Below, piece after piece: positions 1 through 64,000 of a stretch of DNA of 64,000 bases. The notes under the pieces are model-generated. The model had not been told where the DNA came from, did not search any database, and saw only the letters and a list, made by a program, of their open reading frames with translations. The stretch is from Phreatobacter sp. GTDB lineage: Bacteria > Pseudomonadota > Alphaproteobacteria > Rhizobiales > Phreatobacteraceae. A program made the position numbers and the translations under genes. Each line of letters begins with the position of its first letter. The stretch's first letter is position 1. The stretch lies in NCBI RefSeq assembly GCF_027532945.1, contig NZ_JAPZTZ010000009.1, positions 1 to 64,000 of the forward strand, written 5' to 3'.

Positions 1-141
<141 letters not shown>

Positions 142-209
142 CCTGTCATCCCGAGGACGCGCGGGAAACCGTGCGTCCTCTGTCGCTTTGCCTTTGAAGG
201 GGCGAACCC

Positions 210-515
<306 letters not shown>

Positions 516-524
516 GTCCTGCGA

Positions 525-542
525 CAGGCCGATGACGGCCTG
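525..542 (+). other. Stem-loop in the rpsJ-rplC spacer
   Basis: A perfect 7-bp stem, CAGGCCG / CGGCCTG, closes an ATGA loop just after the rpsJ stop. No T-run follows, so it does not look like an intrinsic terminator. It may be an mRNA processing or pausing element in this long spacer. The role is inferred only from position. Confidence 0.4.
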
Positions 543-648
543 GCGAAAAGTGTCCCGATGCCCCGCAAGGTGCATCTCAAGTTGAACCCGGGTCCTCTCC
601 GGTCCGCCAAGTCGGTCACGGACGACCCCAAAACGAGGAATGCGCGCG

Positions 649-1368
649 ATGCGTTCCGGTGTGATTGCCAAGAAGATGGGGATGACCCGCATCTTCAACG
701 ACGGTGGTGAGCACGTCCCTGTGACGGTGCTTCTGCTCGACGACTGCCAGGTCGTCGCCCACCGCACGGCCGAGAAGGATGGGTACACCGCCCTGCAGCT
801 CGGTGCCGGCCTCGCCAAGGTCAAGAACACGTCCAAGGCGCAGCGTGGCCACTTCGCCATCGCCAAGGTCGAGCCGAAGCACGAGATCGTCGAGTTCCGT
901 GTCGACGACCAGGGCGTGGTGCCGGTGGGTGCCCGCTTTGCCGCAGACCATTTCGTCGCCGGCCAGTTCGTCGACGTGACCGGCACCAGCCAGGGCAAGG
1001 GCTTCGCCGGCGCCATGAAGCGTCACAACTTCGGCGGTCTGCGTGCCACCCACGGCGTCTCGGTCTCGCACCGCTCGCATGGTTCGACGGGTAACCGCCA
1101 GGACCCCGGCAAGGTGTTCAAGAACAAGCGCATGGCCGGCCACATGGGTGTCGTGCGTGTCACCACGCAGAACCTCAAGGTCGTCCGCACCGACGTCGAG
1201 CGCGGCGTGATCATGGTCGAGGGCGCCGTTCCCGGCTCCAAGGGCGGCTGGATCCTCGTTCGCGACGCGGTGAAGAAGCCGCTGCCGAAGGATGCGCCGC
1301 TGCCGGGCAGCTTCAAGCTGCCGGGTGCCGAGGCTGCTCCGGCTGCCGCCGAGACTTCGGAGGGTTGA
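649..1368 (+). CDS. rplC: 50S ribosomal protein L3
   Basis: L3 is an early-assembly 23S rRNA binding protein near the peptidyl transferase centre. The product is about 239 residues, with [16 protein letters not shown] at the start, the [10 protein letters not shown] loop, and the [24 protein letters not shown] signature. An ATG nine bases upstream is in frame, but its GAGG is only one base away; GAGG sits 10 nt before the chosen ATG, and homologues begin MRSGV. The tail is Ala/Glu-rich and variable. Confidence 0.96.
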
Positions 1369-1370
1369 AC

Positions 1371-1991
1371 ATGAAACTGACCATCAAGACCCTCGACGGC
1401 GTCGACGCCGGCTCCGTGGATCTCTCCGACGAGATCTTCGGCCTGGAGCCCCGCGCCGACATCCTGCACCGCGTGGTGCGCTGGCAGCTCGCCAAGCGCC
1501 GCGCCGGCACCCACGACGTCAAGAACCGCGCCGAGATCCATCGCACCGGCAAGAAGATGTACAAGCAGAAGGGTACGGGTTCCGCCCGTCACTCCTCCGC
1601 TCGTGCCAACCTCTTCCGCGGTGGTGGTCGCTCCTTCGGTCCGACCCCGCGCTCGCATGAGCACGATCTGCCGAAGAAGGTCCGCGCCCTCGGCCTGAAG
1701 CATGCCCTCTCCGCCAAGGTGAAGGCCGGCTCCATCGTGGTGCTCGAGAAGGCGTCCACCGAGGCCGCCAAGACCAAGTCGCTGAAGGCGCAGTTCGAGA
1801 AGCTCGGCTTCAAGAGCGTGCTGGTCATCGACGGCGCCGAGGTCGACAAGAACTTCGCCCTCGCGGCCCGCAACATCCCGCTCGTCGATGTCCTGCCGAT
1901 CCAGGGCATCAACGTCTACGACATCATGCGCCGGAACACCCTGGTCCTGACCAAGGCGGCCGTCGACGCACTGGAGGCGCGCTTCAAATGA
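1371..1991 (+). CDS. rplD: 50S ribosomal protein L4
   Basis: L4 binds 23S rRNA and lines the exit tunnel; in E. coli it also autoregulates the S10 operon. The 206-residue protein carries the extended-loop sequence [15 protein letters not shown] and [14 protein letters not shown]. The start is the ATG two bases after the rplC stop; a TTG overlapping that stop is also in frame but gives no better homology. The last codons overlap rplW by ATGA. Confidence 0.97.
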
Positions 1992-2287
1992 GCACGGTCG
2001 ATCCGCGTCACTACGACGTCATCAAGGCGCCGCTGATCACCGAGAAGGGCTCGGTGGTTGCGGAGCATAACCAGGTCGTCTTCAAGGTCTCGGCGGACGC
2101 CACCAAGCCGCAGATCAAGGCGGCGGTGGAGAAGCTCTTCGACGTCAAGGTCAAGAGCGTCAACACGCTCGTCCAGAAGGGCAAGACCAAGCGTTTCAAG
2201 GGCGTTCTCGGCCGTCGGTCGGACGTGAAGAAAGCGATCGTGACCCTCGCCGAGGGCCACTCCATCGACATCACGACCGGTCTGTGA
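1988..2287 (+). CDS. rplW: 50S ribosomal protein L23
   Basis: L23 sits at the tunnel exit and docks trigger factor and SRP. The 99-residue product contains the typical [14 protein letters not shown] start and the [15 protein letters not shown] basic loop. Its ATG overlaps the rplD stop by four bases, which points to coupled translation. Confidence 0.97.
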
Positions 2288-2302
2288 GGCGAGGGGTAAA
2301 CC

Positions 2303-3136
2303 ATGGCACTCAAGACCTTCAAGCCGATCACGCCGGGCCTTCGTCAGCTCGTCCTGGTCGACCGTTCGGACCTCTACAAGGGCAAGCCGGTCAAGACGCT
2401 CACCGAGGGCAAGTCGTCCACGGGCGGCCGTAACAACCTCGGCCGCATCACCTCGCGCTTCCGCGGCGGTGGTCACAAGCGTTCCTATCGCCTCGTCGAC
2501 TTCAAGCGTCGCAAGCTTGACGTCGCCGCGACGGTGGAGCGGATCGAGTACGATCCGAACCGCTCGGCCTTCATCGCGCTCATCAAGTATGTCGATGGCG
2601 AGCTCTCCTACATCCTGGCGCCGCAGCGCCTGGCGGTCGGCGACACCGTCATCGCCGCCGAGAGCGCCGACGTGAAGCCCGGCAACGCCATGCCGATCGC
2701 CAACATCCCGGTGGGCACTATCGTGCACAACGTGGAGCTGAAGATCGGCAAGGGTGGCGCGGTCGCCCGCTCCGCCGGCACCTACGCCCAGATCGTCGGT
2801 CGCGACGAGGGCTACGTGATCCTTCGCCTGAACTCGGGCGAGCAGCGTCTCGTCCACGGCCGGTGCTTCGCCTCGATCGGCGCGGTGTCGAACCCGGACC
2901 ACATGAACGTGTCGATCGGCAAGGCCGGTCGTAACCGTTGGCTCGGCTGGCGCTCGCATAACCGCGGCGTCGCGATGAACCCGATCGACCACCCGCACGG
3001 CGGCGGCGAAGGCCGTACTTCCGGCGGCCGTCACCCCGTCACGCCCTGGGGCTTCCCGACCAAGGGCAAGAAGACTCGTTCGAACAAGCGGACCGACAAG
3101 TTTATCGTGTCGAGCCGTCATTCGAAGAAGAAGTAA
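2303..3136 (+). CDS. rplB: 50S ribosomal protein L2
   Basis: L2 is needed for subunit association and peptidyl transferase assembly. The 277-residue product shows [19 protein letters not shown] near the start and, near the end, the [17 protein letters not shown] block, which holds the conserved functional histidine. Length and sequence are normal for the family. Confidence 0.98.
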
Positions 3137-3148
3137 CAGAGGCCCGTC

Positions 3149-3427
3149 ATGGCACGTTCCGTCTGGAAAGGTCCGTTCGTCGACGGATACCTCCTGAAGA
3201 AGGCCGAGGCAGCCCGCTCGTCGGGCCGTCACGATGTCGTCAAGATCTGGAGCCGTCGCTCCACGATCCTCCCGCATTTCGTCGGACTGACCTTCGGCGT
3301 CTACAACGGTCAGAAGCATGTCCCGGTGCAGGTCACCGAGGAGATGGTCGGCCACAAGTTCGGCGAGTTCTCGCCGACCCGCACCTTCTACGGCCATGCG
3401 GCCGACAAAAAAGCGAAGCGGAAGTGA
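3149..3427 (+). CDS. rpsS: 30S ribosomal protein S19
   Basis: S19 is a small-subunit head protein that contacts the A-site finger. The 92-residue product starts [17 protein letters not shown] and carries the signature [13 protein letters not shown] and [12 protein letters not shown]. It lies 12 nt after rplB and 3 nt before rplV. Confidence 0.98.
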
Positions 3428-3430
3428 GCC

Positions 3431-3814
3431 ATGGGTAAGCCCGCAACACCCCGCGCCCTCGGCGACAACGAGGCCAAGGCGGTCGCGCGCATGCTGCGCG
3501 TTTCGCCCCGCAAGCTGAACCTGGTTGCCGCGCTCATCCGCGGCAAGCCGGTCGACACGGCGCTCGCCGATCTGGAGTTCTCGCGCAAGCGGATCGCCGG
3601 CGACGTCAAGAAGTGCCTCGAGAGCGCCATCGCCAACGCCGAGAACAACCATGATCTCGACGTCGACGACCTGGTGGTCGCCGAGGCCCATGTCGGCAAG
3701 GCCTTCGTGATGAAGCGTTTCCATGCCCGTGCCCGCGGCCGCGGCGCCCGGATCGAGAAGCCTTTCTCGCACCTGACGATCGTCGTTCGTCAGGTCGAGG
3801 CGGCCAAGGCCTGA
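3431..3814 (+). CDS. rplV: 50S ribosomal protein L22
   Basis: L22 lines the nascent-chain tunnel; its beta-hairpin is a macrolide-resistance hot spot. The 127-residue product has [21 protein letters not shown] and the C-terminal [18 protein letters not shown] hairpin and tail. The spacing of 3 nt from rpsS suggests coupling. Confidence 0.97.
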
Positions 3815-3824
3815 GGAGAGAGCG

Positions 3825-4538
3825 ATGGGTCAGAAGATCAATCCGATCGGTTTTCGCCTCGGCATCAACCGCACCTGGGATAGCCGCTGGTTCGCCAACA
3901 AGGGCGAGTACAGCAAACTGCTGCACGAGGATCTCAAGATCCGCCGTGAGCTGATGAAGCTGCTGAAGCAGGCGGCGGTCTCCAAGATCGTCATCGAGCG
4001 TCCGCACCGGAAGTGCCGCGTCACGATCCACTCGGCTCGCCCGGGCATCGTCATCGGCAAGAAGGGCGCTGACATCGACAAGCTGAAGAAGGCCGTCTCG
4101 CGGATGACCGACGCCGAAGTCGTCATCAACATCGTCGAGATCCGCAAGCCCGAGACCGACGCGACCCTGGTGGCCGAGTCGATCGCTCAGCAGCTCGAGC
4201 GTCGTGTCGCCTTCCGTCGCGCCATGAAGCGGGCCGTCCAGTCCGCCATGCGCCTCGGCGCCGAGGGCATCCGCATCAACTGCTCGGGCCGCCTCGGTGG
4301 CGCCGAGATCGCCCGCCTCGAGTGGTATCGCGAAGGTCGCGTTCCGCTGCACACCCTTCGCGCCGACGTCGATTACGGCACCGGCACCGCCTACACGACC
4401 TACGGGACGTGCGGCGTGAAGGTGTGGATCTTCAAGGGCGAGATCATGGAGCACGATCCCATGGCCCAGGACAAGAAGATGTCCGAGGGCGAGGGTTCGA
4501 CCCGCCGTTCGCGCGGCCAAGACCGCGACGCGGCGTGA
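3825..4538 (+). CDS. rpsC: 30S ribosomal protein S3
   Basis: S3 forms part of the mRNA entry tunnel. The 237-residue protein begins [21 protein letters not shown], has the KH-domain GIVIGKKG motif, and the S3 C-domain signature around [19 protein letters not shown] short charged tail (residues about 213-237) is variable, as is normal for alphaproteobacteria. Confidence 0.97.
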
Positions 4539-4556
4539 GGATGAAGGTCTAGAACC

Positions 4557-4970
4557 ATGCTTCAGCCCAAGAAGACCAAGTTCCGCAAGCAGTTCAAGGG
4601 GCGCATTTCCGGCGCTGCCAAGGGCGGCACGGACCTGAACTTCGGCCAGTTCGGCCTGAAGGCCCTCGAGCCGGAGCGCATCACCGCGCGCCAGATCGAG
4701 GCCGCCCGCCGTGCCATGACGCGCGAAATGAAGCGCGCCGGCCGCGTCTGGATCCGCATCTTCCCGGACGTCCCGGTGTCGAAGAAGCCCGCCGAGGTCC
4801 GCATGGGCTCGGGTAAGGGCGGCAACGAGTACTGGGCCGCCAAGGTGGCTCCGGGCCGCATCATGTTCGAGCTCGACGGCGTTCCGCTGGACGTCGCCAA
4901 GAAGGCGCTCGAGCTGGCGGCTGCCAAGCTGCCGATCAAGACGCGCTTCGTCCAGCGCATCGCCGAGTGA
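4557..4970 (+). CDS. rplP: 50S ribosomal protein L16
   Basis: L16 organises the A-site region of the large subunit. The 137-residue product opens [16 protein letters not shown] and contains the MGSGKG and [12 protein letters not shown] segments typical of L16. Family length; normal S10-operon position between rpsC and rpmC. Confidence 0.98.
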
Positions 4971-4981
4971 GGAGAGGGGTC

Positions 4982-5179
4982 ATGAAGGCCGAAGAGATCC
5001 GGACCAAGACCCTCGACGAGCTCGAGGGCCAGCTCGGTGAGCTGAAGAAGGAGCAGTTCAACCTGCGCTTCCAGAAGGCCACCGGCCAGCTGGAGAACGT
5101 CGCCCGCGTCCGCCAGGTGCGCCGCGACATCGCCCGCGTGAAGACCGTCGCCGCGCAGAAGCGCGGCGAGAAGAAGTAA
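4982..5179 (+). CDS. rpmC: 50S ribosomal protein L29
   Basis: L29 is a small helical protein by the tunnel exit, next to L23. The 65-residue product has the [19 protein letters not shown] signature and a basic tail. The ATG after AGGAGAGG is chosen; an in-frame GTG overlapping the rplP stop adds five residues without homology support. Confidence 0.96.
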
Positions 5180-5190
5180 GGAGAGGGCAT

Positions 5191-5424
5191 ATGCCGAAGC
5201 GTGTGCTCGAGGGCATCGTCGTCAGCGACAAGCAGGACAAGACGGTCGTGGTGAAGGTGGAGCGTCGCTTCACCCATCCGCTGCTCAAGAAGACGGTGCG
5301 CCGCACCAAGAACTATCACGCCCATGATGAAGGCAACGCCTTCAAGGTGGGTGACGTGGTGAGCATCGAGGAGGGCAAGCCCTTGTCGAAGCTGAAGCGT
5401 TGGGTCGTGCTGCCGAAGGCGTGA
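5191..5424 (+). CDS. rpsQ: 30S ribosomal protein S17
   Basis: S17 is a primary 16S rRNA binder with an OB fold. The 77-residue protein contains [17 protein letters not shown] and the S17 signature around [17 protein letters not shown]. It follows rpmC by 11 nt, with AGGAGAGG as ribosome binding site. A 75-nt spacer follows, conventionally the S10/spc boundary. Confidence 0.97.
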
Positions 5425-5499
5425 GCCCTCGGTGATCGTTAGAACAGCGCGCCGCCGTCGGGGAGACCCGAGACGGGCGCGAAAGGAAGAGGTTGCGTC

Positions 5500-5868
5500 A
5501 TGATCCAGATGCAAACCAATCTCGACGTGGCGGACAATTCGGGCGCACGCCGCGTCATGTGCATCAAGGTGCTCGGCGGCGCGAAGCGTCGTTACGCCCA
5601 TGTGGGCGACATCATCGTCGTGTCGGTCAAGGAAGCGATTCCGCGTGGCCGCGTGAAGAAGGGCGACGTCATGAAGGCGGTTGTCGTTCGCACGGCGAAG
5701 GACATCCGTCGCCTGGACGGTTCGGTGATCCGCTTCGACCGCAATGCGGCCGTGCTGATCAACAACCAGAAGGAGCCGATCGGCACCCGTATCTTCGGAC
5801 CGGTTCCGCGCGAGCTGCGCGCCAAGAACCACATGAAGATCATCTCGCTGGCTCCGGAGGTGCTGTGA
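5500..5868 (+). CDS. rplN: 50S ribosomal protein L14
   Basis: L14 contributes to the inter-subunit bridge with 16S rRNA. The 122-residue product begins [27 protein letters not shown] and includes the signature [22 protein letters not shown]. Its stop shares one base with the rplX start, implying coupled translation. Confidence 0.98.
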
Positions 5869-6185
5869 TGGCCGCCAAGATCAAGAAGGGTGACAAGGTT
5901 GTCGTCCTTGCCGGCCGCGACAAGGGTCGCACCGGCGAGGTCATCCAGGTCATGCCGACCGAGGGCCGTGCCCTCGTCCGCGGCGTCAACATTGTGAAGC
6001 GCCACCAGCGCCAGAGCCAGACGTCGGAAGGCGGGATCATCTCGAAAGAGGGCCCGATCCACCTGTCCAACCTGGCCTATGCCGATCCGAAGACCGGCAA
6101 GCCGACCCGCGTCGGCTTCAAGATCCTCGCCGACGGCACCAAGGTGCGCGTGGCCAAGAAGTCCGGGGAGACCATCGATGGCTGA
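5868..6185 (+). CDS. rplX: 50S ribosomal protein L24
   Basis: L24 initiates large-subunit assembly through its KOW domain. The 105-residue protein has [22 protein letters not shown] (KOW motif) near the start and the typical [14 protein letters not shown] segment. The start overlaps the rplN stop by one base, and the end overlaps rplE by eight bases. Confidence 0.97.
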
Positions 6186-6735
6186 GGCGGCCCACACCCC
6201 GCGCCTCAAGGCGCATTACGACAGCGTGATCCGGCAGCAGCTGGTGACCCAGTTCGGCTACAAGAACCCGCTCGAGATCCCGCAGATCGAGAAGGTCGTG
6301 GTCAACATGGGCGTCGGCGAGTCCACCGCCGATTCCAAGAAGGCCTCCGTCGCAGCGGCCGACCTCGCCCTGATCACCGGCCAGAAGCCGGTCATCACCC
6401 GGGCCCGGCAGGCCATCTCGAACTTCAAGGTTCGCGAGAACATGCCGCTCGGCTGCAAGGTCACGCTGCGCAAGCAGCGCATGTACGAGTTCCTGGACCG
6501 CCTGGTCACGATCGCGCTGCCGCGCGTCCGCGACTTCCGCGGCCTGAACCCGAAGAGCTTCGATGGCCGTGGCAACTTCGCCATGGGTCTGAAGGAGCAT
6601 GTCGTGTTCCCCGAGATCTCCTATGACAAGGTGGATCAGATGTGGGGCATGGACATCATCGTGTGCACCACCGCGAAGACCGACGAGGAAGCTCGCGCTC
6701 TCCTCAAGGCCTTCAACTTCCCGTTCCGGCAGTGA
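6178..6735 (+). CDS. rplE: 50S ribosomal protein L5
   Basis: L5 anchors 5S rRNA in the central protuberance. The 185-residue product starts at the ATG inside the last codons of rplX and contains [16 protein letters not shown], the L5 signature around [19 protein letters not shown], and [20 protein letters not shown]. Family length is about 180-187 residues. Confidence 0.98.
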
Positions 6736-6790
6736 GCCGGGTTTCTCAAAGCTAGAAGCCCGTCTCAGACGCGGAAACCAGGAGAATCCG

Positions 6791-7096
6791 ATGGCGAAGA
6801 AGAGCTCCATCGAAAAGAACAACCACCGCCGTGCCCTGGTCGCACGGGACGCCAAGAAGCGCGCCGCGCTGAAGGCGACCGTGATGGACCAGTCGCTCTC
6901 CATCGAGGAGCGTTTCGCGGCCACCGTGAAGCTTGCGAGCCTGCCGCGTAACGGCGCCAAGGTCCGCATCAAGAACCGTTGCGAAGTGACCGGTCGCCCG
7001 CGGGCGTTCTACCGCAAGCTCGGCATGAGCCGCGTGGCACTGCGTGACCTCGGCAACAAGGGGCTCGTTCCGGGCCTCGTGAAGTCGAGCTGGTGA
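6791..7096 (+). CDS. rpsN: 30S ribosomal protein S14 (zinc-independent form)
   Basis: S14 is a head protein of the small subunit. The 101-residue product is the long form without the two CXXC zinc motifs. The C-terminal [19 protein letters not shown] signature is intact. The start is the ATG after AGGAGAA; the longer open frame upstream of it is a shadow of rplE. Confidence 0.97.
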
Positions 7097-7109
7097 GAGG
7101 AGACAGATC

Positions 7110-7508
7110 ATGGCTCTCAACGATCCGCTCGGCGATATGCTGACCCGCATCCGCAACGCGCAGATGCGCCGCAAGACCCGCGTCCTGACGCCGGGTTCGA
7201 AGCTGCGCGCCCGCGTCCTCGACGTGCTCAAGTCGGAAGGCTACATCCGCGATTACATGACCGTCACGCACCCGAACGGCCGTTCGGAGTTCGAGATCGA
7301 GCTCAAGTATTTCGACGGTGAGCCGGTCATCCGTGAGATTGCCCGTGTGTCGAAGCCCGGCCGCCGCGTTTACGCCGGCGTCGGCAACACGCCGCGCGTC
7401 TCCAACGGCCTCGGCATCACCATCATCTCGACCCCCAAGGGCGTGATGGCGGACCACGAGGCTCGTGAACAGAACGTGGGCGGGGAGGTGCTCTGCACGG
7501 TCTTCTGA
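7110..7508 (+). CDS. rpsH: 30S ribosomal protein S8
   Basis: S8 binds the central domain of 16S rRNA and in E. coli represses the spc operon through rplE mRNA. The 132-residue product begins [15 protein letters not shown] and carries the S8 signature [14 protein letters not shown]. It follows rpsN by 13 nt with a GAGGAGA site. Confidence 0.98.
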
Positions 7509-7545
7509 CCTGGCAGAGCTCCCATTCGACAAAGGACGACATCCA

Positions 7546-8079
7546 ATGTCTCGTATCGGTAAGAAGCCGGTCGACCTGCCGCAGGGCGTCACTGCCCAGC
7601 TGTCCGGCCAGACCGTCAAGGTGAAGGGTCCCAAGGGTGAGCTGTCGTTCACCTGCCCGGACGACGTCATCGTGAAGATCGACGGCAACGTCATCAAGAT
7701 CGACCCGCGCGACCAGGGCAAGCGCGCCCGCTCCATGTGGGGCATGGCTCGCACCCGCGTCGCCAACCTCGCCGTCGGCGTGACCAAGGGCTTCGAGAAG
7801 AAGCTCGAGATCACCGGCGTCGGCTATCGTGCCGCGGCTCAGGGCAAGGTTCTGAACCTCGCCCTCGGCTTCAGCCACGATGTCAACTATTCCGTCCCCG
7901 AGGGCATCACCATTGCGACCCCGAAGCCGACCGAGATCCTCATCTCCGGCATCGACAAGCAGCAGGTGGGTCAGGTCGCCGCCGAGATCCGCGAATATCG
8001 TGGTCCGGAGCCCTACAAGGGCAAGGGCGTCCGCTACGCGGGCGAGTTCATCTTCCGCAAGGAAGGCAAGAAGAAGTAA
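7546..8079 (+). CDS. rplF: 50S ribosomal protein L6
   Basis: L6 lies near the factor-binding site. The 177-residue product starts [14 protein letters not shown] and ends with the L6 signature [20 protein letters not shown]. The start is at the internal ATG; the longer open frame upstream overlaps rpsH and has no homology support. Confidence 0.97.
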
Positions 8080-8083
8080 GGCG

Positions 8084-8105
8084 GAGGCCCCGGCTACGGG
8101 GCCTC
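8084..8105 (+). other. Stem-loop between rplF and rplR
   Basis: A perfect 9-bp GC stem, GAGGCCCCG / CGGGGCCTC, closes a GCTA loop in the 81-nt spacer. No T-run follows. It may be a processing or stability element in the spc mRNA; this is inference from structure and place. Confidence 0.45.
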
Positions 8106-8160
8106 ACCGTCTACCGGGGCGCGGGTCCGTCCGGCACCGCGCCGATCAAAGGAGCTGGCT

Positions 8161-8523
8161 ATGGCCAAATTCAAGGATGCAACGGAGCGTCGCAAGGCGC
8201 GTGTCCGCCGTGCCCTGCGCACTGCGGCAAATGGGCGTCCGCGGCTGAGCGTCTTCCGTTCGTCGAAGCATATCTATGCGCAGATCATCGACGACGCGAA
8301 TGGCGTGACGGTTGCGAGTGCCTCGTCACTGGAGAAGGACCTGAAGTCTTCGCTGAAGACCGGTGCCGATCAGGCCGCGGCGTCTGCCGTCGGCAAGCTC
8401 GTCGCCGAGCGCGCAGTGCAGGCTGGGGTGTCCGCCGTGGTGTTCGACCGCGGTGCCTATCTCTATCACGGGCGCGTCAAGGCGCTCGCCGACGGCGCCC
8501 GCGAGGGCGGCCTGAGCTTCTAA
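8161..8523 (+). CDS. rplR: 50S ribosomal protein L18
   Basis: L18 binds 5S rRNA with L5. The 120-residue product shows [21 protein letters not shown] and the C-terminal [20 protein letters not shown] typical of L18. The ribosome binding site AGGAG lies 6-7 nt before the ATG. Confidence 0.98.
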
Positions 8524-8531
8524 CGGATACG

Positions 8532-8546
8532 GGCGGCTCCGCCGCC
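8532..8546 (+). other. Stem-loop before rpsE
   Basis: GGCGGC / GCCGCC with a TCC loop sits in the 36-nt spacer just upstream of the rpsE ribosome binding site (AAAGGA). It could tune rpsE translation or mRNA decay; only the structure is seen. Confidence 0.3.
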
Positions 8547-8559
8547 GAAAGGACAGAAC

Positions 8560-9114
8560 ATGGCTCGGGAACGTGAACGCGAGCGCAACCGCGAAGAGCG
8601 CGACAGCGAATTCACCGACAAGCTCGTGCACATCAACCGTGTCTCCAAGACGGTGAAGGGCGGCAAGCGGTTCGGTTTCGCCGCGCTCGTCGTGGTCGGC
8701 GACCAGAAGGGCCGCGTCGGCTTCGGCCACGGCAAGGCCCGTGAGGTGCCGGAGGCGATCCGCAAGGCCACCGAGGCTGCCAAGCGCGGTTTCATCCGCG
8801 TGGCGCTGCGCGAGGGCCGCACCCTCCATCATGACGTGCACGGCCGCCACGGCGCCGGCAAGGTCATCCTGCGCGCCGCTCCGGCCGGCACCGGCATCAT
8901 CGCCGGCGGTCCGATGCGCGCCGTCTTCGAAACGCTCGGCATGGCCGACGTGGTCGCCAAGTCGATGGGGTCGTCGAACCCCTACAACATGGTGCGCGCC
9001 ACGTTCGACGCGCTGAAGAACCAGGACAGCCCGCGCTCCGTCGCGGCTCGCCGTGGCCTCAAGGTGTCGGTCCTCCAGGCCCGCCGCCAGGAGGAAGGCG
9101 AGGGCGACGCGTAA
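8560..9114 (+). CDS. rpsE: 30S ribosomal protein S5
   Basis: S5 acts in decoding accuracy and mRNA unwinding at the entry site. The 184-residue product has a charged [15 protein letters not shown] leader, then [19 protein letters not shown], the S5 signature [15 protein letters not shown], and the [20 protein letters not shown] segment. The tail is charged and variable. Confidence 0.98.
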
Positions 9115-9125
9115 GGATCGGATCC

Positions 9126-9308
9126 ATGGCCAACAAGACTGTCACCATCGAGCAGGTCGGCTCGCCGATCCGCCGGGAGAAGTCGCAGGAAGCGACCCTC
9201 ATCGGCCTCAAGCTCAACAAGCTGCACCGCCGCGCCACGCTGGAGGACACCCCGAGTGTCCGCGGCATGATCGCCAAGGTCGCTCACCTCGTGAAAGTGG
9301 TGGATTGA
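9126..9308 (+). CDS. rpmD: 50S ribosomal protein L30
   Basis: L30 is a small two-helix, three-strand protein of the large subunit. The 60-residue product contains [25 protein letters not shown] and [16 protein letters not shown]. It sits 11 nt after rpsE and 4 nt before rplO. Confidence 0.97.
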
Positions 9309-9312
9309 TCCC

Positions 9313-9789
9313 ATGAAACTCACGGACATGAAGGACAATGCCGGCGCGACGCATCGCAAGATGCGCGTCGGCCGTGGCATCGGTTCGGGCAAGGGCAAGA
9401 CCGCCGGTCGCGGCGTGAAGGGCCAGAAGTCCCGTTCGGGCGTCGCCATCAAGGGCTTCGAGGGTGGCCAGATGCCGCTGCATCGGCGCCTGCCGAAGCG
9501 TGGCTTCAACAACATCTTCCGCCTCTCCTATGTCGAGGTCACGCTCGCCCGCATCCAGCGCGCGATCGACTCCGGCAAGCTGCAGGCCGGCAAGGTCGAC
9601 GAGGCTGCCCTGGTGTCGAGCGGCGTCGTCCGCCGCGCCCGTGACGGCATCCGTCTCGTCGCCACCGGCGAGCTGAAGGCGAAGCTCGAGCTGACCGTCT
9701 CCGGCGCCTCCGCCGGCGCCGTTGCGGCCGTCGAGAAGGCCGGCGGCTCGGTCACCGTGCTGAAGGCGAAGGACGAGGCGGCGGCCTGA
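9313..9789 (+). CDS. rplO: 50S ribosomal protein L15
   Basis: L15 is a late-assembly 23S rRNA binder. The 158-residue product shows [23 protein letters not shown] and [20 protein letters not shown] near the start and the L15 signature toward the C-terminus. A terminator-like hairpin lies between it and secY. Confidence 0.97.
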
Positions 9790-9833
9790 CGGCCGGCGCA
9801 TCGCTCTCCCGACACGACGATCACAGCTTCAAG

Positions 9834-9863
9834 GGGGCCGGTTCGACGAGGACCGGCCCCTTT
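9834..9863 (+). terminator. Terminator/attenuator between rplO and secY
   Basis: An 11-bp stem (GGGGCCGGTTC with GGACCGGCCCC, one G-T pair) closes a GACGA loop and is followed by TTT. It lies in the 195-nt rplO-secY spacer. It would end or attenuate transcription from the ribosomal genes before secY-adk. The T-run is short, so read-through is likely. Confidence 0.6.
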
Positions 9864-9984
9864 GCATCGATAGACAGCCCTCCCGCCTGCGACGTCGGGG
9901 GGCTGGCGAAGGCGGCCCCAGGCCGTTAAGTGAAGGCGACTTTTCCGGATGGACCCGTTCCGTCCCTGAGGCATCGGAGCCACC

Positions 9985-11313
9985 ATGGCATCGGCAGCGG
10001 AACAACTGGCAGCCAACCTGAATTTCGGGGCTTTCGGCAAGGCCGAGGACCTCAAGAAGCGGCTGTGGTTCACCCTCGGCGCGCTGCTGGTCTATCGCCT
10101 CGGCACCTATATCCCGCTGCCGGGAATCGATCCCGAGGCCCTGCGCCAGGTCTTCAACGCCAACCAGGGCGTTCTGGCCATGTTCAACGTCTTCGCCGGC
10201 GGCGCGGTCTCGCGCATGGCGATCTTCGCGCTGAACATCATGCCCTACATCTCCGCCTCCATCATCATCCAGCTGCTGACCGCCGTCGTGCCGGAGCTGG
10301 AGAAGCTGAAGAAGGAAGGCGAGCAGGGCCGCAAGCAGATCAACCAGTACACCCGGTACCTCACCGTGGTGCTGGCGCTGTTCCAGTCCTGGGGCATCGC
10401 GGTTGGCCTCCAGTCCTCGGGCTCGGTCGTCGCCAACCCCGGCCTGTTCTTCATCATGTCGACGGTCATCACGCTGACCGGCGGCACCATGTTCATGATG
10501 TGGCTCGGTGAGCAGATCACCCAGCGCGGCATCGGCAACGGCATCTCGCTGATCATCTTCGCCGGCATCGTCGCCGAGCTGCCGAGCGTGCTGGCGCAGG
10601 CCTTCGAGCTCGGCCGCCAGGGCGTCATCTCGACGCCGCTGCTGCTCGGCCTGCTCGTGCTCATCGGCGTGACGATCGTCATCATCGTCTTCTGCGAGCG
10701 TGCCCAGCGCCGGCTGCTGATCCAGTATCCAAAGCGCCAGCAGGGCAACAAGGTGTTCGAGGGCAACTCCTCGCACCTGCCGCTGAAGATCAACACGGCC
10801 GGCGTCATCCCGCCGATCTTCGCCTCGTCGCTGTTGCTGCTGCCGACCACGGCCCTGTCGTTCCAGACCAATCCGTCGGAATGGCTGCGCCTGACCGCCC
10901 AGCTCCTCGGGCATGGGCAGCCGCTGTTCATGGCGCTCTATGCGCTGCTGATCATCTTCTTCTGCTTCTTCTACACGGCGATCGTGTTCAATCCGACCGA
11001 AACCGCCGACAATCTGCGCAAATATGGCGGCTTCATCCCCGGTATCCGCCCGGGCGAGAAGACGGCGCAGTACATCGACTACGTCCTCACCCGCATCACC
11101 GTCCTCGGCGCGGCCTACATCACCATCGTCTGCCTATTGCCCGAAATGCTGATTTCGCAGCTCGGCCAAAGCTTCTATCTGCTGGGAGGCACCTCGCTGC
11201 TGATCGTCGTCACCGTGACGCTCGACACGGTGGCGCAGGTTCAGGGGTACCTGTTGGCCCATCAGTATGAAGGGCTGATCAAGAAGTCGCAGCTCAGGGG
11301 GAAACGTCGATGA
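9985..11313 (+). CDS. secY: Protein translocase subunit SecY
   Basis: SecY forms the channel of the SecYEG inner-membrane translocon. The 442-residue protein has ten predicted membrane spans. Typical stretches include [27 protein letters not shown], the loop [31 protein letters not shown], and the cytosolic [16 protein letters not shown] segment. The ATG follows ATCGGAG. It overlaps adk by ATGA. Confidence 0.98.
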
Positions 11314-11891
11314 AGCTGATTCTGCTCGGGCCTCCCGGGGCGGGGAAGGGGACCCAGGCACAGCGGCTGGTGGAGCGTCACGGTCTCGTGCAGCTCTCCA
11401 CCGGTGACATGCTCAGGGCCGCGGTGAAGGCCGGCACGCCCATCGGCCTGAAGGCCAAGGACGTCATGGCGCGCGGTGAGCTCGTCTCCGATGCCATCGT
11501 CGTCGGCATCATCGCCGACCGCATTGCCGAGCCGGATTGCGCCAAGGGCTTCATCCTCGACGGCTTCCCGCGCACCGTCGCCCAGGCCGAGGCGCTCGAT
11601 GCCATGCTGGCCGAGAAGGGCATGAAGCTCGACGCGGTCATCGAGCTGAAGGTGGACGAGGGCATCCTCGTCGGCCGCATCGAGAAGCGAGTCGCCGAGA
11701 TGACCGCCCGCGGCGAGCCCGTGCGCGCCGACGACAATGCCGAGGCCCTGAAGAAGCGCCTCGACGCCTATCGCGAGCAGACCGCGCCCGTTTCCGGCTA
11801 CTACGCGTCGAAGGACGCGCTGAAGACGGTGGACGGCATGGCGCCGATCGACGACGTGACCAAGGCCATCGCCGCTCATCTGGGCGTGTGA
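11310..11891 (+). CDS. adk: Adenylate kinase (short form)
   Basis: This cytosolic enzyme interconverts ATP + AMP and 2 ADP. The 193-residue product is the short form without the zinc-type LID. It has the P-loop [10 protein letters not shown] (residues 8-17), the AMP-binding LSTGDMLR, and the signature [10 protein letters not shown]. The start overlaps the secY stop, so the two are probably translationally coupled. The secY-adk linkage is conserved in bacteria. Confidence 0.98.
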
Positions 11892-11913
11892 GGCGAATTC
11901 GGCCCTTTCGGGC

Positions 11914-11942
11914 TTGACGCAGGGACGAGGGCGGGCTATGCG
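11914..11942 (+). promoter_or_regulatory. Putative sigma70-type promoter for rpsM-rpsK-rpoA-rplQ
   Basis: TTGACG and TATGCG are separated by 17 bases in the 201-nt gap after adk. This would let the alpha operon be transcribed independently of the spc operon. It is a consensus match by eye only, with the start site expected about 150 nt ahead of rpsM. Confidence 0.45.
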
Positions 11943-12092
11943 GCCAACCTTCGTCCAAAAGACGGTTGAGCCGGTCCGTCTGCCGTGCAGGCGGGCCGCT
12001 CCGTTTCGAGGACATCCGTGCAAGGGCCGACCTCCACCGGACGCACGGTTTCATCATCTCCCGCGGCGACGCGGACCACATGGAGACGAGAC

Positions 12093-12461
12093 ATGGCTCG
12101 TATTGCGGGTGTCAACATCCCGACCAACAAGCGCGTGGTTATCGCGCTGCAGTACATTCACGGCATCGGCCCGAAGTTCGCGGCCGAGATCTGCGACAAG
12201 GTCAAGATCCCGGCCGAGCGCCGCGTGAACCAGCTGACCGACCAGGAAGTGCTCACCATCCGCGAGACCATCGACCGTGACTACATGGTCGAGGGCGACC
12301 TGCGTCGCGAAGTCTCGATGAACATCAAGCGCCTCATGGACCTCGGCTGCTACCGCGGCCTGCGTCACCGCAAGGGCCTGCCCGTCCGCGGCCAGCGCAC
12401 CCACACCAACGCCCGCACCCGCAAGGGTCCGGCGAAGCCGATCGCCGGCAAGAAGAAGTAA
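12093..12461 (+). CDS. rpsM: 30S ribosomal protein S13
   Basis: S13 contacts the P-site tRNA and the large subunit. The 122-residue product starts [19 protein letters not shown] and contains the signature [21 protein letters not shown]. The start is the ATG after GGAGACGAGAC; the longer open frame upstream is non-coding leader. There is no rpmJ between secY and rpsM here. Confidence 0.97.
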
Positions 12462-12468
12462 TCCGGAC

Positions 12469-12489
12469 GGGGCGCCCCAGCCGCGCCCC
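12469..12489 (+). other. Stem-loop between rpsM and rpsK
   Basis: GGGGCGC / GCGCCCC with a 7-nt loop lies right after the rpsM stop and is followed by TTG only. Like the other intercistronic hairpins of this cluster it may affect processing or decay. Confidence 0.35.
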
Positions 12490-12546
12490 TTGCCGTTTCC
12501 CGAGCGCCTGGCACGACGGGCGCGCCTGAAGGACAAGGATTAGAGA

Positions 12547-12936
12547 ATGGCCAAGGAAGCCACCCGCGTTCGCCGCCGTGAGCGCAAGAACATCGCCTCC
12601 GGCGTCTGCCACGTGAACGCGTCGTTCAATAACACGATGATCACCATCACCGACGCTCAGGGCAACACCATTGCCTGGTCGTCGGCCGGCACCATGGGCT
12701 TCAAGGGTTCGCGCAAGTCGACCCCGTATGCTGCCCAGGTCGCTGCCGAGGACGCCGCCCGCAAGGCCTCCGAGCACGGCATGCGCATGGTCGAGGTCGA
12801 GGTGTCGGGTCCCGGTTCGGGCCGTGAGTCGGCGCTGCGCGCCCTCCAGGCTGCCGGCTTCACCGTCACCTCCATCCGCGACGTGACGCCGATCCCGCAC
12901 AACGGCTGCCGCCCGCGCAAGCGTCGCCGCGTCTGA
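12547..12936 (+). CDS. rpsK: 30S ribosomal protein S11
   Basis: S11 forms the platform near the E site. The 129-residue product includes [22 protein letters not shown], the [20 protein letters not shown] segment and the closing [17 protein letters not shown], all diagnostic. A 139-nt spacer with a GNRA-loop hairpin precedes rpoA. Confidence 0.98.
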
Positions 12937-12993
12937 GTTTCATTGTTTCTCGCAATCGCGGGCCGGCCTGTGGCGGCTCGGGATTTTCCGCCT

Positions 12994-13009
12994 CTCGCCG
13001 CAAGGCGAG
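12994..13009 (+). other. Small GNRA-loop hairpin between rpsK and rpoA
   Basis: CTCGCC / GGCGAG closes a GCAA tetraloop in the rpoA leader, preceded by TTTT. It is short but of a stable loop class. No T-run follows, so it is not a typical terminator. Confidence 0.3.
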
Positions 13010-13075
13010 GGACACCGGTCGTCAGGGTCCTGCAGGGGACGAGACAGCGGCCAGATTGAAGCGAAGGTAACACCC

Positions 13076-14092
13076 GTGATCCAGAAGAACTGGCAGGAAC
13101 TGATCAAGCCGGAGAAGCTCAACATCGTTCCCGGCGATGACCCGAAGCGTTTCGCGACCGCGACCGCCGAGCCGCTCGAGCGCGGCTTCGGCGTGACGCT
13201 CGGCAACGCCCTGCGCCGCGTCCTCCTGTCCTCGCTCCAGGGCGCCGCCGTCTCGGCCGTCCAGATCGATGGCGTCCTGCACGAGTTCTCGTCGATCCCC
13301 GGCGTGCGTGAGGACGTCACCGACATTGTCCTGAACATCAAGGACATCTCGATCAAGATGCAGGGCGACGGTCCGAAGCGCATGGTCGTGCGCAAGGAAG
13401 GCCCGGGCGTGGTCACCGCCGGCGACATCCAGACGGTCGGCGACGTCACCGTGCTGAACCCCGAGCTGGTGATCTGCACCCTCGACGAGGGCGCCTCGAT
13501 CCGCATGGAGTTCACCGTCAACACCGGCAAGGGCTACGTCCCCGCCGAGAAGAACCGTGCCGAGGACGCGCCGATCGGTCTCATTCCGGTCGATAGCCTC
13601 TACTCGCCGGTCAAGAAGGTCTCCTACCAGGTCTCGCCGACCCGCGAGGGCCAGGTTCTCGATTACGACAAGCTGACCCTGACGGTGGAGACCAATGGTT
13701 CGGTCTCGCCCGAGGACGCGATCGCCTATGCGGCGCGCATCCTCCAGGACCAGCTCGAGATCTTCGTGAACTTCGAGGAGCCGCGGAAGGAAGTCGTCCA
13801 GGAGTCGATCCCGGATCTCGCCTTCAACCCGGCACTGCTGAAGAAGGTCGACGAGCTCGAGCTCTCGGTCCGCTCGGCGAACTGCCTGAAGAACGACAAC
13901 ATCGTCTATATCGGCGACCTGATCCAGAAGACGGAGGCGGAGATGCTCCGCACGCCGAACTTCGGCCGCAAGTCGCTCAACGAAATCAAGGAAGTGCTTG
14001 CCCAGATGGGCCTCCACCTCGGCATGGAGGTCACGGGTTGGCCGCCGGAGAATATCGAAGAGCTCGCCAAGCGCTTCGAGGACCACTACTGA
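13076..14092 (+). CDS. rpoA: RNA polymerase subunit alpha
   Basis: The alpha subunit dimerises to start RNA polymerase assembly and contacts UP elements and activators. The 338-residue protein starts at a [19 protein letters not shown] is the typical alphaproteobacterial N-terminus. The N-terminal domain has [22 protein letters not shown], and the C-terminal domain has [19 protein letters not shown] and [17 protein letters not shown]. Normal alpha-operon position. Confidence 0.98.
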
Positions 14093-14143
14093 GTTTTCAT
14101 CCTCGCCGACCGTGAGGTCCGCGAGCCACCGGAGGACAAGGCG

Positions 14144-14560
14144 ATGCGTCACGGCAAAGCCCACCGCAAGTTCAACCGCACGGCCGAGCATCGTCAGGCG
14201 ATGTTCGCCAACATGTGCGCCGCGCTCATCAAGCACGAGCAGATCGTCACCACCCTGCCGAAGGCGAAGGACCTGCGTCCGATCGTCGAGAAGCTGGTGA
14301 CGCTCGGCAAGCGCGGCGACCTGCACGCCCGCCGCCAGGCCGTGTCGCAGATCCGCGACATCGCCATGGTCAAGAAGCTGTTCGAGGTCCTCGGGCCCCG
14401 CTACCAGGCGCGCCAGGGTGGCTACACCCGCGTCCTGAAGGCCGGCTTCCGCTATGGCGACAACGCGCCGATCGCGGTCATCGAGTTCGTCGATCGCGAC
14501 GTCGACGCCAAGGGCAAGGACTCCGGTCCGGTCCAGGCGAAGACAGCCGAGGCGGCCTGA
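14144..14560 (+). CDS. rplQ: 50S ribosomal protein L17
   Basis: L17 lies near the tunnel exit. The 138-residue product starts [21 protein letters not shown] and contains the [22 protein letters not shown] and [19 protein letters not shown] segments. It closes the ribosomal cluster and is followed by a doubled terminator. Confidence 0.98.
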
Positions 14561-14604
14561 TCAACGGAAAGTCGGGGCCGTCCTGCGGGGCGGACCCTTT
14601 GCAG

Positions 14605-14660
14605 GGGCGGCCGTGAGGTCGCCCTTTTGCGTTGACCGGCGGCCGTGAGGTCGCCCTTTT
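14605..14660 (+). terminator. Tandem duplicated rho-independent terminator
   Basis: Two hairpins with GTGA loops and TTTT tails stand 32 bp apart. The first has an 8-bp stem GGGCGGCC / GGTCGCCC (one G-T pair); the second has a 7-bp stem. They lie in a 27-bp direct repeat (14606-14632 and 14638-14664). They end the rplQ transcript and separate it from the convergent MFS gene. Confidence 0.75.
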
Positions 14661-14677
14661 GCGTGTCCGCGTGGCTG

Positions 14678-15868
14678 TCAGGGGGCGGCGCGGGGCGCCA
14701 TACGCGCGGTCGCGAGTTCGAGCGCAAGGCCGCTCGCGATGATGGCCCCCGCCAGCGAGAAGACCAGCGCGTGACTGCCCGTCGCGGCGAGCAATGCCGT
14801 GAAGCCATAAGCCGCCCCCGCCTGGATGATGGCGAAAGCCACCGTCTGCAGCGCCCAGGCGGCGGTATGCGCCTCCGGGCCGACGATCTCGCGGGTGCGC
14901 CCGGAGGTCGATGATCCAAGCCCGATCATCAGCCCGCCCGCCATCATCGCCGACAGCGTCAGCAGCACGAGATTGTGGGTCAGGGCTGGCAGGGCGGCGC
15001 CGATCGCCATCAGCGCCACGATGATGCGCAGAACCGGCCCATAGCCGAAGCGGTCGGCGGCGACACCCGCCACCATCGGCGCGAGGACGGCCGTGATGCC
15101 GGCGGCGACCCAGATCCAGCCGCCGATGGCGAGGCCGAAGCCGAGGTCGCGGGCGACGTGGTCGACGAAGAAGAGGGTGTGGGGCACATAGCCCGCCGCC
15201 GCGCCGCCATAGGCCGCAGCGAGGCCGAGGAAGGCCGGCGCACGCCGCCAGGCAGGCGAGGGAGCGCCGCGCTCCGCCGCCACGGGCGGGGCCGAACGCG
15301 GCAGCAGCGCCATCATCACGACGCTGGCGACTGCCAGCGCCGTTGCCAGCGCCAGCCAGGCCGCGGCAGGTCCGGAGGCGGCGAAGGCCGGCACCGCGGT
15401 TCCCGAAAGGACGAAGCCCGTGCCGACCCCGGCAAAGGCGAGACCATTCGCCCGGCCGCGATGGGAGGGGGCGACGACATTCGCCACCACCGGCGGGATG
15501 ACGATCATCAGGATGCCGCCGGTCGCCCCCGAAAGGGCGCGGAGCGCAATGAAGGCCGGGGCGGGCAGGGGCACGGCCGAGGCGGCGAAGGCGAAGACGG
15601 CAAGCGCCGCAGCGAGCGCGATGGCCGGCCTGACGCCCATCAGACGCGCCCCCGCGAGGGCCGTGCTGGCGCCGAGGATATAGCCGGCGAGGTTGAAGGC
15701 GCCCGCGAGGTGAAGCGTCGTAGGTGTCGCCCAGCCGGCCTCGACCATGGCCGGGATGAGCGGCGGATAGCCGAAACGGCCCATGCCGACGCCGATGAGC
15801 AACCCGCAATAGCCGGCGAGGATGGGCCCGAAAAAGCCCTGCCAGCGCCCGAGCGGCGATGCGCTCAC
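14678..15868 (-). CDS. MFS transporter, YbfB/YjiJ type
   Basis: A probable inner-membrane major facilitator permease of about 396 residues with twelve predicted spans. The N-terminus GFFGPILAGYCGLLIGVGMGRFGYPPLIPAMV matches the YbfB/YjiJ group in feel; the substrate is unknown. The GTG start is chosen because GTGA overlaps the stop of the upstream gene, implying coupling. A longer frame upstream would run through that gene. The C-terminal half is rich in Ala/Gly spans, ending MAPRAAP. Confidence 0.8.
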   Translation of the reverse strand: MSASPLGRWQGFFGPILAGYCGLLIGVGMGRFGYPPLIPAMVEAGWATPTTLHLAGAFNLAGYILGASTALAGARLMGVRPAIALAAALAVFAFAASAVPLPAPAFIALRALSGATGGILMIVIPPVVANVVAPSHRGRANGLAFAGVGTGFVLSGTAVPAFAASGPAAAWLALATALAVASVVMMALLPRSAPPVAAERGAPSPAWRRAPAFLGLAAAYGGAAAGYVPHTLFFVDHVARDLGFGLAIGGWIWVAAGITAVLAPMVAGVAADRFGYGPVLRIIVALMAIGAALPALTHNLVLLTLSAMMAGGLMIGLGSSTSGRTREIVGPEAHTAAWALQTVAFAIIQAGAAYGFTALLAATGSHALVFSLAGAIIASGLALELATARMAPRAAP

Positions 15869-16620
15869 AGGCTGCGCTCGACCGCGACGCTCCGGCAGTC
15901 CATCTCGTAATCGAGGCCGATCACCGGCGGGCGGTTGTAGTGCCAGGTGATGCCGGCCCGCGCCGCACCGCGCCGGACGATCTCGTCGGCGAGGAAGGGG
16001 TGGATGTCGTGGACGCAATAGACCTGCGCCGCGGTCGTGTCGGCCCAGCCATGGCCGAAGGCCGCCATGCGCTTCTCCATCTGCTCCAGCACGAAGACGC
16101 CCTTTTCGCGCAGGCCGCCGGGGCTGGTGTCGTTGAGCCGGACGATCCGCTCGGCATAGGCGCCGGCGCCCTCGCGCGCCTCACCCGAGCCGGCGATGAC
16201 GAATTGCGGCGCCCCGCCTGCATCACCCTCGACGACGAAGGAGAAGGCGTGGAAGGAGGGCTCCGGCGGCCCGCCGATCTCCGGACAGACATTGGAGCGC
16301 GCCACCGGATTGGCCTTGGTCTCCGCATTGTAGATGCCCCAGGCCGCCAGCGTGCCGACATAGACCTCGTTGAAGGCCTTGAAGCCGGCATCGTCGAAGG
16401 GGGCGGGCGAGCGCAGCTCGCAGGCGCAGAAGGCGGTGAGCGGGCGTCCCGCGCCCTGGATCAGTACGGCGATACGCTCAAAGCCGTCCTTCAACGGCAC
16501 CGGCTTGCGGAACATCACCCGCTGGATGTGATAGCCGGGCAGGGCGGCGGCGCCGGCCGAATACTGGAAGACGCTGGGCACATAGCGGTAATTGCCGGGC
16601 AGGAAGTCGGTGGTGGCCAT
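15865..16620 (-). CDS. RidA-superfamily-like protein (possibly CnbZ-type)
   Basis: A 251-residue soluble protein beginning ATTDFLPGNYRYVPSVFQYS. The middle part, FNEVYVGTLAAWGIYN followed by NPVARSNVCPE, recalls the tail of RidA/YjgF proteins and 2-aminomuconate deaminases such as CnbZ. The name is a weak family inference; no catalytic residue was confirmed. It is translationally coupled to the MFS permease, so the pair may take up and process one substrate. The start is the ATG shared by homologous-looking N-termini; a much longer open frame upstream is a shadow of htrA. Confidence 0.6.
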   Translation of the reverse strand: MATTDFLPGNYRYVPSVFQYSAGAAALPGYHIQRVMFRKPVPLKDGFERIAVLIQGAGRPLTAFCACELRSPAPFDDAGFKAFNEVYVGTLAAWGIYNAETKANPVARSNVCPEIGGPPEPSFHAFSFVVEGDAGGAPQFVIAGSGEAREGAGAYAERIVRLNDTSPGGLREKGVFVLEQMEKRMAAFGHGWADTTAAQVYCVHDIHPFLADEIVRRGAARAGITWHYNRPPVIGLDYEMDCRSVAVERSL

Positions 16621-16743
16621 GGGCGTGTCCTCGGGTCGTTTTGACGGAGCGTCACCGCTCGCCCCCGCCCGGTCAACCGCCGCGGGCGCATCGGGCGCCT
16701 GCCTTCCCTTCCGGGCTCGGGGTAGCGCGCCTATATTGCCGCC

Positions 16744-18168
16744 ATGACCAGATTCACCGCCTTCGCCACCGCCGCGGCCGTCGCGCTCCTCTCGGCCGCG
16801 CCCGCCCTTGCGCAGGCGCCCCGCCAGGCACCTGCGACCCGCGCCGAGGTTCAGCTCTCGTTTGCTCCCGTGGTGAAGCGGGCCGCGCCCGCCGTGGTCA
16901 ATGTCTATGGCTCGCGCGTCGAGCAGGTCCAGGCCCATCCCTTTTTCGATGACCCGATCTTCCGCCGGTTCTTCGGCGACCGGGGCGGGCAGGGCCGCCA
17001 GGGCGGGCCGCAGCGCGCCGAGGTCGCCCGCTCGCTCGGCTCCGGCGTCATCGTCGAGCGGTCCGGCCTCGTCATCACCAACAACCACGTCGTGGAAAAC
17101 ATGACGGAGGTGAAGGTGGCGCTCGCCGACCGGCGCGAGTTCGAAGTGGACATCGTGCTCCGCGATCCCCGCACCGACCTTGCGGTCCTCAAGCTGCGCA
17201 ACCCCCCGCCGGAACTGGCGGTGATCGAGGTCGGCGATTCCGACGCCCTTGAGGTCGGCGACATCGTCCTCGCCATCGGCAATCCCTTCGGCGTCGGCCA
17301 GACGGTGACGCAGGGCATCGTCTCGGCGCTCGCCCGCACGCAGGTCGGCGTTGCCGACTACCAGTCCTTCGTGCAGACGGACGCCGCCATCAATCCCGGC
17401 AATTCCGGCGGCGCGCTGGTCGACATGAGCGGCCGCCTCATCGGTGTGAACACCGCCATCTTCTCCCGCTCCGGCGGCAGCCACGGCATCGGCTTCGCCA
17501 TTCCGACCGCGCTTGTCCGCCTCGTCGTCGAATCGGCCAAGGCCGGCAGCCAGACCGTCCGCCGGCCCTGGTTCGGCGGCCGGCTGCAGAACGTCACCGC
17601 CGATGTCGCGGAGAGCCTTCGCCTCGCGCGGCCCACCGGAGCGCTCGTGGTCTCGGTGGTCCCCAACTCGCCCGCCGCCCGCGCTGGGCTCCGCGCCGGC
17701 GACCTCATCACCGCCGTCGACAATCAGGCGGTCGAGGATCCCGACGGCTTCGGCTACCGCTTCGGCGTGAAGCCCATCGGCGGCATGGCGAGCATCGCCG
17801 TCACCCGCAACGGCCGTGCCCTCGTCGTTCCGGTGGCCCTCGAGCCGGCCCCGCCCGGCGGCCAGGACGCCATCACCATCACCGGCCCGTCGCCCTTTGC
17901 CGGCGCCCGCGTCGCGACGCTGGCCCCGGGCATGGCGGACGAGCTGCGGGTCAGCCATCGCAGTGATGGCGTCGTCGTCATGGCCGTGGAGCCCAATTCC
18001 GCCGCGGCCCAGGTCGGCCTCCAGCCCGGCGACGTCGTGGTCGGCGTCAATGGCCGCGAGATCGCAAGGCCTGACGACCTACGCGAGGTCACCGCCCAGC
18101 GCGCCCGGCTCTGGCGCTTCCAGATTGACCGCGGCGGCCAGATCATCTCGTCGATGCTGGGCGGCTGA
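16744..18168 (+). CDS. Periplasmic serine protease, HtrA/DegP family
   Basis: A 474-residue envelope quality-control protease. A Sec signal peptide ends near ALAQA (residue 24). The S1C triad is visible: His115 in ITNNHVVE, Asp145 in DPRTDLAVL, Ser221 in PGNSGGALVD. Two PDZ domains follow: the first around SPAARAGLRAGDLI (residues about 280-370), the second around SAAAQVGLQPGDVV (about 390-474). The length fits DegQ/DegP-like enzymes. It lies 2 nt ahead of rarA, so the two are probably co-transcribed. Confidence 0.93.
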   Translation: MTRFTAFATAAAVALLSAAPALAQAPRQAPATRAEVQLSFAPVVKRAAPAVVNVYGSRVEQVQAHPFFDDPIFRRFFGDRGGQGRQGGPQRAEVARSLGSGVIVERSGLVITNNHVVENMTEVKVALADRREFEVDIVLRDPRTDLAVLKLRNPPPELAVIEVGDSDALEVGDIVLAIGNPFGVGQTVTQGIVSALARTQVGVADYQSFVQTDAAINPGNSGGALVDMSGRLIGVNTAIFSRSGGSHGIGFAIPTALVRLVVESAKAGSQTVRRPWFGGRLQNVTADVAESLRLARPTGALVVSVVPNSPAARAGLRAGDLITAVDNQAVEDPDGFGYRFGVKPIGGMASIAVTRNGRALVVPVALEPAPPGGQDAITITGPSPFAGARVATLAPGMADELRVSHRSDGVVVMAVEPNSAAAQVGLQPGDVVVGVNGREIARPDDLREVTAQRARLWRFQIDRGGQIISSMLGG

Positions 18169-18170
18169 AG

Positions 18171-19475
18171 GTGGACCTCTTCGAGGCCGCCGGCCCCGAC
18201 CCCAAGGCGCCGCGGCCGCTTGCCGACCGCCTGCGGCCGCAGACGCTGGCCGAGGTCGCCGGACAGGAGCACCTGACCGGCCCCGACGGGGCGCTGACGC
18301 GGCTCCTGCGCTCGCGCTCCCTCGGTTCGCTGATCTTCTGGGGACCGCCGGGCACGGGGAAAACCACCGTGGCGCGTCTGCTCGCCGGCGAGACCGATCT
18401 CGCCTTCGACCAGATCTCGGCGATCTTCACCGGCGTCGCCGACCTGAAAAAGGTGTTTGAACAGGCCCGCTCCCGCCGCATGCAGGGCCGCGGCACGCTG
18501 CTCTTCGTCGACGAGATCCACCGCTTCAACCGCTCGCAGCAGGACGCCTTCCTGCCCGTGGTCGAGGACGGCACGGTGACGCTCGTCGGCGCAACCACCG
18601 AGAACCCGTCCTTCGAACTCAACGCCGCGCTGCTCTCCCGCGCCCGCGTCCTGACCTTCCGCGCCCTCGACGACGAGGCGCTGGAAAAGCTCCTCGCCCG
18701 CGCCGAGGTGCTGGAGGACAAGCCGCTGCCGCTCGATTCCGAGGCGAGGGCCGCGCTGGTCCGCATGGCCGATGGCGACGGCCGCGCCATCCTGACACTC
18801 GCCGAGGAGGTCTGGCGCGCGGCGGGCGAGGGCGAGGTCTTCGACACGGCCGGCCTGTCGGGCGTCGTCCAGCGGCGCGCGCCGATCTACGACAAGGCGC
18901 AGGAGGGGCACTACAACCTCATCTCCGCGCTCCACAAGACGGTGCGCGGCTCGGATCCGGACGCGGCGCTCTACTATCTCGCGCGGATGCTCGACGCCGG
19001 CGAGGACCCGCTCTTCATCGCCCGCCGCGTCGTGCGCATGGCGGTGGAGGATATCGGCCTCGCCGATCCGCAGGCGCTCGTCGTCGCCAATGCCGCCAAG
19101 GACGCCTATGACTTCCTCGGTAGCCCCGAGGGCGAACTCGCACTCGCCAATGCCGTCGTCTATGTCGCCACCGCGCCGAAATCCAATGCCGCCTACACCG
19201 CCTGGAAGGCGGCGCAGGCGCTGGCCAAGGAGCGCGGCAGCGTCATGCCGCCGAAGACCATCCTCAACGCCCCGACCAAGCTGATGAAATCCGAGGGCTA
19301 TGGCGAAGGCTATCGCTACGACCACGACGAGCCCGACGCCTTCTCCGGCCAGAATTACTGGCCGGAGGCCATCGGCCGGCAATCGCTCTACAGGCCGGTG
19401 GAGCGCGGCTTCGAGCGCGAGATCGCCAAGCGCATGGACTGGTGGGCGAAACTCCGGAAGGAACGCGGCCGCTGA
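18171..19475 (+). CDS. rarA: Replication-associated recombination protein RarA (MgsA)
   Basis: An AAA+ ATPase of 434 residues that acts at stalled forks, related to clamp loaders and RuvB. Walker A is GPPGTGKTT (residues 58-66), Walker B LLFVDEIHRFN, sensor 1 GATTENPSF. The C-terminal DAALYYLARML and MPPKTILNAPTKLMK segments are typical of RarA. The start is a GTG two bases after the htrA stop. Confidence 0.95.
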   Translation: MDLFEAAGPDPKAPRPLADRLRPQTLAEVAGQEHLTGPDGALTRLLRSRSLGSLIFWGPPGTGKTTVARLLAGETDLAFDQISAIFTGVADLKKVFEQARSRRMQGRGTLLFVDEIHRFNRSQQDAFLPVVEDGTVTLVGATTENPSFELNAALLSRARVLTFRALDDEALEKLLARAEVLEDKPLPLDSEARAALVRMADGDGRAILTLAEEVWRAAGEGEVFDTAGLSGVVQRRAPIYDKAQEGHYNLISALHKTVRGSDPDAALYYLARMLDAGEDPLFIARRVVRMAVEDIGLADPQALVVANAAKDAYDFLGSPEGELALANAVVYVATAPKSNAAYTAWKAAQALAKERGSVMPPKTILNAPTKLMKSEGYGEGYRYDHDEPDAFSGQNYWPEAIGRQSLYRPVERGFEREIAKRMDWWAKLRKERGR

Positions 19476-19514
19476 CGCTTCACGGCCGGCGCGCCATCCG
19501 CTACGCCTTCATCC

Positions 19515-19898
19515 ATGACCAAGGTCCTCCTCGTCTTTATCGGCTCCGGCATCGGTGGTTCGCTGCGCCACGGCGTCAACATCTGGTCGCTCAAGGCCTT
19601 CGGACCGGGCTTTCCCGCCGGCACGCTGATCATCAATGTCGTCGGCGGGCTGCTCATGGGCCTGATCGCGGGATGGCTCGCTTTCCGCGCCGAGATGGCC
19701 TGGAGCCAGGAGCTCCGCCTCTTCCTCACCACCGGCATCCTCGGCGGCTTCACCACCTTCTCCGCCTTCTCCCTCGATGCCATGACCCTGGTCGAGCGGG
19801 GTGACTATGCCGGCGCCGCCCTTTATGTCGGGGCCTCGGTGGTTCTCTCGATCGCGGCCGTCGCGGTCGGCCTTGCAGTCATCAGGAGCTTCTCATGA
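19515..19898 (+). CDS. crcB: Fluoride ion channel CrcB/Fluc
   Basis: A 127-residue inner-membrane protein with four spans that dimerises into a fluoride exporter. Diagnostic segments are GGSLRHGVN, GTLIINVVGG and GGFTTFSAFSLD. The end overlaps the next gene by ATGA. The 39-nt leader is too short for a fluoride riboswitch, and I see none. Confidence 0.95.
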   Translation: MTKVLLVFIGSGIGGSLRHGVNIWSLKAFGPGFPAGTLIINVVGGLLMGLIAGWLAFRAEMAWSQELRLFLTTGILGGFTTFSAFSLDAMTLVERGDYAGAALYVGASVVLSIAAVAVGLAVIRSFS

Positions 19899-21508
19899 AG
19901 GGCAGGGGCAAACCGCCGGGTCGCGGATCGAAGCCGGGAGCGCCGGCAGGTCCGCGCGGACCCGCCCGCGCCGGGTCCGGGCGTCCGCCCGCCAAGGGGG
20001 GCAAGCCCGCCTTCGCCAAGGAGGGCCGCCCCGCCGCCAAGCGCCCGCCGCGCAGCCCCGAGGAGGCCGATAGCCGTCCGCGCCGCGGCCCCGAGGGCGA
20101 GGCCGGCCGCCGCGACGAACGCCGCCCGCGCTTCGACGGTCCTGACCGCGCCGAGCGTCCCGCGCGCCGCGAGCGGCCGGACCCATCGGAGCTCCGCTCG
20201 TTTGACGGATCGCCGCGTCGCGGCCGCGCCGATGACTGGGACCTGCCCGAGCCTTCCTGGTCGCCGGAGGCGGATCTCGACATGGTCGGCTTCGAGGAAG
20301 AGCGCCCGAGCCGCCGGCCGGCGCGTCCCGCCCGCGACGAGCGTCCCTCGCGTCCGGATCGCCCGTCCCGTGCTGCGCCTCGCGAGAGCCGTGCCGAGAG
20401 GCCGGTGCGGTCCGCCCCGTCCGAGGATCGTCCGGCCCCGCGCCGCGAGCGCCCGGCAGCCCCGCCGCCGGCGGGTCCCACCCGCGCCGAGCTGAAGGCC
20501 GCCGCCACCGAGACATTGCAGACCGGCGTCCAGACCCTCACCGTCACGGATGACGAGGCGGACATGCGCGTCGACCGCTTCCTCGCGGCGCGCTTTCCCC
20601 AGCTCTCGTTCAGCTACATCCAGCGCATCGTCCGCAAGGGCGAGCTGCGCGTGAACGGCCGCCGCGTCGAGACCAAGGACCGGCTCGAGGCCGGCCAGGC
20701 CGTGCGCGTGCCGCCGCTGAAGCTCGACCAGGCGCGCCCCATGTCGGCCAAGGTCGGCGAGGATGTCGCCGGCTTCCTCGCCTCCATCACGCTCTATGAG
20801 GATGCCGACGTCCTCGTCCTGTCGAAGCCGGCGGGCCTCGCCGTGCAGGGTGGCTCCGGCACCAAGAAACATCTCGACGGGATGCTGGCGGTGCTCACCG
20901 ACGAGGACGGCCAGCGTCCGCGCCTCGTCCACCGCCTCGACAAGGACACGTCGGGCTGCCTGCTCGTCGCCAAGAGCCGCTTTGCCGCGGCCGCGCTGGC
21001 GAAAACCTTCCGCACCCGCGCCGCCCGCAAGATCTACTGGTCGGTGGTGGCCGGCGTGCCGAAGCCCCGTCAGGGCCGCGTCTCCACCTATCTTGCCAAG
21101 GAAGAGCGCGAGGACGAGAGCTTCATGCGCATCGCCAAGCACGGCGAGAAGGGCGCCAGCCACGCGGTGAGCTACTACGCCGTCATCGACACCATGGCGC
21201 AGAAGCTGTCCTGGCTGTCGATGAAGCCGGTCACCGGCCGTACCCACCAGCTGCGCGTTCACGCCGCCGAGATCGGCCATCCCATCATCGGCGACCCCAA
21301 ATATTTCGACGTCGAGAACTGGGAGATCCCCGGCGGTATCCAGCACAAGCTGCATCTTCATGCCCGCCGTCTTGTCGTGCCGCATCCCCGCGGCAAGGGC
21401 ACGATCGACGTCTCGGCGCCGCTGCCGCCGCACATGGAGCAGACCTTCAACCTCCTCGGCTGGGATGTGTCGCGCTACGATCCCATCGTCGAGGCGCCGG
21501 AGGAGTGA
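19895..21508 (+). CDS. rluC: RluC-type 23S rRNA pseudouridine synthase with long disordered N-terminus
   Basis: A 537-residue protein. Residues 1 to about 210 are Arg/Pro/Gly-rich low complexity. Residues about 220-275 form an S4 RNA-binding domain (DMRVDRFLAARFPQLSFSYIQR). The catalytic domain follows, with HRLDKDTSG at 346-354 and the nucleophile Asp349. The RsuA/RluC fold is complete; the exact rRNA target is inferred. It overlaps crcB by ATGA and shares its stop with the next gene. The basic extension roughly doubles the usual length. Confidence 0.9.
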   Translation: MKGRGKPPGRGSKPGAPAGPRGPARAGSGRPPAKGGKPAFAKEGRPAAKRPPRSPEEADSRPRRGPEGEAGRRDERRPRFDGPDRAERPARRERPDPSELRSFDGSPRRGRADDWDLPEPSWSPEADLDMVGFEEERPSRRPARPARDERPSRPDRPSRAAPRESRAERPVRSAPSEDRPAPRRERPAAPPPAGPTRAELKAAATETLQTGVQTLTVTDDEADMRVDRFLAARFPQLSFSYIQRIVRKGELRVNGRRVETKDRLEAGQAVRVPPLKLDQARPMSAKVGEDVAGFLASITLYEDADVLVLSKPAGLAVQGGSGTKKHLDGMLAVLTDEDGQRPRLVHRLDKDTSGCLLVAKSRFAAAALAKTFRTRAARKIYWSVVAGVPKPRQGRVSTYLAKEEREDESFMRIAKHGEKGASHAVSYYAVIDTMAQKLSWLSMKPVTGRTHQLRVHAAEIGHPIIGDPKYFDVENWEIPGGIQHKLHLHARRLVVPHPRGKGTIDVSAPLPPHMEQTFNLLGWDVSRYDPIVEAPEE

Positions 21509-21726
21509 TGTCCCTGACGGGCTGGATCTACGTCACCGCAGCGGCCCTTTTCGCCATCCTCGCACTCATCGTCATGGTGACGCGGCGGGTGATCCGCACC
21601 GTGCCGGGCGGCGATCGCGCCATGGCCGACCTCGTCGCCGAACTCCGCCGGGCCAACGACCTCGCCGAGCGGCGCATCGCCGCTCTCGAGACCCGTGTCG
21701 AGACGCTGGAGCGCGAGCGCCGCTGA
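21508..21726 (+). CDS. PspB-like small membrane protein
   Basis: A 72-residue protein with an N-terminal membrane span (about residues 4-25) and a C-terminal coiled coil ending RRIAALETRVETLERERR. Topology and heptads resemble the phage-shock protein PspB, but no other psp gene is nearby, so this is a likeness rather than an assignment. The ATG overlaps the stop of the pseudouridine synthase gene; a GTG one codon upstream is the alternative. Confidence 0.6.
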   Translation: MSLTGWIYVTAAALFAILALIVMVTRRVIRTVPGGDRAMADLVAELRRANDLAERRIAALETRVETLERERR

Positions 21727-21796
21727 ACGGCGGATTCAGGTGAGGTTCAGCAGGCAAGGCCGACAAGCGGCCATCACCCCGCTCTGGAGACCTCCC

Positions 21797-22123
21797 ATGA
21801 TCCGCTCGACATCAGGCCTTCTGCTCGCCGGCCTCCTCGGCCTCTCCGCCATCGCGCCAGCCAGCGCCCAGCCCTTCGGCTATGGCCCCGGTCCCGGCCG
21901 CGGCAATCCCGAACTGCGCGCCGAGCGCTTCGAGTGCCGGCAGGAGGCCCGCGCCCGCGGCTATCGCGGACCCGCCGTCCGCGCCGCCGTCCTCGACTGC
22001 CTGCGCGCCCGCCGCCCGGATCTCGCCCGCATCGTCGAGTGCCGTCAGTCCGTCCGCGCCCATGGCTACATCCCGCGCACGCCGGAGTTCCGGATGGCCG
22101 TGCGGTCCTGTCGCTTCGGCTGA
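21797..22123 (+). CDS. Small secreted protein with duplicated ECRQ repeat
   Basis: A 108-residue protein of unknown function. A signal peptide ends at PASAQ (about residue 24). The mature part holds two copies of a unit of about 24 residues, ECRQ-x2-RA-x-GY ... C (ECRQEARARGY and ECRQSVRAHGY), each with two cysteines, consistent with two disulfides in the periplasm. The ribosome binding site TGGAGA lies 7 nt upstream. A perfect terminator hairpin follows the gene. Confidence 0.7.
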   Translation: MIRSTSGLLLAGLLGLSAIAPASAQPFGYGPGPGRGNPELRAERFECRQEARARGYRGPAVRAAVLDCLRARRPDLARIVECRQSVRAHGYIPRTPEFRMAVRSCRFG

Positions 22124-22155
22124 CCCGTTGATCTTCGTCGCGCGACAGCCCACAA

Positions 22156-22182
22156 GGCGCTCCGGTTCCCCGGAGCGCCTTT
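22156..22182 (+). terminator. Perfect terminator hairpin abutting the next start codon
   Basis: GGCGCTCCGG / CCGGAGCGCC (10 bp, TTCC loop) is followed by TTT. It fits a terminator for the upstream secreted-protein gene. The GTG of the HAD gene begins two bases after the T-run, and the GGAG that would serve as its ribosome binding site is inside the 3' arm. Confidence 0.75.
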
Positions 22183-22183
22183 C

Positions 22184-22843
22184 GTGAAGCTCGTCATCTT
22201 CGACTGCGACGGCACCCTCGTCGACAGCCAGCACCTTATCGTCGCCTGCATGGATGCGGCCTTTCTGTCGCTAGGCCGCACCCCGCCCAGCCGCGAGGCG
22301 ACGCTCTCGATCGTCGGCCTGTCGCTGTTTGAGGCTTTCGCGGTCCTGACCAGCCCGGACGATGCCGACATTCCCGCGCTGATCGAGGCCTACAAGGGCG
22401 CCTTCCATGCCGAGCGGCAGAAGCATGGCCATGCCGAGCCGCTCTATCCCGGCTGCCGTGAGGTGATCGAGTGGGTGGCGGCTGAGAAGGCGGCCCTCGG
22501 CATCGCCACCGGCAAGTCGCAGCGCGGCGTCCGCATCGTCATGACCCATCACGGGCTCATCGACCACTTCGCCACCATCCAGACCGCCGATGACGCGCCG
22601 TCGAAGCCGCATCCCGGCATGATTCTTCAGGCAATGGCCGAGGTCGGCGCGGTCCCCGAGGACACGGTGATGATCGGCGACACGACCTATGACATCGACA
22701 TGGCCCATGCGGCCGGCGTCGGCTCCATCGCCGTCACATGGGGCTACCATGCGTCGGAGGCGCTGCTCCGCTCCCGCCCAAACGCGATCGCCGGAACCTA
22801 TGGAGAGGTCCCGGCGATCCTGAAGCGTCTATGGGGCGTGTGA
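22184..22843 (+). CDS. HAD-family phosphatase (phosphoglycolate phosphatase-like)
   Basis: A 219-residue cytosolic HAD-IA hydrolase. Motif I is FDCDGTLVDS (residues 6-15), motif III lysine is in SKPHPGM, and motif IV is MIGDTTYDIDMA. The substrate is not deducible; phosphoglycolate phosphatases are the nearest well-known group. The GTG start is forced because motif I begins at residue 6. Its ribosome binding site is buried in the preceding hairpin. Confidence 0.85.
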   Translation: MKLVIFDCDGTLVDSQHLIVACMDAAFLSLGRTPPSREATLSIVGLSLFEAFAVLTSPDDADIPALIEAYKGAFHAERQKHGHAEPLYPGCREVIEWVAAEKAALGIATGKSQRGVRIVMTHHGLIDHFATIQTADDAPSKPHPGMILQAMAEVGAVPEDTVMIGDTTYDIDMAHAAGVGSIAVTWGYHASEALLRSRPNAIAGTYGEVPAILKRLWGV

Positions 22844-22861
22844 GGCTGGACTCGGCTGCGC

Positions 22862-24223
<1,362 letters not shown>

Positions 24224-24233
24224 GGCGCTGCGC

Positions 24234-24719
24234 TCACTCGATGATCATCAGCGGCTCGCCGTATTCGACCGGCCGGCCGTCGTCGAACAGGATGCGCGTC
24301 ACCGTGCCGGAGCGCGGCGCGACGATGTCGTTGAAGGTCTTCATCGCCTCGATGAGGCAGATGCGCTCGCCCTCCTTCACCACCGAGCCGATCTCGACGA
24401 AGGGCTTGGCGTCCGGCGAGGCGCGACGATAGGCGGTGCCGACCATGGGCGAGGGCACGGCGCCGGGATGCTTGCGCGGATCCTCGCCCGAGGCCGCAGG
24501 AGCCGCGACGGCGGCGGGGGCCGCAGCGGCCGCCACCGGAGCCGGCGCGGGGGCTGCGGCCACCGGCGCCGCCACTGTCGCATGGACGGTGACCTGGCGG
24601 GCGACGCGGATCTTCAGCGCCTCGAGCTCGATCTCGATCTCGGTGAGGTCCGTGTCGGCCAGCACCTGGGCCAGCTCACGAATCATCGCCGTATCGATGG
24701 AGGATTTGCCTTTGTTCAT
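24234..24719 (-). CDS. accB: Acetyl-CoA carboxylase, biotin carboxyl carrier protein
   Basis: A 161-residue carrier protein. The N-terminal helix region ([19 protein letters not shown]) is followed by an Ala/Pro-rich linker (residues about 48-80) and a biotinyl domain with the EAMKTFND biotinylation site, whose Lys carries biotin. It starts at the ATG encoding [12 protein letters not shown]. Coupled in one transcript with accC. Confidence 0.97.
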
Positions 24720-24754
24720 GGTGGCCTCTTGGGGCTCGGCGCGGCGGGGGCCGC

Positions 24755-25210
24755 TCACGCCTTGGCCGGAAGCGCCGCGACGGCGGCGATGGCGAGCGCG
24801 TATCCCATGGGGCCGAGCCCCACGATGATGCCGCGCGCGACGGGTGAAAGGAAGGAATGGTGCCGCACCGCCTCGCGCGCGTGCACGTTGGTGATGTGCA
24901 CCTCGATCATCGGCACCCCGGTGCCGCGGACGGCATCGGCGAGGGCGAGCGAGGTGTGGGTATAGGCGCCGGCATTGAAGATGACGCCCTTGAGCGTGCC
25001 GGCGGCAAAAGCGCGGCCGGCCTCGTGCAGCCAGTCGATGAGCACGCCCTCGTGGTTGGACTGGCGGAAGTCCGAGGTCAGGCCGTGCTTTGCCGCCTCG
25101 TCCCGGCACATCACCTCGACATCGGCGAGCGTCGTCGCGCCGTAGATGGCCGGTTCGCGCGTGCCGAGGAGATTGAGGTTCGGGCCGTTGAGGATGAGGA
25201 CGGTGCTCAT
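24755..25210 (-). CDS. aroQ: 3-dehydroquinate dehydratase, type II
   Basis: This dodecameric enzyme makes 3-dehydroshikimate in the shikimate pathway. The 151-residue product shows the type II start LILNGPNLNLLGTREPAIYG, with the lid Arg/Tyr, and FNAGAYTHTSLAL, EVHITNVHAREAVRHHS. It is first of the run aroQ-accB-accC, a linkage common in proteobacteria. Confidence 0.97.
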   Translation of the reverse strand: MSTVLILNGPNLNLLGTREPAIYGATTLADVEVMCRDEAAKHGLTSDFRQSNHEGVLIDWLHEAGRAFAAGTLKGVIFNAGAYTHTSLALADAVRGTGVPMIEVHITNVHAREAVRHHSFLSPVARGIIVGLGPMGYALAIAAVAALPAKA

Positions 25211-25369
25211 GCGCCGGGGTCTTGGATCCGCGTCGAGGGTCCGTGGCGCGACCGGGCCGGCGGGCCGGAATCGATCACGCGCCCTGCGGCGGAAGCCGCG
25301 TCACGGGCGGGCCCTTATAGGCGCAACGGCGGCGGAAGCAAAGCGAGGGTGTGGATGGGCGGCCCGGCC

Positions 25370-26479
25370 TCACGCCGGCCTTGCCAGTGCCGCCCCCGGC
25401 CAGACCTTCTTGGCGACCCGGGCATATTGCGGCGGATAGGTCAGCTCGACGCCGAGCTCCTCGGCCGCGTGCCAGCCCCAGCGCGGGTTGTCGAGGAGAC
25501 CGCGGCCGATGGCGACCATGTCGGCGGCACCCGAGGTGATGACCTCCTCGGCCTGGCTCGGCGTGTTGATGAGGCCAACCGCGCGGGTGCCAATGCCGCT
25601 GCCGGCCTTCACCGCCGCGGCAAAGGGCACCTGATAGCCCGGCTTCACGGCGATGCGGATGCGCGGGGTGACGCCGCCTGAGGAAACGCAGACGAAATCG
25701 AGGCCGGCGCCCTTGAGCTCGGCGGCGAGCGCCACGGCGTCGGCGACCTGCAGGCCCTCATCCGTCCAGTCCTGCCCGGTGATGCGGGCGCCGAGCGCCA
25801 CATGGGCGGGCAGCGCCGCCTTAACCGCCGCGGCGATGGACAGGGGCCAGGCAAAGCGGTTGTCGCGGCTGCCGCCGAACCCGTCGGTTCGGGTGTTGGA
25901 GATCGGGCTGATGACGGAGTGGAGCAGATAGCCGTGGGCCATGTGGAGCTCGACCGCGTCGAAGCCGAGGCGCACGGCGCGCTTGGCGGCATCGACGAAG
26001 GCCTGGGCGATCCGCAGCTTGTCCTGCGCGGTCATCTCGCGCGGCATGTGCCAGCCCTCGTCGAAGGGGATGGCGGAGGGCCCGACCGTCGCCCAGGGGT
26101 CGGCATTGTCCTTCAGCGGGCCACCGCCCTCCCAGGGGCGCTCCGACGAGGCCTTGCGGCCGGCATGGCCGATCTGGATGCCGAATTTCGTGCCGGGCAG
26201 GGCCACCGCCCGTGCCGCGTCGAGGACACGTTTCAGTGCCCGCTCGTTGGCGTCGTTGTAGAGGCCGACGCAGCCATGGGTGATGCGGCCGAGCCGCTCC
26301 ACCGCCGTCGCCTCGACGACCACCAGCCCGGCGCCGGACATGGCGAGGTTCATGAGGTGCTGCAGGTGCCAGTCGTTCATGCAGCCATCGTCGGCCGAAT
26401 ACTGGCACATTGGTGCCACGACGATGCGGTTCGGCAGGGTGACGGGGCCCATGGCGAAGGGCGTGAAGAGCTGGCTCAT
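25370..26479 (-). CDS. NADH:flavin oxidoreductase, Old Yellow Enzyme family (YqjM-like)
   Basis: A 369-residue FMN ene-reductase that reduces activated alkenes with NAD(P)H. Typical segments: LPNRIVVAPMCQYSADDG near the N-terminus with the class-defining Cys, GIQIGHAGRKAS, the substrate-binding ELHMAHGYLLHSVISP, and GLINTPSQAEEVI near the C-terminus. The Cys and the short length favour the YqjM/NamA class. The physiological substrate is unknown. Divergent from the next MFS gene. Confidence 0.88.
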   Translation of the reverse strand: MSQLFTPFAMGPVTLPNRIVVAPMCQYSADDGCMNDWHLQHLMNLAMSGAGLVVVEATAVERLGRITHGCVGLYNDANERALKRVLDAARAVALPGTKFGIQIGHAGRKASSERPWEGGGPLKDNADPWATVGPSAIPFDEGWHMPREMTAQDKLRIAQAFVDAAKRAVRLGFDAVELHMAHGYLLHSVISPISNTRTDGFGGSRDNRFAWPLSIAAAVKAALPAHVALGARITGQDWTDEGLQVADAVALAAELKGAGLDFVCVSSGGVTPRIRIAVKPGYQVPFAAAVKAGSGIGTRAVGLINTPSQAEEVITSGAADMVAIGRGLLDNPRWGWHAAEELGVELTYPPQYARVAKKVWPGAALARPA

Positions 26480-26753
26480 GATGGTCTCTGGCGGCGGCTG
26501 GGAGGCGAGGGGACCTGAAAGGCCCGGCGCCCGCAACTAGCTGGGGCGCAGAGCTCGTCTGCCAAGGGTGACGCATGGGGAGCTGCGGGCGGTGCATTTG
26601 CCGCATGTGCTGGGCGCAGCCCTCTCCCTCCTTCGATCCGATGGCAGGTGGGGCCAAATCACACTAGAGAACCATCATCTGTCCCTGGCTTGTCCGGGAG
26701 ATCGTCTCTCCTGCGGTGCCCCGCATGGCGATCCGATCGTCCCGCCCCGCGTG

Positions 26754-27971
26754 ATGCCCATGACCGCCATGACCTCCGACGCCGACGCCATGGGCGACCG
26801 CCTCGCGCGGCGCAACGCCGTCATCCTCGCAGTGGCGACCGCGCTCGCGGGCGCCAACACCACAGTGATGTTCGCGACGGGCGCCATTGTCGGCGCGCAG
26901 CTCGCCCCGGTCCGGTCGCTGGCCACGCTGCCGATCTCCATCTTCGTCGTGGGCCTCGCCGCGGCCTCGCTGCCCGTCGGCATGCTGGTGCGCCGCTATG
27001 GCCGCCGCACCGCCTACCAGCTGGCGACCTTCGCCGGCATGCTCACCGGCCTGTTCGGCTATCTCGGCGTCACGCTGGCAAGCTTTCCGATCTTTTGCAT
27101 CGCGACCTTCTGCGCCGGGTTCTACGCCTCCGCCGCCCAGAGCTATCGCTTCGCCGCCGCCGATACCGCTTCGGATGCCTTCCGGCCCAAGGCCATTTCC
27201 TGGGTGATGACCGGCGGCGTCATCGCCGGCGTGGTCGGTCCTCAACTCGTGGTCTGGACAAAGGACGCCCTGCCGCCGGTCCTTTTTGCCGGCACCTATA
27301 TCGGCCAGGCCGTGGTGGCGCTGCTCGCCGGCGTCATCCTGTCCTTCATCGACATTCCCAAGCCGAAGCCGGCGCCGGCCGGCACGGTGTCGCGCCCCAC
27401 GATCGAGTTCTTCAAGAACCCCGCCTTCCTCACCGCGGTCATCTGCGGCGCGGCCACCTACATGCTGATGAACTTCGTCATGACGGCCGCCCCGCTCGCC
27501 ATGATCGGTTGCAACCATTCGATCGACGATGCGGCCTACGGCATCCAGTGGCACGTCATCGCCATGTATGCGCCGAGCTTCTTCACCGGCAGCCTCATCG
27601 CCCGCTATGGCGCACCGCGCGTGGTGGCGGTCGGCCTCGTCCTGACCGCGCTCTCGGCGGTGGTGGCGCTTCTCGGGATCACGGTGCCGCATTTCTATGT
27701 GGCGCTCGTTCTGCTCGGGCTCGGCTGGAACTTCGGCTATATCGGCGCCAGCGCCATGGTTGCCGCGACCGCGCGGCCCGAGGAGCGCACCCGCGTTCAG
27801 TCGGTCAACGATTTCTGCGTCTTCGGGGTGATGGCCATCGGCTCGTTCTCCTCGGGCAAGATCGTCACGACCTATGGCTGGGACATGGTCAATTGGGTGG
27901 TCTTCCCCATCGTCGCGGTGGCCGCCGTGGCCCTTGTTGTCGGCGCTCGCCGGCAGCCCGTCCCGGCCTGA
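26754..27971 (+). CDS. MFS transporter
   Basis: An inner-membrane permease of about 405 residues with twelve predicted spans. It contains the loop 2-3 motif GMLVRRYGRRTAYQ. The substrate is unknown. The exact start is uncertain: ATG codons at the first, third and sixth positions are all in frame and none has a strong ribosome binding site. It follows a 274-bp divergent intergenic region in which I see no clear promoter. Confidence 0.8.
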   Translation: MPMTAMTSDADAMGDRLARRNAVILAVATALAGANTTVMFATGAIVGAQLAPVRSLATLPISIFVVGLAAASLPVGMLVRRYGRRTAYQLATFAGMLTGLFGYLGVTLASFPIFCIATFCAGFYASAAQSYRFAAADTASDAFRPKAISWVMTGGVIAGVVGPQLVVWTKDALPPVLFAGTYIGQAVVALLAGVILSFIDIPKPKPAPAGTVSRPTIEFFKNPAFLTAVICGAATYMLMNFVMTAAPLAMIGCNHSIDDAAYGIQWHVIAMYAPSFFTGSLIARYGAPRVVAVGLVLTALSAVVALLGITVPHFYVALVLLGLGWNFGYIGASAMVAATARPEERTRVQSVNDFCVFGVMAIGSFSSGKIVTTYGWDMVNWVVFPIVAVAAVALVVGARRQPVPA

Positions 27972-28201
27972 GCCGGCGCTTCGACCTCTAATCGTTCCAA
28001 ATCCCTGCATAACCGCCGAAAGGACGAGCCCAGGAGCCCCTGGGCGCGTTGCTTCGCCGCAGGGACTTTGGCAGAAATGTGCCCGGACTCGCGGTGAGGT
28101 CGGCTGTCAGCCGTCCCGCCTCAAAACAAGACGAGCAGCCAACTCCGCCCCCCGAGGCAGGACGGCGGCCCCCATGGGCCGACGGGACAGAGGAAACATC
28201 G

Positions 28202-30358
28202 ATGAATACAGCTTTGTGGGTCATCATCGGCTGCGGACTGTTGTCCGTGGTCTATGGCGTCTGGGCGACCAAGTCGCTCATGGCCGCCGACGCCGGATCG
28301 GCGCGCATGCAAGAGATCGCCGGTGCCATTGCCGAAGGCGCCTCCGCTTACCTGAAGCGACAGTACATCACGATCGGCATCGTCGGTGCGGTGATCCTCG
28401 TCCTGGTCGGCTGGCTGCTCGGCACGATCGTCGCCCTCGGCTTCCTGATCGGCGCGGTTCTGTCGGGCGCTGCCGGCTTCATCGGCATGAACGTGTCGGT
28501 GCGCGCCAATGTCCGCACCGCACAGGCGGCCTCCCAGTCGCTGGCCGCGGGCCTCGACATCGCCTTCAAGGCGGGCGCGGTCACCGGCCTCCTTGTTGCC
28601 GGCCTCGCCCTGCTCGGTGTTGCGGTCTACTTCTGGGCCCTGACCGGTCCCGGCGGCTACGCCCCGACCAGCCGCACCGTGATCGACGGCCTTGTCGCCC
28701 TCGGCTTCGGCGCCTCGCTCATCTCGATCTTCGCCCGTCTCGGCGGTGGCATCTTCACCAAGGGCGCCGATGTCGGCGCCGACCTCGTCGGCAAGGTCGA
28801 GGCCGGCATCCCCGAGGATGACCCGCGCAACCCCGCCACCATCGCCGACAATGTCGGTGACAACGTCGGTGACTGCGCCGGCATGGCCGCCGACCTCTTC
28901 GAGACCTATGCGGTGACCGTCGTCGCCACGATGGTTCTCGCGGCGATCTTCTTCGCCGGCACCTCGGCCCTGCAGTCGGCGCTGATCTATCCGCTCGCCA
29001 TCTGCGCGGTCTGCATCGTCACCTCGATCGCCGGTACCTTCTTCGTGAAGCTCGGCGCCGACAACTCGATCATGGGCGCCCTCTACAAGGGCCTCATCGT
29101 CACCGGCGTGCTGTCAATCGGCGGCCTCGCCATCGCGACGCAGTTCGTCACCGGCTGGGGCCCGATCGGCACCGTCGGCGGCAAGACGATCACCGGTTCG
29201 GCCCTGTTCGCCTGCGGCCTCATCGGCCTCGTCGTCACCGGCCTGATCGTCTGGATCACCGAGTACTACACCGGGACCGGCAAGCGCCCGGTGGTCTCGA
29301 TCGCCCAGGCCTCCGTCACCGGCCACGGCACCAACGTCATCCAGGGCCTCGCGGTCTCGCTGGAATCGACGGCGCTGCCCGCCATCGTCATCGTCGGCGG
29401 CATCATCTCCACCTTCCAGCTGGCCGGTCTCTTCGGCACGGCGATCGCGGTGACCACCATGCTCGGCCTCGCCGGCATGATCGTCGCGCTCGACGCCTTC
29501 GGCCCGGTGACCGACAATGCCGGTGGCATTGCCGAGATGGCCGGCCTGCCGAAGGAAGTGCGTCACTCCACCGACGCGCTCGACGCGGTCGGCAACACCA
29601 CCAAGGCCGTCACCAAGGGCTATGCGATCGGTTCGGCCGGCCTCGGCGCCCTCGTTCTCTTCGCCGCCTACAGCTACGACCTCAACTACTTCATCACCGA
29701 GGCCAACAAGGCGGGCTCGACGGCCTACAGCTACTTTAAGGGCATGACGCCGGTCTCGTTCGACCTGTCGGACCCCTATGTCGTCGCCGGCCTGATCTTC
29801 GGTGGTCTCATCCCCTACCTGTTCGGCGGCATCGCCATGACCGCGGTCGGCCGCGCCGCCGGCTCGGTGGTGGAAGAGGTCCGTCGCCAGTTCAAGGAGA
29901 AGCCGGGCATCATGGCCGGCACCGACAAGCCGGACTATGCCCGCGCCGTCGACATGCTGACCAAGGCGGCGATCAAGGAGATGATTATCCCCTCGCTGCT
30001 GCCGGTCCTGGCCCCCATCGTCGCCTATTTCGCGGTGTTGGCCATGTCAGGCTCGAAGGCTTCGGCCTTCGCGGCCCTCGGCGCCTCGCTGCTCGGCGTG
30101 ATCGTCAACGGCCTCTTCGTCGCCATCTCGATGACGTCCGGTGGCGGCGCCTGGGACAATGCCAAGAAGAGCTTCGAGGACGGCTTCGTCGACAAGGACG
30201 GCGTCCGGCACCTGAAGGGCTCCGACGCGCACAAGGCCTCGGTGACCGGCGACACTGTCGGCGACCCCTACAAGGACACGGCGGGTCCCGCCGTGAACCC
30301 GGCCATCAAGATCTGCAACATCGTGGCGCTGCTGCTCCTGGCGATCCTCGCCCACTGA
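28202..30358 (+). CDS. hppA: Membrane H+-translocating pyrophosphatase, K+-independent type
   Basis: This 718-residue integral membrane enzyme uses pyrophosphate hydrolysis to pump protons. Substrate-binding blocks are visible: [42 protein letters not shown], and the C-terminal [16 protein letters not shown]. The GNTTKA motif has Lys where K+-dependent enzymes have Ala, so it should be K+-independent. It has about sixteen spans. A terminator hairpin follows the stop. Confidence 0.97.
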
Positions 30359-30381
30359 GCCTCGCCCCGGCGTGACATGCG

Positions 30382-30412
30382 AAGCCCCGCGGGAGCGATC
30401 CCGTGGGGCTTT
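30382..30412 (+). terminator. Terminator of hppA
   Basis: AAGCCCCGCGGGA pairs with TCCCGTGGGGCTT (13 bp with one G-T pair) around a GCGA loop, followed by T and a T-rich stretch. It closes the hppA transcript. Confidence 0.8.
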
Positions 30413-30450
30413 CGTTTGGCTGGCGTGGCAGGGGATTTTCCCCACGAAAA

Positions 30451-30470
30451 AGCCCCGCCGAAGCGGGGCT
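30451..30470 (-). terminator. Terminator of bamE
   Basis: A perfect 8-bp stem AGCCCCGC / GCGGGGCT with a 4-nt loop lies downstream of bamE. Read on the minus strand it is followed by TTTT. With the hppA hairpin it insulates two convergent genes. Confidence 0.75.
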
Positions 30471-30497
30471 CGACCGAACCAGCGGATCTGTCCGCCG

Positions 30498-30992
30498 TCA
30501 GGTGCGCGGGCCAGAGATGATCTGGCGCAAAAGGTTCGCCTCCTCGCCGCCGGTGACCGTCGAGCGCGAGATGAAGTCGAAGACCTTGCCGTCCTGCAGG
30601 CCGTAATTGGCGATGCGCTCGACCTTCCGCTGGCCGTTGAAGTAGACGGCGAGGACGTTGCGCTCCACCGTCTGCGGGGTCTGGAAGGTGAAGGTGCGGG
30701 TCTGCTTCTCGGAGATGTAATAAAAGACGTCGCCATTGATAGTGGAGATCGTCGTCGGCGTTCCGAGCGCGATCATCACCTGGTCCTGGCTGTTGCCTTC
30801 CTTCACCTGCGCGAGGGCTTCCTCGTTAGGAACATAGCCGCGGTTGAAGGTCTCGCCGACCCGGAACTGCGTGGGGGAGGGCAGGCTCGGCGTAAGCGAC
30901 GACATCGACGGCCCCTGCGAACAGGCGGCGAGAAGTGCGCCAAAGCCGGCGACGGCCATCACCTGCAGGGAACGAGACGGAACGGACTTCAT
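30498..30992 (-). CDS. bamE: Outer membrane assembly lipoprotein BamE (SmpA/OmlA)
   Basis: BamE stabilises the BAM complex for outer-membrane protein insertion. The 164-residue precursor has a lipobox GALLAAC with Cys24 as the lipidated residue, then a SmpA/OmlA domain (FNRGYVPNEEALAQVKEGNSQDQVMIALGTP). The ATG encoding KSVPSRSLQ gives a proper signal peptide; an upstream in-frame start does not. Divergent from the Cbp3-type gene. Confidence 0.9.
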   Translation of the reverse strand: MKSVPSRSLQVMAVAGFGALLAACSQGPSMSSLTPSLPSPTQFRVGETFNRGYVPNEEALAQVKEGNSQDQVMIALGTPTTISTINGDVFYYISEKQTRTFTFQTPQTVERNVLAVYFNGQRKVERIANYGLQDGKVFDFISRSTVTGGEEANLLRQIISGPRT

Positions 30993-31108
30993 GCGCGAAC
31001 GACCTTTTCCCACCGGACGCCACCTCTGGCGGACGCCCTCGCTTGACACGCGGGCGCGTTGACTTAACTCCCGTCCGCCACCATTTCAACCCGAAGGCGG
31101 AAAACCGG

Positions 31109-31648
31109 ATGATACTCGGCCTGTTTCGGCGGAAGAAGAGCGAGCCGACCATCGATAGCCTTTACGGCACCATCGTGGCGCAGGCTCGTGAGCCCGTCTT
31201 CTACACAGCCTGCGGCGTGCCGGATACGCTCTGGGGCCGCTTCGAAATGGTGGTGCTCCACGCGTTCCTCGTCCTGCATCGGCTGAAGGGTGAGAGCGAG
31301 GAGCGGCGCGAACTCGGCCAGGCGCTGTTTGACCGGCTGTTCCTCGATTTCGACCGGGGTCTGCGCGAAGTCGGGGTGTCCGACACCAAGGTGCCGCGCA
31401 AGATCCGGCAGATGGGCGAGGCCTTCTATGGCCGCGTCCAGGCCTATGACGAGGCCCTCGCCGCGGAGGATCCTGGCCTTCTGGAGGCGGCGCTGGCCCG
31501 CAACGTGCTGGCCTCGCCCGGTGCGGACACGCAGGAGCTCGCGGCCTATATGCGGCGGACCGCCGCGCATTTCGCCGCCGTCCCCTACGAATCGTTCCTG
31601 GCGGGCGAGGTTGCCTTCCCGCCGCCGCCCCAAGGAGACGCGGCATGA
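31109..31648 (+). CDS. Ubiquinol-cytochrome c chaperone, Cbp3/UQCC1 family
   Basis: A 179-residue protein of the Cbp3 family, which assists cytochrome b maturation in complex III. The characteristic core is FDMVVLHAFLVLHRL-like (here FEMVVLHAFLVLHRLKGES), then LFDRLFLDFDRGLREVGVSD and KVPRKIRQMGEAFYGRV. The start ATG encodes ILGLFRRKK. Its last codons form part of a 17-bp repeat leading to the DUF177 gene. Confidence 0.88.
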   Translation: MILGLFRRKKSEPTIDSLYGTIVAQAREPVFYTACGVPDTLWGRFEMVVLHAFLVLHRLKGESEERRELGQALFDRLFLDFDRGLREVGVSDTKVPRKIRQMGEAFYGRVQAYDEALAAEDPGLLEAALARNVLASPGADTQELAAYMRRTAAHFAAVPYESFLAGEVAFPPPPQGDAA

Positions 31649-31665
31649 ATGGAGACGCGGCATGA
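31645..31665 (+). other. Minicistron 1 (MNGDAA)
   Basis: A six-codon open frame that starts at the ATG overlapping the Cbp3 stop and ends at the TGA overlapping the next ATG. It has its own GGAG site. It could be read by re-initiating ribosomes or be a harmless by-product of the repeat. Confidence 0.4.
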
Positions 31666-31682
31666 CTGGAGGAGCGGCATGA
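31662..31682 (+). other. Minicistron 2 (MTGGAA)
   Basis: A second six-codon open frame with the same design: GGAG upstream, ATGA overlap with minicistron 1, and a stop overlapping the ATG of the DUF177 gene. Expression is not shown. Confidence 0.4.
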
Positions 31683-32239
31683 CCGGAGAGACCGGGCGCC
31701 CCCGCGCCGAAACGCCACAGATGCCGCGCTGGCCGGTGCGGCTGGTCGACGTGCCCGCGGGCGGGCTCCATGTGCGCCGCCGTGACCTCAATGAGGCCGA
31801 CCGCGCAGCTCTCGCTGCCCAGATCGGGGTCGCCGCGCTGCGAGCCTTCGACCTCGACATCCATGTGCGGCCCTATCGCGGCGACGGCCTTGCGGTAGAA
31901 GGGCGCGTCACCGCAGAGGTCGACCAGACCTGCGTCGTCACGCTCGAGCCGATGGTGAGCCGCATCGACGAGGAGGTGGAGATCAGCTTCCGTCCGGAGG
32001 ACAAGATCACCACCAAGCTCGTCGAGGACGAGGAGGATGGCCTGTCCATCGACGCCTCCCATGCGGCCGATGATCCGCTGGTCGGCGGGGCCATCGACGC
32101 CGCCGCCATCGCCGCGGAATTCCTCGCCCTCGGTGTCGATCCCTATCCGCGCAAGCCCGACGCCGTCTTCGAGAAGCCTGAGGGCATGGGCGAGGCCTCG
32201 CCCTTCGCGGGACTTTCCAAATTGAAGCGCGGGACCTAA
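31679..32239 (+). CDS. DUF177 (YceD-like) protein
   Basis: A 186-residue protein of the DUF177 family, found across bacteria next to rpmF/plsX and proposed to act in 23S rRNA metabolism. The family core with a Cys in [21 protein letters not shown] and the C-terminal [15 protein letters not shown] are visible. The start is the ATG of the third 17-bp unit; an in-frame ATG 30 bases upstream adds ETRHDWRSG with no homology support. There is no rpmF here. Confidence 0.85.
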
Positions 32240-32366
32240 ACAGGCGCCGCGGACCGCCTGCCTCTTGTGCAGGCAGTCCCAGACGCTATTGTCCCGGCTC
32301 CCGCGGCCCCGGGGTCGTGCTGTCTCCCGACGGTGCGCCATGGCGGCCCACGCAACGGAACGTCGT

Positions 32367-33431
32367 ATGTCCGATAAGGTACGGCTGGCCCTCGACGCCA
32401 TGGGGGGAGATTTCGGCCCCTCCGTCGTCGTGCCGGGAGCGGAGATCGCGCTGTCGCGTCACGCGGACCTCGAATTCGTCCTGGTCGGGGACGAGCGTCA
32501 GATCACGCCGCTTCTCGCCGCCAATCCCCGCGTCAAGGCGCGTTCGACCATCGTCCATGCCGACGTCGCCATCCGCATGGACGACAAGCCCTCGCGCGCG
32601 CTGCGCTACGGTCGTCGCGTCTCCTCGATGTGGCGGGCCCTCGACGAGGTGAAGTACGGCCGTGCCGACGCCGCGGTCTCCGCCGGCAATACCGGCGCGC
32701 TGATGGCCATGGCCGCCTTCAACCTCAAGACCATGGCCTATGTCGAACGGCCGGCGCTGGCGGCGCTCTGGCCGACGCTGCGCGGCGAATCCATCGTGCT
32801 CGACATGGGCGCCTCGATCGGCGCCGATGCCGCGGCCCTTGTCGACATGGCGGTGATGGGCGCAGCCATGGCGCGCGTCGTCTTCGACCTGGAGCGCCCG
32901 ACCGTCGGCCTGCTCAATATCGGCGTCGAGGAGGTCAAGGGCCTCGAATTCATCCGCGAGGCCGGCCAGATCCTCCGCGAGGCGAATCTGCCCTCGCTCG
33001 ACTATCGCGGCTTCGTCGAGGGCGACGATATCGGCAAGGGCGTCACCGACGTCATCGTCACCGAGGGCTTCACTGGCAATATCGCGCTGAAGACCGGCGA
33101 GGGCACCGCCAAGCAGATCGGCGAGTACCTGCGCTCGGCCATGTCGCGCACGTGGCGCGCCCGCCTCGGCTATCTTCTCGCCCGCAACGCCTTCGCGACG
33201 CTGCGCGAGAAGATGGACCCCCGGAAGAGCAACGGCGCGGTCTTCCTCGGCCTCAACGGCATCGTCATCAAGAGCCATGGCGGCACCGACGCGCTCGGCT
33301 TCGCCAGCGCCGTCGACCTCGCCTATGACATGGCGCGTTACGATCTCCAGGCGAAGATCCGCTCCATGCTCGAAGCCTATCACGCCCTGCGTCCGGTTTC
33401 CCCGGCCGCTCCTGTCGAGGCCGCATCGTGA
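32367..33431 (+). CDS. plsX: Phosphate acyltransferase PlsX
   Basis: PlsX makes acyl-phosphate from acyl-ACP for phospholipid synthesis. The 354-residue product starts [14 protein letters not shown] and has [26 protein letters not shown] and [13 protein letters not shown]. The nearer ATG with GGAA upstream is chosen; another in-frame ATG nine codons earlier is possible. It overlaps fabH by GTGA. Confidence 0.96.
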
Positions 33432-34402
33432 CCCTTCGCACCGTGGTGCGCGGCGTGGGCAGCTATCTGCCCGCCCGCGTCATGACCAATGCCGAACTCT
33501 CCACCATCGTCGACACCTCCGACGAGTGGATCGTCCAGCGCTCGGGCATCCGTGAGCGGCACATCGCCGCGGAGGGCGAGACGACCTCCGATCTCGGCCT
33601 TGCCGCCGCCCGCAATGCGCTCGCTGCCGCCGGCCTGGATGCGCAGGACATCGACCTGATCGTTCTTGCCACCTCGACGCCCGACCGGACCTTCCCGGCC
33701 AGCGCCACGACGATCCAGGACAAGCTCGGCATCCGCCACGGCGCGGCCTTCGACCTGCAGGCTGTCTGCTCCGGCTTCGTCTTCGCGCTCGCCACCGCCG
33801 ACAAGTTCCTGCGCTCGGGCAGCCACAAGCGCGCCCTCGTCATTGGCGCCGAGACCTTCTCGCGCATCCTCGACTGGACCGATCGCACCACCTGCGTGCT
33901 GTTCGGCGACGGCGCCGGCGCCGTCGTTCTGGAGGCGCAGGACCAGCCCGACGGGCCGGGCGGCCGCGGCATCCTCACCACCCATCTGCGCTCCGATGGC
34001 CGCCACACCGCCAAGCTCTATGTCGACGGCGGCCCCTCGCTGACCCAGACGGTCGGCCACCTGCGCATGGAGGGCCGCGAGGTCTTCAAACACGCCGTGG
34101 GCATGATCACCGACGTCATCAACGACGCCTATGCCGCCACCGGCACGACCTCGTCCGACCTCGACTGGTTCGTGCCGCACCAGGCCAACAAGCGCATCAT
34201 CGACGCGTCCGCCGAGAAGCTGAAGATCGCCCCGGAGAAGGTCGTCATTACCGTCGACCGTCACGGCAACACCTCCGCCGCCTCCATTCCGCTCGCTCTC
34301 GACGTGGCGGTGCGCGACGGCCGCATCCAGCCGGGCCACCTCGTCATGCTCGAGGCCATGGGCGGCGGCTTCACCTGGGGCTCGGCGCTGGTCCGCTGGT
34401 AG
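33428..34402 (+). CDS. fabH: Beta-ketoacyl-ACP synthase III
   Basis: FabH condenses acetyl-CoA with malonyl-ACP to begin fatty acid synthesis. The 324-residue enzyme has Cys114 in LQAVCSGF, the catalytic His in VPHQANKRI and Asn in HGNTSAAS. The start is a GTG overlapping the plsX stop, indicating coupling. Confidence 0.97.
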
Positions 34403-34425
34403 CAGGATCGTCGGCGAACAATGGG

Positions 34426-34452
34426 TTGACCGTCGCGGAGCGACCCCATAAT
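34426..34452 (+). promoter_or_regulatory. Putative promoter before ihfA
   Basis: TTGACC and CATAAT stand 15 bases apart downstream of fabH. The hexamers match consensus well but the spacer is short, so strength is uncertain. It would allow ihfA-merR transcription apart from plsX-fabH. Confidence 0.4.
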
Positions 34453-34538
34453 GATAGCAAAATCAGAGTGATAAGGAGCTGTCCCCGGCTGTCTTGCCGC
34501 AAGGGATGCCCGATCAGAAGCCGATGCTGGGGGTGAAC

Positions 34539-34853
34539 ATGGCGGGCAGGACGGTCACGCGTGCGGATCTGTGCGAGGCGGTCTATCAGAAGGTCGGCCT
34601 GTCGCGGACGGAATCCGCCCAGCTCGTCGAACTCGTCCTGCGCGAGATCACCGATTGCCTCGCCGATGGCGAGACGGTGAAGCTCTCCTCCTTCGGGTCC
34701 TTCGTCGTCCGGTCCAAGGGCGAGCGCATCGGTCGCAACCCCAAAACCGGCCAGGAAGTGCCCATCGCGCCCCGCCGGGTCATGGTTTTCAAGCCTTCGA
34801 ACATCCTCAAGGCCAAGATCAACGGCCAGAGCGCCGAGGGCCTGAAGGACTGA
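34539..34853 (+). CDS. ihfA: Integration host factor subunit alpha
   Basis: A DNA-bending nucleoid protein of 104 residues, half of the IHF heterodimer. It begins [23 protein letters not shown] and has the DNA-binding arm [25 protein letters not shown]. The ATG with GGGGGT upstream is chosen because homologues start there; an in-frame ATG 11 codons earlier is possible. Followed by a MerR gene. Confidence 0.95.
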
Positions 34854-34969
34854 CACATCCCGCGGTCCGCGAACCTTGCGGCCGCGATTGCCCCGACGTC
34901 ACGAATCCGCCACCGTTGCGCGGCCCGATGTCCCTTTGCCATCGCGCCTTTCAGTAAAGCACGACGAGC

Positions 34970-35854
34970 GTGGACAAGGCCCCCGACGCATACCGCACGA
35001 TCAGTGAGGTCGCTGATGACCTCGACCTGCCGCAGCACGTCCTGCGGTTCTGGGAGACGCGGTTCAGCCAGATCCGCCCGCTGAAGCGCGGCGGCGGCCG
35101 TCGCTATTACCGTCCCGAGGACATCGATCTCCTGAAGGGCATTCGCCACCTTCTCTATGGCGAGGGCTACACGATCCGCGGCGTCCAGCGGATCATCAAG
35201 GAGAACGGCGTCAAGGCGATCCAGGCGCTGGGCCGGGGCGAGGGGGCCTCTCCGCTGCAGAAGCCGCGCGGGCCCGAGATCATCGACCCCGGCCGCGAGC
35301 CCGACGCGGCACCGGCCCGCGCCGGCACCCGCGTTCCCGTCTTCGCCGAGGCCGCCTATCCCGCGCCGCCCTTCATCCCCGCCGATCTCGGCGAGGACGA
35401 CGAGCCGGAGATGGAAGACGACGAGCCGCTCGACCTGCCGCCGACGACCATCGCCCGGCCGGCGCCGGCAGCGCCTCCGCCCGCGCCTGTTTCTGCGCCT
35501 GCCGCCATGGCGGCGCCTGTCGACCCCCGGCCTCTCGTCGCCCGCCCGGCGGTGATCCCGCCGGCCCGGCCGGCACCGGCGCCCCGCGTCGAGCCACCTT
35601 TCGTCGCGGTTCCGGCGTCCGCGGCCCATGCGGCGCCGCCCTCCGCAGTCGCGGCCCCCCTTGCCGAGCCCCCGATCATCCCGGCGGCCGCGCCGCCGGC
35701 GCCCATGCCCTCCATGCGGCCGGTCTTGCGCGACGCCGCGCCTCCACCGCCCGCGGCCCGGCTTGCCGCCGACGACATCCGCCGTCTTCAGGCGGCCCTC
35801 TATGAACTGCTGGAATGCCGCAAGCGCCTCGACGAGGCCTTCGACCCGCGCTGA
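34970..35854 (+). CDS. MerR-family regulator with Pro/Ala-rich linker
   Basis: A 294-residue protein. Residues about 8-76 form a MerR winged helix ([38 protein letters not shown]). A long Pro/Ala-rich stretch follows (about 110-265), then a conserved helix [24 protein letters not shown]. No metal-binding Cys pattern is seen. The start is a GTG. The gene commonly follows ihfA in Rhizobiales; its target is unknown. Confidence 0.85.
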
Positions 35855-35857
35855 GGA

Positions 35858-36262
35858 TCAGCGCCGCCAGGGCGGTGCCGGTGGAGGCGGCGGCGCCTTG
35901 GCCTGTTCCTCGATGCGGCGGGCCATGTGGTCGGCCACCTCGCGCACCGTCTGCAGCCCCTGGTCGAGCTGTCCGGCCTGCTGGTTGGCAAATTCGAGCT
36001 CGGCGATGATCTTGTCGATGCGCGACAGCGCCTCCGGGTCGGGGCGGCTCACCGCCTCGCTGCCGAAGATGATGCAGAGCGGGCCGACGGCAATGAGAAG
36101 GCTGAGCCCGATCGTCACCTGCCACAGCAGGTTGCGGTCATCGAAGCTTGCCGCATTCAGCGCGCCGACATAGGCCGCGCCGATGGCGCCCGGCAGGACG
36201 AGGACAATGACAATCCCCGCCCAGCCGATGAGCCGAGGCCTCAGCCGCGTCGACACCTGCAT
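35858..36262 (-). CDS. Conserved membrane protein with coiled-coil tail
   Basis: A 134-residue protein I do not recognise. It has two membrane spans (about residues 12-33 and 47-67), then a helical segment DKIIAELEFANQQAGQLDQGLQ with coiled-coil character and a Pro-rich end. It is convergent with merR, whose stop is only 3 nt away. Confidence 0.6.
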   Translation of the reverse strand: MQVSTRLRPRLIGWAGIVIVLVLPGAIGAAYVGALNAASFDDRNLLWQVTIGLSLLIAVGPLCIIFGSEAVSRPDPEALSRIDKIIAELEFANQQAGQLDQGLQTVREVADHMARRIEEQAKAPPPPPAPPWRR

Positions 36263-36316
36263 GATGACACCCGCTCCAGTCCCTCCACGAAGTGTGGGGC
36301 GAGAGCCGGCGGCATT

Positions 36317-36664
36317 TCAAGAGGATGGCGTGGCGCGGCCTAGCGATGGGGCAGTCGGACCGGCTCCGGGGTGCTGCACGCCGGCGGATTGGGCACATTG
36401 CCGGAGGCCGGGCTGCGCCGTCGGAGCGGGCTGGCTCGCCTGCGTCGTCGCATTGTTGCCGGCGGGTTGGCCGCCGATCATCGAGAAGATGATGAGGCCG
36501 AACACCAGGACGGCCGCGAGGCCGCCGATCATGCCCCAGTTGCCGCTGGTCGAACGGCCGATACGCGGGTCGGTCGGCGGGTCGAGATCGGCACGACGGC
36601 CGCCGTCAAGCCGTGTCGGTTCCACCGGGATGCGGTCGGGATTGCGCGGGTCGATAAGGCTCAT
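36317..36664 (-). CDS. Small single-span membrane protein, uncertain tail
   Basis: A 115-residue protein with one span (about residues 44-63, MIGGLAAVLVFGLIIFSMIGG) after a charged N-terminus. I do not recognise it. The last 35 residues may be in the wrong frame: another frame gives a more natural Pro-rich end with a stop at 36340. This cannot be settled here. Ribosome binding site AGGAGG lies just upstream. Confidence 0.5.
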   Translation of the reverse strand: MSLIDPRNPDRIPVEPTRLDGGRRADLDPPTDPRIGRSTSGNWGMIGGLAAVLVFGLIIFSMIGGQPAGNNATTQASQPAPTAQPGLRQCAQSAGVQHPGAGPTAPSLGRATPSS

Positions 36665-36809
36665 GACGGGGTCCTCCTGGCCGGGGAGAACCCCGGACAG
36701 GGGGATGGGTTCCGCGAAGCCTCAATCCCTGCCGAGTTGTCGTAGATCGAACCGACGCCGTCGACGCCGATGTTGACGGCCGTTTCTTTCGATCGATCTG
36801 CTTCGGCGT
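36665..36809. other. Non-coding stretch, nothing recognised
   Basis: Together with 36906-37084 this is the longest stretch without a sizeable gene. It includes the AGGAGG site for the upstream membrane protein. I see no tRNA, repeat or promoter I would defend. Confidence 0.4.
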
Positions 36810-36905
36810 CTAGGCAGCGCCTTGCTCGATTAGCCATTTCAGGATCTCAAAAAGGATCTTGAACACATATTCGACGATGAACTTCCAATCGGGCTTGAAG
36901 CGCAT
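36810..36905 (-). CDS. Putative 31-residue amphipathic peptide
   Basis: A small open frame, MRFKPDWKFIVEYVFKIL then FEILKWLIEQGAA, with GAGAG about 6-9 nt before the ATG. The sequence would form one amphipathic or membrane-active helix. It is downstream of tRNA-Pro(GGG) on the same strand and has a lower GC content than its surroundings. It could be a small membrane protein or a toxin-like peptide; no homologue is known to me. Confidence 0.4.
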   Translation of the reverse strand: MRFKPDWKFIVEYVFKILFEILKWLIEQGAA

Positions 36906-36970
36906 GGCGCCATCTCTCGCGTGTGAACACGTGAGGAGGCTGATCGAGCTGGCGATGCGGCGCTATGAAC

Positions 36971-36995
36971 CGAGGGCAATGAGTTTGCGCCCTCG
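36971..36995 (-). other. Stem-loop between tRNA-Pro and the small peptide frame
   Basis: CGAGGGC / GCCCTCG, a perfect 7-bp stem with an 11-nt loop, could end the tRNA-Pro transcript. There is no T-run, so this is only a structural note. Confidence 0.3.
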
Positions 36996-37084
36996 CACAC
37001 ATCGGCAGAACGGGTGACTGGAGGTACAGACCGTCCCAATGCGCGTCTGCAGGCGCTTTTATGTGTTTGGAGCTTTTGGAAAAT

Positions 37085-37161
37085 TGGTCGGAGTGCAGAG
37101 ATTTGAACTCTGGACCCCTTGCACCCCATGCAAGTGCGCTACCGGGCTGCGCTACACTCCG
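37085..37161 (-). tRNA. tRNA-Pro(GGG)
   Basis: The minus strand folds into a 77-nt cloverleaf: acceptor CGGAGTG / CACTCCG, anticodon stem CTTGC / GCAAG with loop ATGGGGT (anticodon GGG), T arm with GTTCAAATC, and an encoded CCA end. It reads CCC and CCU proline codons. Confidence 0.97.
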
Positions 37162-37175
37162 ACCGTGGGGGGGAT

Positions 37176-38408
37176 TTAGGACGTTTCGCGCGCCACTGCA
37201 ACCCGGTTCGCGAGGGCGAGGCCCCAGAGCAGGCCGGCCAGCACCCAGAAGTGCCGCCAGTGGTCGCTGTCGATGATCTGGCCCTCGAAGGCGAGGCCGC
37301 AGAAACAGGCGAAGACGGCGATCGCAGCGGGCCTGACGGGCGAGCGGCCGAGGGCTGCAACGAGGCCGACGACCAGCGTCGCGCCGATGAGGACGTGGTA
37401 GGCGATGCCACCCGTCCAGCCGCCGGACATGAAGGCGTTGAGATAGACGTTGTGGACGTCCTCCGGGAAGAACCTTGTGAATTGCAGCGGCCCGATGCCC
37501 ATGGGCAGGTCGAGCGCCATCTGCCAGCCATAGGCATGGCGGCCGAAGCGGCCCATCGGGCCCGAATCGTAGCTCTGGTTGAAGCTCGCCCGCTCCTTCA
37601 TCAGCTCGGCGACCTTGTCGATCGAGAGCAGCACGCCGACGAAGGCGGCCAGCAGGATGGCGCCGAGGCCGACGACGACGAGAATGCGCAGCCGCTCGGC
37701 GCGGCTCTGCGCGGTCAGAAAGAGCAGGGCGGTCATGATGACGGCCGACAGGCCGAAATGGATCCAGGCGCCCCGCGAGAAGGACAGCAGCAGCGCCACG
37801 AGCAGGACGGCGAGAACGCCGCCGGCACGGACCATCTGGCCGGCATTCCCGCGGAAGAAGGCCTGCATCGCCATCAGCATGGGCAGGATCAGGAAGGGGC
37901 CGAAGACATTGGGATCGTTGAACGTGCCCTTGGCGCGGGCATAGAGGGTGAAGAGGTCGAAGGCGCCGGGAAAGAGGCGGAAATAGCCGGCAATGCCGGC
38001 CGCCGCCGCGATGAGGGCGGCGAGCGTCCAGGCTTTCAGAATGACCTCGAGGCGCCCCTCCGTCTCGTCCGCCAGGATCACCGCGAAGAAGATCATGGTG
38101 AGCGCGAGATACCAGGAGACGACCACCCAGACGGCGACCTTCGGCGCCCACAGGACAGGGATCGCCGCCGTCGTCAGCCCGAGGCAATAGATGACGAGAA
38201 TAAGGACGAGGGGGCCGTGAACGGGGCGCAGGCGCAGCCCGCCCGTCGCCATGAAGGTGAGGATCGCCACCAGCGCGCCGATCTCGTATGGGCTCGGCTC
38301 GGCGAAGACGAAGGCGCCGCCCACCAGCATCAGCCAGAGGACGGCGCGGCGCAGCGGCTCGGCGCGGTCTATCCCCCCGGCGGCGGTCGCGGGGAGGGCG
38401 AGGGTCAA
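37176..38408 (-). CDS. O-antigen/exopolysaccharide polymerase (Wzy/ligase family)
   Basis: A 410-residue inner-membrane protein with about eleven spans and a large periplasmic loop near residues 290-345, containing the GPMGRFGRHAYGWQMAL and FPEDVHNVYLNAFM segments typical of Wzy_C proteins. It would polymerise or ligate the lipid-linked repeat. The TTG start overlaps the upstream stop by TTGA. It is the last gene of the minus-strand polysaccharide run. Confidence 0.82.
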   Translation of the reverse strand: MTLALPATAAGGIDRAEPLRRAVLWLMLVGGAFVFAEPSPYEIGALVAILTFMATGGLRLRPVHGPLVLILVIYCLGLTTAAIPVLWAPKVAVWVVVSWYLALTMIFFAVILADETEGRLEVILKAWTLAALIAAAAGIAGYFRLFPGAFDLFTLYARAKGTFNDPNVFGPFLILPMLMAMQAFFRGNAGQMVRAGGVLAVLLVALLLSFSRGAWIHFGLSAVIMTALLFLTAQSRAERLRILVVVGLGAILLAAFVGVLLSIDKVAELMKERASFNQSYDSGPMGRFGRHAYGWQMALDLPMGIGPLQFTRFFPEDVHNVYLNAFMSGGWTGGIAYHVLIGATLVVGLVAALGRSPVRPAAIAVFACFCGLAFEGQIIDSDHWRHFWVLAGLLWGLALANRVAVARETS

Positions 38409-39940
38409 AACGCGTTCTCGCGGTGCTTGGCCAGCGAGATCGGCGTCATCGCGAGGATGTAGAGGTCGAACAGCACCGACCAGTTCTCGATGTAGTAGAG
38501 GTCGTGCTCGACGCGGCGCTGGATCTTCTCGGGCGTGTCGGTCTCGCCGCGCCAGCCGTTGATCTGCGCCCAGCCGGTGATGCCGGGCTTCACCTTGTGG
38601 CGGGCGAAATAGCCATCGACGACGTCGTCATAGAGCTTGTCGGCGGCCTTCGCATGGGCGGCGTGGGGGCGGGGGCCGACCAGCGACAGGTTGCCCTTGA
38701 ACACCACGTTGAAGAGCTGCGGCAGCTCGTCGATCGAGGTCTTGCGGATGAACCGGCCGACGCGGGTGACGCGCGGGTCGCCCTTGCTGACGAGCTTGGA
38801 GGCGGTGGCGTCGCTCATGTCGGTATACATGGAGCGGAACTTGAAGACCTCGATCATCTCGTTGTTGAAGCCGTAGCGCTTCTGGCGGAAGAAGACCGGG
38901 CCACGGCTGTCGAGCTTCACCGCGATGGCGGTGAGGATGAAGAGCGGCGCGAGCGCGATCAGCGCCGCCGTGCCCACCACCTTGTCGAACACCCATTTCA
39001 GCACGACGTCCCAGTCCTGGATCGGCTTGTCGAAGACGTCGAGGACGGGGACGTTGCCGATGTAGGAATAGGCGCGGGGGCGGAAGCGCAGCTTGGCGGT
39101 GTGGGCGGCGAGGCGGATATCGACCGGCAGCACCCAGAGTTTGCGCAGCATGTCCAGAACGCGCTTCTCCGCCGTCATCGGGATGGTGACGATGACGAGG
39201 TCGACGCGGGTGCGGCGGGCGAATTCGAGGAGATCGTCCACCGTGCCGAGCTTCGGCACATGGGCGGCATGGGCGGGCGAGCGTTCGTCGGTGCGGTCGT
39301 CGAAGGTGCCGCAGATCGTCACGTCGGAATCGGACTGGGCGAGGATGGAGCGGATGAGCTCCTCGGCCGGTTCGCCACCGCCGACGACGACGGCGCGGCG
39401 CTGCAGGCGGCCGGCGCGCGACAGGGTCCGCACCATCTGGGCGAGGCCGACGCGGCCGGCGGTCAGCGCGACGAGGCCGATGCCGTACCAGGTGCCGAGC
39501 CAGAGCCGCGACAGCTCTTCGCCGGCCTTGAGGAAGAAGGCTGCCGCCATCGCCACGAGGAAGACCAGCGTCCAGGTGAAGAACAGCCGGCTGAACTGGG
39601 CGACGTGGGTGCGGAAGACGTGGATGTTGTAGAGACCTGCGGCCTGGAAGGCGGCGAGCGTCAACCCCGGGACCACGCAGAGCCCGATCAATGAGGGCCA
39701 TTGCACCCCGTAGGTCGGGAAGACCCAGGCAAGATAGATCGTGGCGCCAAGGGCGAGGACCGCCGCGAATTCGACGAGACGGACCAGCCCGGACAGCACC
39801 ACCGGCGAATAGACGGGCCCGACGGCCTCGTCGGCAATGCGGGTGGCGAGCTCCGATAGCGGGCGTCGCTCGTCGCTCGACCCTGGCGACGGGGCGGTCT
39901 CGGCCGCCTTCAGTATGTCGCGTCCCGTGATCCCCAGCAT
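38405..39940 (-). CDS. Polyprenyl-phosphate sugar phosphotransferase (WcaJ/ExoY type)
   Basis: A 511-residue priming enzyme that loads the first sugar-phosphate on undecaprenyl phosphate. It has four N-terminal spans, a CoA-binding-like domain (RRAVVVGGGEPAEELI), a fifth span, and a C-terminal transferase domain with FFRQKRYGFNNEMIEVFKFRSM, KTSIDELPQLFNV, LVGPRPHA and KPGITGWAQINGWRG. The sugar is not determinable. The ATG is followed by LGITGRDIL. Confidence 0.92.
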   Translation of the reverse strand: MLGITGRDILKAAETAPSPGSSDERRPLSELATRIADEAVGPVYSPVVLSGLVRLVEFAAVLALGATIYLAWVFPTYGVQWPSLIGLCVVPGLTLAAFQAAGLYNIHVFRTHVAQFSRLFFTWTLVFLVAMAAAFFLKAGEELSRLWLGTWYGIGLVALTAGRVGLAQMVRTLSRAGRLQRRAVVVGGGEPAEELIRSILAQSDSDVTICGTFDDRTDERSPAHAAHVPKLGTVDDLLEFARRTRVDLVIVTIPMTAEKRVLDMLRKLWVLPVDIRLAAHTAKLRFRPRAYSYIGNVPVLDVFDKPIQDWDVVLKWVFDKVVGTAALIALAPLFILTAIAVKLDSRGPVFFRQKRYGFNNEMIEVFKFRSMYTDMSDATASKLVSKGDPRVTRVGRFIRKTSIDELPQLFNVVFKGNLSLVGPRPHAAHAKAADKLYDDVVDGYFARHKVKPGITGWAQINGWRGETDTPEKIQRRVEHDLYYIENWSVLFDLYILAMTPISLAKHRENAF

Positions 39941-40015
39941 GGCTGCGGCGCTCCCTCTTCCCTATGGTCGTGGATTAACCGGAAAAGGTTGCTTTTCGCT
40001 TGCGACCGGCCGCGC

Positions 40016-41134
40016 TTAGGCGCGCGCCGCGAGGGCGTCGGCATAGGCGGTGAGCACCCCGTCGGTCATGGCGCGGACGGAGAACTGCGCCTCCACGCGC
40101 TCGCGCAGGCGCGCGGCGAGCGCCGCCGTCTCGTCGCGCTCGTCGAGCGCGCGCGCGATGGCCTCGGCCAGCGCCCAGTCGCTGCCGGGCGCGACGAGTG
40201 CGCGCGCATCCGGCCCGAAGATCTCGGCGATACCGCCGACCGCCGTCGTCACCAGCGGCACGCCGGCGGCCGCCGCTTCCAGGATGATGTAGGGCAGCGA
40301 TTCCGCCCGCGACGGCGCGATGAGAATGCGGCCCCGGGCGAAGGCCTCGCGCGCCGGCAGGACGCCGGCGAAACTGACGCTGGCCGAGAGATCCTTGTCG
40401 ATGACGCGCTGGCGGAAGGCCGCCGCATCAGGCCCATCACCCACCAGAGTCGCGGTGAGTGACCGCCCTCGCGCCTTCAGGAGGGCGAGCGCGTCGATGA
40501 GCAGGTCGACCCCCTTCAGCTGCCGCAACTCGCCGACGAAAAGGAGGTCGGTCGCATCGTCGCGCAGAGGCACGGGGGCGAATTCGCCGGCGCTCACCCC
40601 GTTATGGACGACGCGCACGAGGCCCTTGGGCTTGCACACCTTGGTCTCGAAGGCGCCGAGGCCGTAGCGGCTCTCGAAGAGGAAGAGGTCGGTGCGGGCG
40701 GCGAGCACCTGCTCGAGCGTCAGATAGACGAAGCCAACCGGCGTGCCGCGCGAATAGTGCAGGCTGCCGCCATGGGGGGTGTAGGCCTTGACCCTGCCAC
40801 CGCCGACGAGGCGGGCGAAGGCGCCGCCCTTGGAGCCATGGCCGTGGACGACGTCGACCTGATGCCTTGCAAGCACCTCGGCGACCGCCCGCCCGGCCGA
40901 CCAGTCCGAGGGTCCGAGCTCGCGCGCCATGGGCACGCGCGTGAGGCCGAGGGCGAGCAGCGGCGCCAGTCCGGCGAAGATCGCCTCGGCGCGGTCCCCG
41001 CCGGTGGTGGAATCGGCGACAATGCCGACCCGGTGGCCGCGCGCCGCCTGCTCGCCGGCCAGGTCCACCACGTGGCGGAACAACCCGCCGACAGGCGAGC
41101 GCATGACATGGACGATGGAGAGGGGGCGATCCAA
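40016..41134 (-). CDS. Glycosyltransferase family 4
   Basis: A 372-residue GT-B enzyme. The N-terminal half has the glycine-rich VMRSPVGGLFRHVVDLA acceptor loop; the C-terminal half has FVGELRQLKGVDLLIDAL and the nucleotide-sugar motif PSRAESLPYIILEAAAAGVP with the E-x7-E pattern. The start must be the TTG 13 nt after the upstream gene, because the N-terminal strand PLSIVHV begins there. Donor and acceptor are unknown. Confidence 0.88.
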   Translation of the reverse strand: MDRPLSIVHVMRSPVGGLFRHVVDLAGEQAARGHRVGIVADSTTGGDRAEAIFAGLAPLLALGLTRVPMARELGPSDWSAGRAVAEVLARHQVDVVHGHGSKGGAFARLVGGGRVKAYTPHGGSLHYSRGTPVGFVYLTLEQVLAARTDLFLFESRYGLGAFETKVCKPKGLVRVVHNGVSAGEFAPVPLRDDATDLLFVGELRQLKGVDLLIDALALLKARGRSLTATLVGDGPDAAAFRQRVIDKDLSASVSFAGVLPAREAFARGRILIAPSRAESLPYIILEAAAAGVPLVTTAVGGIAEIFGPDARALVAPGSDWALAEAIARALDERDETAALAARLRERVEAQFSVRAMTDGVLTAYADALAARA

Positions 41135-41147
41135 GGCCAGTCGCCGC

Positions 41148-41798
41148 CTAGAACCAGCGCTCGCGAACGACCACCGTGTCGCCGGGCGCCAGCGGATGGG
41201 TAAGCGGCACGTCGGCGCGGTAGAGCTGGCCGCTGACCTTCCGCGTCACCTCGACATTCCAGCGATTGGCGCGCGGCGTGAAGCCGCCAGCGATGGCAAT
41301 GGCGTTCTGCGCCGTCATGCCGGAGACGAAGGGGAACTGGCCGCCGGCCGTGACCTCGCCCATGATGAAGAAGGGTCGGTAGGTCTCGACCTCGACGGAG
41401 ACGCTGGGCTCGCGGATGAAACCGCCGCGCAGCCGGCCGGCGATCTCCCGGGCGAGGCTGTCGGTCGACTTGCCGGCGGCTGGGACGAGGCCGATCAGCG
41501 GCATGGCGATGGAGCCCGTGGCATCGACCGCATAGGAATTGGTGAGGCCTTCCTGGCCGAAGACCACGACCCGCAGGCGGTCACCGGTGTCGAGCAGGTA
41601 AGGGCCGCGCGGCAGGATCTGCTCATGCGGAACCAGCGTGCCTTCCCGGCCCACGGGGCCGACCGGCCCGCGTGTGGTGTCGACGATAGTTCCAGGGCCC
41701 GTGCCAGGCCGGCCGGCGCAGGCCGCCAGCAGCAAGGCTGTCGTCAGGAGAAGGATGGAACGCGTCACGCCTGTGCCCCATGAGAGCGCTGAAGCCAT
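41148..41798 (-). CDS. Polysaccharide export lipoprotein (Wza/ExoF-like)
   Basis: An outer-membrane or periplasmic export protein. The lipobox LLLAAC is near the N-terminus. The polysaccharide export (Poly_export) domain has LDTGDRLRVVVFGQEGLT, and a SLBB-type segment follows (FIMGEVTAGGQFPFVSGMTAQNAI). The start is uncertain: ATG here gives 216 residues with lipobox Cys27; a GTG ten codons later gives Cys17, a more usual signal length. It is divergent from the Wzz gene. Confidence 0.88.
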   Translation of the reverse strand: MASALSWGTGVTRSILLLTTALLLAACAGRPGTGPGTIVDTTRGPVGPVGREGTLVPHEQILPRGPYLLDTGDRLRVVVFGQEGLTNSYAVDATGSIAMPLIGLVPAAGKSTDSLAREIAGRLRGGFIREPSVSVEVETYRPFFIMGEVTAGGQFPFVSGMTAQNAIAIAGGFTPRANRWNVEVTRKVSGQLYRADVPLTHPLAPGDTVVVRERWF

Positions 41799-41932
41799 GG
41801 CCGCACTATCGGCGGTCGTGGTTAACAAAGGCTCAAGGCGCGCGTTTCGCGTGTGGCCGGTTAACCCGATGGCAACCCTAATGTTTTCTAATCAGCCCAT
41901 TGATGTTGACGTGCATTTGGCGGGAGTGGGTT

Positions 41933-44047
41933 GTGGCAGGTAATGACATGCCGTTGCGGGATCGGGCGCCTCTGGTCGACCTCGACCTGAAGGGCCTTGT
42001 CGAGGCGCTCTGGGCCCGCCGGGTCTGGATCGTCGCGCCGGCGCTCGTCGCGCTCGCCGGTTCCTTCATTGCCGTCACCCTCACCACCCCGACCTATCGC
42101 TCCGAGACCCGCCTCCTCGTCGAGAGCGGCGAGTCGCCCTACACGCGCCCCGAAAGCGACCGTTCGTCGGGTGACCGCACCGCGGTCGACCAGGAGGCCG
42201 TCCTCAGTCAGGTCCAGCTGGTCCTGTCCCGCGATGTCGCCAAAGCCGTCGCGGAAAAGCTCGAACTCTCCGGCAAGCCCGAATTCGATCCGGCCCTGCG
42301 CGGCTTCAATCCCGTCAAGCAGGTCTTCATCGCCCTCGGGCTGATGGAGAATCCGCTTCGCATGACGGCCGAGGAGCGGGTGCTGCGCTCCTATTTCGAG
42401 AAGCTTTCGGCCTTCCAGGTCGACAAGAGCCGCATCGTCGCCGTGCAGTTCGAATCGCAGGATCCGCTGCTCGCCGCGCGCGCTGCCGACACGATTGCCG
42501 CGGCGGTGATGGAGGCGCAGCAGGCGAACAAGCGCAGCCAGACCCGCAATGCCAGCCAGTGGCTCTCTGGCGAGGTCGATGGCCTGCGCCGCAAGGTCGA
42601 GGAGGCCGAGGGTCGCGTCGAGACCTTCCGCGCCCGCGCAAATCTCTTTGTTGGCTCCAACAACACCAGCCTCACCGCCCAGCAGCTCGCCGAGGTGAAC
42701 AGCCAGATCGCCTCCGCCCGCGCTCAGCAGTCCGACGCCCAGACCCGTTCGCGCCTGCTGCGCGATTTCCTGCGCTCGGGGCGCCCGATCGAATCGGGCG
42801 ACGTCATCAATTCCGAGATCATCCGCCGCCTGACCGAGCAGCGCGCCGCAGTCCTCGCCCAACTCGCCGAACAGTCCTCGACGCTCGGGCCCCGCCATCC
42901 CCGCATCGCCGAGCTGCAGGCCCAGCGGTCGAGCCTCGAGACGCAGATGCGCTCGGAGGCCGAGAAGCTGGTGCGCGTTCTGGAGAACGACGCCCGCTTT
43001 GCCGGTGCCCGCGTCGAGGCGCTGCAGCAGACCCTCGACCAGGTGAAGCGCCAGGCGAGTCAGGCGAGCGAGCAGGAGGTGCAACTCCGCGTGCTGGAGC
43101 GCGAGGCAAAGTCTCTGCGCGACCAGCTCGAGACCCTGCTCGCCCGCTACCGCGACGCCTCCGCCCGCGACACGCTCGCCGCCCTGCCGGCCGATGCCCG
43201 GATCATCTCGCGCGCCCTTGTCTCTAATGTCCCGGCCTTCCCGAAGAAGGTGCCGACCATCCTCATCGTCACGCTGGGCACGCTCATCCTCGCGATTGCC
43301 GTGGCCGCGACCCTTGCACTGCTGGCAGGCGAGGGGCGTCCTGCGACCCCCGCATCAGCGGAGGATGAAGCGCATCCGGCAGACCAGCATCTCGACGGGG
43401 CGATTGCCGCGCCGCCGCTGGCCGCGACCGGCGACGACCATGGCCTCGGCGTGCCGGTGGCCCAGCCCGACAGCATTGGCGAACTCGCCCGCCTGCTCGA
43501 CGCCGAGCCGCATCCCGGCGCGGCGCGCCGCACCCTGGTCACCGGGGCGATGGACGCGCTCGCCGCCTCAGCCGTGGCGCTGGCCCTCGCCCGCGAGCTC
43601 GCCGGCGCCGGCCGTCGCACTGTCCTCGTCGACTGCGATCCGGCCGAGGCGCCGCTTTCCGGCCTTGCCGGACCTGCGGCCCCCGGCCTGTCCGACCTTG
43701 CCGCCGGCCAGGCCGGCATCGGCGCCATCATTCATGAGGATCCCATGTCCTCGGCCCATCTCGTGCCCTGCGGCACGCTCGGCGCGGTGGAGCCCGACAT
43801 GGCGGAGTTCGTCATCGACGCGCTCGCCCGGTCCTATGACGCGGTGGTGATCGCCGCCGGTCGCCTGCCGGCGAGCCCCGCCGATTTCGACGCGCTCTGC
43901 CGCCTCGGCGACGACGCGGTGGTGGTGGCCGAGGGCGATGCCCGCAATCCCGCGGTCGAAGCCGCCTATGCGCGGCTCGTCGGCGCCGGCCTGAAGCCGG
44001 TCGTGGTGATGCTGGCGGCGGAAGAGGACGAGGCGGTCGCGGCCTGA
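41933..44047 (+). CDS. Wzz-type chain-length protein with degenerate kinase-like C-terminus
   Basis: A 704-residue inner-membrane protein. The N-terminal Wzz domain has a span near residues 30-50, followed by long coiled coils, the GNVR-type tail and a second span near 450-475. The C-terminal part (about 530-704) resembles a BY-kinase: LVDCDPAEAPLSGL is Walker A'-like, but the P-loop lysine is missing (LVTGAMDALAASAVAL). No Tyr-rich tail is seen. GTG start with GGGAG upstream; ATG five codons later is possible. Confidence 0.85.
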   Translation: MAGNDMPLRDRAPLVDLDLKGLVEALWARRVWIVAPALVALAGSFIAVTLTTPTYRSETRLLVESGESPYTRPESDRSSGDRTAVDQEAVLSQVQLVLSRDVAKAVAEKLELSGKPEFDPALRGFNPVKQVFIALGLMENPLRMTAEERVLRSYFEKLSAFQVDKSRIVAVQFESQDPLLAARAADTIAAAVMEAQQANKRSQTRNASQWLSGEVDGLRRKVEEAEGRVETFRARANLFVGSNNTSLTAQQLAEVNSQIASARAQQSDAQTRSRLLRDFLRSGRPIESGDVINSEIIRRLTEQRAAVLAQLAEQSSTLGPRHPRIAELQAQRSSLETQMRSEAEKLVRVLENDARFAGARVEALQQTLDQVKRQASQASEQEVQLRVLEREAKSLRDQLETLLARYRDASARDTLAALPADARIISRALVSNVPAFPKKVPTILIVTLGTLILAIAVAATLALLAGEGRPATPASAEDEAHPADQHLDGAIAAPPLAATGDDHGLGVPVAQPDSIGELARLLDAEPHPGAARRTLVTGAMDALAASAVALALARELAGAGRRTVLVDCDPAEAPLSGLAGPAAPGLSDLAAGQAGIGAIIHEDPMSSAHLVPCGTLGAVEPDMAEFVIDALARSYDAVVIAAGRLPASPADFDALCRLGDDAVVVAEGDARNPAVEAAYARLVGAGLKPVVVMLAAEEDEAVAA

Positions 44048-44051
44048 AGGC

Positions 44052-45236
44052 TCAGGCGGAGAGGCGGCCGCGCAGGCGCCGCAGCCGCACGATCAGCGGC
44101 CAGAGGCGCGGCGACTGCTTGATGCGGCGCTTCACCTGACCGGCGACATCCTGGACGAGGGCGGCGATGCGGCCCTTGGCGGTGACCGGGACGGCGAGGT
44201 CGAACAGCGCATCGGTGCCGTCGCAGATATGGCTCTTGTAGTCGGCTTCGCCGGCGCCGAGGTCGAAGACCGTGAGGCCGCGCTCGCAGCAATGGCGGAT
44301 GAGATGATGCAGCAGCAGTTCGCCGGGACTGTGGCGCTGCTGCGGGCCGGGCGCCATGGCGTTGAACATGCCTGAATAGCGCCCGGCGGCGATGGTGCCG
44401 CCGAACAGCGCCACCGGCTCGTCGCCGACCATCAGCGCGCAGAGTTCGATGGCTGGGGTGTCGCCGGCCGCTGCCGTGAGGATGAACGCGCGCGTGCCGG
44501 GCTCGGCGAACACATTGGGGATGCCGAGTTCGGCGAAACGGGCCGCCTTGTGGGCGAGGAAGGCATCAGTGAAGCGGGCGATGGTCGTAGCGTCCCGGGC
44601 AACGGTGAACGTGACCGCGCCCTCATCGGCAAGGGCGCGCTCCTTCTTGCGCAGCTTGCGGCGGGAGGAGGATGAGACGACGCGCTCCAGCACGGCCTCC
44701 GCGTCCGGACCGAGCGCCAGATGATAGCCGAAGGAGGGTGAGGGACGGTGCGGCAGCAGCGCCAGCGGATTGGACTGGCCGGCCCAGGCGAGCGGCTGGT
44801 TGGCGAAGGCGAAGACATCGATCGCGGCGGGGGCCTTGTTGGCGACCTCCAGGAGGATGGACCTCACGGCCTGAGCGTCGAGCGAGCGGGCAAAAGCCGG
44901 CCGCCACAGGCCCATGGCGAAATTGACGTGCTTGCCGCCGATGAACGACGCCGTGGCCACGCCGCGCCGCCGGGCGATGGTGAGCGGCAGCAGCGCCTGC
45001 GGCCGGCCGGCCGGATCGCTGACGATGGCGATGCAGGTCGTCTCGCCGGCGCCGAGATGGTGCTGGAACGCCTCCTGCCAGGCGAAGAGCTGGTAGCCGC
45101 TATGCGGCGCCTCGGCGATCAGCGCCTGCCAGGCCTCGCGTGCCGCGCCGAAATCCGCGACGATGCTGACCGCGAAGGGCAGGGCGGGCGCGGCCGTTCG
45201 CGAAGGCGCGTCGGTGATCTCGGCGACCAGGCTCAT
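44052..45236 (-). CDS. FemAB/BioF2-like acyltransferase
   Basis: A 394-residue GNAT-fold protein of the kind found in polysaccharide clusters. The core shows RKLRKKERALADEGAV, then FLAHKAARFAELGI and the acceptor region GELLLHHLIRHCCERGLTVFDLGAGEADYKSHI, typical of the acetyltransferase_6 group. It may acylate the polysaccharide or a lipid-linked intermediate. The start is the ATG encoding SLVAEITDAP. It is convergent with the Wzz gene, 4 nt away. Confidence 0.78.
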   Translation of the reverse strand: MSLVAEITDAPSRTAAPALPFAVSIVADFGAAREAWQALIAEAPHSGYQLFAWQEAFQHHLGAGETTCIAIVSDPAGRPQALLPLTIARRRGVATASFIGGKHVNFAMGLWRPAFARSLDAQAVRSILLEVANKAPAAIDVFAFANQPLAWAGQSNPLALLPHRPSPSFGYHLALGPDAEAVLERVVSSSSRRKLRKKERALADEGAVTFTVARDATTIARFTDAFLAHKAARFAELGIPNVFAEPGTRAFILTAAAGDTPAIELCALMVGDEPVALFGGTIAAGRYSGMFNAMAPGPQQRHSPGELLLHHLIRHCCERGLTVFDLGAGEADYKSHICDGTDALFDLAVPVTAKGRIAALVQDVAGQVKRRIKQSPRLWPLIVRLRRLRGRLSA

Positions 45237-45345
45237 CAACTCCGCCCTCGTGTCAGGGTTGTAGGCTGTCAAAGAAGTCTCAAGAAATGGTTGGCACCAT
45301 CGGAGTCCGGGTTTTTGCTGAGAAGCTGATGGGAGGTGCTCGGGA

Positions 45346-46401
45346 ATGAGCGGGGTCAGGACGTCCGTCTTCAAGGCTGGTCTGGAAGCGCTCTACCTGA
45401 CGGGGGCGCACCGCATGCTGCGCCCGATCACCGGTGGCATCGGCGCCATCCTGATGCTCCATCACGTCCGCCCGGGCGAGGCGCGGGACTTCGCGCCCAA
45501 TGCACTTCTCGAGGTGACGCCGGACTATCTCGACGGCGTCATCGAGCGCGTCCGCCAGTCCGGCTTCGATATCGTCACCATGGACGAGGTTCCCGGCCGC
45601 ATCGCCCTCGGAGGCGAGGGGCGGCCCTTCGTCGCCTTCACCTTCGACGACGGCTATCGCGACAATGCCGAATTCGCCTATCCGATCCTGAAGAAGCACG
45701 GCGCACCCTTCACCATCTACCTGCCGACTTCGTTCATGGACCGGCGCGGCGAGCTCTGGTGGCTGGTGCTCGAACATACGGTGCGCACCCAGCGCGCCGT
45801 GACCGCCACCATTGCCGGCCGCTCCGTCCATTTCGACTGTTCGACCGCGACGTTGAAGACCGAGGCCTTCCGCGAGATCTACTGGTGGTTGCGGTCGCTG
45901 CCCGAGACAGAGCTGCGCGCCTATGTCCGCGACCTCTCCGCCCGCCATGGCATCGATTTCCGCGACATCTGCCGCGACCTCTGCATGACCTGGGACGAGG
46001 TGAGGGCGCTCGGCGCCGACCCTCTGGTCACCTTCGGCGCCCATACGGTCGAGCACCTGATGCTCGCCAAGTTCCCGGAGGAGACGGTCCGCCAGGAGCT
46101 GGTCGCTTCCAAGGCGCGGGTCGAGGACGAACTCGGCAGGCCGGTATGCCATTTCGCCTATCCGGTGGGGGACCCGACCTCTGCAGGGCCGCGCGAATTC
46201 GCCCTTGCCCGGGAGGCGGGCTTCACGACAGCGGTGACGACCCGCCCCGGTGTGCTCTTCGCCGAGCATGCCGACCATCTGACCGCTCTGCCCCGCGTGT
46301 CGCTCAACGGCCATTTCCAGTCGCTGCGCTATCTCGACGTGCTGCTCTCGGGGGCGGCCTTCGCCTTTTTCAACAGGTTCCGCAGGGTGAATGCGGCCTG
46401 A
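45346..46401 (+). CDS. Polysaccharide deacetylase (NodB domain)
   Basis: A 351-residue enzyme. The NodB motif FTFDDGYRDN gives the catalytic Asp and metal-binding Asp, and AHTVEHLML the metal His pair; a third motif is CHFAYPVG. It would remove N- or O-acetyl groups from the polysaccharide. The start is the ATG after GGGAATG. It is divergent from the acyltransferase, suggesting a shared control region of about 110 bp. Confidence 0.88.
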   Translation: MSGVRTSVFKAGLEALYLTGAHRMLRPITGGIGAILMLHHVRPGEARDFAPNALLEVTPDYLDGVIERVRQSGFDIVTMDEVPGRIALGGEGRPFVAFTFDDGYRDNAEFAYPILKKHGAPFTIYLPTSFMDRRGELWWLVLEHTVRTQRAVTATIAGRSVHFDCSTATLKTEAFREIYWWLRSLPETELRAYVRDLSARHGIDFRDICRDLCMTWDEVRALGADPLVTFGAHTVEHLMLAKFPEETVRQELVASKARVEDELGRPVCHFAYPVGDPTSAGPREFALAREAGFTTAVTTRPGVLFAEHADHLTALPRVSLNGHFQSLRYLDVLLSGAAFAFFNRFRRVNAA

Positions 46402-46507
46402 GCGGCCTCCACCGGATTTTCCGCTGCGCCCCCGTCGCGAGAAGGCCTGAATCAGATAGTTTGTGACGCGGGCCGCCCGTCGCGGTCAGCCCCAGCATGA
46501 ACGGTCG

Positions 46508-47776
46508 ATGTCAGACGCCAACGGAACACGCCCCTTTTCCGCCTTCGAGTGGATGCTGTCGCTGCGCTATCTCCGGGCGCGGCGGAAGGAGGGATTCATC
46601 TCGGTCATCGCCGGCTTCTCCTTCGTCGGCATCATGCTCGGCGTTGCGACGCTGATCATCGTCATGGCGGTGATGAACGGCTTCCGGAAGGAGCTGCTCG
46701 GCAAGATCCTCGGCGTCCAGGGCCACATGGTCCTCCAGCCCATCGACACGCCGCTGACGGACTATGCGGCCGTTGCGACGCGCCTCATGCGGATCCCGGG
46801 CGTCAGGCTCGCCGCCCCGGTGATCGAGGGCCAGGCGCTGGCCTCTTCCGCCTTCAATGCCGGTGGCGCCATCGTCCGCGGCATGCGCGCCGAGGACCTG
46901 AGGCGCCTGCCGCTGATCTCCACCAACATCAAGCAGGGCGGGCTGCAGGATTTCGACACGACCGAGGGCGTCATGGTGGGCCAGCGGCTCGCCAACCAGC
47001 TGTCGCTGCGCCTCGGCGACAGCCTGACGCTGGTCTCGCCCAAGGGCTCCTCGACGCCCATGGGCATGACGCCGCGCATCAAGGCCTATCCGATCGTCGC
47101 CATCTTCGAGGTGGGCATGACCGAGTATGACTCGGCCTTCGTCTTCATGCCCTTCACCGAGGCCCAGGCCTATTTCAACCGCGACGGCGACGCCTCCTCC
47201 ATCGAGGTCTATACCGACAATGCCGACCGCATCGAGGAGTACCGTCGCCGCGTCTCCGAAAGCGTCGAGCGGCCGGTCTTCATCGTCGACTGGCGCCAGC
47301 GCAACGCCACCTTCTTCTCGGCCCTGCAGGTCGAGCGGAACGTCATGTTCATGATCCTGACGCTCATCGTCTTCGTCGCGGCGCTGAACATCATTTCAGG
47401 CCTCATCATGCTGGTGAAGGACAAGGGCCGCGACATCGCCATCCTGCGCACCATGGGCGCGACGCGCGGCGCGGTGATGCGCATCTTCCTCATCACCGGC
47501 GCCTCGATCGGCGTGGTCGGCACGCTCGCCGGCTTCGCGCTGGGCGTCCTCGTCTGCCTCAACATCCAGTCGATCCAGGAATTCGTCTCCTGGATCACCG
47601 GCACCACGCTGTGGGACCCGACGGTGCGCTTCCTCACCCAGATCCCCGCCGACATGTCCACCGGCGAGACGCTCTCGGTTCTGGTGATGGCGCTCACCCT
47701 GTCGCTGCTCGCGACGCTCTACCCGTCCTGGCGGGCCGCCAAGCTCGATCCGGTCGAGGCGCTGCGCTATGAGTGA
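46508..47776 (+). CDS. lolC: Lipoprotein-releasing ABC transporter permease LolC/LolE
   Basis: A 422-residue FtsX-like permease with one N-terminal span, a large periplasmic domain (about residues 50-265), and three C-terminal spans. Typical segments are [30 protein letters not shown] and the coupling helix [21 protein letters not shown]. Only one permease gene is present, so it may form a homodimer with LolD, as in many alphaproteobacteria. It overlaps lolD by 8 nt. Confidence 0.92.
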
Positions 47777-48497
47777 TGTCGTGAACGCCGACCGCCCGGC
47801 CGCCAGCGCCCCGAAAGAGGAGGCGCCGGTCCTCTGGCTCGACAAGGTCGAGCGCCGCTACACCGAGGCCGGCGCGCCGCTCGAAATCCTTAAGGGCGTC
47901 GATTTCGCCATCTGGCCCGGCGAGACCGTGGCCCTCATCGCGCCCTCCGGCACCGGCAAGTCGACGCTGCTCCACGTCGCCGGCCTGCTTGAGGCGCCCG
48001 ATGCCGGCGAGGTCTATATTGCCGGCAAGGCCACCTCGAAGCTTGCCGACAAGGACCGCACCCGCATTCGCCGCAACGAGATCGGCTTCGTCTACCAGTT
48101 CCACCACCTGCTGCCGGAATTCTCGGCGCTGGAGAACGTCGTCCTGCCGCAGATGATCCGCGGCCTCAGTTACAAGGAGGCCAAGGCGCGGGCCTCCGAG
48201 CTTCTGACCTATCTCGGCCTCGGCGAACGCCAGACCCACCGGCCCGCCGAGCTGTCGGGCGGCGAGCAGCAGCGCGTCGCCATCGCCCGCGCCGTCGCCA
48301 ACGCCCCGAGCATCCTCCTCGCCGACGAGCCGACCGGCAATCTCGACCCCAAGACCGCCGATCACGTCTTCTCGGCGCTCGGCCAGCTGGTGCGCGCCTC
48401 GCGGCTCGCCGCCGTTGTCGCGACCCACAACATGGACCTTGCCGCCCGCATGGACCGGCGGGTGACCATCCGCGACGGGCTCATCGTCGAGCTGTGA
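47769..48497 (+). CDS. lolD: Lipoprotein-releasing ABC transporter ATPase
   Basis: A 242-residue ABC ATPase. Walker A is APSGTGKST (58-66; most have Gly first), signature [14 protein letters not shown], Walker [13 protein letters not shown]. The LolD-typical [18 protein letters not shown] is present. It powers extraction of mature lipoproteins for outer-membrane transport. Its ATG lies inside the last codons of lolC. Two LexA boxes follow its stop. Confidence 0.95.
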
Positions 48498-48525
48498 CAA
48501 TCTTTACGGTTTGGTAACCGGATGT

Positions 48526-48540
48526 GTTCGCGCTTCGTTC
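48526..48540 (+). promoter_or_regulatory. LexA (SOS) box 1, GTTC-N7-GTTC
   Basis: GTTCGCGCTTCGTTC is an exact match to the alphaproteobacterial LexA operator GTTC-N7-GTTC. It lies 29 nt after lolD and 65 nt ahead of the small peptide gene. Confidence 0.8.
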
Positions 48541-48556
48541 TCTTCACTGGACATGA

Positions 48557-48571
48557 GAACAAAAAAGGAAC
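48557..48571 (-). promoter_or_regulatory. LexA (SOS) box 2, GAAC-N7-GAAC
   Basis: GAACAAAAAAGGAAC is an exact match to the same operator on the opposite strand. Its centre is 31 bp from that of box 1, about three helical turns, so two LexA dimers would sit on one face. It is 33 nt ahead of the peptide ATG. Confidence 0.8.
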
Positions 48572-48604
48572 ATGCTGTTCTCGTCGCTGAAAACGGAGGA
48601 CGAC

Positions 48605-48700
48605 ATGATCCGCAGTTTCATCGAAGACGCCGCTGCCCTTGTGGCCCTCGGCCTTTTCACCGGCATGCTCACCGTCTGGGCCCAGGCCTTGAATGGCTGA
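48605..48700 (+). CDS. Putative SOS-induced 31-residue membrane peptide
   Basis: The product starts MIRSFIEDAAALVALGLF and ends TGMLTVWAQALNG: a short N-terminal helix and one membrane span (about residues 8-27). GGAGGA ends 4 nt before the ATG, a strong ribosome binding site. Two LexA boxes upstream predict SOS control. Similar short single-span, LexA-controlled peptides include the Caulobacter division inhibitor SidA; homology is not claimed. It is too short for most gene finders. Confidence 0.75.
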   Translation: MIRSFIEDAAALVALGLFTGMLTVWAQALNG

Positions 48701-48770
48701 CCTCAACGGCTGAGAGGAGACCACACAGCCTGTGCATAGCGGGAGGCCGGCTGTCGCCGCGCTTGTCGTG

Positions 48771-48786
48771 AGCCGCCTTCGGGCGG
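48771..48786 (+). other. Stem-loop with TTCG tetraloop before dnaE
   Basis: GCCGCC / GGCGGC closes a TTCG loop in the 139-nt spacer between the peptide gene and dnaE. No T-run follows, so it need not stop transcription from the SOS promoter. Confidence 0.35.
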
Positions 48787-48839
48787 CAAGGTCCGGGGAG
48801 ACGAGTCGCGCGGCACGGGCCGCGCCGCCGGGAGGTCGG

Positions 48840-51800
48840 ATGTCCGCGCAAGCCTTCGTGCATCTGAGGGTCCATTCCTCCTTCTCGCTGCTCGAGGGGG
48901 CTCTCTCGGTCGGCAAGCTCGCCAAGCTCGCCGGGCACGACCGGATGCCGGCGGTGGCCATCACCGACACCAACAATCTCTTCGCCGCGCTCGAATTCTC
49001 CGAGAAGCTGAAGGGCGAGGGCATCCAGCCCATCGTCGGCCTCACCCTCGGCCTCGACTGCGGCGACCGGGCGGTCGATCCGCGCCGCTCCAATCTCCAG
49101 GCGGTCAAGCCGCGCATCGCCGTCCTCGCCGCCTCCGAGGAGGGCTATCGCAACCTCATGGCCCTCACCACCAGGGCCTTCATGGACAGTCCCGACCCGG
49201 CCGACGCGGGCGTCACCTTCTCCGTGCTGGAGGCCCATGCCGGCGGGCTCGTCGCGCTGACCGGCGGGCCCGGCGGGCCGGTCGACCAGGCCTTCCGGGA
49301 GGGGCAGGGCGATCTTGCCCGCGCCAGGCTCGAACGGTTGCATGCCGCCTTCGGCGATCGCCTCTATGTCGAGCTGCAGCGCCACGGGCTCGACGAGGAG
49401 AAGGCGGTGGAGCCGGACCTGGTCGAGGAGGCCTATCGCCGTGGCCTGCCGCTGGTCGCCACCAACCAGTGCTACTTCGCCTCGCTCGGTGATTATGAGA
49501 GCCACGACGCGCTCATCGCCATTGCCGAAGGGCGCATCCTTTCCGATCCGGAGCGGCGGCGGCTGACGCCCGAGCACCGGTTCAAGACCCAGGCCGAGAT
49601 GGTGGCGCTCTTTGCCGACCTTCCGGAGGCGGTGGCCTCGACGGTCGAGATCGCCCGGCGCTGCCACTACCGGCCGAAGACCCGCAAGCCCATCCTGCCG
49701 ACCTTCACGGAGGAAGCCGGCGGTGTCGCGCTCGACGAGGCGGCGGCGCTCGCCCGCCAGGCGCGCGAGGGGCTGGACAAGCGCCTTGCGGCCCATGGGC
49801 CGGCGCCGGGCCTCACCGAAAAGGACTATCGCGACCGCCTCGACTTCGAGCTCTCGATCATCGAGCGCATGAAGTTTCCCGGCTATTTCCTCATCGTCTC
49901 CGACTTCATCAAATGGGCCAAGGCCCATGAGATCCCAGTCGGCCCCGGCCGCGGCTCGGGCGCCGGCTCGCTCGTGGCCTATGCGCTCACCATCACCGAT
50001 CTCGATCCCTTGCGCTTTGCCCTGCTCTTCGAGCGCTTCCTCAACCCCGAGCGCGTGTCGATGCCCGACTTCGACATCGACTTCTGCCAGGACCGCCGCG
50101 ACGAGGTGATCCGCTATGTGCAGGAGCGCTACGGCCGCGCCCAGGTGGCGCAGATCATCACCTTCGGCACGCTGCAGGCGCGCGGCGTGCTGCGCGATGT
50201 CGGGCGCGTCCTCGAACTGTCCTATGGCCAGGTCGACAAGCTCTGCAAGCTGGTGCCGCAGAACCCCGCCGCTCCCGTGACGCTCGACAAGGCGATCGAG
50301 GGTGAGCCGAAGCTGCAGGCGGCGCGCGACGAGGACCCGGTCATCGGCCGCCTCTTCGACGTTTCCACCAAGCTCGAAGGCCTCAACCGCCACGCCTCCA
50401 CCCATGCCGCCGGCCTCGTCATCGGCGACCGGCCGCTGGTCGAACTCGTGCCGCTCTACCGAGACCCCAAGACCGACATGCCGGTCACCCAGTTCAACAT
50501 GAAATGGGTGGAGCAGGCGGGCCTGGTGAAGTTCGACTTCCTCGGCCTCAAGACGCTGACCGTGCTGCAGAAGGCCGTCGACCTCATCCGCCGCCGCGGC
50601 ATCGACATCGACCTCGCGGCCATTCCGATCGATGACGCGAAAACCTACGAGATGCTGGCCAAGGGCGAAACGGTCGGCGTGTTCCAGGTGGAAAGCGCCG
50701 GCATGCGCAAGGCCCTCGTCGAGATGAGGGCGAGCCGCTTCGAGGACATCATCGCCCTCGTCGCCCTCTATCGCCCGGGCCCGATGGCCAACATTCCCGT
50801 CTATTGCGCCCGCAAGCACGGGCTGGAACAGCCCGAATATCCCCATCCCCTGCTGGAGCAGGTGCTCTCCGAGACCCACGGCATCATCGTCTACCAGGAG
50901 CAGGTGATGCAGGCAGCGCAGATCCTGTCGGGCTATTCGCTGGGCGAGGCCGACCTCTTGCGCCGCGCCATGGGCAAGAAGATCAAGGCGGAGATGGACA
51001 AGCAGCGCGAGCGCTTCGTCTCCGGCTGCGTCGAGCGGTCGATCCCCAAGGCCAAGGCCGACGAGATCTTCGACCTGCTCGCCAAATTCGCCGACTACGG
51101 CTTCAACAAGAGCCACGCGGCGGCCTATGCGCTCGTCTCCTACCAGACGGCCTATCTCAAGGCGAACTATCCCGTGGAGTTCATGGCCGCCTCCATGACC
51201 CTCGACCTCTCCAACACCGACAAGCTCTCGGAATTCCGCCGCGAGGCGCTGCGTCTCGGCATCGCCGTCGATGCGCCGAGCATCAACCGCTCGGGTGTGC
51301 ATTTCGACGTCGCGGACGGGCGCATTCTCTATGCGCTCGCGGCGGTGAAGGGGGTTGGCGCCCAGGCGGTCGAGGCCATCGTCCAGGCGCGCGGCGACAA
51401 GCCCTTCCGCGACCTCGGCGACTTCGCCCAGCGCATCAATCCGCGCATGCTCAACCGCAAGACGCTGGAGAACCTCGCCTCCGCCGGCGCCTTCGACGAC
51501 CTCGAGCCGAACCGCGCCGCCGCCTTCGCCGCCATCGACCAGGTGCTGGCCGAGGCGCAGCGCCAGGCCGAGGGCAGGGCGCTCGGCCAGGACGAGCTTT
51601 TCGGCGGCTCTGGCGCGCCGCTCATCCGCGTTCCGAAGGTCGAGCCCTGGCTGCCGGCCGAGAAGCTCGACGAGGAATACAAGGCCATAGGCTTCTTCCT
51701 CTCCGGCCATCCGCTCGATGACTACCAGGCGGCGCTGAAGCGGCTGCGCATCGAGCCCTATGCCCAGTTCGCCCGCTCGGTGCGCCAGGGGGCGAGTGCC

Positions 51801-52274
51801 GGGCGCCTCGCCGGGGTCGTCACCGCCCGGCAGGAGCGCCGCACCAAGACCGGCAACAAGATGGGCATCGTCACCTTCTCCGACCCGTCAGGCCATTATG
51901 AGGGCGTGCTCTTCTCGGAAGGCCTTGCCCTCTACCGCGACCTGCTGGAGCCCGGCCGCGCCGTGCTGATGGCGGTCGGCGCAGAGGTGCAGGGCGAGGA
52001 CGTGCGCATCCGCATCCAGTCGGTCGAGCCGCTCGATGAGGCGGCGGTGCGCGTCCAGAAGGGCTTCCGCGTCTTCATCGAGGATCTCGGCGCCGTCGAC
52101 AGCGTGGCGAAGCGCCTGCCCGGCAAGGGCGACGGCGAAGTCAGCCTCGTCATCCGCCTCGCGGATGCGGCGAGCGAGGTCGAGGTGAAATTGCCCGGCC
52201 GCTTCGCCGTCTCGCCGCAGATCGCCGGCGCCATCAAGGCGGTGCCCGGCGTGCAGGCGGTGATGGAGCTCTAG
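48840..52274 (+). CDS. dnaE: DNA polymerase III subunit alpha (replicative)
   Basis: A 1144-residue C-family polymerase, the chromosomal replicase. The N-terminal PHP domain begins FVHLRVHSSFSLLEGALS; the palm carries the catalytic MPDFDIDFCQDRRDEV and GRGSGAGSLVAY; the thumb and fingers have ETHGIIVYQEQVMQAA and FNKSHAAAYALVSYQTAYLK. A C-terminal OB fold follows. Length and N-terminus fit DnaE1, not the mutagenic DnaE2, which is shorter. GGGAGG precedes the ATG. Confidence 0.97.
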   Translation: MSAQAFVHLRVHSSFSLLEGALSVGKLAKLAGHDRMPAVAITDTNNLFAALEFSEKLKGEGIQPIVGLTLGLDCGDRAVDPRRSNLQAVKPRIAVLAASEEGYRNLMALTTRAFMDSPDPADAGVTFSVLEAHAGGLVALTGGPGGPVDQAFREGQGDLARARLERLHAAFGDRLYVELQRHGLDEEKAVEPDLVEEAYRRGLPLVATNQCYFASLGDYESHDALIAIAEGRILSDPERRRLTPEHRFKTQAEMVALFADLPEAVASTVEIARRCHYRPKTRKPILPTFTEEAGGVALDEAAALARQAREGLDKRLAAHGPAPGLTEKDYRDRLDFELSIIERMKFPGYFLIVSDFIKWAKAHEIPVGPGRGSGAGSLVAYALTITDLDPLRFALLFERFLNPERVSMPDFDIDFCQDRRDEVIRYVQERYGRAQVAQIITFGTLQARGVLRDVGRVLELSYGQVDKLCKLVPQNPAAPVTLDKAIEGEPKLQAARDEDPVIGRLFDVSTKLEGLNRHASTHAAGLVIGDRPLVELVPLYRDPKTDMPVTQFNMKWVEQAGLVKFDFLGLKTLTVLQKAVDLIRRRGIDIDLAAIPIDDAKTYEMLAKGETVGVFQVESAGMRKALVEMRASRFEDIIALVALYRPGPMANIPVYCARKHGLEQPEYPHPLLEQVLSETHGIIVYQEQVMQAAQILSGYSLGEADLLRRAMGKKIKAEMDKQRERFVSGCVERSIPKAKADEIFDLLAKFADYGFNKSHAAAYALVSYQTAYLKANYPVEFMAASMTLDLSNTDKLSEFRREALRLGIAVDAPSINRSGVHFDVADGRILYALAAVKGVGAQAVEAIVQARGDKPFRDLGDFAQRINPRMLNRKTLENLASAGAFDDLEPNRAAAFAAIDQVLAEAQRQAEGRALGQDELFGGSGAPLIRVPKVEPWLPAEKLDEEYKAIGFFLSGHPLDDYQAALKRLRIEPYAQFARSVRQGASAGRLAGVVTARQERRTKTGNKMGIVTFSDPSGHYEGVLFSEGLALYRDLLEPGRAVLMAVGAEVQGEDVRIRIQSVEPLDEAAVRVQKGFRVFIEDLGAVDSVAKRLPGKGDGEVSLVIRLADAASEVEVKLPGRFAVSPQIAGAIKAVPGVQAVMEL

Positions 52275-52315
52275 AGGCCCACGGCGGTCGGCGCCCGCCG
52301 CGGCCCTGAGGTGTG

Positions 52316-53485
52316 TCAGGGATCGAGCCCCGCCAGCCGTGCCGGCAGGCCGGCGATGGCGGCCTCGTCGGCATTGGCGAAGGCGAAGCGCAGGTGATCC
52401 TGCTGGCCCGGGCCGAAATAGGAGCCGGGCAGGCCGAGAACGCCGCGCTCCCGCGCGAGGCTCTCCGCCACACGCTCGGCCGGCACACCGGCGAACGGGT
52501 GCCGCACATAGGCGAAATAGGCGCCGATCGAGGAGATGGACCAGCCCGGGCAGGCCTGAACGACACGGGCGAAGGCGGCGATGCGGCCGTTGATCGTCGT
52601 GCGCATCGCGGCGCGCCAGTCCGCCGTGCCATCGATCGCCCAGGCAAGCGCCTCCTGGGCGGGGCGTGCGGCGCAGATCTGCACGCTGTCCAGCACCTTA
52701 AGAATCTCGCCCATGGCCTCCGGCCCGGCGGTGATCGCGCCTGCGCGGTGGCCGGGCACAGCATAGCTCTTCGAGAATGAATAGAGCTGGATCACCGTGT
52801 CGCGCCAGGTCGGCTGGGCGAGGAGGCCATGGGCGCGGTTGGCGCCGTCGGCGAGAAAATCGCGATAGGTTTCATCGATGATCAGCGCGAGGCCACGCCG
52901 GCGGGCGAGTTCCGCGAAGGCGGCGATGACCTCCTCCGGATAGATCGCCCCGGTCGGATTGTTCGGCGTGACCAGCACCAGCGCCCGCGTCGTCGCGTCG
53001 ATGAGGGCTTCCGCAGCGGCGACGTCCGGCACGAAGCGATCCTCGGGACGGCAGGGCAGGGGCGTGACGCCGATGCCGAGCATCTGCAGGGTCATCTGGT
53101 GGTTGAAATACCAGGGCGCGGGCAGGATCACCGAGGATCCCGGCCCCGCCACCGCGAGCACCGCCGCGAGAAAGGCGAGGTTGCATCCCGCGGTGATGGC
53201 GACATCGGCAGGGCCGATATCGCCGCCATAGGCCGCCGCGACATCCCGCGCATAGGCCTCGCGCAGCGCCGCATCGCCGAGGATCGCGCCATAGCGCGCG
53301 ACCTCCGGCTTTGCCGCCGCCGCGCCGAGCCGGGCCAGCAGTTCCGCCGGGGGCGGCGCGCCGGGGGCTGCCTGCGAGAGGTCGATGGCAGGGCCACGGC
53401 TGCCATCATAGGAGGCCATCCAGGCGCGCGCCGCGGGGATCGGCGGCGTGCCGGTGTCGACGACCTGCGGATTCAGCGCGAACAA
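52316..53485 (-). CDS. Class I/II pyridoxal-phosphate aminotransferase
   Basis: A 389-residue enzyme. Fold-type I landmarks: TAGCNLAFL, APWYFNHQM, TPNNPTGAIYPEE, IIDETYRDF, and the PLP lysine in YSFSKSYAVPGHR. The substrate is not evident. The start is probably TTG (FALNPQVVDTG), 4 nt after the upstream gloA-like stop; an upstream in-frame codon would run into that gene. Confidence 0.87.
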   Translation of the reverse strand: MFALNPQVVDTGTPPIPAARAWMASYDGSRGPAIDLSQAAPGAPPPAELLARLGAAAAKPEVARYGAILGDAALREAYARDVAAAYGGDIGPADVAITAGCNLAFLAAVLAVAGPGSSVILPAPWYFNHQMTLQMLGIGVTPLPCRPEDRFVPDVAAAEALIDATTRALVLVTPNNPTGAIYPEEVIAAFAELARRRGLALIIDETYRDFLADGANRAHGLLAQPTWRDTVIQLYSFSKSYAVPGHRAGAITAGPEAMGEILKVLDSVQICAARPAQEALAWAIDGTADWRAAMRTTINGRIAAFARVVQACPGWSISSIGAYFAYVRHPFAGVPAERVAESLARERGVLGLPGSYFGPGQQDHLRFAFANADEAAIAGLPARLAGLDP

Positions 53486-53489
53486 GGGC

Positions 53490-53948
53490 TCACCAGGCCC
53501 CGGTATTGGGCATCGAGGCCCAGGGCTCCGCCGGAGCCTTGGCATCGCCCTTCTGCAGGATCTCGATGGAGATGGCGTCGGGCGAGCGGACGAAGGCCAT
53601 GCGGCCGTCGCGCGGCGGGCGGTTGATGGTGACCCCCGCCTTCATCAGCTTCTCGCAGGTCGCGTAGATGTCATCGACCTCATAGGCGAGATGGCCGAAA
53701 TTGCGCCCGCCCGAATAGGCTTCCGGGTCCCAGTTATAGGTGAGCTCCAGCATGGGCGCGTCGCGACGGCCGGCAGCGATCGCCGCTTCCGCCGCCGCCT
53801 TGTCCTCGGGGGCGCAGAGGAAGACGAGGGTGAACTTGCCCTGCGGAAAGTCGTTCTTGCGCACCTGAACCAGGCCGAGCTTGTTGCAGTAGAAATCGAG
53901 TGACTGGTCGAGGTCGGTGACGCGGACCATGGTGTGCAGGTAACGCAT
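53490..53948 (-). CDS. gloA: Lactoylglutathione lyase, VOC family
   Basis: A 152-residue glyoxalase I-type protein. It starts [19 protein letters not shown], the metal-ligand His segment of VOC enzymes, and has [15 protein letters not shown] and [17 protein letters not shown] typical of GloA. It probably detoxifies methylglyoxal as the glutathione adduct. It is co-directional with the aminotransferase and divergent from the sirtuin. Confidence 0.92.
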
Positions 53949-53978
53949 TGGGGGAAGCCCTTCGTGCGGGAGGTGTCG

Positions 53979-54761
53979 ATGGCGGATGCGGAGTTGAAGA
54001 CGGCGGCGGACGAACTTGCAAGCCTCCTTGCACAGTCCAGCCGTGCGGTCGCCTTCACGGGCGCGGGAATCTCCACCGAATCCGGCATTCCCGATTTCCG
54101 CTCGCCGGGCGGCCTGTGGACGCAGAACAAGCCGATCCCGTTCCAGGCCTTCGTGGCGAGCCGCGAGGCGCGCGCCGAAGCCTGGCGGCGCAAGTTCACC
54201 ATGGATGACAGCTATCGCGGCGCCGCGCCGAACCGCGGCCATCTGGCGCTCGCGGCGCTGGTGCGCGCCGGCCGGCTCGACGCGATTATCACCCAGAACA
54301 TCGACAATCTGCACCAGGATTCCGGCGTTCCGGAGGAGCGGCTGATCGAGATCCACGGCAACGGCACCTATGCGACCTGCCTTGCCTGCCAGCGCCGCTA
54401 TGATCTCGGCTGGGTGCGTCAGCGCTTCGAGGCGCGCGGCGAGCCGCCGAATTGCGAGGCCTGCGAAGGGCCGGTGAAGTCCGCCACCATTTCCTTCGGC
54501 CAGGCCATGCCGGAGGACAAGATGCGCCGCGCCGCCGCACTCGCCACCGATTGCGACCTGTTCCTCGCCATCGGCTCCTCGCTCGTCGTGCACCCGGCCG
54601 CAGGCCTGCCGGCGGCGGCCGCCGAGCGCGGCGCGTCCCTCGTCATCATCAACCGGGAGCCGACGCCCCTCGACGACCTCGCCGCCATGGTCCTCAGGAC
54701 CGAGATCGGGCCGCTGCTTGAGGCTGTGATGGAACGGCTGCAACTCCCGCAGGTTTCGTGA
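53979..54761 (+). CDS. NAD-dependent protein deacylase, sirtuin family
   Basis: A 260-residue Sir2 enzyme that removes acyl groups from lysine with NAD+. Motifs: [29 protein letters not shown], the catalytic His in [11 protein letters not shown], and a zinc site of two CXXC pairs (CLAC and CEAC). [11 protein letters not shown] is the NAD-binding C-terminal part. The ATG follows GGGAGGT; an earlier open frame gives no extra homology. Confidence 0.92.
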
Positions 54762-54916
54762 CGGCGCGTCAACGCCTCGTCCACCAAAGGTGTGGGGACG
54801 ACGCGGGAAACCTGAATTTTGGGCTTTGCCGGCGCAAGGCGGGTGCTATCCTCATGGTGAGAATCAGGGTTGGCAGGGATCGAGGCCAAGATCCCGAGAG
54901 CGCGGCGGTGAGTGTG

Positions 54917-55558
54917 ATGACGTCGGATAGTTCCGATGCGAATGGCCCCGTGAACAAAGACGGTCAGCGGCTGCGGGACGATGCGCAGCTGTCCCCGGAA
55001 GCCGTTCCGACTGATCTCGTCGAAGTCGCCGGCGCTATCAAGTGGTTCGACGTGGCCAAGGGCTACGGCTTCATCGTGCCGGATGGCGGCGGACCTGATG
55101 TTCTGCTGCACGTCACCACGCTGCGCCGTGACGGCTTCCAGACGGCCTATGAGGGCGCCCGCATCGTCGTCGAGGCGACCGCCCGCCAGCGCGGACTCCA
55201 GGCCTTCCGCGTCCTGTCCATGGACGAATCGACCGCGGTCCATCCGGCCCAGCTGCCGCCGCCGCGCACCCATGTCCACGTCGTGCCGACCTCCGGGCTG
55301 GAGCGCGCCGAGGTGAAGTGGTTCAACCGCCTGCGTGGCTTCGGCTTCCTGTCGCGCGGCCCGGGCACCCCGGACATCTTCGTCCACATGGAGACGCTCC
55401 GGCGTTATGGCATGACCGAGCTGCGCCCCGGCCAGTGGGTGCTGGTGCGCTACGGCGACGGCTCGAAGGGACTGTGGCCGCCGAGGTGCGGCCCGACGGT
55501 GCACCCTTTCCAGCCTCCCATTGACGGGCTAGAACCGCGGCCATGCCCAGCGCCGTGA
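54917..55558 (+). CDS. Tandem cold-shock-domain protein, frameshifted at the C-terminus
   Basis: A 213-residue nucleic-acid-binding protein with two cold-shock domains: IKWFDVAKGYGFIVPD (about residues 40-105) and VKWFNRLRGFGFLSRG (about 130-190), with RNP-like LLHVTTL and FVHMETL. Related Rhizobiales proteins end SKGLMAAEIRPE-like. Here SKGLW leads to an odd Pro/Cys tail, while the next frame reads AAEVRPDGAPFPASH and stops at 55524. A lost base near 55474 explains this. The tail overlaps DUF192 by 16 nt. Confidence 0.85.
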   Translation: MTSDSSDANGPVNKDGQRLRDDAQLSPEAVPTDLVEVAGAIKWFDVAKGYGFIVPDGGGPDVLLHVTTLRRDGFQTAYEGARIVVEATARQRGLQAFRVLSMDESTAVHPAQLPPPRTHVHVVPTSGLERAEVKWFNRLRGFGFLSRGPGTPDIFVHMETLRRYGMTELRPGQWVLVRYGDGSKGLWPPRCGPTVHPFQPPIDGLEPRPCPAP

Positions 55559-56055
55559 CCACCGACCTTGCCCTCGCCGACCTTCGGCTCGACCGCCGCC
55601 GCCTCCTTGGCGCGGCGCTCCTGCTGCCGGCCGTGCCGGCTTTCGCAGCCGATGCGGCCTTCGCCCAGGGTGAAACCGGCCAGCTCGCCATCGTCACGCG
55701 ATCCGGCGCCCGCCATCCCTTCGTCGTCGAGATCGCCAACACGCCGGAGACGCGTTCGCGCGGCCTGATGTTCCGCCGCGAACTGCCCGAGGGCCGCGGC
55801 ATGCTCTTCGAATTCGGCGCGCGGGAGACCGAGGTCTCCATGTGGATGAAGAACACCTACATTCCGCTCGATATGGTCTTCATCCGGGCGAACGGCCTCA
55901 TCAACCACATCGCCGAGAACACCACGCCCTTCTCCGAGGCGACCATCTCCTCGAATGGGCCGGTGAAGGGCGTGCTGGAGGTCATCGCGGGCACGGCGAG
56001 ACGCCTCGGGATCGCCGCCGGCGACCGGGTCGAGCACCCGTTCTTCCGCGGCTGA
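55543..56055 (+). CDS. DUF192 family exported protein
   Basis: A 170-residue protein with a twin-arginine-like leader (RRRLLGAALLLPAVPAFA) and a DUF192 domain. The domain is seen in ARSGARHPFVVEIANTPETRSRGLMFRREL, the MWMKNTYIPLDMVFI core and the closing AAGDRVEHPFF. Function is unknown. The ancestral upstream gene would have ended 18 nt before this start. Confidence 0.88.
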   Translation: MPSAVTTDLALADLRLDRRRLLGAALLLPAVPAFAADAAFAQGETGQLAIVTRSGARHPFVVEIANTPETRSRGLMFRRELPEGRGMLFEFGARETEVSMWMKNTYIPLDMVFIRANGLINHIAENTTPFSEATISSNGPVKGVLEVIAGTARRLGIAAGDRVEHPFFRG

Positions 56056-56113
56056 GGCGGGAGCCGCCGCGCCGCTTGCCGCTGCCGCGGCGCTCGGTTA
56101 TTGCCTTGCATCA

Positions 56114-56190
56114 CGGGGCGTAGCGCAGCCTGGTAGCGCGAGAGTTTTGGGTACTCTAGGTCGCTGGTTCGAATCCAGTCGCCCCGACCA
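56114..56190 (+). tRNA. tRNA-Pro(TGG)
   Basis: A 77-nt cloverleaf: acceptor CGGGGCG / CGCCCCG, anticodon stem AGAGT / ACTCT with loop TTTGGGT (anticodon TGG), T loop TTCGAAT, encoded CCA. It reads CCA and, by wobble, other proline codons. Confidence 0.97.
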
Positions 56191-56207
56191 GCCTTCGGAG
56201 GAATGCC

Positions 56208-56513
56208 GTGGTCGCCCGTATCTACAAGCCCGCAAGGACCGCCACCCAGTCCGGACAGGCCAAGACCGGTCAGTGGCACCTCGAATTCGAGCCGGCCGCC
56301 CCGCGCACCGTCGAGCCGCTGATGGGCTACACCAGCTCCACCGACATGGCGCAGCAGGTGAAGCTCTCCTTCGCGACGAAGGAGGAGGCCATCGCCTATG
56401 CCGAGAAGAACGGCCTCGCCTATCAGGTCTTCGAGGCCGAGGAGCCGAAGAGACGCCTCGCCGCCTATTCCGACAACTTCAAGTTCAACCGCGTCGGCGC
56501 CTGGACCCATTGA
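56208..56513 (+). CDS. NADH:ubiquinone oxidoreductase accessory subunit, NDUFS4 family
   Basis: A 101-residue soluble subunit of complex I, the bacterial relative of the 18 kDa NDUFS4. Family landmarks: ARIYKPARTATQSGQAKTGQW, the LMGYTSSTDMAQQVKLSF segment, and the close FKFNRVGAWTH. The start is a GTG with GGAGG upstream. It sits between two tRNA genes. Confidence 0.92.
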   Translation: MVARIYKPARTATQSGQAKTGQWHLEFEPAAPRTVEPLMGYTSSTDMAQQVKLSFATKEEAIAYAEKNGLAYQVFEAEEPKRRLAAYSDNFKFNRVGAWTH

Positions 56514-56538
56514 GGGCGGGGCGGCGGCGGGCTCCTTC

Positions 56539-56615
56539 GGTCCCGTAGCTCAGCTGGATAGAGCATCTGCCTTCTAAGCAGAATGTCGCAGGTTCGAGCC
56601 CTGCCGGGATCGCCA
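56539..56615 (+). tRNA. tRNA-Arg(TCT)
   Basis: A 77-nt cloverleaf: acceptor GGTCCCG / CGGGATC, anticodon stem TCTGC / GCAGA with loop CTTCTAA (anticodon TCT), T loop TTCGAGC, encoded CCA. It reads AGA/AGG, rare in GC-rich host genes. An AT-rich insert begins directly after its 3' end. Confidence 0.97.
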
Positions 56616-56666
56616 TTATCCCAAAAACAGCTCCATAGGCGACGTCGGACGTCAACACCAACCTCC

Positions 56667-56707
56667 TGAGCAACTGGAGGAGTTGACCGCCGCCCAAAAG
56701 TTGCTCA
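56667..56707 (+). promoter_or_regulatory. Inverted repeats ahead of the NACHT gene
   Basis: TGAGCAACT and AGTTGCTCA form a perfect 9-bp inverted repeat with a 23-nt spacer. Inside it CAACT / AGTTG forms a second, mutually exclusive pairing. They lie 31 nt before the NACHT start. It could be an operator or an RNA switch; this is inference only. Confidence 0.4.
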
Positions 56708-56737
56708 ACGCTAGCAGCACAATCAAGGAGGTCTGCT

Positions 56738-58273
56738 GTGCTTGAGAGTTTTGCATTCTCGCTTCTTGAGGAGGGAGCAAAAAAAGGAGCCGGTATCGTT
56801 GCCAGCAACCTTCTAGACGGTTTTTTCAACAATAAGCATAGGAAAAGCAAAAAGGCGATAGATACGGTTTTAAAATCATATGCCGAAAAGACCTATGAGA
56901 GATGTACGCAGATAAAAACACTTATTGAAAAAGATGAACCAATAAATATATTTGACGTATACGTGCCACTAAACTTCGAAACGTCAAAGAAATCGCAGAT
57001 TGACGACTTTGCTGCGATCGAATTAATCGAAAAAAAGAAAAAAGTAATGATAGTGGGCAGTGGAGGAACTGGGAAAAGCGTGTTTATGAAGTTTCTGTGG
57101 ACCGCGATGGCTGTGCGCTCAGCCTCTCGGATTCCGATATTCGTCGAACTGCGGAACTATGTCGATAGTGCACCCGAGAAAATCGACGAGTTTATATACA
57201 GTACGATATTTTCATCGAGTGTGGTGCCTGAGGGCTCGCGCGAGATATTTACATCAATGCTTCGAGATGGAAGCTTTATAATATTATTGGATGCTCTAGA
57301 CGAGGTGCCTCTAGCTCGACAGCAGGCTGCAGAACGAGAAATACTTCGCTTGGCTGATGAGTATGGAGATAATATTATAGTTGTCAGCACTCGCGAAAAA
57401 GAAGATGGGCCAAGCTGGGAGCGATTTACGATATTCCGTATGTGCCCGTTGTCCAAGGAGTCAGTTATAACTCTCATACAAAAGACCGATTTTGATGTCG
57501 TCGTAAAGAAGCGTTTTATTGAAGCAATAGAATCAGACCTTTTTAATACACACAAATCCTTTCTTGAAATTCCGCTCCTTGCTTGTCTCATGCTGATCGC
57601 GTTTGATCAATTTGCAGACATACCCGCGGACAGGCACTTATTTTACGAACGTGCATTTATTACGCTATTTCGTCGCCATGATGCAAGTAAAGGAGCTTTT
57701 AGGCGTCAACTGAAATCGTCGCTTCCGGAGGAGAGGTTTCGAGAAATTTTAGCATACACATGCCTGTTGAGCTACTTAGATGAGAAATTCAGATTCACGG
57801 AAAGAGAATTAGATCAGTATCTCGAAAAAGCTATTGATGCAGCGGAAGTCAGATGCGAGCCGCGAGACGTCCGTCAGGATTTGTACGAGAATGTGTGTAT
57901 AATACAGAGAGACGGGCTTGAGTACGTGTTCTCTCACCGCTCGTTTCAGGAATATTTTGCTGCTCTTTGCATGGCAAGTTTTGACGATGATATGATGACG
58001 AGAACTGCTGAGAAGGTAATAACGGCTCGTTATGATATGGTAATGCCTATGCTGTACGGTATTGGACGGCGACGATTTAACGCAACAATTGCAAAATCTG
58101 CATTGGCAAACGCAGCGGTTGTTACAAAAATGCCAGAAGCGCAGAGAGTCTATAAATTGTTAGACGTTGAAGGGGCAGTATTTTACATTCACGGAGTGTT
58201 TAGTCGAAATAGGAAATTAAAAAAAGGTGTCAAAGACATATTATCCAATGGTTGTGAATTCGAGGATGCTTGA
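56738..58273 (+). CDS. NACHT-domain NTPase (STAND family)
   Basis: A 511-residue protein with strongly AT-rich codons, unlike its neighbours. Walker A is GSGGTGKS (107-114), Walker B LLDALDE (183-189), with VVSTRE (215-220) as a sensor-like motif and FSHRSFQEYFAA (398-409), typical of NACHT C-terminal helices. No known effector domain is visible at the N-terminus. Bacterial NACHT proteins include antiphage sensors, so defence is plausible. GTG start with GGAGG 6 nt upstream. Confidence 0.87.
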   Translation: MLESFAFSLLEEGAKKGAGIVASNLLDGFFNNKHRKSKKAIDTVLKSYAEKTYERCTQIKTLIEKDEPINIFDVYVPLNFETSKKSQIDDFAAIELIEKKKKVMIVGSGGTGKSVFMKFLWTAMAVRSASRIPIFVELRNYVDSAPEKIDEFIYSTIFSSSVVPEGSREIFTSMLRDGSFIILLDALDEVPLARQQAAEREILRLADEYGDNIIVVSTREKEDGPSWERFTIFRMCPLSKESVITLIQKTDFDVVVKKRFIEAIESDLFNTHKSFLEIPLLACLMLIAFDQFADIPADRHLFYERAFITLFRRHDASKGAFRRQLKSSLPEERFREILAYTCLLSYLDEKFRFTERELDQYLEKAIDAAEVRCEPRDVRQDLYENVCIIQRDGLEYVFSHRSFQEYFAALCMASFDDDMMTRTAEKVITARYDMVMPMLYGIGRRRFNATIAKSALANAAVVTKMPEAQRVYKLLDVEGAVFYIHGVFSRNRKLKKGVKDILSNGCEFEDA

Positions 58274-58646
58274 ATTTCTATCCATATACAATCGATCAAT
58301 TAACAAAGAGGAGCGTTCATACAACTTCGGTATGGGAGAAGCAAAATTTGATCAAAAACGATGGCCGAGAGTATCGGAAATATTTAACAGATATATGAGC
58401 GACATGGGCGCGGGAAAGGACCAGGATTTATTCGGCGTAGCATACTACGTGGACGGCAAGTGGTATAATGGGATCGATGAGGCAGATATTTCTAATATGG
58501 GGTCCGAGCTCGAGGACATTGTGAGGCATTCAGGGAGTTATGATCATTACGTTAAGCTTATCGATGAGTGCGCAAAAGTGCTGACAGATGTTGAGAAGGA
58601 TGCCGCGGAGTATGGTAAAAAACTGTCGGATCTGCTTGGGTTGTAA
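58266..58646 (+). CDS. Unknown protein coupled to the NACHT gene
   Basis: A 126-residue protein I do not recognise; it is AT-rich like the NACHT gene. The ATG lies within the last codons of that gene (8-nt overlap). Residues are charged, with WPRVSEIFNRYMSDMG, FGVAYYVDGKWYNG and a C-terminal helix KLIDECAKVLTDVEK. Earlier in-frame starts (GTG, ATG) are possible. It could also be the frameshifted end of the NACHT protein. It ends 3 nt from the convergent DUF924 gene. Confidence 0.6.
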   Translation: MLEFLSIYNRSINKEERSYNFGMGEAKFDQKRWPRVSEIFNRYMSDMGAGKDQDLFGVAYYVDGKWYNGIDEADISNMGSELEDIVRHSGSYDHYVKLIDECAKVLTDVEKDAAEYGKKLSDLLGL

Positions 58647-58649
58647 ATC

Positions 58650-59210
58650 TCACCCCGCGAACCCACCACCATCCAGGAACGCATGTTCCTCCGCCGTCGT
58701 TGTTCGGCCCAGCATCGCGTTGCGGTGCGGAAAGCGCCCGAACCGCGCGATGACGTCGCGATGGCCGATGGCGTGGGCATGCGTGTCGCCGCCAATGGCG
58801 CGGGTGAGGTCCACCGCGCGATCCTGGTCCGCCAGCACCTCCGAATGCGAGTAGGGCAGGGACAGGAACACCCGCAGGGCCGGATCGACATGGGCGGCAT
58901 CGCCGCGCTTGTCCGCGATTCCGGCGAAGGAAAGGGCTAGCGGATCCGTCGCATACATGTGGCCGGTGCCGCGGAAGGCGTTGCGCGGGAACTGGTCGAG
59001 CAGGATCATCAGGGCGAGGGCGCCCTCCGGACTTGCCATGAAGCCGTCGAGCGCGCGGCGCGCCGCGGCGAAATGCGCCTCCCAGAAGCGCTCGCGGAAC
59101 CGCGCGTCGAAGGCCTCGTCCTTGGTGAACCAGGCGTCCTCGCCCGCCTCGCGCCAGAAGGCGACGACCTCGGCAGCGGCGGGCAGGGCGGTCGTTGCGG
59201 TCATGCGCAT
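58650..59210 (-). CDS. DUF924 family protein
   Basis: A 186-residue cytosolic protein of the DUF924 family. Family landmarks: VVAFWREAGEDAWFTKDEAFD, LALMILLDQFPRNAFRGT, and RDVIARFGRFPHRNAMLGR near the end. The function is unknown. GC-rich like the rest of the chromosome, so it marks the right edge of the AT-rich insert. Confidence 0.88.
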   Translation of the reverse strand: MRMTATTALPAAAEVVAFWREAGEDAWFTKDEAFDARFRERFWEAHFAAARRALDGFMASPEGALALMILLDQFPRNAFRGTGHMYATDPLALSFAGIADKRGDAAHVDPALRVFLSLPYSHSEVLADQDRAVDLTRAIGGDTHAHAIGHRDVIARFGRFPHRNAMLGRTTTAEEHAFLDGGGFAG

Positions 59211-59302
59211 GTCCTCTCGTTCAGGCCGTCATTGTCGCATGGCCCCGCTGTTGGACAGGACCCAAGGCCATCATCCCCGTGCTGCGGCGCAAAATTTCGG
59301 TG

Positions 59303-59324
59303 GGATACGCATAAATCCGTATGC
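59303..59324 (+). promoter_or_regulatory. Imperfect inverted repeat, possible operator
   Basis: GGGATACG and CGTATGCC flank a CATAAATC centre, an imperfect palindrome about 80 nt ahead of the ABC transporter operon. It might bind a transcription factor controlling that operon. Only the symmetry is seen. Confidence 0.35.
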
Positions 59325-59399
59325 CACAGCATGGAACCGCCCACCTAGAGTGCGGGCAGTAGCGGCTCTTTCCAAGACGGCCGCCAGAGGAGAACAACC

Positions 59400-60362
59400 A
59401 TGTCGCAACCGTCCACCCTGCGCCGCCTCCTGGCCGGCGCGGCGCTTGGCCTCGGTCTCGCCGTCGCGGGCCCGGCCTTCGCCCAGACCAAGGTCGCCAT
59501 CGGCATTTCCGGCTGGACCGGCTTCGCCCCGCTGACCCTTGCCAAGGAAGCCGGCATCTTCGCCCGCAACGGCCTCGACGTGACGATCCGCAAGATCCCT
59601 CAGGCCAGCCGCCACCTCGCCATCGCCTCCGGCGACATCCAGTGCGCCGCCACCACGGTCGAGACCTGGATCGTCTGGAACGCCAACGGCATCGCCACCA
59701 CCCAGCTCTTCCAGCTCGACAAGAGCTATGGCGCCGACGGCATGGCCGTGCGCAACGGCATCAATTCGATCCGCGACCTGCGCGGCAAGACCGTCGCCGC
59801 CTCGGCGCCGGGCACCGCGCCCTATTTCACCCTCGCCTGGATGCTGCGGGAGAACGGCCTCTCCATCCGCGACGTCACCATCGTCAACATGGAGCCGGGA
59901 GCCGCCGCCCAGGCCTTCGTCGCCGGCCAGAACGATGCCGCCATGACCTACGAGCCGTTCCTGTCCTCGGTGCGCAATGCACCGCAGGCCGGCAAGATCA
60001 TCGCCACCACCCTCGACTATCCGATGGTGATGGACACGTTCGGCTGCACCCCGGCCTTCATCCAGGCCAACGAGGCCGCCGTGCGGGCGCTTGCCAAGAG
60101 CTATTTCGAGGCTCTGGAGATGATCAAGACCAACCAGGCCGAGGCCTTCCGCATCATGGGCGCCGATGTGCGCCAGACGGCGGAGCAGTTCGGCAATTCC
60201 GCCCAGTACCTGCGCTGGCAGGACCAGGCGGCGAACAGGACCTTCTTCGCCGGTGAGTGGCGCACCTTCTCCGAGAAGGCCGCCGACCTTCTGCTGGAGC
60301 TCGGCATCATCCGCAACAAGCCGAACTTCGACACCATGGTCGACACGCGCTTCATCCAGTAA
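59400..60362 (+). CDS. NitT/TauT-type ABC transporter, substrate-binding protein
   Basis: A 320-residue periplasmic protein. A signal peptide ends at GPAFAQ (residue 29). The SsuA/NMT1 fold is seen in GISGWTGFAPLTLAKEAGIFARNGLDV, LAIASGDIQCAAT, LRGKTVAASAPGTAP and AFVAGQNDAAMTYEPF. Substrates of this family include nitrate, sulfonates and thiamine precursors; the exact one is unclear. AGAGGAGA precedes the ATG. Confidence 0.88.
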   Translation: MSQPSTLRRLLAGAALGLGLAVAGPAFAQTKVAIGISGWTGFAPLTLAKEAGIFARNGLDVTIRKIPQASRHLAIASGDIQCAATTVETWIVWNANGIATTQLFQLDKSYGADGMAVRNGINSIRDLRGKTVAASAPGTAPYFTLAWMLRENGLSIRDVTIVNMEPGAAAQAFVAGQNDAAMTYEPFLSSVRNAPQAGKIIATTLDYPMVMDTFGCTPAFIQANEAAVRALAKSYFEALEMIKTNQAEAFRIMGADVRQTAEQFGNSAQYLRWQDQAANRTFFAGEWRTFSEKAADLLLELGIIRNKPNFDTMVDTRFIQ

Positions 60363-60404
60363 GCGGAAGCGCCGGTCGGCGGCAGATGTCGCCACTGCTC
60401 AAAT

Positions 60405-60435
60405 CGTCATGCCCGGCCTTGTGCCGGGCATGACG
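60405..60435. repeat. REP-like palindrome
   Basis: CGTCATGCCCGGC and its exact complement flank a CTTGT loop (13-bp arms). The core resembles palindromic intergenic repeats scattered in many Rhizobiales genomes. It separates the binding-protein gene from the permease gene and may stabilise the upstream mRNA. Confidence 0.7.
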
Positions 60436-60478
60436 CGTTCCGTGCCTTGTCTACCTTCTCGGTCCTCCGGATGACCCC

Positions 60479-61252
60479 ATGAAACCCCTCGAGCCCGTAT
60501 CGCCGGCGGCGCGCGTCGTCCTCGGCATCGCCTTCTTCGTGATCTTCTTCGCGGCCTGGGCAGCGGTCACCTTCGGCGGCCTGGTGCCAAAAATCTTCCT
60601 CGCCGATCCCGTCACCATGCTGCGCGAGGGCTGGTACCTCATCACCAATCACGGCTTCCTCGTCGATATCGGCGTGACGGTCTGGCGCGTCGTCGGCGGG
60701 TTCATCCTCGCGGCCCTCGTCGCCGTGCCGCTGGGGCTCGCCATGGGTGCCTACAAGCCGGTCGAGGCCTTTTTCGAGCCCTTCGTCTCCTTCGCCCGCT
60801 ACCTGCCCGCCTCGGCCTTCATCCCGCTCTTCATCCTCTGGGCCGGCGTCGGCGAGAAGCAGAAGCTCCTCGTCATCTTCGTCGGCTCGGTCTTCCAGAT
60901 CGTCCTCATGGTGGCGGTGGCGGTCGGCTCCATCCGCCGCGACCTCGTCGAGGCGGCGCTCACCCTCGGCGCCCGCGACCAGGGCATCGTCGCCCGCGTC
61001 ATGGTGCCCTATGCCGCCCCCCAGATCGCCGAGATCCTGCGCCTCGTCCTCGGCTGGGCCTGGACCTATGTCATCGTCGCCGAGCTCATCGGCTCATCCT
61101 CGGGCATCGGCCACATGATCATCGAGAGCCAGGCGCTGCTCGCCACCGGCCAGATGATCTTCGGCATCATCGTCATCGGCGTCATCGGCCTCATCTCCGA
61201 CTTCGTGTTCAAGGCCGTGAACCAGAAGCTGTTTCCCTGGAGCACCATATGA
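60479..61252 (+). CDS. NitT/TauT-type ABC transporter, permease
   Basis: A 257-residue inner-membrane protein with about six spans. The SsuC-like cytoplasmic EAA loop is EAALTLGARDQGIVARVMVPYAAP. It overlaps the ATPase start by ATGA. It pairs with the preceding binding protein despite the palindrome in between. Confidence 0.92.
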   Translation: MKPLEPVSPAARVVLGIAFFVIFFAAWAAVTFGGLVPKIFLADPVTMLREGWYLITNHGFLVDIGVTVWRVVGGFILAALVAVPLGLAMGAYKPVEAFFEPFVSFARYLPASAFIPLFILWAGVGEKQKLLVIFVGSVFQIVLMVAVAVGSIRRDLVEAALTLGARDQGIVARVMVPYAAPQIAEILRLVLGWAWTYVIVAELIGSSSGIGHMIIESQALLATGQMIFGIIVIGVIGLISDFVFKAVNQKLFPWSTI

Positions 61253-62037
61253 GCGGCGTCGTCGTTGCGGGCGTCTCGCGCACCTTTCCGGGCGTGCGCG
61301 GGGGAGCTCCCGTCCAGGCGCTCGCGCCGGTCGATCTCACCGTCACCGAGGGCGATTTCGTCGCCATCCTCGGCCCCTCCGGCTGCGGCAAGTCCACGCT
61401 GCTGCGCATCGTCGCCGGCCTCGACCGGCCGACCACCGGCACGGTGACCCTCGATGGCAAGCCCGTCTCCGGTCCCGGCGCCGACCGCGGCATGGTGTTC
61501 CAGAGCTACACGCTCTTCCCCTGGCTGACGGTGGCCGAGAACATCGCCTTCGGGCCGCGGGAGCGCGGCACGCCGTCGGCCGAGCGCCGCGCCATCGCCG
61601 AGAAGCTGATGGCGCAGGTCGGCCTCACCCAGTTCGCCAACCATTACCCGAAGCAGCTCTCAGGCGGCATGCAGCAGCGCGCCGCGCTCGCCCGCGCGCT
61701 CGCCAATGACCCGAAGGTCCTGCTGCTCGACGAGCCCTTCGGTGCGCTCGACCACCAGACCCGCTCGCTGATGCAGGAACTGCTGCTCTCCATCTGGGAG
61801 GAGCACCGCAAGACCGTCCTCTTCGTCACCCACGACATCGAGGAGGCGGTGTTCATGGCGAACCGCGTGCTGGTGATGAGCGCGAGGCCCGGCCGCTTCA
61901 AGAGCGAGGTCGCGATCCCCTTCGCCCATCCCAGGTCCTACAAGCTGAAGACGACGCCGGATTTCAGCCGGCTCGAGGAACAGCTCACCGAGGACATCCG
62001 CTCCGAGACGATCATTGCGGTCCAGGCCGGCTTCTGA
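61249..62037 (+). CDS. NitT/TauT-type ABC transporter, ATPase
   Basis: A 262-residue ATPase. Walker A is GPSGCGKST (42-50), Q-loop MVFQSYTLFPW, signature LSGGMQQRAALARAL, Walker B LLLDEPFGALD, switch His in FVTHDIEEA. It is of the SsuB/TauB/NrtD kind. It completes the three-gene transporter. Confidence 0.94.
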   Translation: MSGVVVAGVSRTFPGVRGGAPVQALAPVDLTVTEGDFVAILGPSGCGKSTLLRIVAGLDRPTTGTVTLDGKPVSGPGADRGMVFQSYTLFPWLTVAENIAFGPRERGTPSAERRAIAEKLMAQVGLTQFANHYPKQLSGGMQQRAALARALANDPKVLLLDEPFGALDHQTRSLMQELLLSIWEEHRKTVLFVTHDIEEAVFMANRVLVMSARPGRFKSEVAIPFAHPRSYKLKTTPDFSRLEEQLTEDIRSETIIAVQAGF

Positions 62038-62093
62038 GGCACGCCAGCGCGTCAATGGGGAGCGCCAACGGCTCCTGCGTCGGCAGGGGCTGA

Positions 62094-62118
62094 CCATGCC
62101 GCATGTCCTCCGGCATGG
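62094..62118. other. Stem-loop between convergent genes
   Basis: CCATGCCG / CGGCATGG, a perfect 8-bp stem with a 9-nt loop, lies between the ABC ATPase and the convergent esterase. There is no T-run, so termination is possible but unproven. Confidence 0.35.
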
Positions 62119-62134
62119 CATGTCTGCTGTCGTC

Positions 62135-62950
62135 TCATTTCGCTGGTCGCGGCACCGTGCGCAGCCAGGCGAGGCCGTCGGCGATGAAGCGGCCATCCAT
62201 GTCGTGCCCGCCGGGATGGGTGCAGAAGGTGAGCGCGCCGCCGCGGCAGCCGCGCCATGTGGTGCAGGTCTCGCCCGCCATCTCCGCCACCTCCGGCACC
62301 GGCGCGCAGTGGTTGGTGACGAGGGCAGTGGCAAGGCTCGCCCGCATGTCGCCCTGCCGCGCCCCGCCGGAGAGCGCCCGCCCGGCGAGCGGCACGGTGC
62401 GGTCGGCGCGGCCATGGACATGGCGGATCGCCACCGGCCCGCCGGGGCAGGGGCCCTCCGGCACGGGGTCCCAGAACCCGCCGGCGATGGGGAGGAAGCC
62501 GGTGAACCGGCCGGGCCGCTCGCAGGCCAGCGTCCAGGTGAGGAAGGCCCCGGCCGAGAAGCCGCTGGCGACCACCATCGCGGGGTCGACCGGGTGGCGC
62601 GCCATCACGTCCTCCGCGACCGCCGCGGCGAAAGCGAGATCATCGCGTGGCCGCGGACTGCCGGGGCGGACGAACCAGCGGGCGTCGATGCCTTCCGGCA
62701 CGGCGAGGAGAATGCGCCTTTCCTCGACGATGCGCATCATGTCGGTGCGCGACAGTACGGCCGCGGGCGTGTCGCCGAGGCCGTGGAAGAAGACGACGAG
62801 GGGCAAAGGGGTCTTGCCGTCCCAAGCGGAGGGCGCCGCCAGCGCGTAGCGGCCCTCGGCAAGGCGGCAAGGATCGGCCGGCGGGCAATCGGCGCGGGCG
62901 ACCGGGGCGGTGAGCGCCGCGAGGGAGAAGGCGATCGCGGCGGCGCGCAA
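62135..62950 (-). CDS. Secreted esterase/PHB-depolymerase-like alpha/beta hydrolase
   Basis: A 271-residue exported hydrolase. A signal peptide ends near APVARA. The oxyanion HG is in VVFFHGLGD, the nucleophile in GFSAGAF, and the final catalytic His in HPGGHDMDG. It resembles LpqC/PHB depolymerase-type esterases; the substrate is unknown. The TTG start with GGGAG 8 nt upstream gives a normal signal peptide; a GTG 17 codons earlier is possible. Confidence 0.78.
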   Translation of the reverse strand: MRAAAIAFSLAALTAPVARADCPPADPCRLAEGRYALAAPSAWDGKTPLPLVVFFHGLGDTPAAVLSRTDMMRIVEERRILLAVPEGIDARWFVRPGSPRPRDDLAFAAAVAEDVMARHPVDPAMVVASGFSAGAFLTWTLACERPGRFTGFLPIAGGFWDPVPEGPCPGGPVAIRHVHGRADRTVPLAGRALSGGARQGDMRASLATALVTNHCAPVPEVAEMAGETCTTWRGCRGGALTFCTHPGGHDMDGRFIADGLAWLRTVPRPAK

Positions 62951-63019
62951 GGCAGGGCTCCCGGATGAGGCGCGCGGCAGTCTGGCCCGCCGCCGCCCCA
63001 CCGGGAAGGGCCTTCGCCC

Positions 63020-63508
63020 TCACGCTTCCTTGAAGCCGTAATCCGGGATGCCCTGCTCGTTGCCGTAATATTTGAACGGCAGGAACTTGCCGGACATGGT
63101 GATCTTCACCCGGTCGCCCTTGGGGTTGGGCTCGCGTTCGAACTCCATGTTGAAGTCGATGGCCGACATGATGCCGTCGCCGAACTCCTCCTCGATGATC
63201 GCCTTCCAGGCCGGGCCGTTGACCAGCACCAGCTCGTAGAAGCGGTAGATCAGCGGGTCCGTCGGCGGCATGGAGGTGCCGGTGCCGCGATAGGGCACCT
63301 CGTTGAGCATGGCCTCCTCGGCGCTCGTGAGGCCGAACAGCGCCGCGGCTTTCTTCGCCAGCGGCTTCACCAGCTTGTGCTGGCCGAGCAGCGCGCCGAT
63401 GACGAGGACCGGCGACATGCCGCCGATCTCGTCGGTGATGTGCTTCCAGGTCCAGCCCTTCTCGCGCTTGATGTCGAGGATCTTTTCCGTGAGCTCTTCG
63501 CGGATCAT
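63020..63508 (-). CDS. cynS: Cyanate hydratase (cyanase)
   Basis: Cyanase converts cyanate and bicarbonate to ammonia and carbon dioxide. The 162-residue protein has the catalytic triad Arg89, Glu92 and Ser115 in PLIYRFYELV and DGIMSAIDF, and the conserved FLPFKYYG end. It follows the NrtD/CynD-type ATPase on the minus strand, as in cyn operons. Confidence 0.96.
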   Translation of the reverse strand: MIREELTEKILDIKREKGWTWKHITDEIGGMSPVLVIGALLGQHKLVKPLAKKAAALFGLTSAEEAMLNEVPYRGTGTSMPPTDPLIYRFYELVLVNGPAWKAIIEEEFGDGIMSAIDFNMEFEREPNPKGDRVKITMSGKFLPFKYYGNEQGIPDYGFKEA

Positions 63509-63547
63509 CGTCCGTCTCCTTGGGGTGTTTTGTGGTGGTCGGGGTTG

Positions 63548-64000
63548 TCAGACGGCGCGCGCCAGCGGCGGCGTCGGATCGGGGGCGCCGGGCGTGACCA
63601 GCGGCGGCGAGCGGCGGTTCCACACCTTGCCGGGGGTGGCGAGCTCGGCGGCAAAGCTCTTCGAGCGGGTCACCAGGAAGTCGATGATGTGGTTGCGCAC
63701 GGGATAGAAGGCCGGGTGCTTGTGCACGTCGTGGCGCGAACGGTCAGCCGGCAAAGGATTGACCACGATCTCGGCGATGCGGGCATCCGGCCCGTTGGTC
63801 ATCAGCACGATCTTGTCGGCGAGATAGATGGCCTCGTCGACGTCATGGGTGATCATGAAGACGGTCTGGCCGGTGGTGCGGCAGAGACCCCGCACCTCGT
63901 CCTGCAGCGTGCCGCGGGTCAGCGCGTCGAGGGCGGAGAAGGGCTCGTCCATCAGCATGATCTTCGGCTCGATGGACAGCGCCCGGGCGATGCCGACGCG
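63548..64000 (-). CDS. Nitrate/cyanate-type ABC transporter ATPase, partial
   Basis: The C-terminal part (about 150 residues) of an ABC ATPase cut by the window edge. It begins in the signature/Walker B region, RVGIARALSIEPKIMLMDEPFSALDAL, then FMITHDVDEAIYLADKI. Its NrtD/CynD-like tail contains HKHPAFYPVRNHIIDFLVTRSK. The adjacent cynS suggests cyanate (or nitrate) import. Confidence 0.9.
   Translation of the reverse strand, partial: RVGIARALSIEPKIMLMDEPFSALDALTRGTLQDEVRGLCRTTGQTVFMITHDVDEAIYLADKIVLMTNGPDARIAEIVVNPLPADRSRHDVHKHPAFYPVRNHIIDFLVTRSKSFAAELATPGKVWNRRSPPLVTPGAPDPTPPLARAV

Follow-up and report, generated by a model that had tools for sequence, protein, structure and literature searches.

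The 64,000-nucleotide stretch of DNA analysed here (the window) carries, between lolD and dnaE, a small gene that is probably an SOS checkpoint gene of the SidA type, encoding a membrane peptide that would be induced when LexA leaves its operators and would arrest division with FtsW as its likely target. The observations behind this reading are the operators, the gene itself, its conservation, selection on its coding sequence and a locus in common with Caulobacteraceae. On a reading of positions 48000 to 49200, the elements named in the original prediction were found as described: two exact LexA boxes (GTTC-N7-GTTC and GAAC-N7-GAAC) 31 bp apart from start to start, a strong ribosome binding site, and a 31-residue membrane peptide between neighbours that could be named with NCBIfam and Pfam (Table 1). 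LolD scored 260 bits against its best match (E 1.3e-77), under the curated NCBIfam cut-off of 307.75, and DnaE scored 1468.9 bits (E 0; cut-off 1002).

Table 1. Features of the lolD-dnaE region, with positions counted from the first letter of the window
Feature	Position	Strand	Remark
lolC/E, neighbour of the lolD-peptide-dnaE stretch			named by NCBIfam and Pfam
lolD, upstream neighbour	47769..48497	+	best NCBIfam match TIGR02211 (LolD)
LexA box 1, GTTC-N7-GTTC	48526..48540	.	GTTCGCGCTTCGTTC; exact match
Candidate -35 element TGGACA	48548..48553	+	9 nt 5' of box 2; speculative
LexA box 2, GAAC-N7-GAAC	48557..48571	.	GAACAAAAAAGGAAC; exact match
Ribosome binding site GGAGG	48595..48599	+	read directly; 5 nt upstream of the start codon at 48605
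Gene for SidA-like 31-aa single-span membrane peptide	48605..48700	+	MIRSFIEDAAALVALGLFTGMLTVWAQALNG
DnaA-box-like site	48731..48739	.	TGTGCATAG; before dnaE, outside the peptide gene
dnaE, replicative DNA polymerase III alpha, downstream neighbour	48840..52274	+	NF004226

Exact boxes occurred three times in the window, where 1.35 were expected, and 73 times in the whole genome, compared with 31 occurrences of the reversed pattern; many single boxes are therefore due to chance. An exact pair inside 46 bp is an improbable product of chance, with a probability that we estimate from the genome density at about 1 in 1000. The third box of the window, at 10171, was rejected, as it lies inside a large frame (9985-11313) that resembles secY. 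Judged by position, GTTC-N7-GTTC is the operator of the host's LexA: lexA has two boxes (C15:43908 and 43934, with the lexA match starting at 43990), a single box, at C22:78080, precedes recA (C22:76988-77953, minus strand), and recN and uvrA adjoin boxes in the same genome. When a single rule (a start codon within 110 nt, a ribosome-site core, a length of 22 to 45 aa and a hydrophobic stretch) was applied to all 73 boxes, only the two at the peptide locus preceded a small membrane frame. The box at G000:C13 12648 (L319) is followed directly by the gene for a putative DNA repair protein of the radical-SAM type (TIGR03916). Directly behind the box at G000:C30 61287 (L326) is a 275-aa frame that had no NCBIfam match at 1e-12 and ends about 1.5 kb before a second DnaE-type PHP match; this stretch may be an imuA-imuB-dnaE2 operon.

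The start codon of the peptide gene was taken as 48605. An in-frame ATG at 48572, which would give a 42-aa version, was rejected because it abuts box 2 and has ribosome-site-like bases only within that box (enough for the loose rule applied to the 73 boxes), and because a transcript from the TTGACA-like promoter considered below would begin 3' of it. A Pfam hit of the 42-aa version to Tubulin_3 was also rejected (E 0.08; 13.1 bits against a cut-off of 30). In an alignment of eight same-genus species, 59 of the 96 columns of the peptide coding stretch were invariant, compared with 23/139 between the peptide and dnaE. Invariant positions numbered 12/15 in box 2, 8/15 in box 1, 2/16 in the spacer between them, and 14/33 in 48572-48604, the last chiefly within an invariant run that contains the GGAGG.

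According to tblastn, the peptide was found in all 12 same-genus genomes, the host's own included, each time 5' of dnaE; lolD was upstream within the retrieved DNA in 10. Among these 12 sequences, pN/pS was 0.199 in frame and 2.035 and 6.126 in the other forward frames, and the variable columns were distributed 11/3/26 over the three codon positions. With 11 of the 12 sequences, the values were 0.187 in frame, 2.02 and 4.70 in the other forward frames, and 1.73, 0.40 and 5.55 in the reverse frames. The same measure gave 0.321 in frame (0.954 and 3.966 in the others) for 28 Rhizobiaceae sequences and 0.416 (1.126 and 1.399) for 31 from Caulobacteraceae. Because the frame is present in 12/12 same-genus genomes with an in-frame pN/pS of about 0.20, 48605-48700 is, judged from its sequence, a real gene. 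AlphaFold2, run with an 11-row alignment, predicted one helix over residues 2-30 with a mean pLDDT of 95.2. Searches of Pfam and NCBIfam gave no credible family for the 31-aa peptide, and NCBIfam gave no match for the peptides of eight relatives.

The distribution of the gene was examined with a common rule: an exact box no more than 700 nt 5' of dnaE, a ribosome-site core and a membrane ORF of 22 to 45 aa, with the reversed box pattern as the control. The scan covered the 5' side of dnaE only. It comprised 288 loci, with a few genomes counted in two sets. Besides the 12 same-genus loci, the order set contained one genome per family, with dnaE located in 48 of 49 (G017 had no dnaE match). In the class set, dnaE was located in 108 of 114 genomes; 106 of these, besides G000 and G052, less 18 weak matches left 88 loci. 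For the order of G112, which includes Caulobacteraceae, dnaE was located in 41/41 genomes, and 30 loci were used and 11 left out. The Caulobacteraceae set consisted of 80 titled loci, nearly all from that family (three titles were broader, and L228 and L234 are one assembly). The last set comprised 30 genomes of one family (f23), taken as Rhizobiaceae because its genus g309 matches Sinorhizobium meliloti pSymB.

A box was found within 700 nt of dnaE in 172/288 loci, compared with 7/288 for the control, and the full pattern in 144/288, compared with 1/288. In the same genus, the box and the full pattern were each present in 10/12 loci (controls 0). Across the order, 26/48 families had the box and 23 the full pattern (controls 0), with 25/48 failing the full rule; in the class outside the order, the figures were 17/88 (control 4) and 11 (control 0). 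The order of G112 gave 26/30 (control 1) and 22 (control 0), Caulobacteraceae 64/80 and 50 (controls 0), and Rhizobiaceae 29/30 (control 2) and 28 (control 1). By this rule, the gene was rare outside the two best orders, and many of the genomes outside them are small. The conservation in relatives on which the original prediction had been made to depend was seen, since boxes and peptide persist within the genus and across much of the order. Seven order-level tblastn loci (L027, L028, L029 and L034-L037) were not 5' of dnaE and were dropped from the counts.

Within the genus, the exact box pair was present in 7/12 loci, the host's own included (L009-L015), and a single exact box in 4/12 (L017-L020). 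The two misses by the common rule were L015, in which both boxes lie just past 700 nt, and L016, which has no exact box; both have an opposite-strand gene of the Imm50 family, convergent with the peptide gene, between the peptide and dnaE. In L297, L302, L312 and other Rhizobiaceae loci, three GAAC half-sites spaced 7 nt apart stand in a row ahead of the peptide, about 290-350 nt before dnaE, and so form two overlapping boxes.

The stretch before dnaE also contains DnaA-box-like sites of the form TGTGNAYAR (or its complement). In the 300 nt preceding dnaE, such a site was found in 49/288 loci, compared with 2/288 in the reversed sequences, and in 6/12 same-genus loci. Going by these motifs, dnaE may have a DnaA-responsive promoter of its own.

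The peptide had originally been likened to SidA, a 29-aa inner-membrane protein of Caulobacter with LexA-dependent induction that is reported to bind FtsW (PMC4211646). Filamentation of a Caulobacter lexA deletion is reported to be lost when sidA is deleted as well (PMC12700426). The likeness to SidA was strengthened, in that Caulobacteraceae also have a peptide of about 29 aa behind a LexA box in the corresponding position before dnaE. These peptides are mostly 29-31 aa long, for example MARIARETLALASVVGFVWMMCSVAYLAA (Caulobacter sp.) and MALRIARESLALASVAGFVWMMCSMAFLVA (C. segnis), and the dnaE stretch of one genome of the set (G184) is 100% identical to a Caulobacter sp. record. Under a rule looser than the common one, a box with a 26-31 aa peptide was found in 63/80 loci. 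Of the 17 that failed it, 16 were inspected (L215 was left out), and 14 carry the peptide, 13 of them with one-mismatch boxes and L218 with exact boxes; the remaining two comprise one that shows the tail of the peptide and one without a peptide. For C. crescentus itself, the position was worked out from locus tags. The reported tags are CCNA_02004 for sidA (PMC10769358), CC1926 for dnaE and CC1983 for recN (PMC1839093), ccna_02062 again for recN (PMC12700426), and CC2590, or ccna_02673, for uvrA (PMC1839093, PMC12700426). The two recN tags differ by an offset of 79, which therefore places dnaE at or slightly below CCNA_02005. This arithmetic, which stands in for the C. crescentus map itself, supports the inference that sidA adjoins dnaE there.

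We then compared the peptides with one another in an alignment of 126 rows, made of the distinct peptides of each set with the window peptide entered twice. A common signature was seen: R or K (82%), followed by D or E (97%), A or S (85%), L or F (89%), S or A (83%), F18 (83%) and A26 (60%). At position 7, where R or K stands in 82% of the rows, the window peptide carries E. A Caulobacteraceae HMM, judged against 4,100 shuffles, scored 23/23 distinct Rhizobiaceae peptides above 99% of the shuffles and 20/23 above 99.9%. At the 99% level it recovered 2/4 distinct peptides of the same genus (none at 99.9%), 6/23 of the order, 2/11 of the class and 9/21 of the order of G112, the last including Caulobacteraceae. 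In the other direction, an HMM of the order placed 36/43 Caulobacteraceae peptides above 99% of the shuffles and 33/43 above 99.9%. The window peptide itself scored 3.4 bits with the Caulobacteraceae HMM, below the shuffle 99% level of 5.1 and not significant; it was 29-36% identical to five peptides of a Sinorhizobium-like genus and 17-24% identical to four Caulobacteraceae peptides, the latter figure being 20-24% in a second alignment that leaves out row L021. Because this direct score is not significant, the case for homology is carried by the Rhizobiaceae intermediates and synteny instead of by one pairwise score, and the window gene and sidA are best called orthologous by position.

In S. 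meliloti, a small ORF called sORF25 has been reported from Ribo-seq in the 5'-UTR of dnaE1; its authors propose an upstream-ORF role for at least some 5'-UTR sORFs, and they draw special attention to sORF25 (PMC10117765). The words SOS, LexA and SidA do not occur in the main text of that paper. The best member of the genus matching the S. meliloti pSymB piece was 96% identical to it, and 10/10 genomes examined from this genus had one or more boxes and a 28-aa peptide before dnaE, e.g., MADFVRDLAAFASMSLFIVSISVIALGL. sORF25 is probably the same gene as that of the window, matched by position instead of by its published letters.

A consensus sigma-70 promoter scan found none at the peptide locus. 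A TTGACA-like hexamer (at most one mismatch) stands 9 nt 5' of the GAAC-type box in 47 of the 143 loci with such a box, and 71/143 had no such hexamer in the 16 nt examined. Where the hexamer is present, the operator would fall inside the promoter spacer. LexA sitting on both boxes would keep the promoter off. Upon DNA damage, active RecA would lead to LexA cleavage, and the 31-aa peptide would be made and inserted into the inner membrane as a single helix. By analogy with SidA, it would hold the FtsW/FtsI/FtsN complex for septum synthesis inactive until repair is done.

Three other explanations were weighed against a SidA-type inhibitor. The first, which we consider unlikely, is that the frame is a cis-acting leader, i.e., a LexA-controlled upstream ORF whose translation tunes dnaE and raises or lowers the level of polymerase III during damage. 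The suggestion made for 5'-UTR sORFs of S. meliloti, with sORF25 flagged, is of this kind (PMC10117765), and it fits a peptide found on the same strand 5' of dnaE in every match, on the one side scanned; in the window, a terminator scan found nothing between the two genes. However, it is weakened by the Imm50-family gene that intervenes in L015 and L016. The distance from peptide to dnaE also varies widely among loci, and purifying selection acts on the amino acid sequence, which has a shared membrane signature. The second, which is less likely still, is a toxic membrane peptide under SOS induction, comparable to TisB or DinQ, that would lower the membrane potential and slow growth without a specific division target. 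Its size, single helix and LexA boxes would fit, and DinQ is reported to be an SOS-regulated toxic single-span peptide (PMC3567139), but no Rfam match was found in 48300-49000 at the gathering threshold (novel antisense RNAs would escape such a search), and a position and signature conserved over many families are unexpected for a mobile toxin pair. Finally, short hydrophobic frames and single boxes are both common by chance, but the idea of a small ORF that has nothing to do with the operators, these serving dnaE alone, is hardly credible given the presence of the frame throughout the genus, its in-frame pN/pS and codon-position pattern, and 144/288 loci against one in the control.

With the SidA-type reading preferred, we lean, with somewhat less assurance, toward the view that such peptides are an old alphaproteobacterial checkpoint and not a peculiarity of Caulobacter, staying beside dnaE with a LexA box while the sequence drifts until it is barely recognisable. 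To our knowledge, little has been described of SOS division inhibitors in alphaproteobacteria other than Caulobacter. If the reading is true, sORF25 gains a function, and an overlooked SOS division inhibitor is predicted in rhizobia and their kin. The constant arrangement of a LexA box, some 30 codons and then dnaE offers a route to inhibitors in further genomes and opens the checkpoint to tests in S. meliloti; the diverged helices form a natural panel of possible FtsW binders. SidA as a kind was already known; on the place beside dnaE and the spread over Rhizobiaceae and other families, searches of open-access literature gave no paper that we recognised.

Several known systems resemble the one described here. 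TisB of Escherichia coli is an SOS-controlled small membrane peptide paired with an antisense RNA. E. coli DinQ is likewise SOS controlled, small and membrane bound, but it is reported to be paired with an antisense RNA (PMC3567139), whereas no known RNA family in Rfam was matched at the window locus. DidA of Caulobacter is also a small membrane inhibitor of division after DNA damage, acting on the FtsW/I/N complex; unlike the window peptide, it has 71 aa, is SOS independent and activated by DriD, and binds FtsN, as reported (PMC4211646). The Gram-positive proteins YneA, SosA and ChiZ are described as damage-induced membrane inhibitors of late division, and YneA and ChiZ differ in carrying a LysM domain (PMC13396833). 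sORF25 shares with the window peptide a frame 5' of dnaE and, in genomes of the matching genus, a box and a short peptide, of 28 aa instead of 31, the match to sORF25 itself being one of place and not of letters. SidA of C. crescentus (CCNA_02004) has 29 aa where the window peptide has 31, and before the conserved D/E the window peptide has E in place of the R or K of the family signature. The two have in common LexA control (predicted from the boxes for the window peptide), a length of about 30 aa, one membrane helix (predicted for the window peptide) and a place beside dnaE (inferred for C. crescentus); the window peptide follows, in the main, the family pattern R/K-D/E...A...L/F...F.
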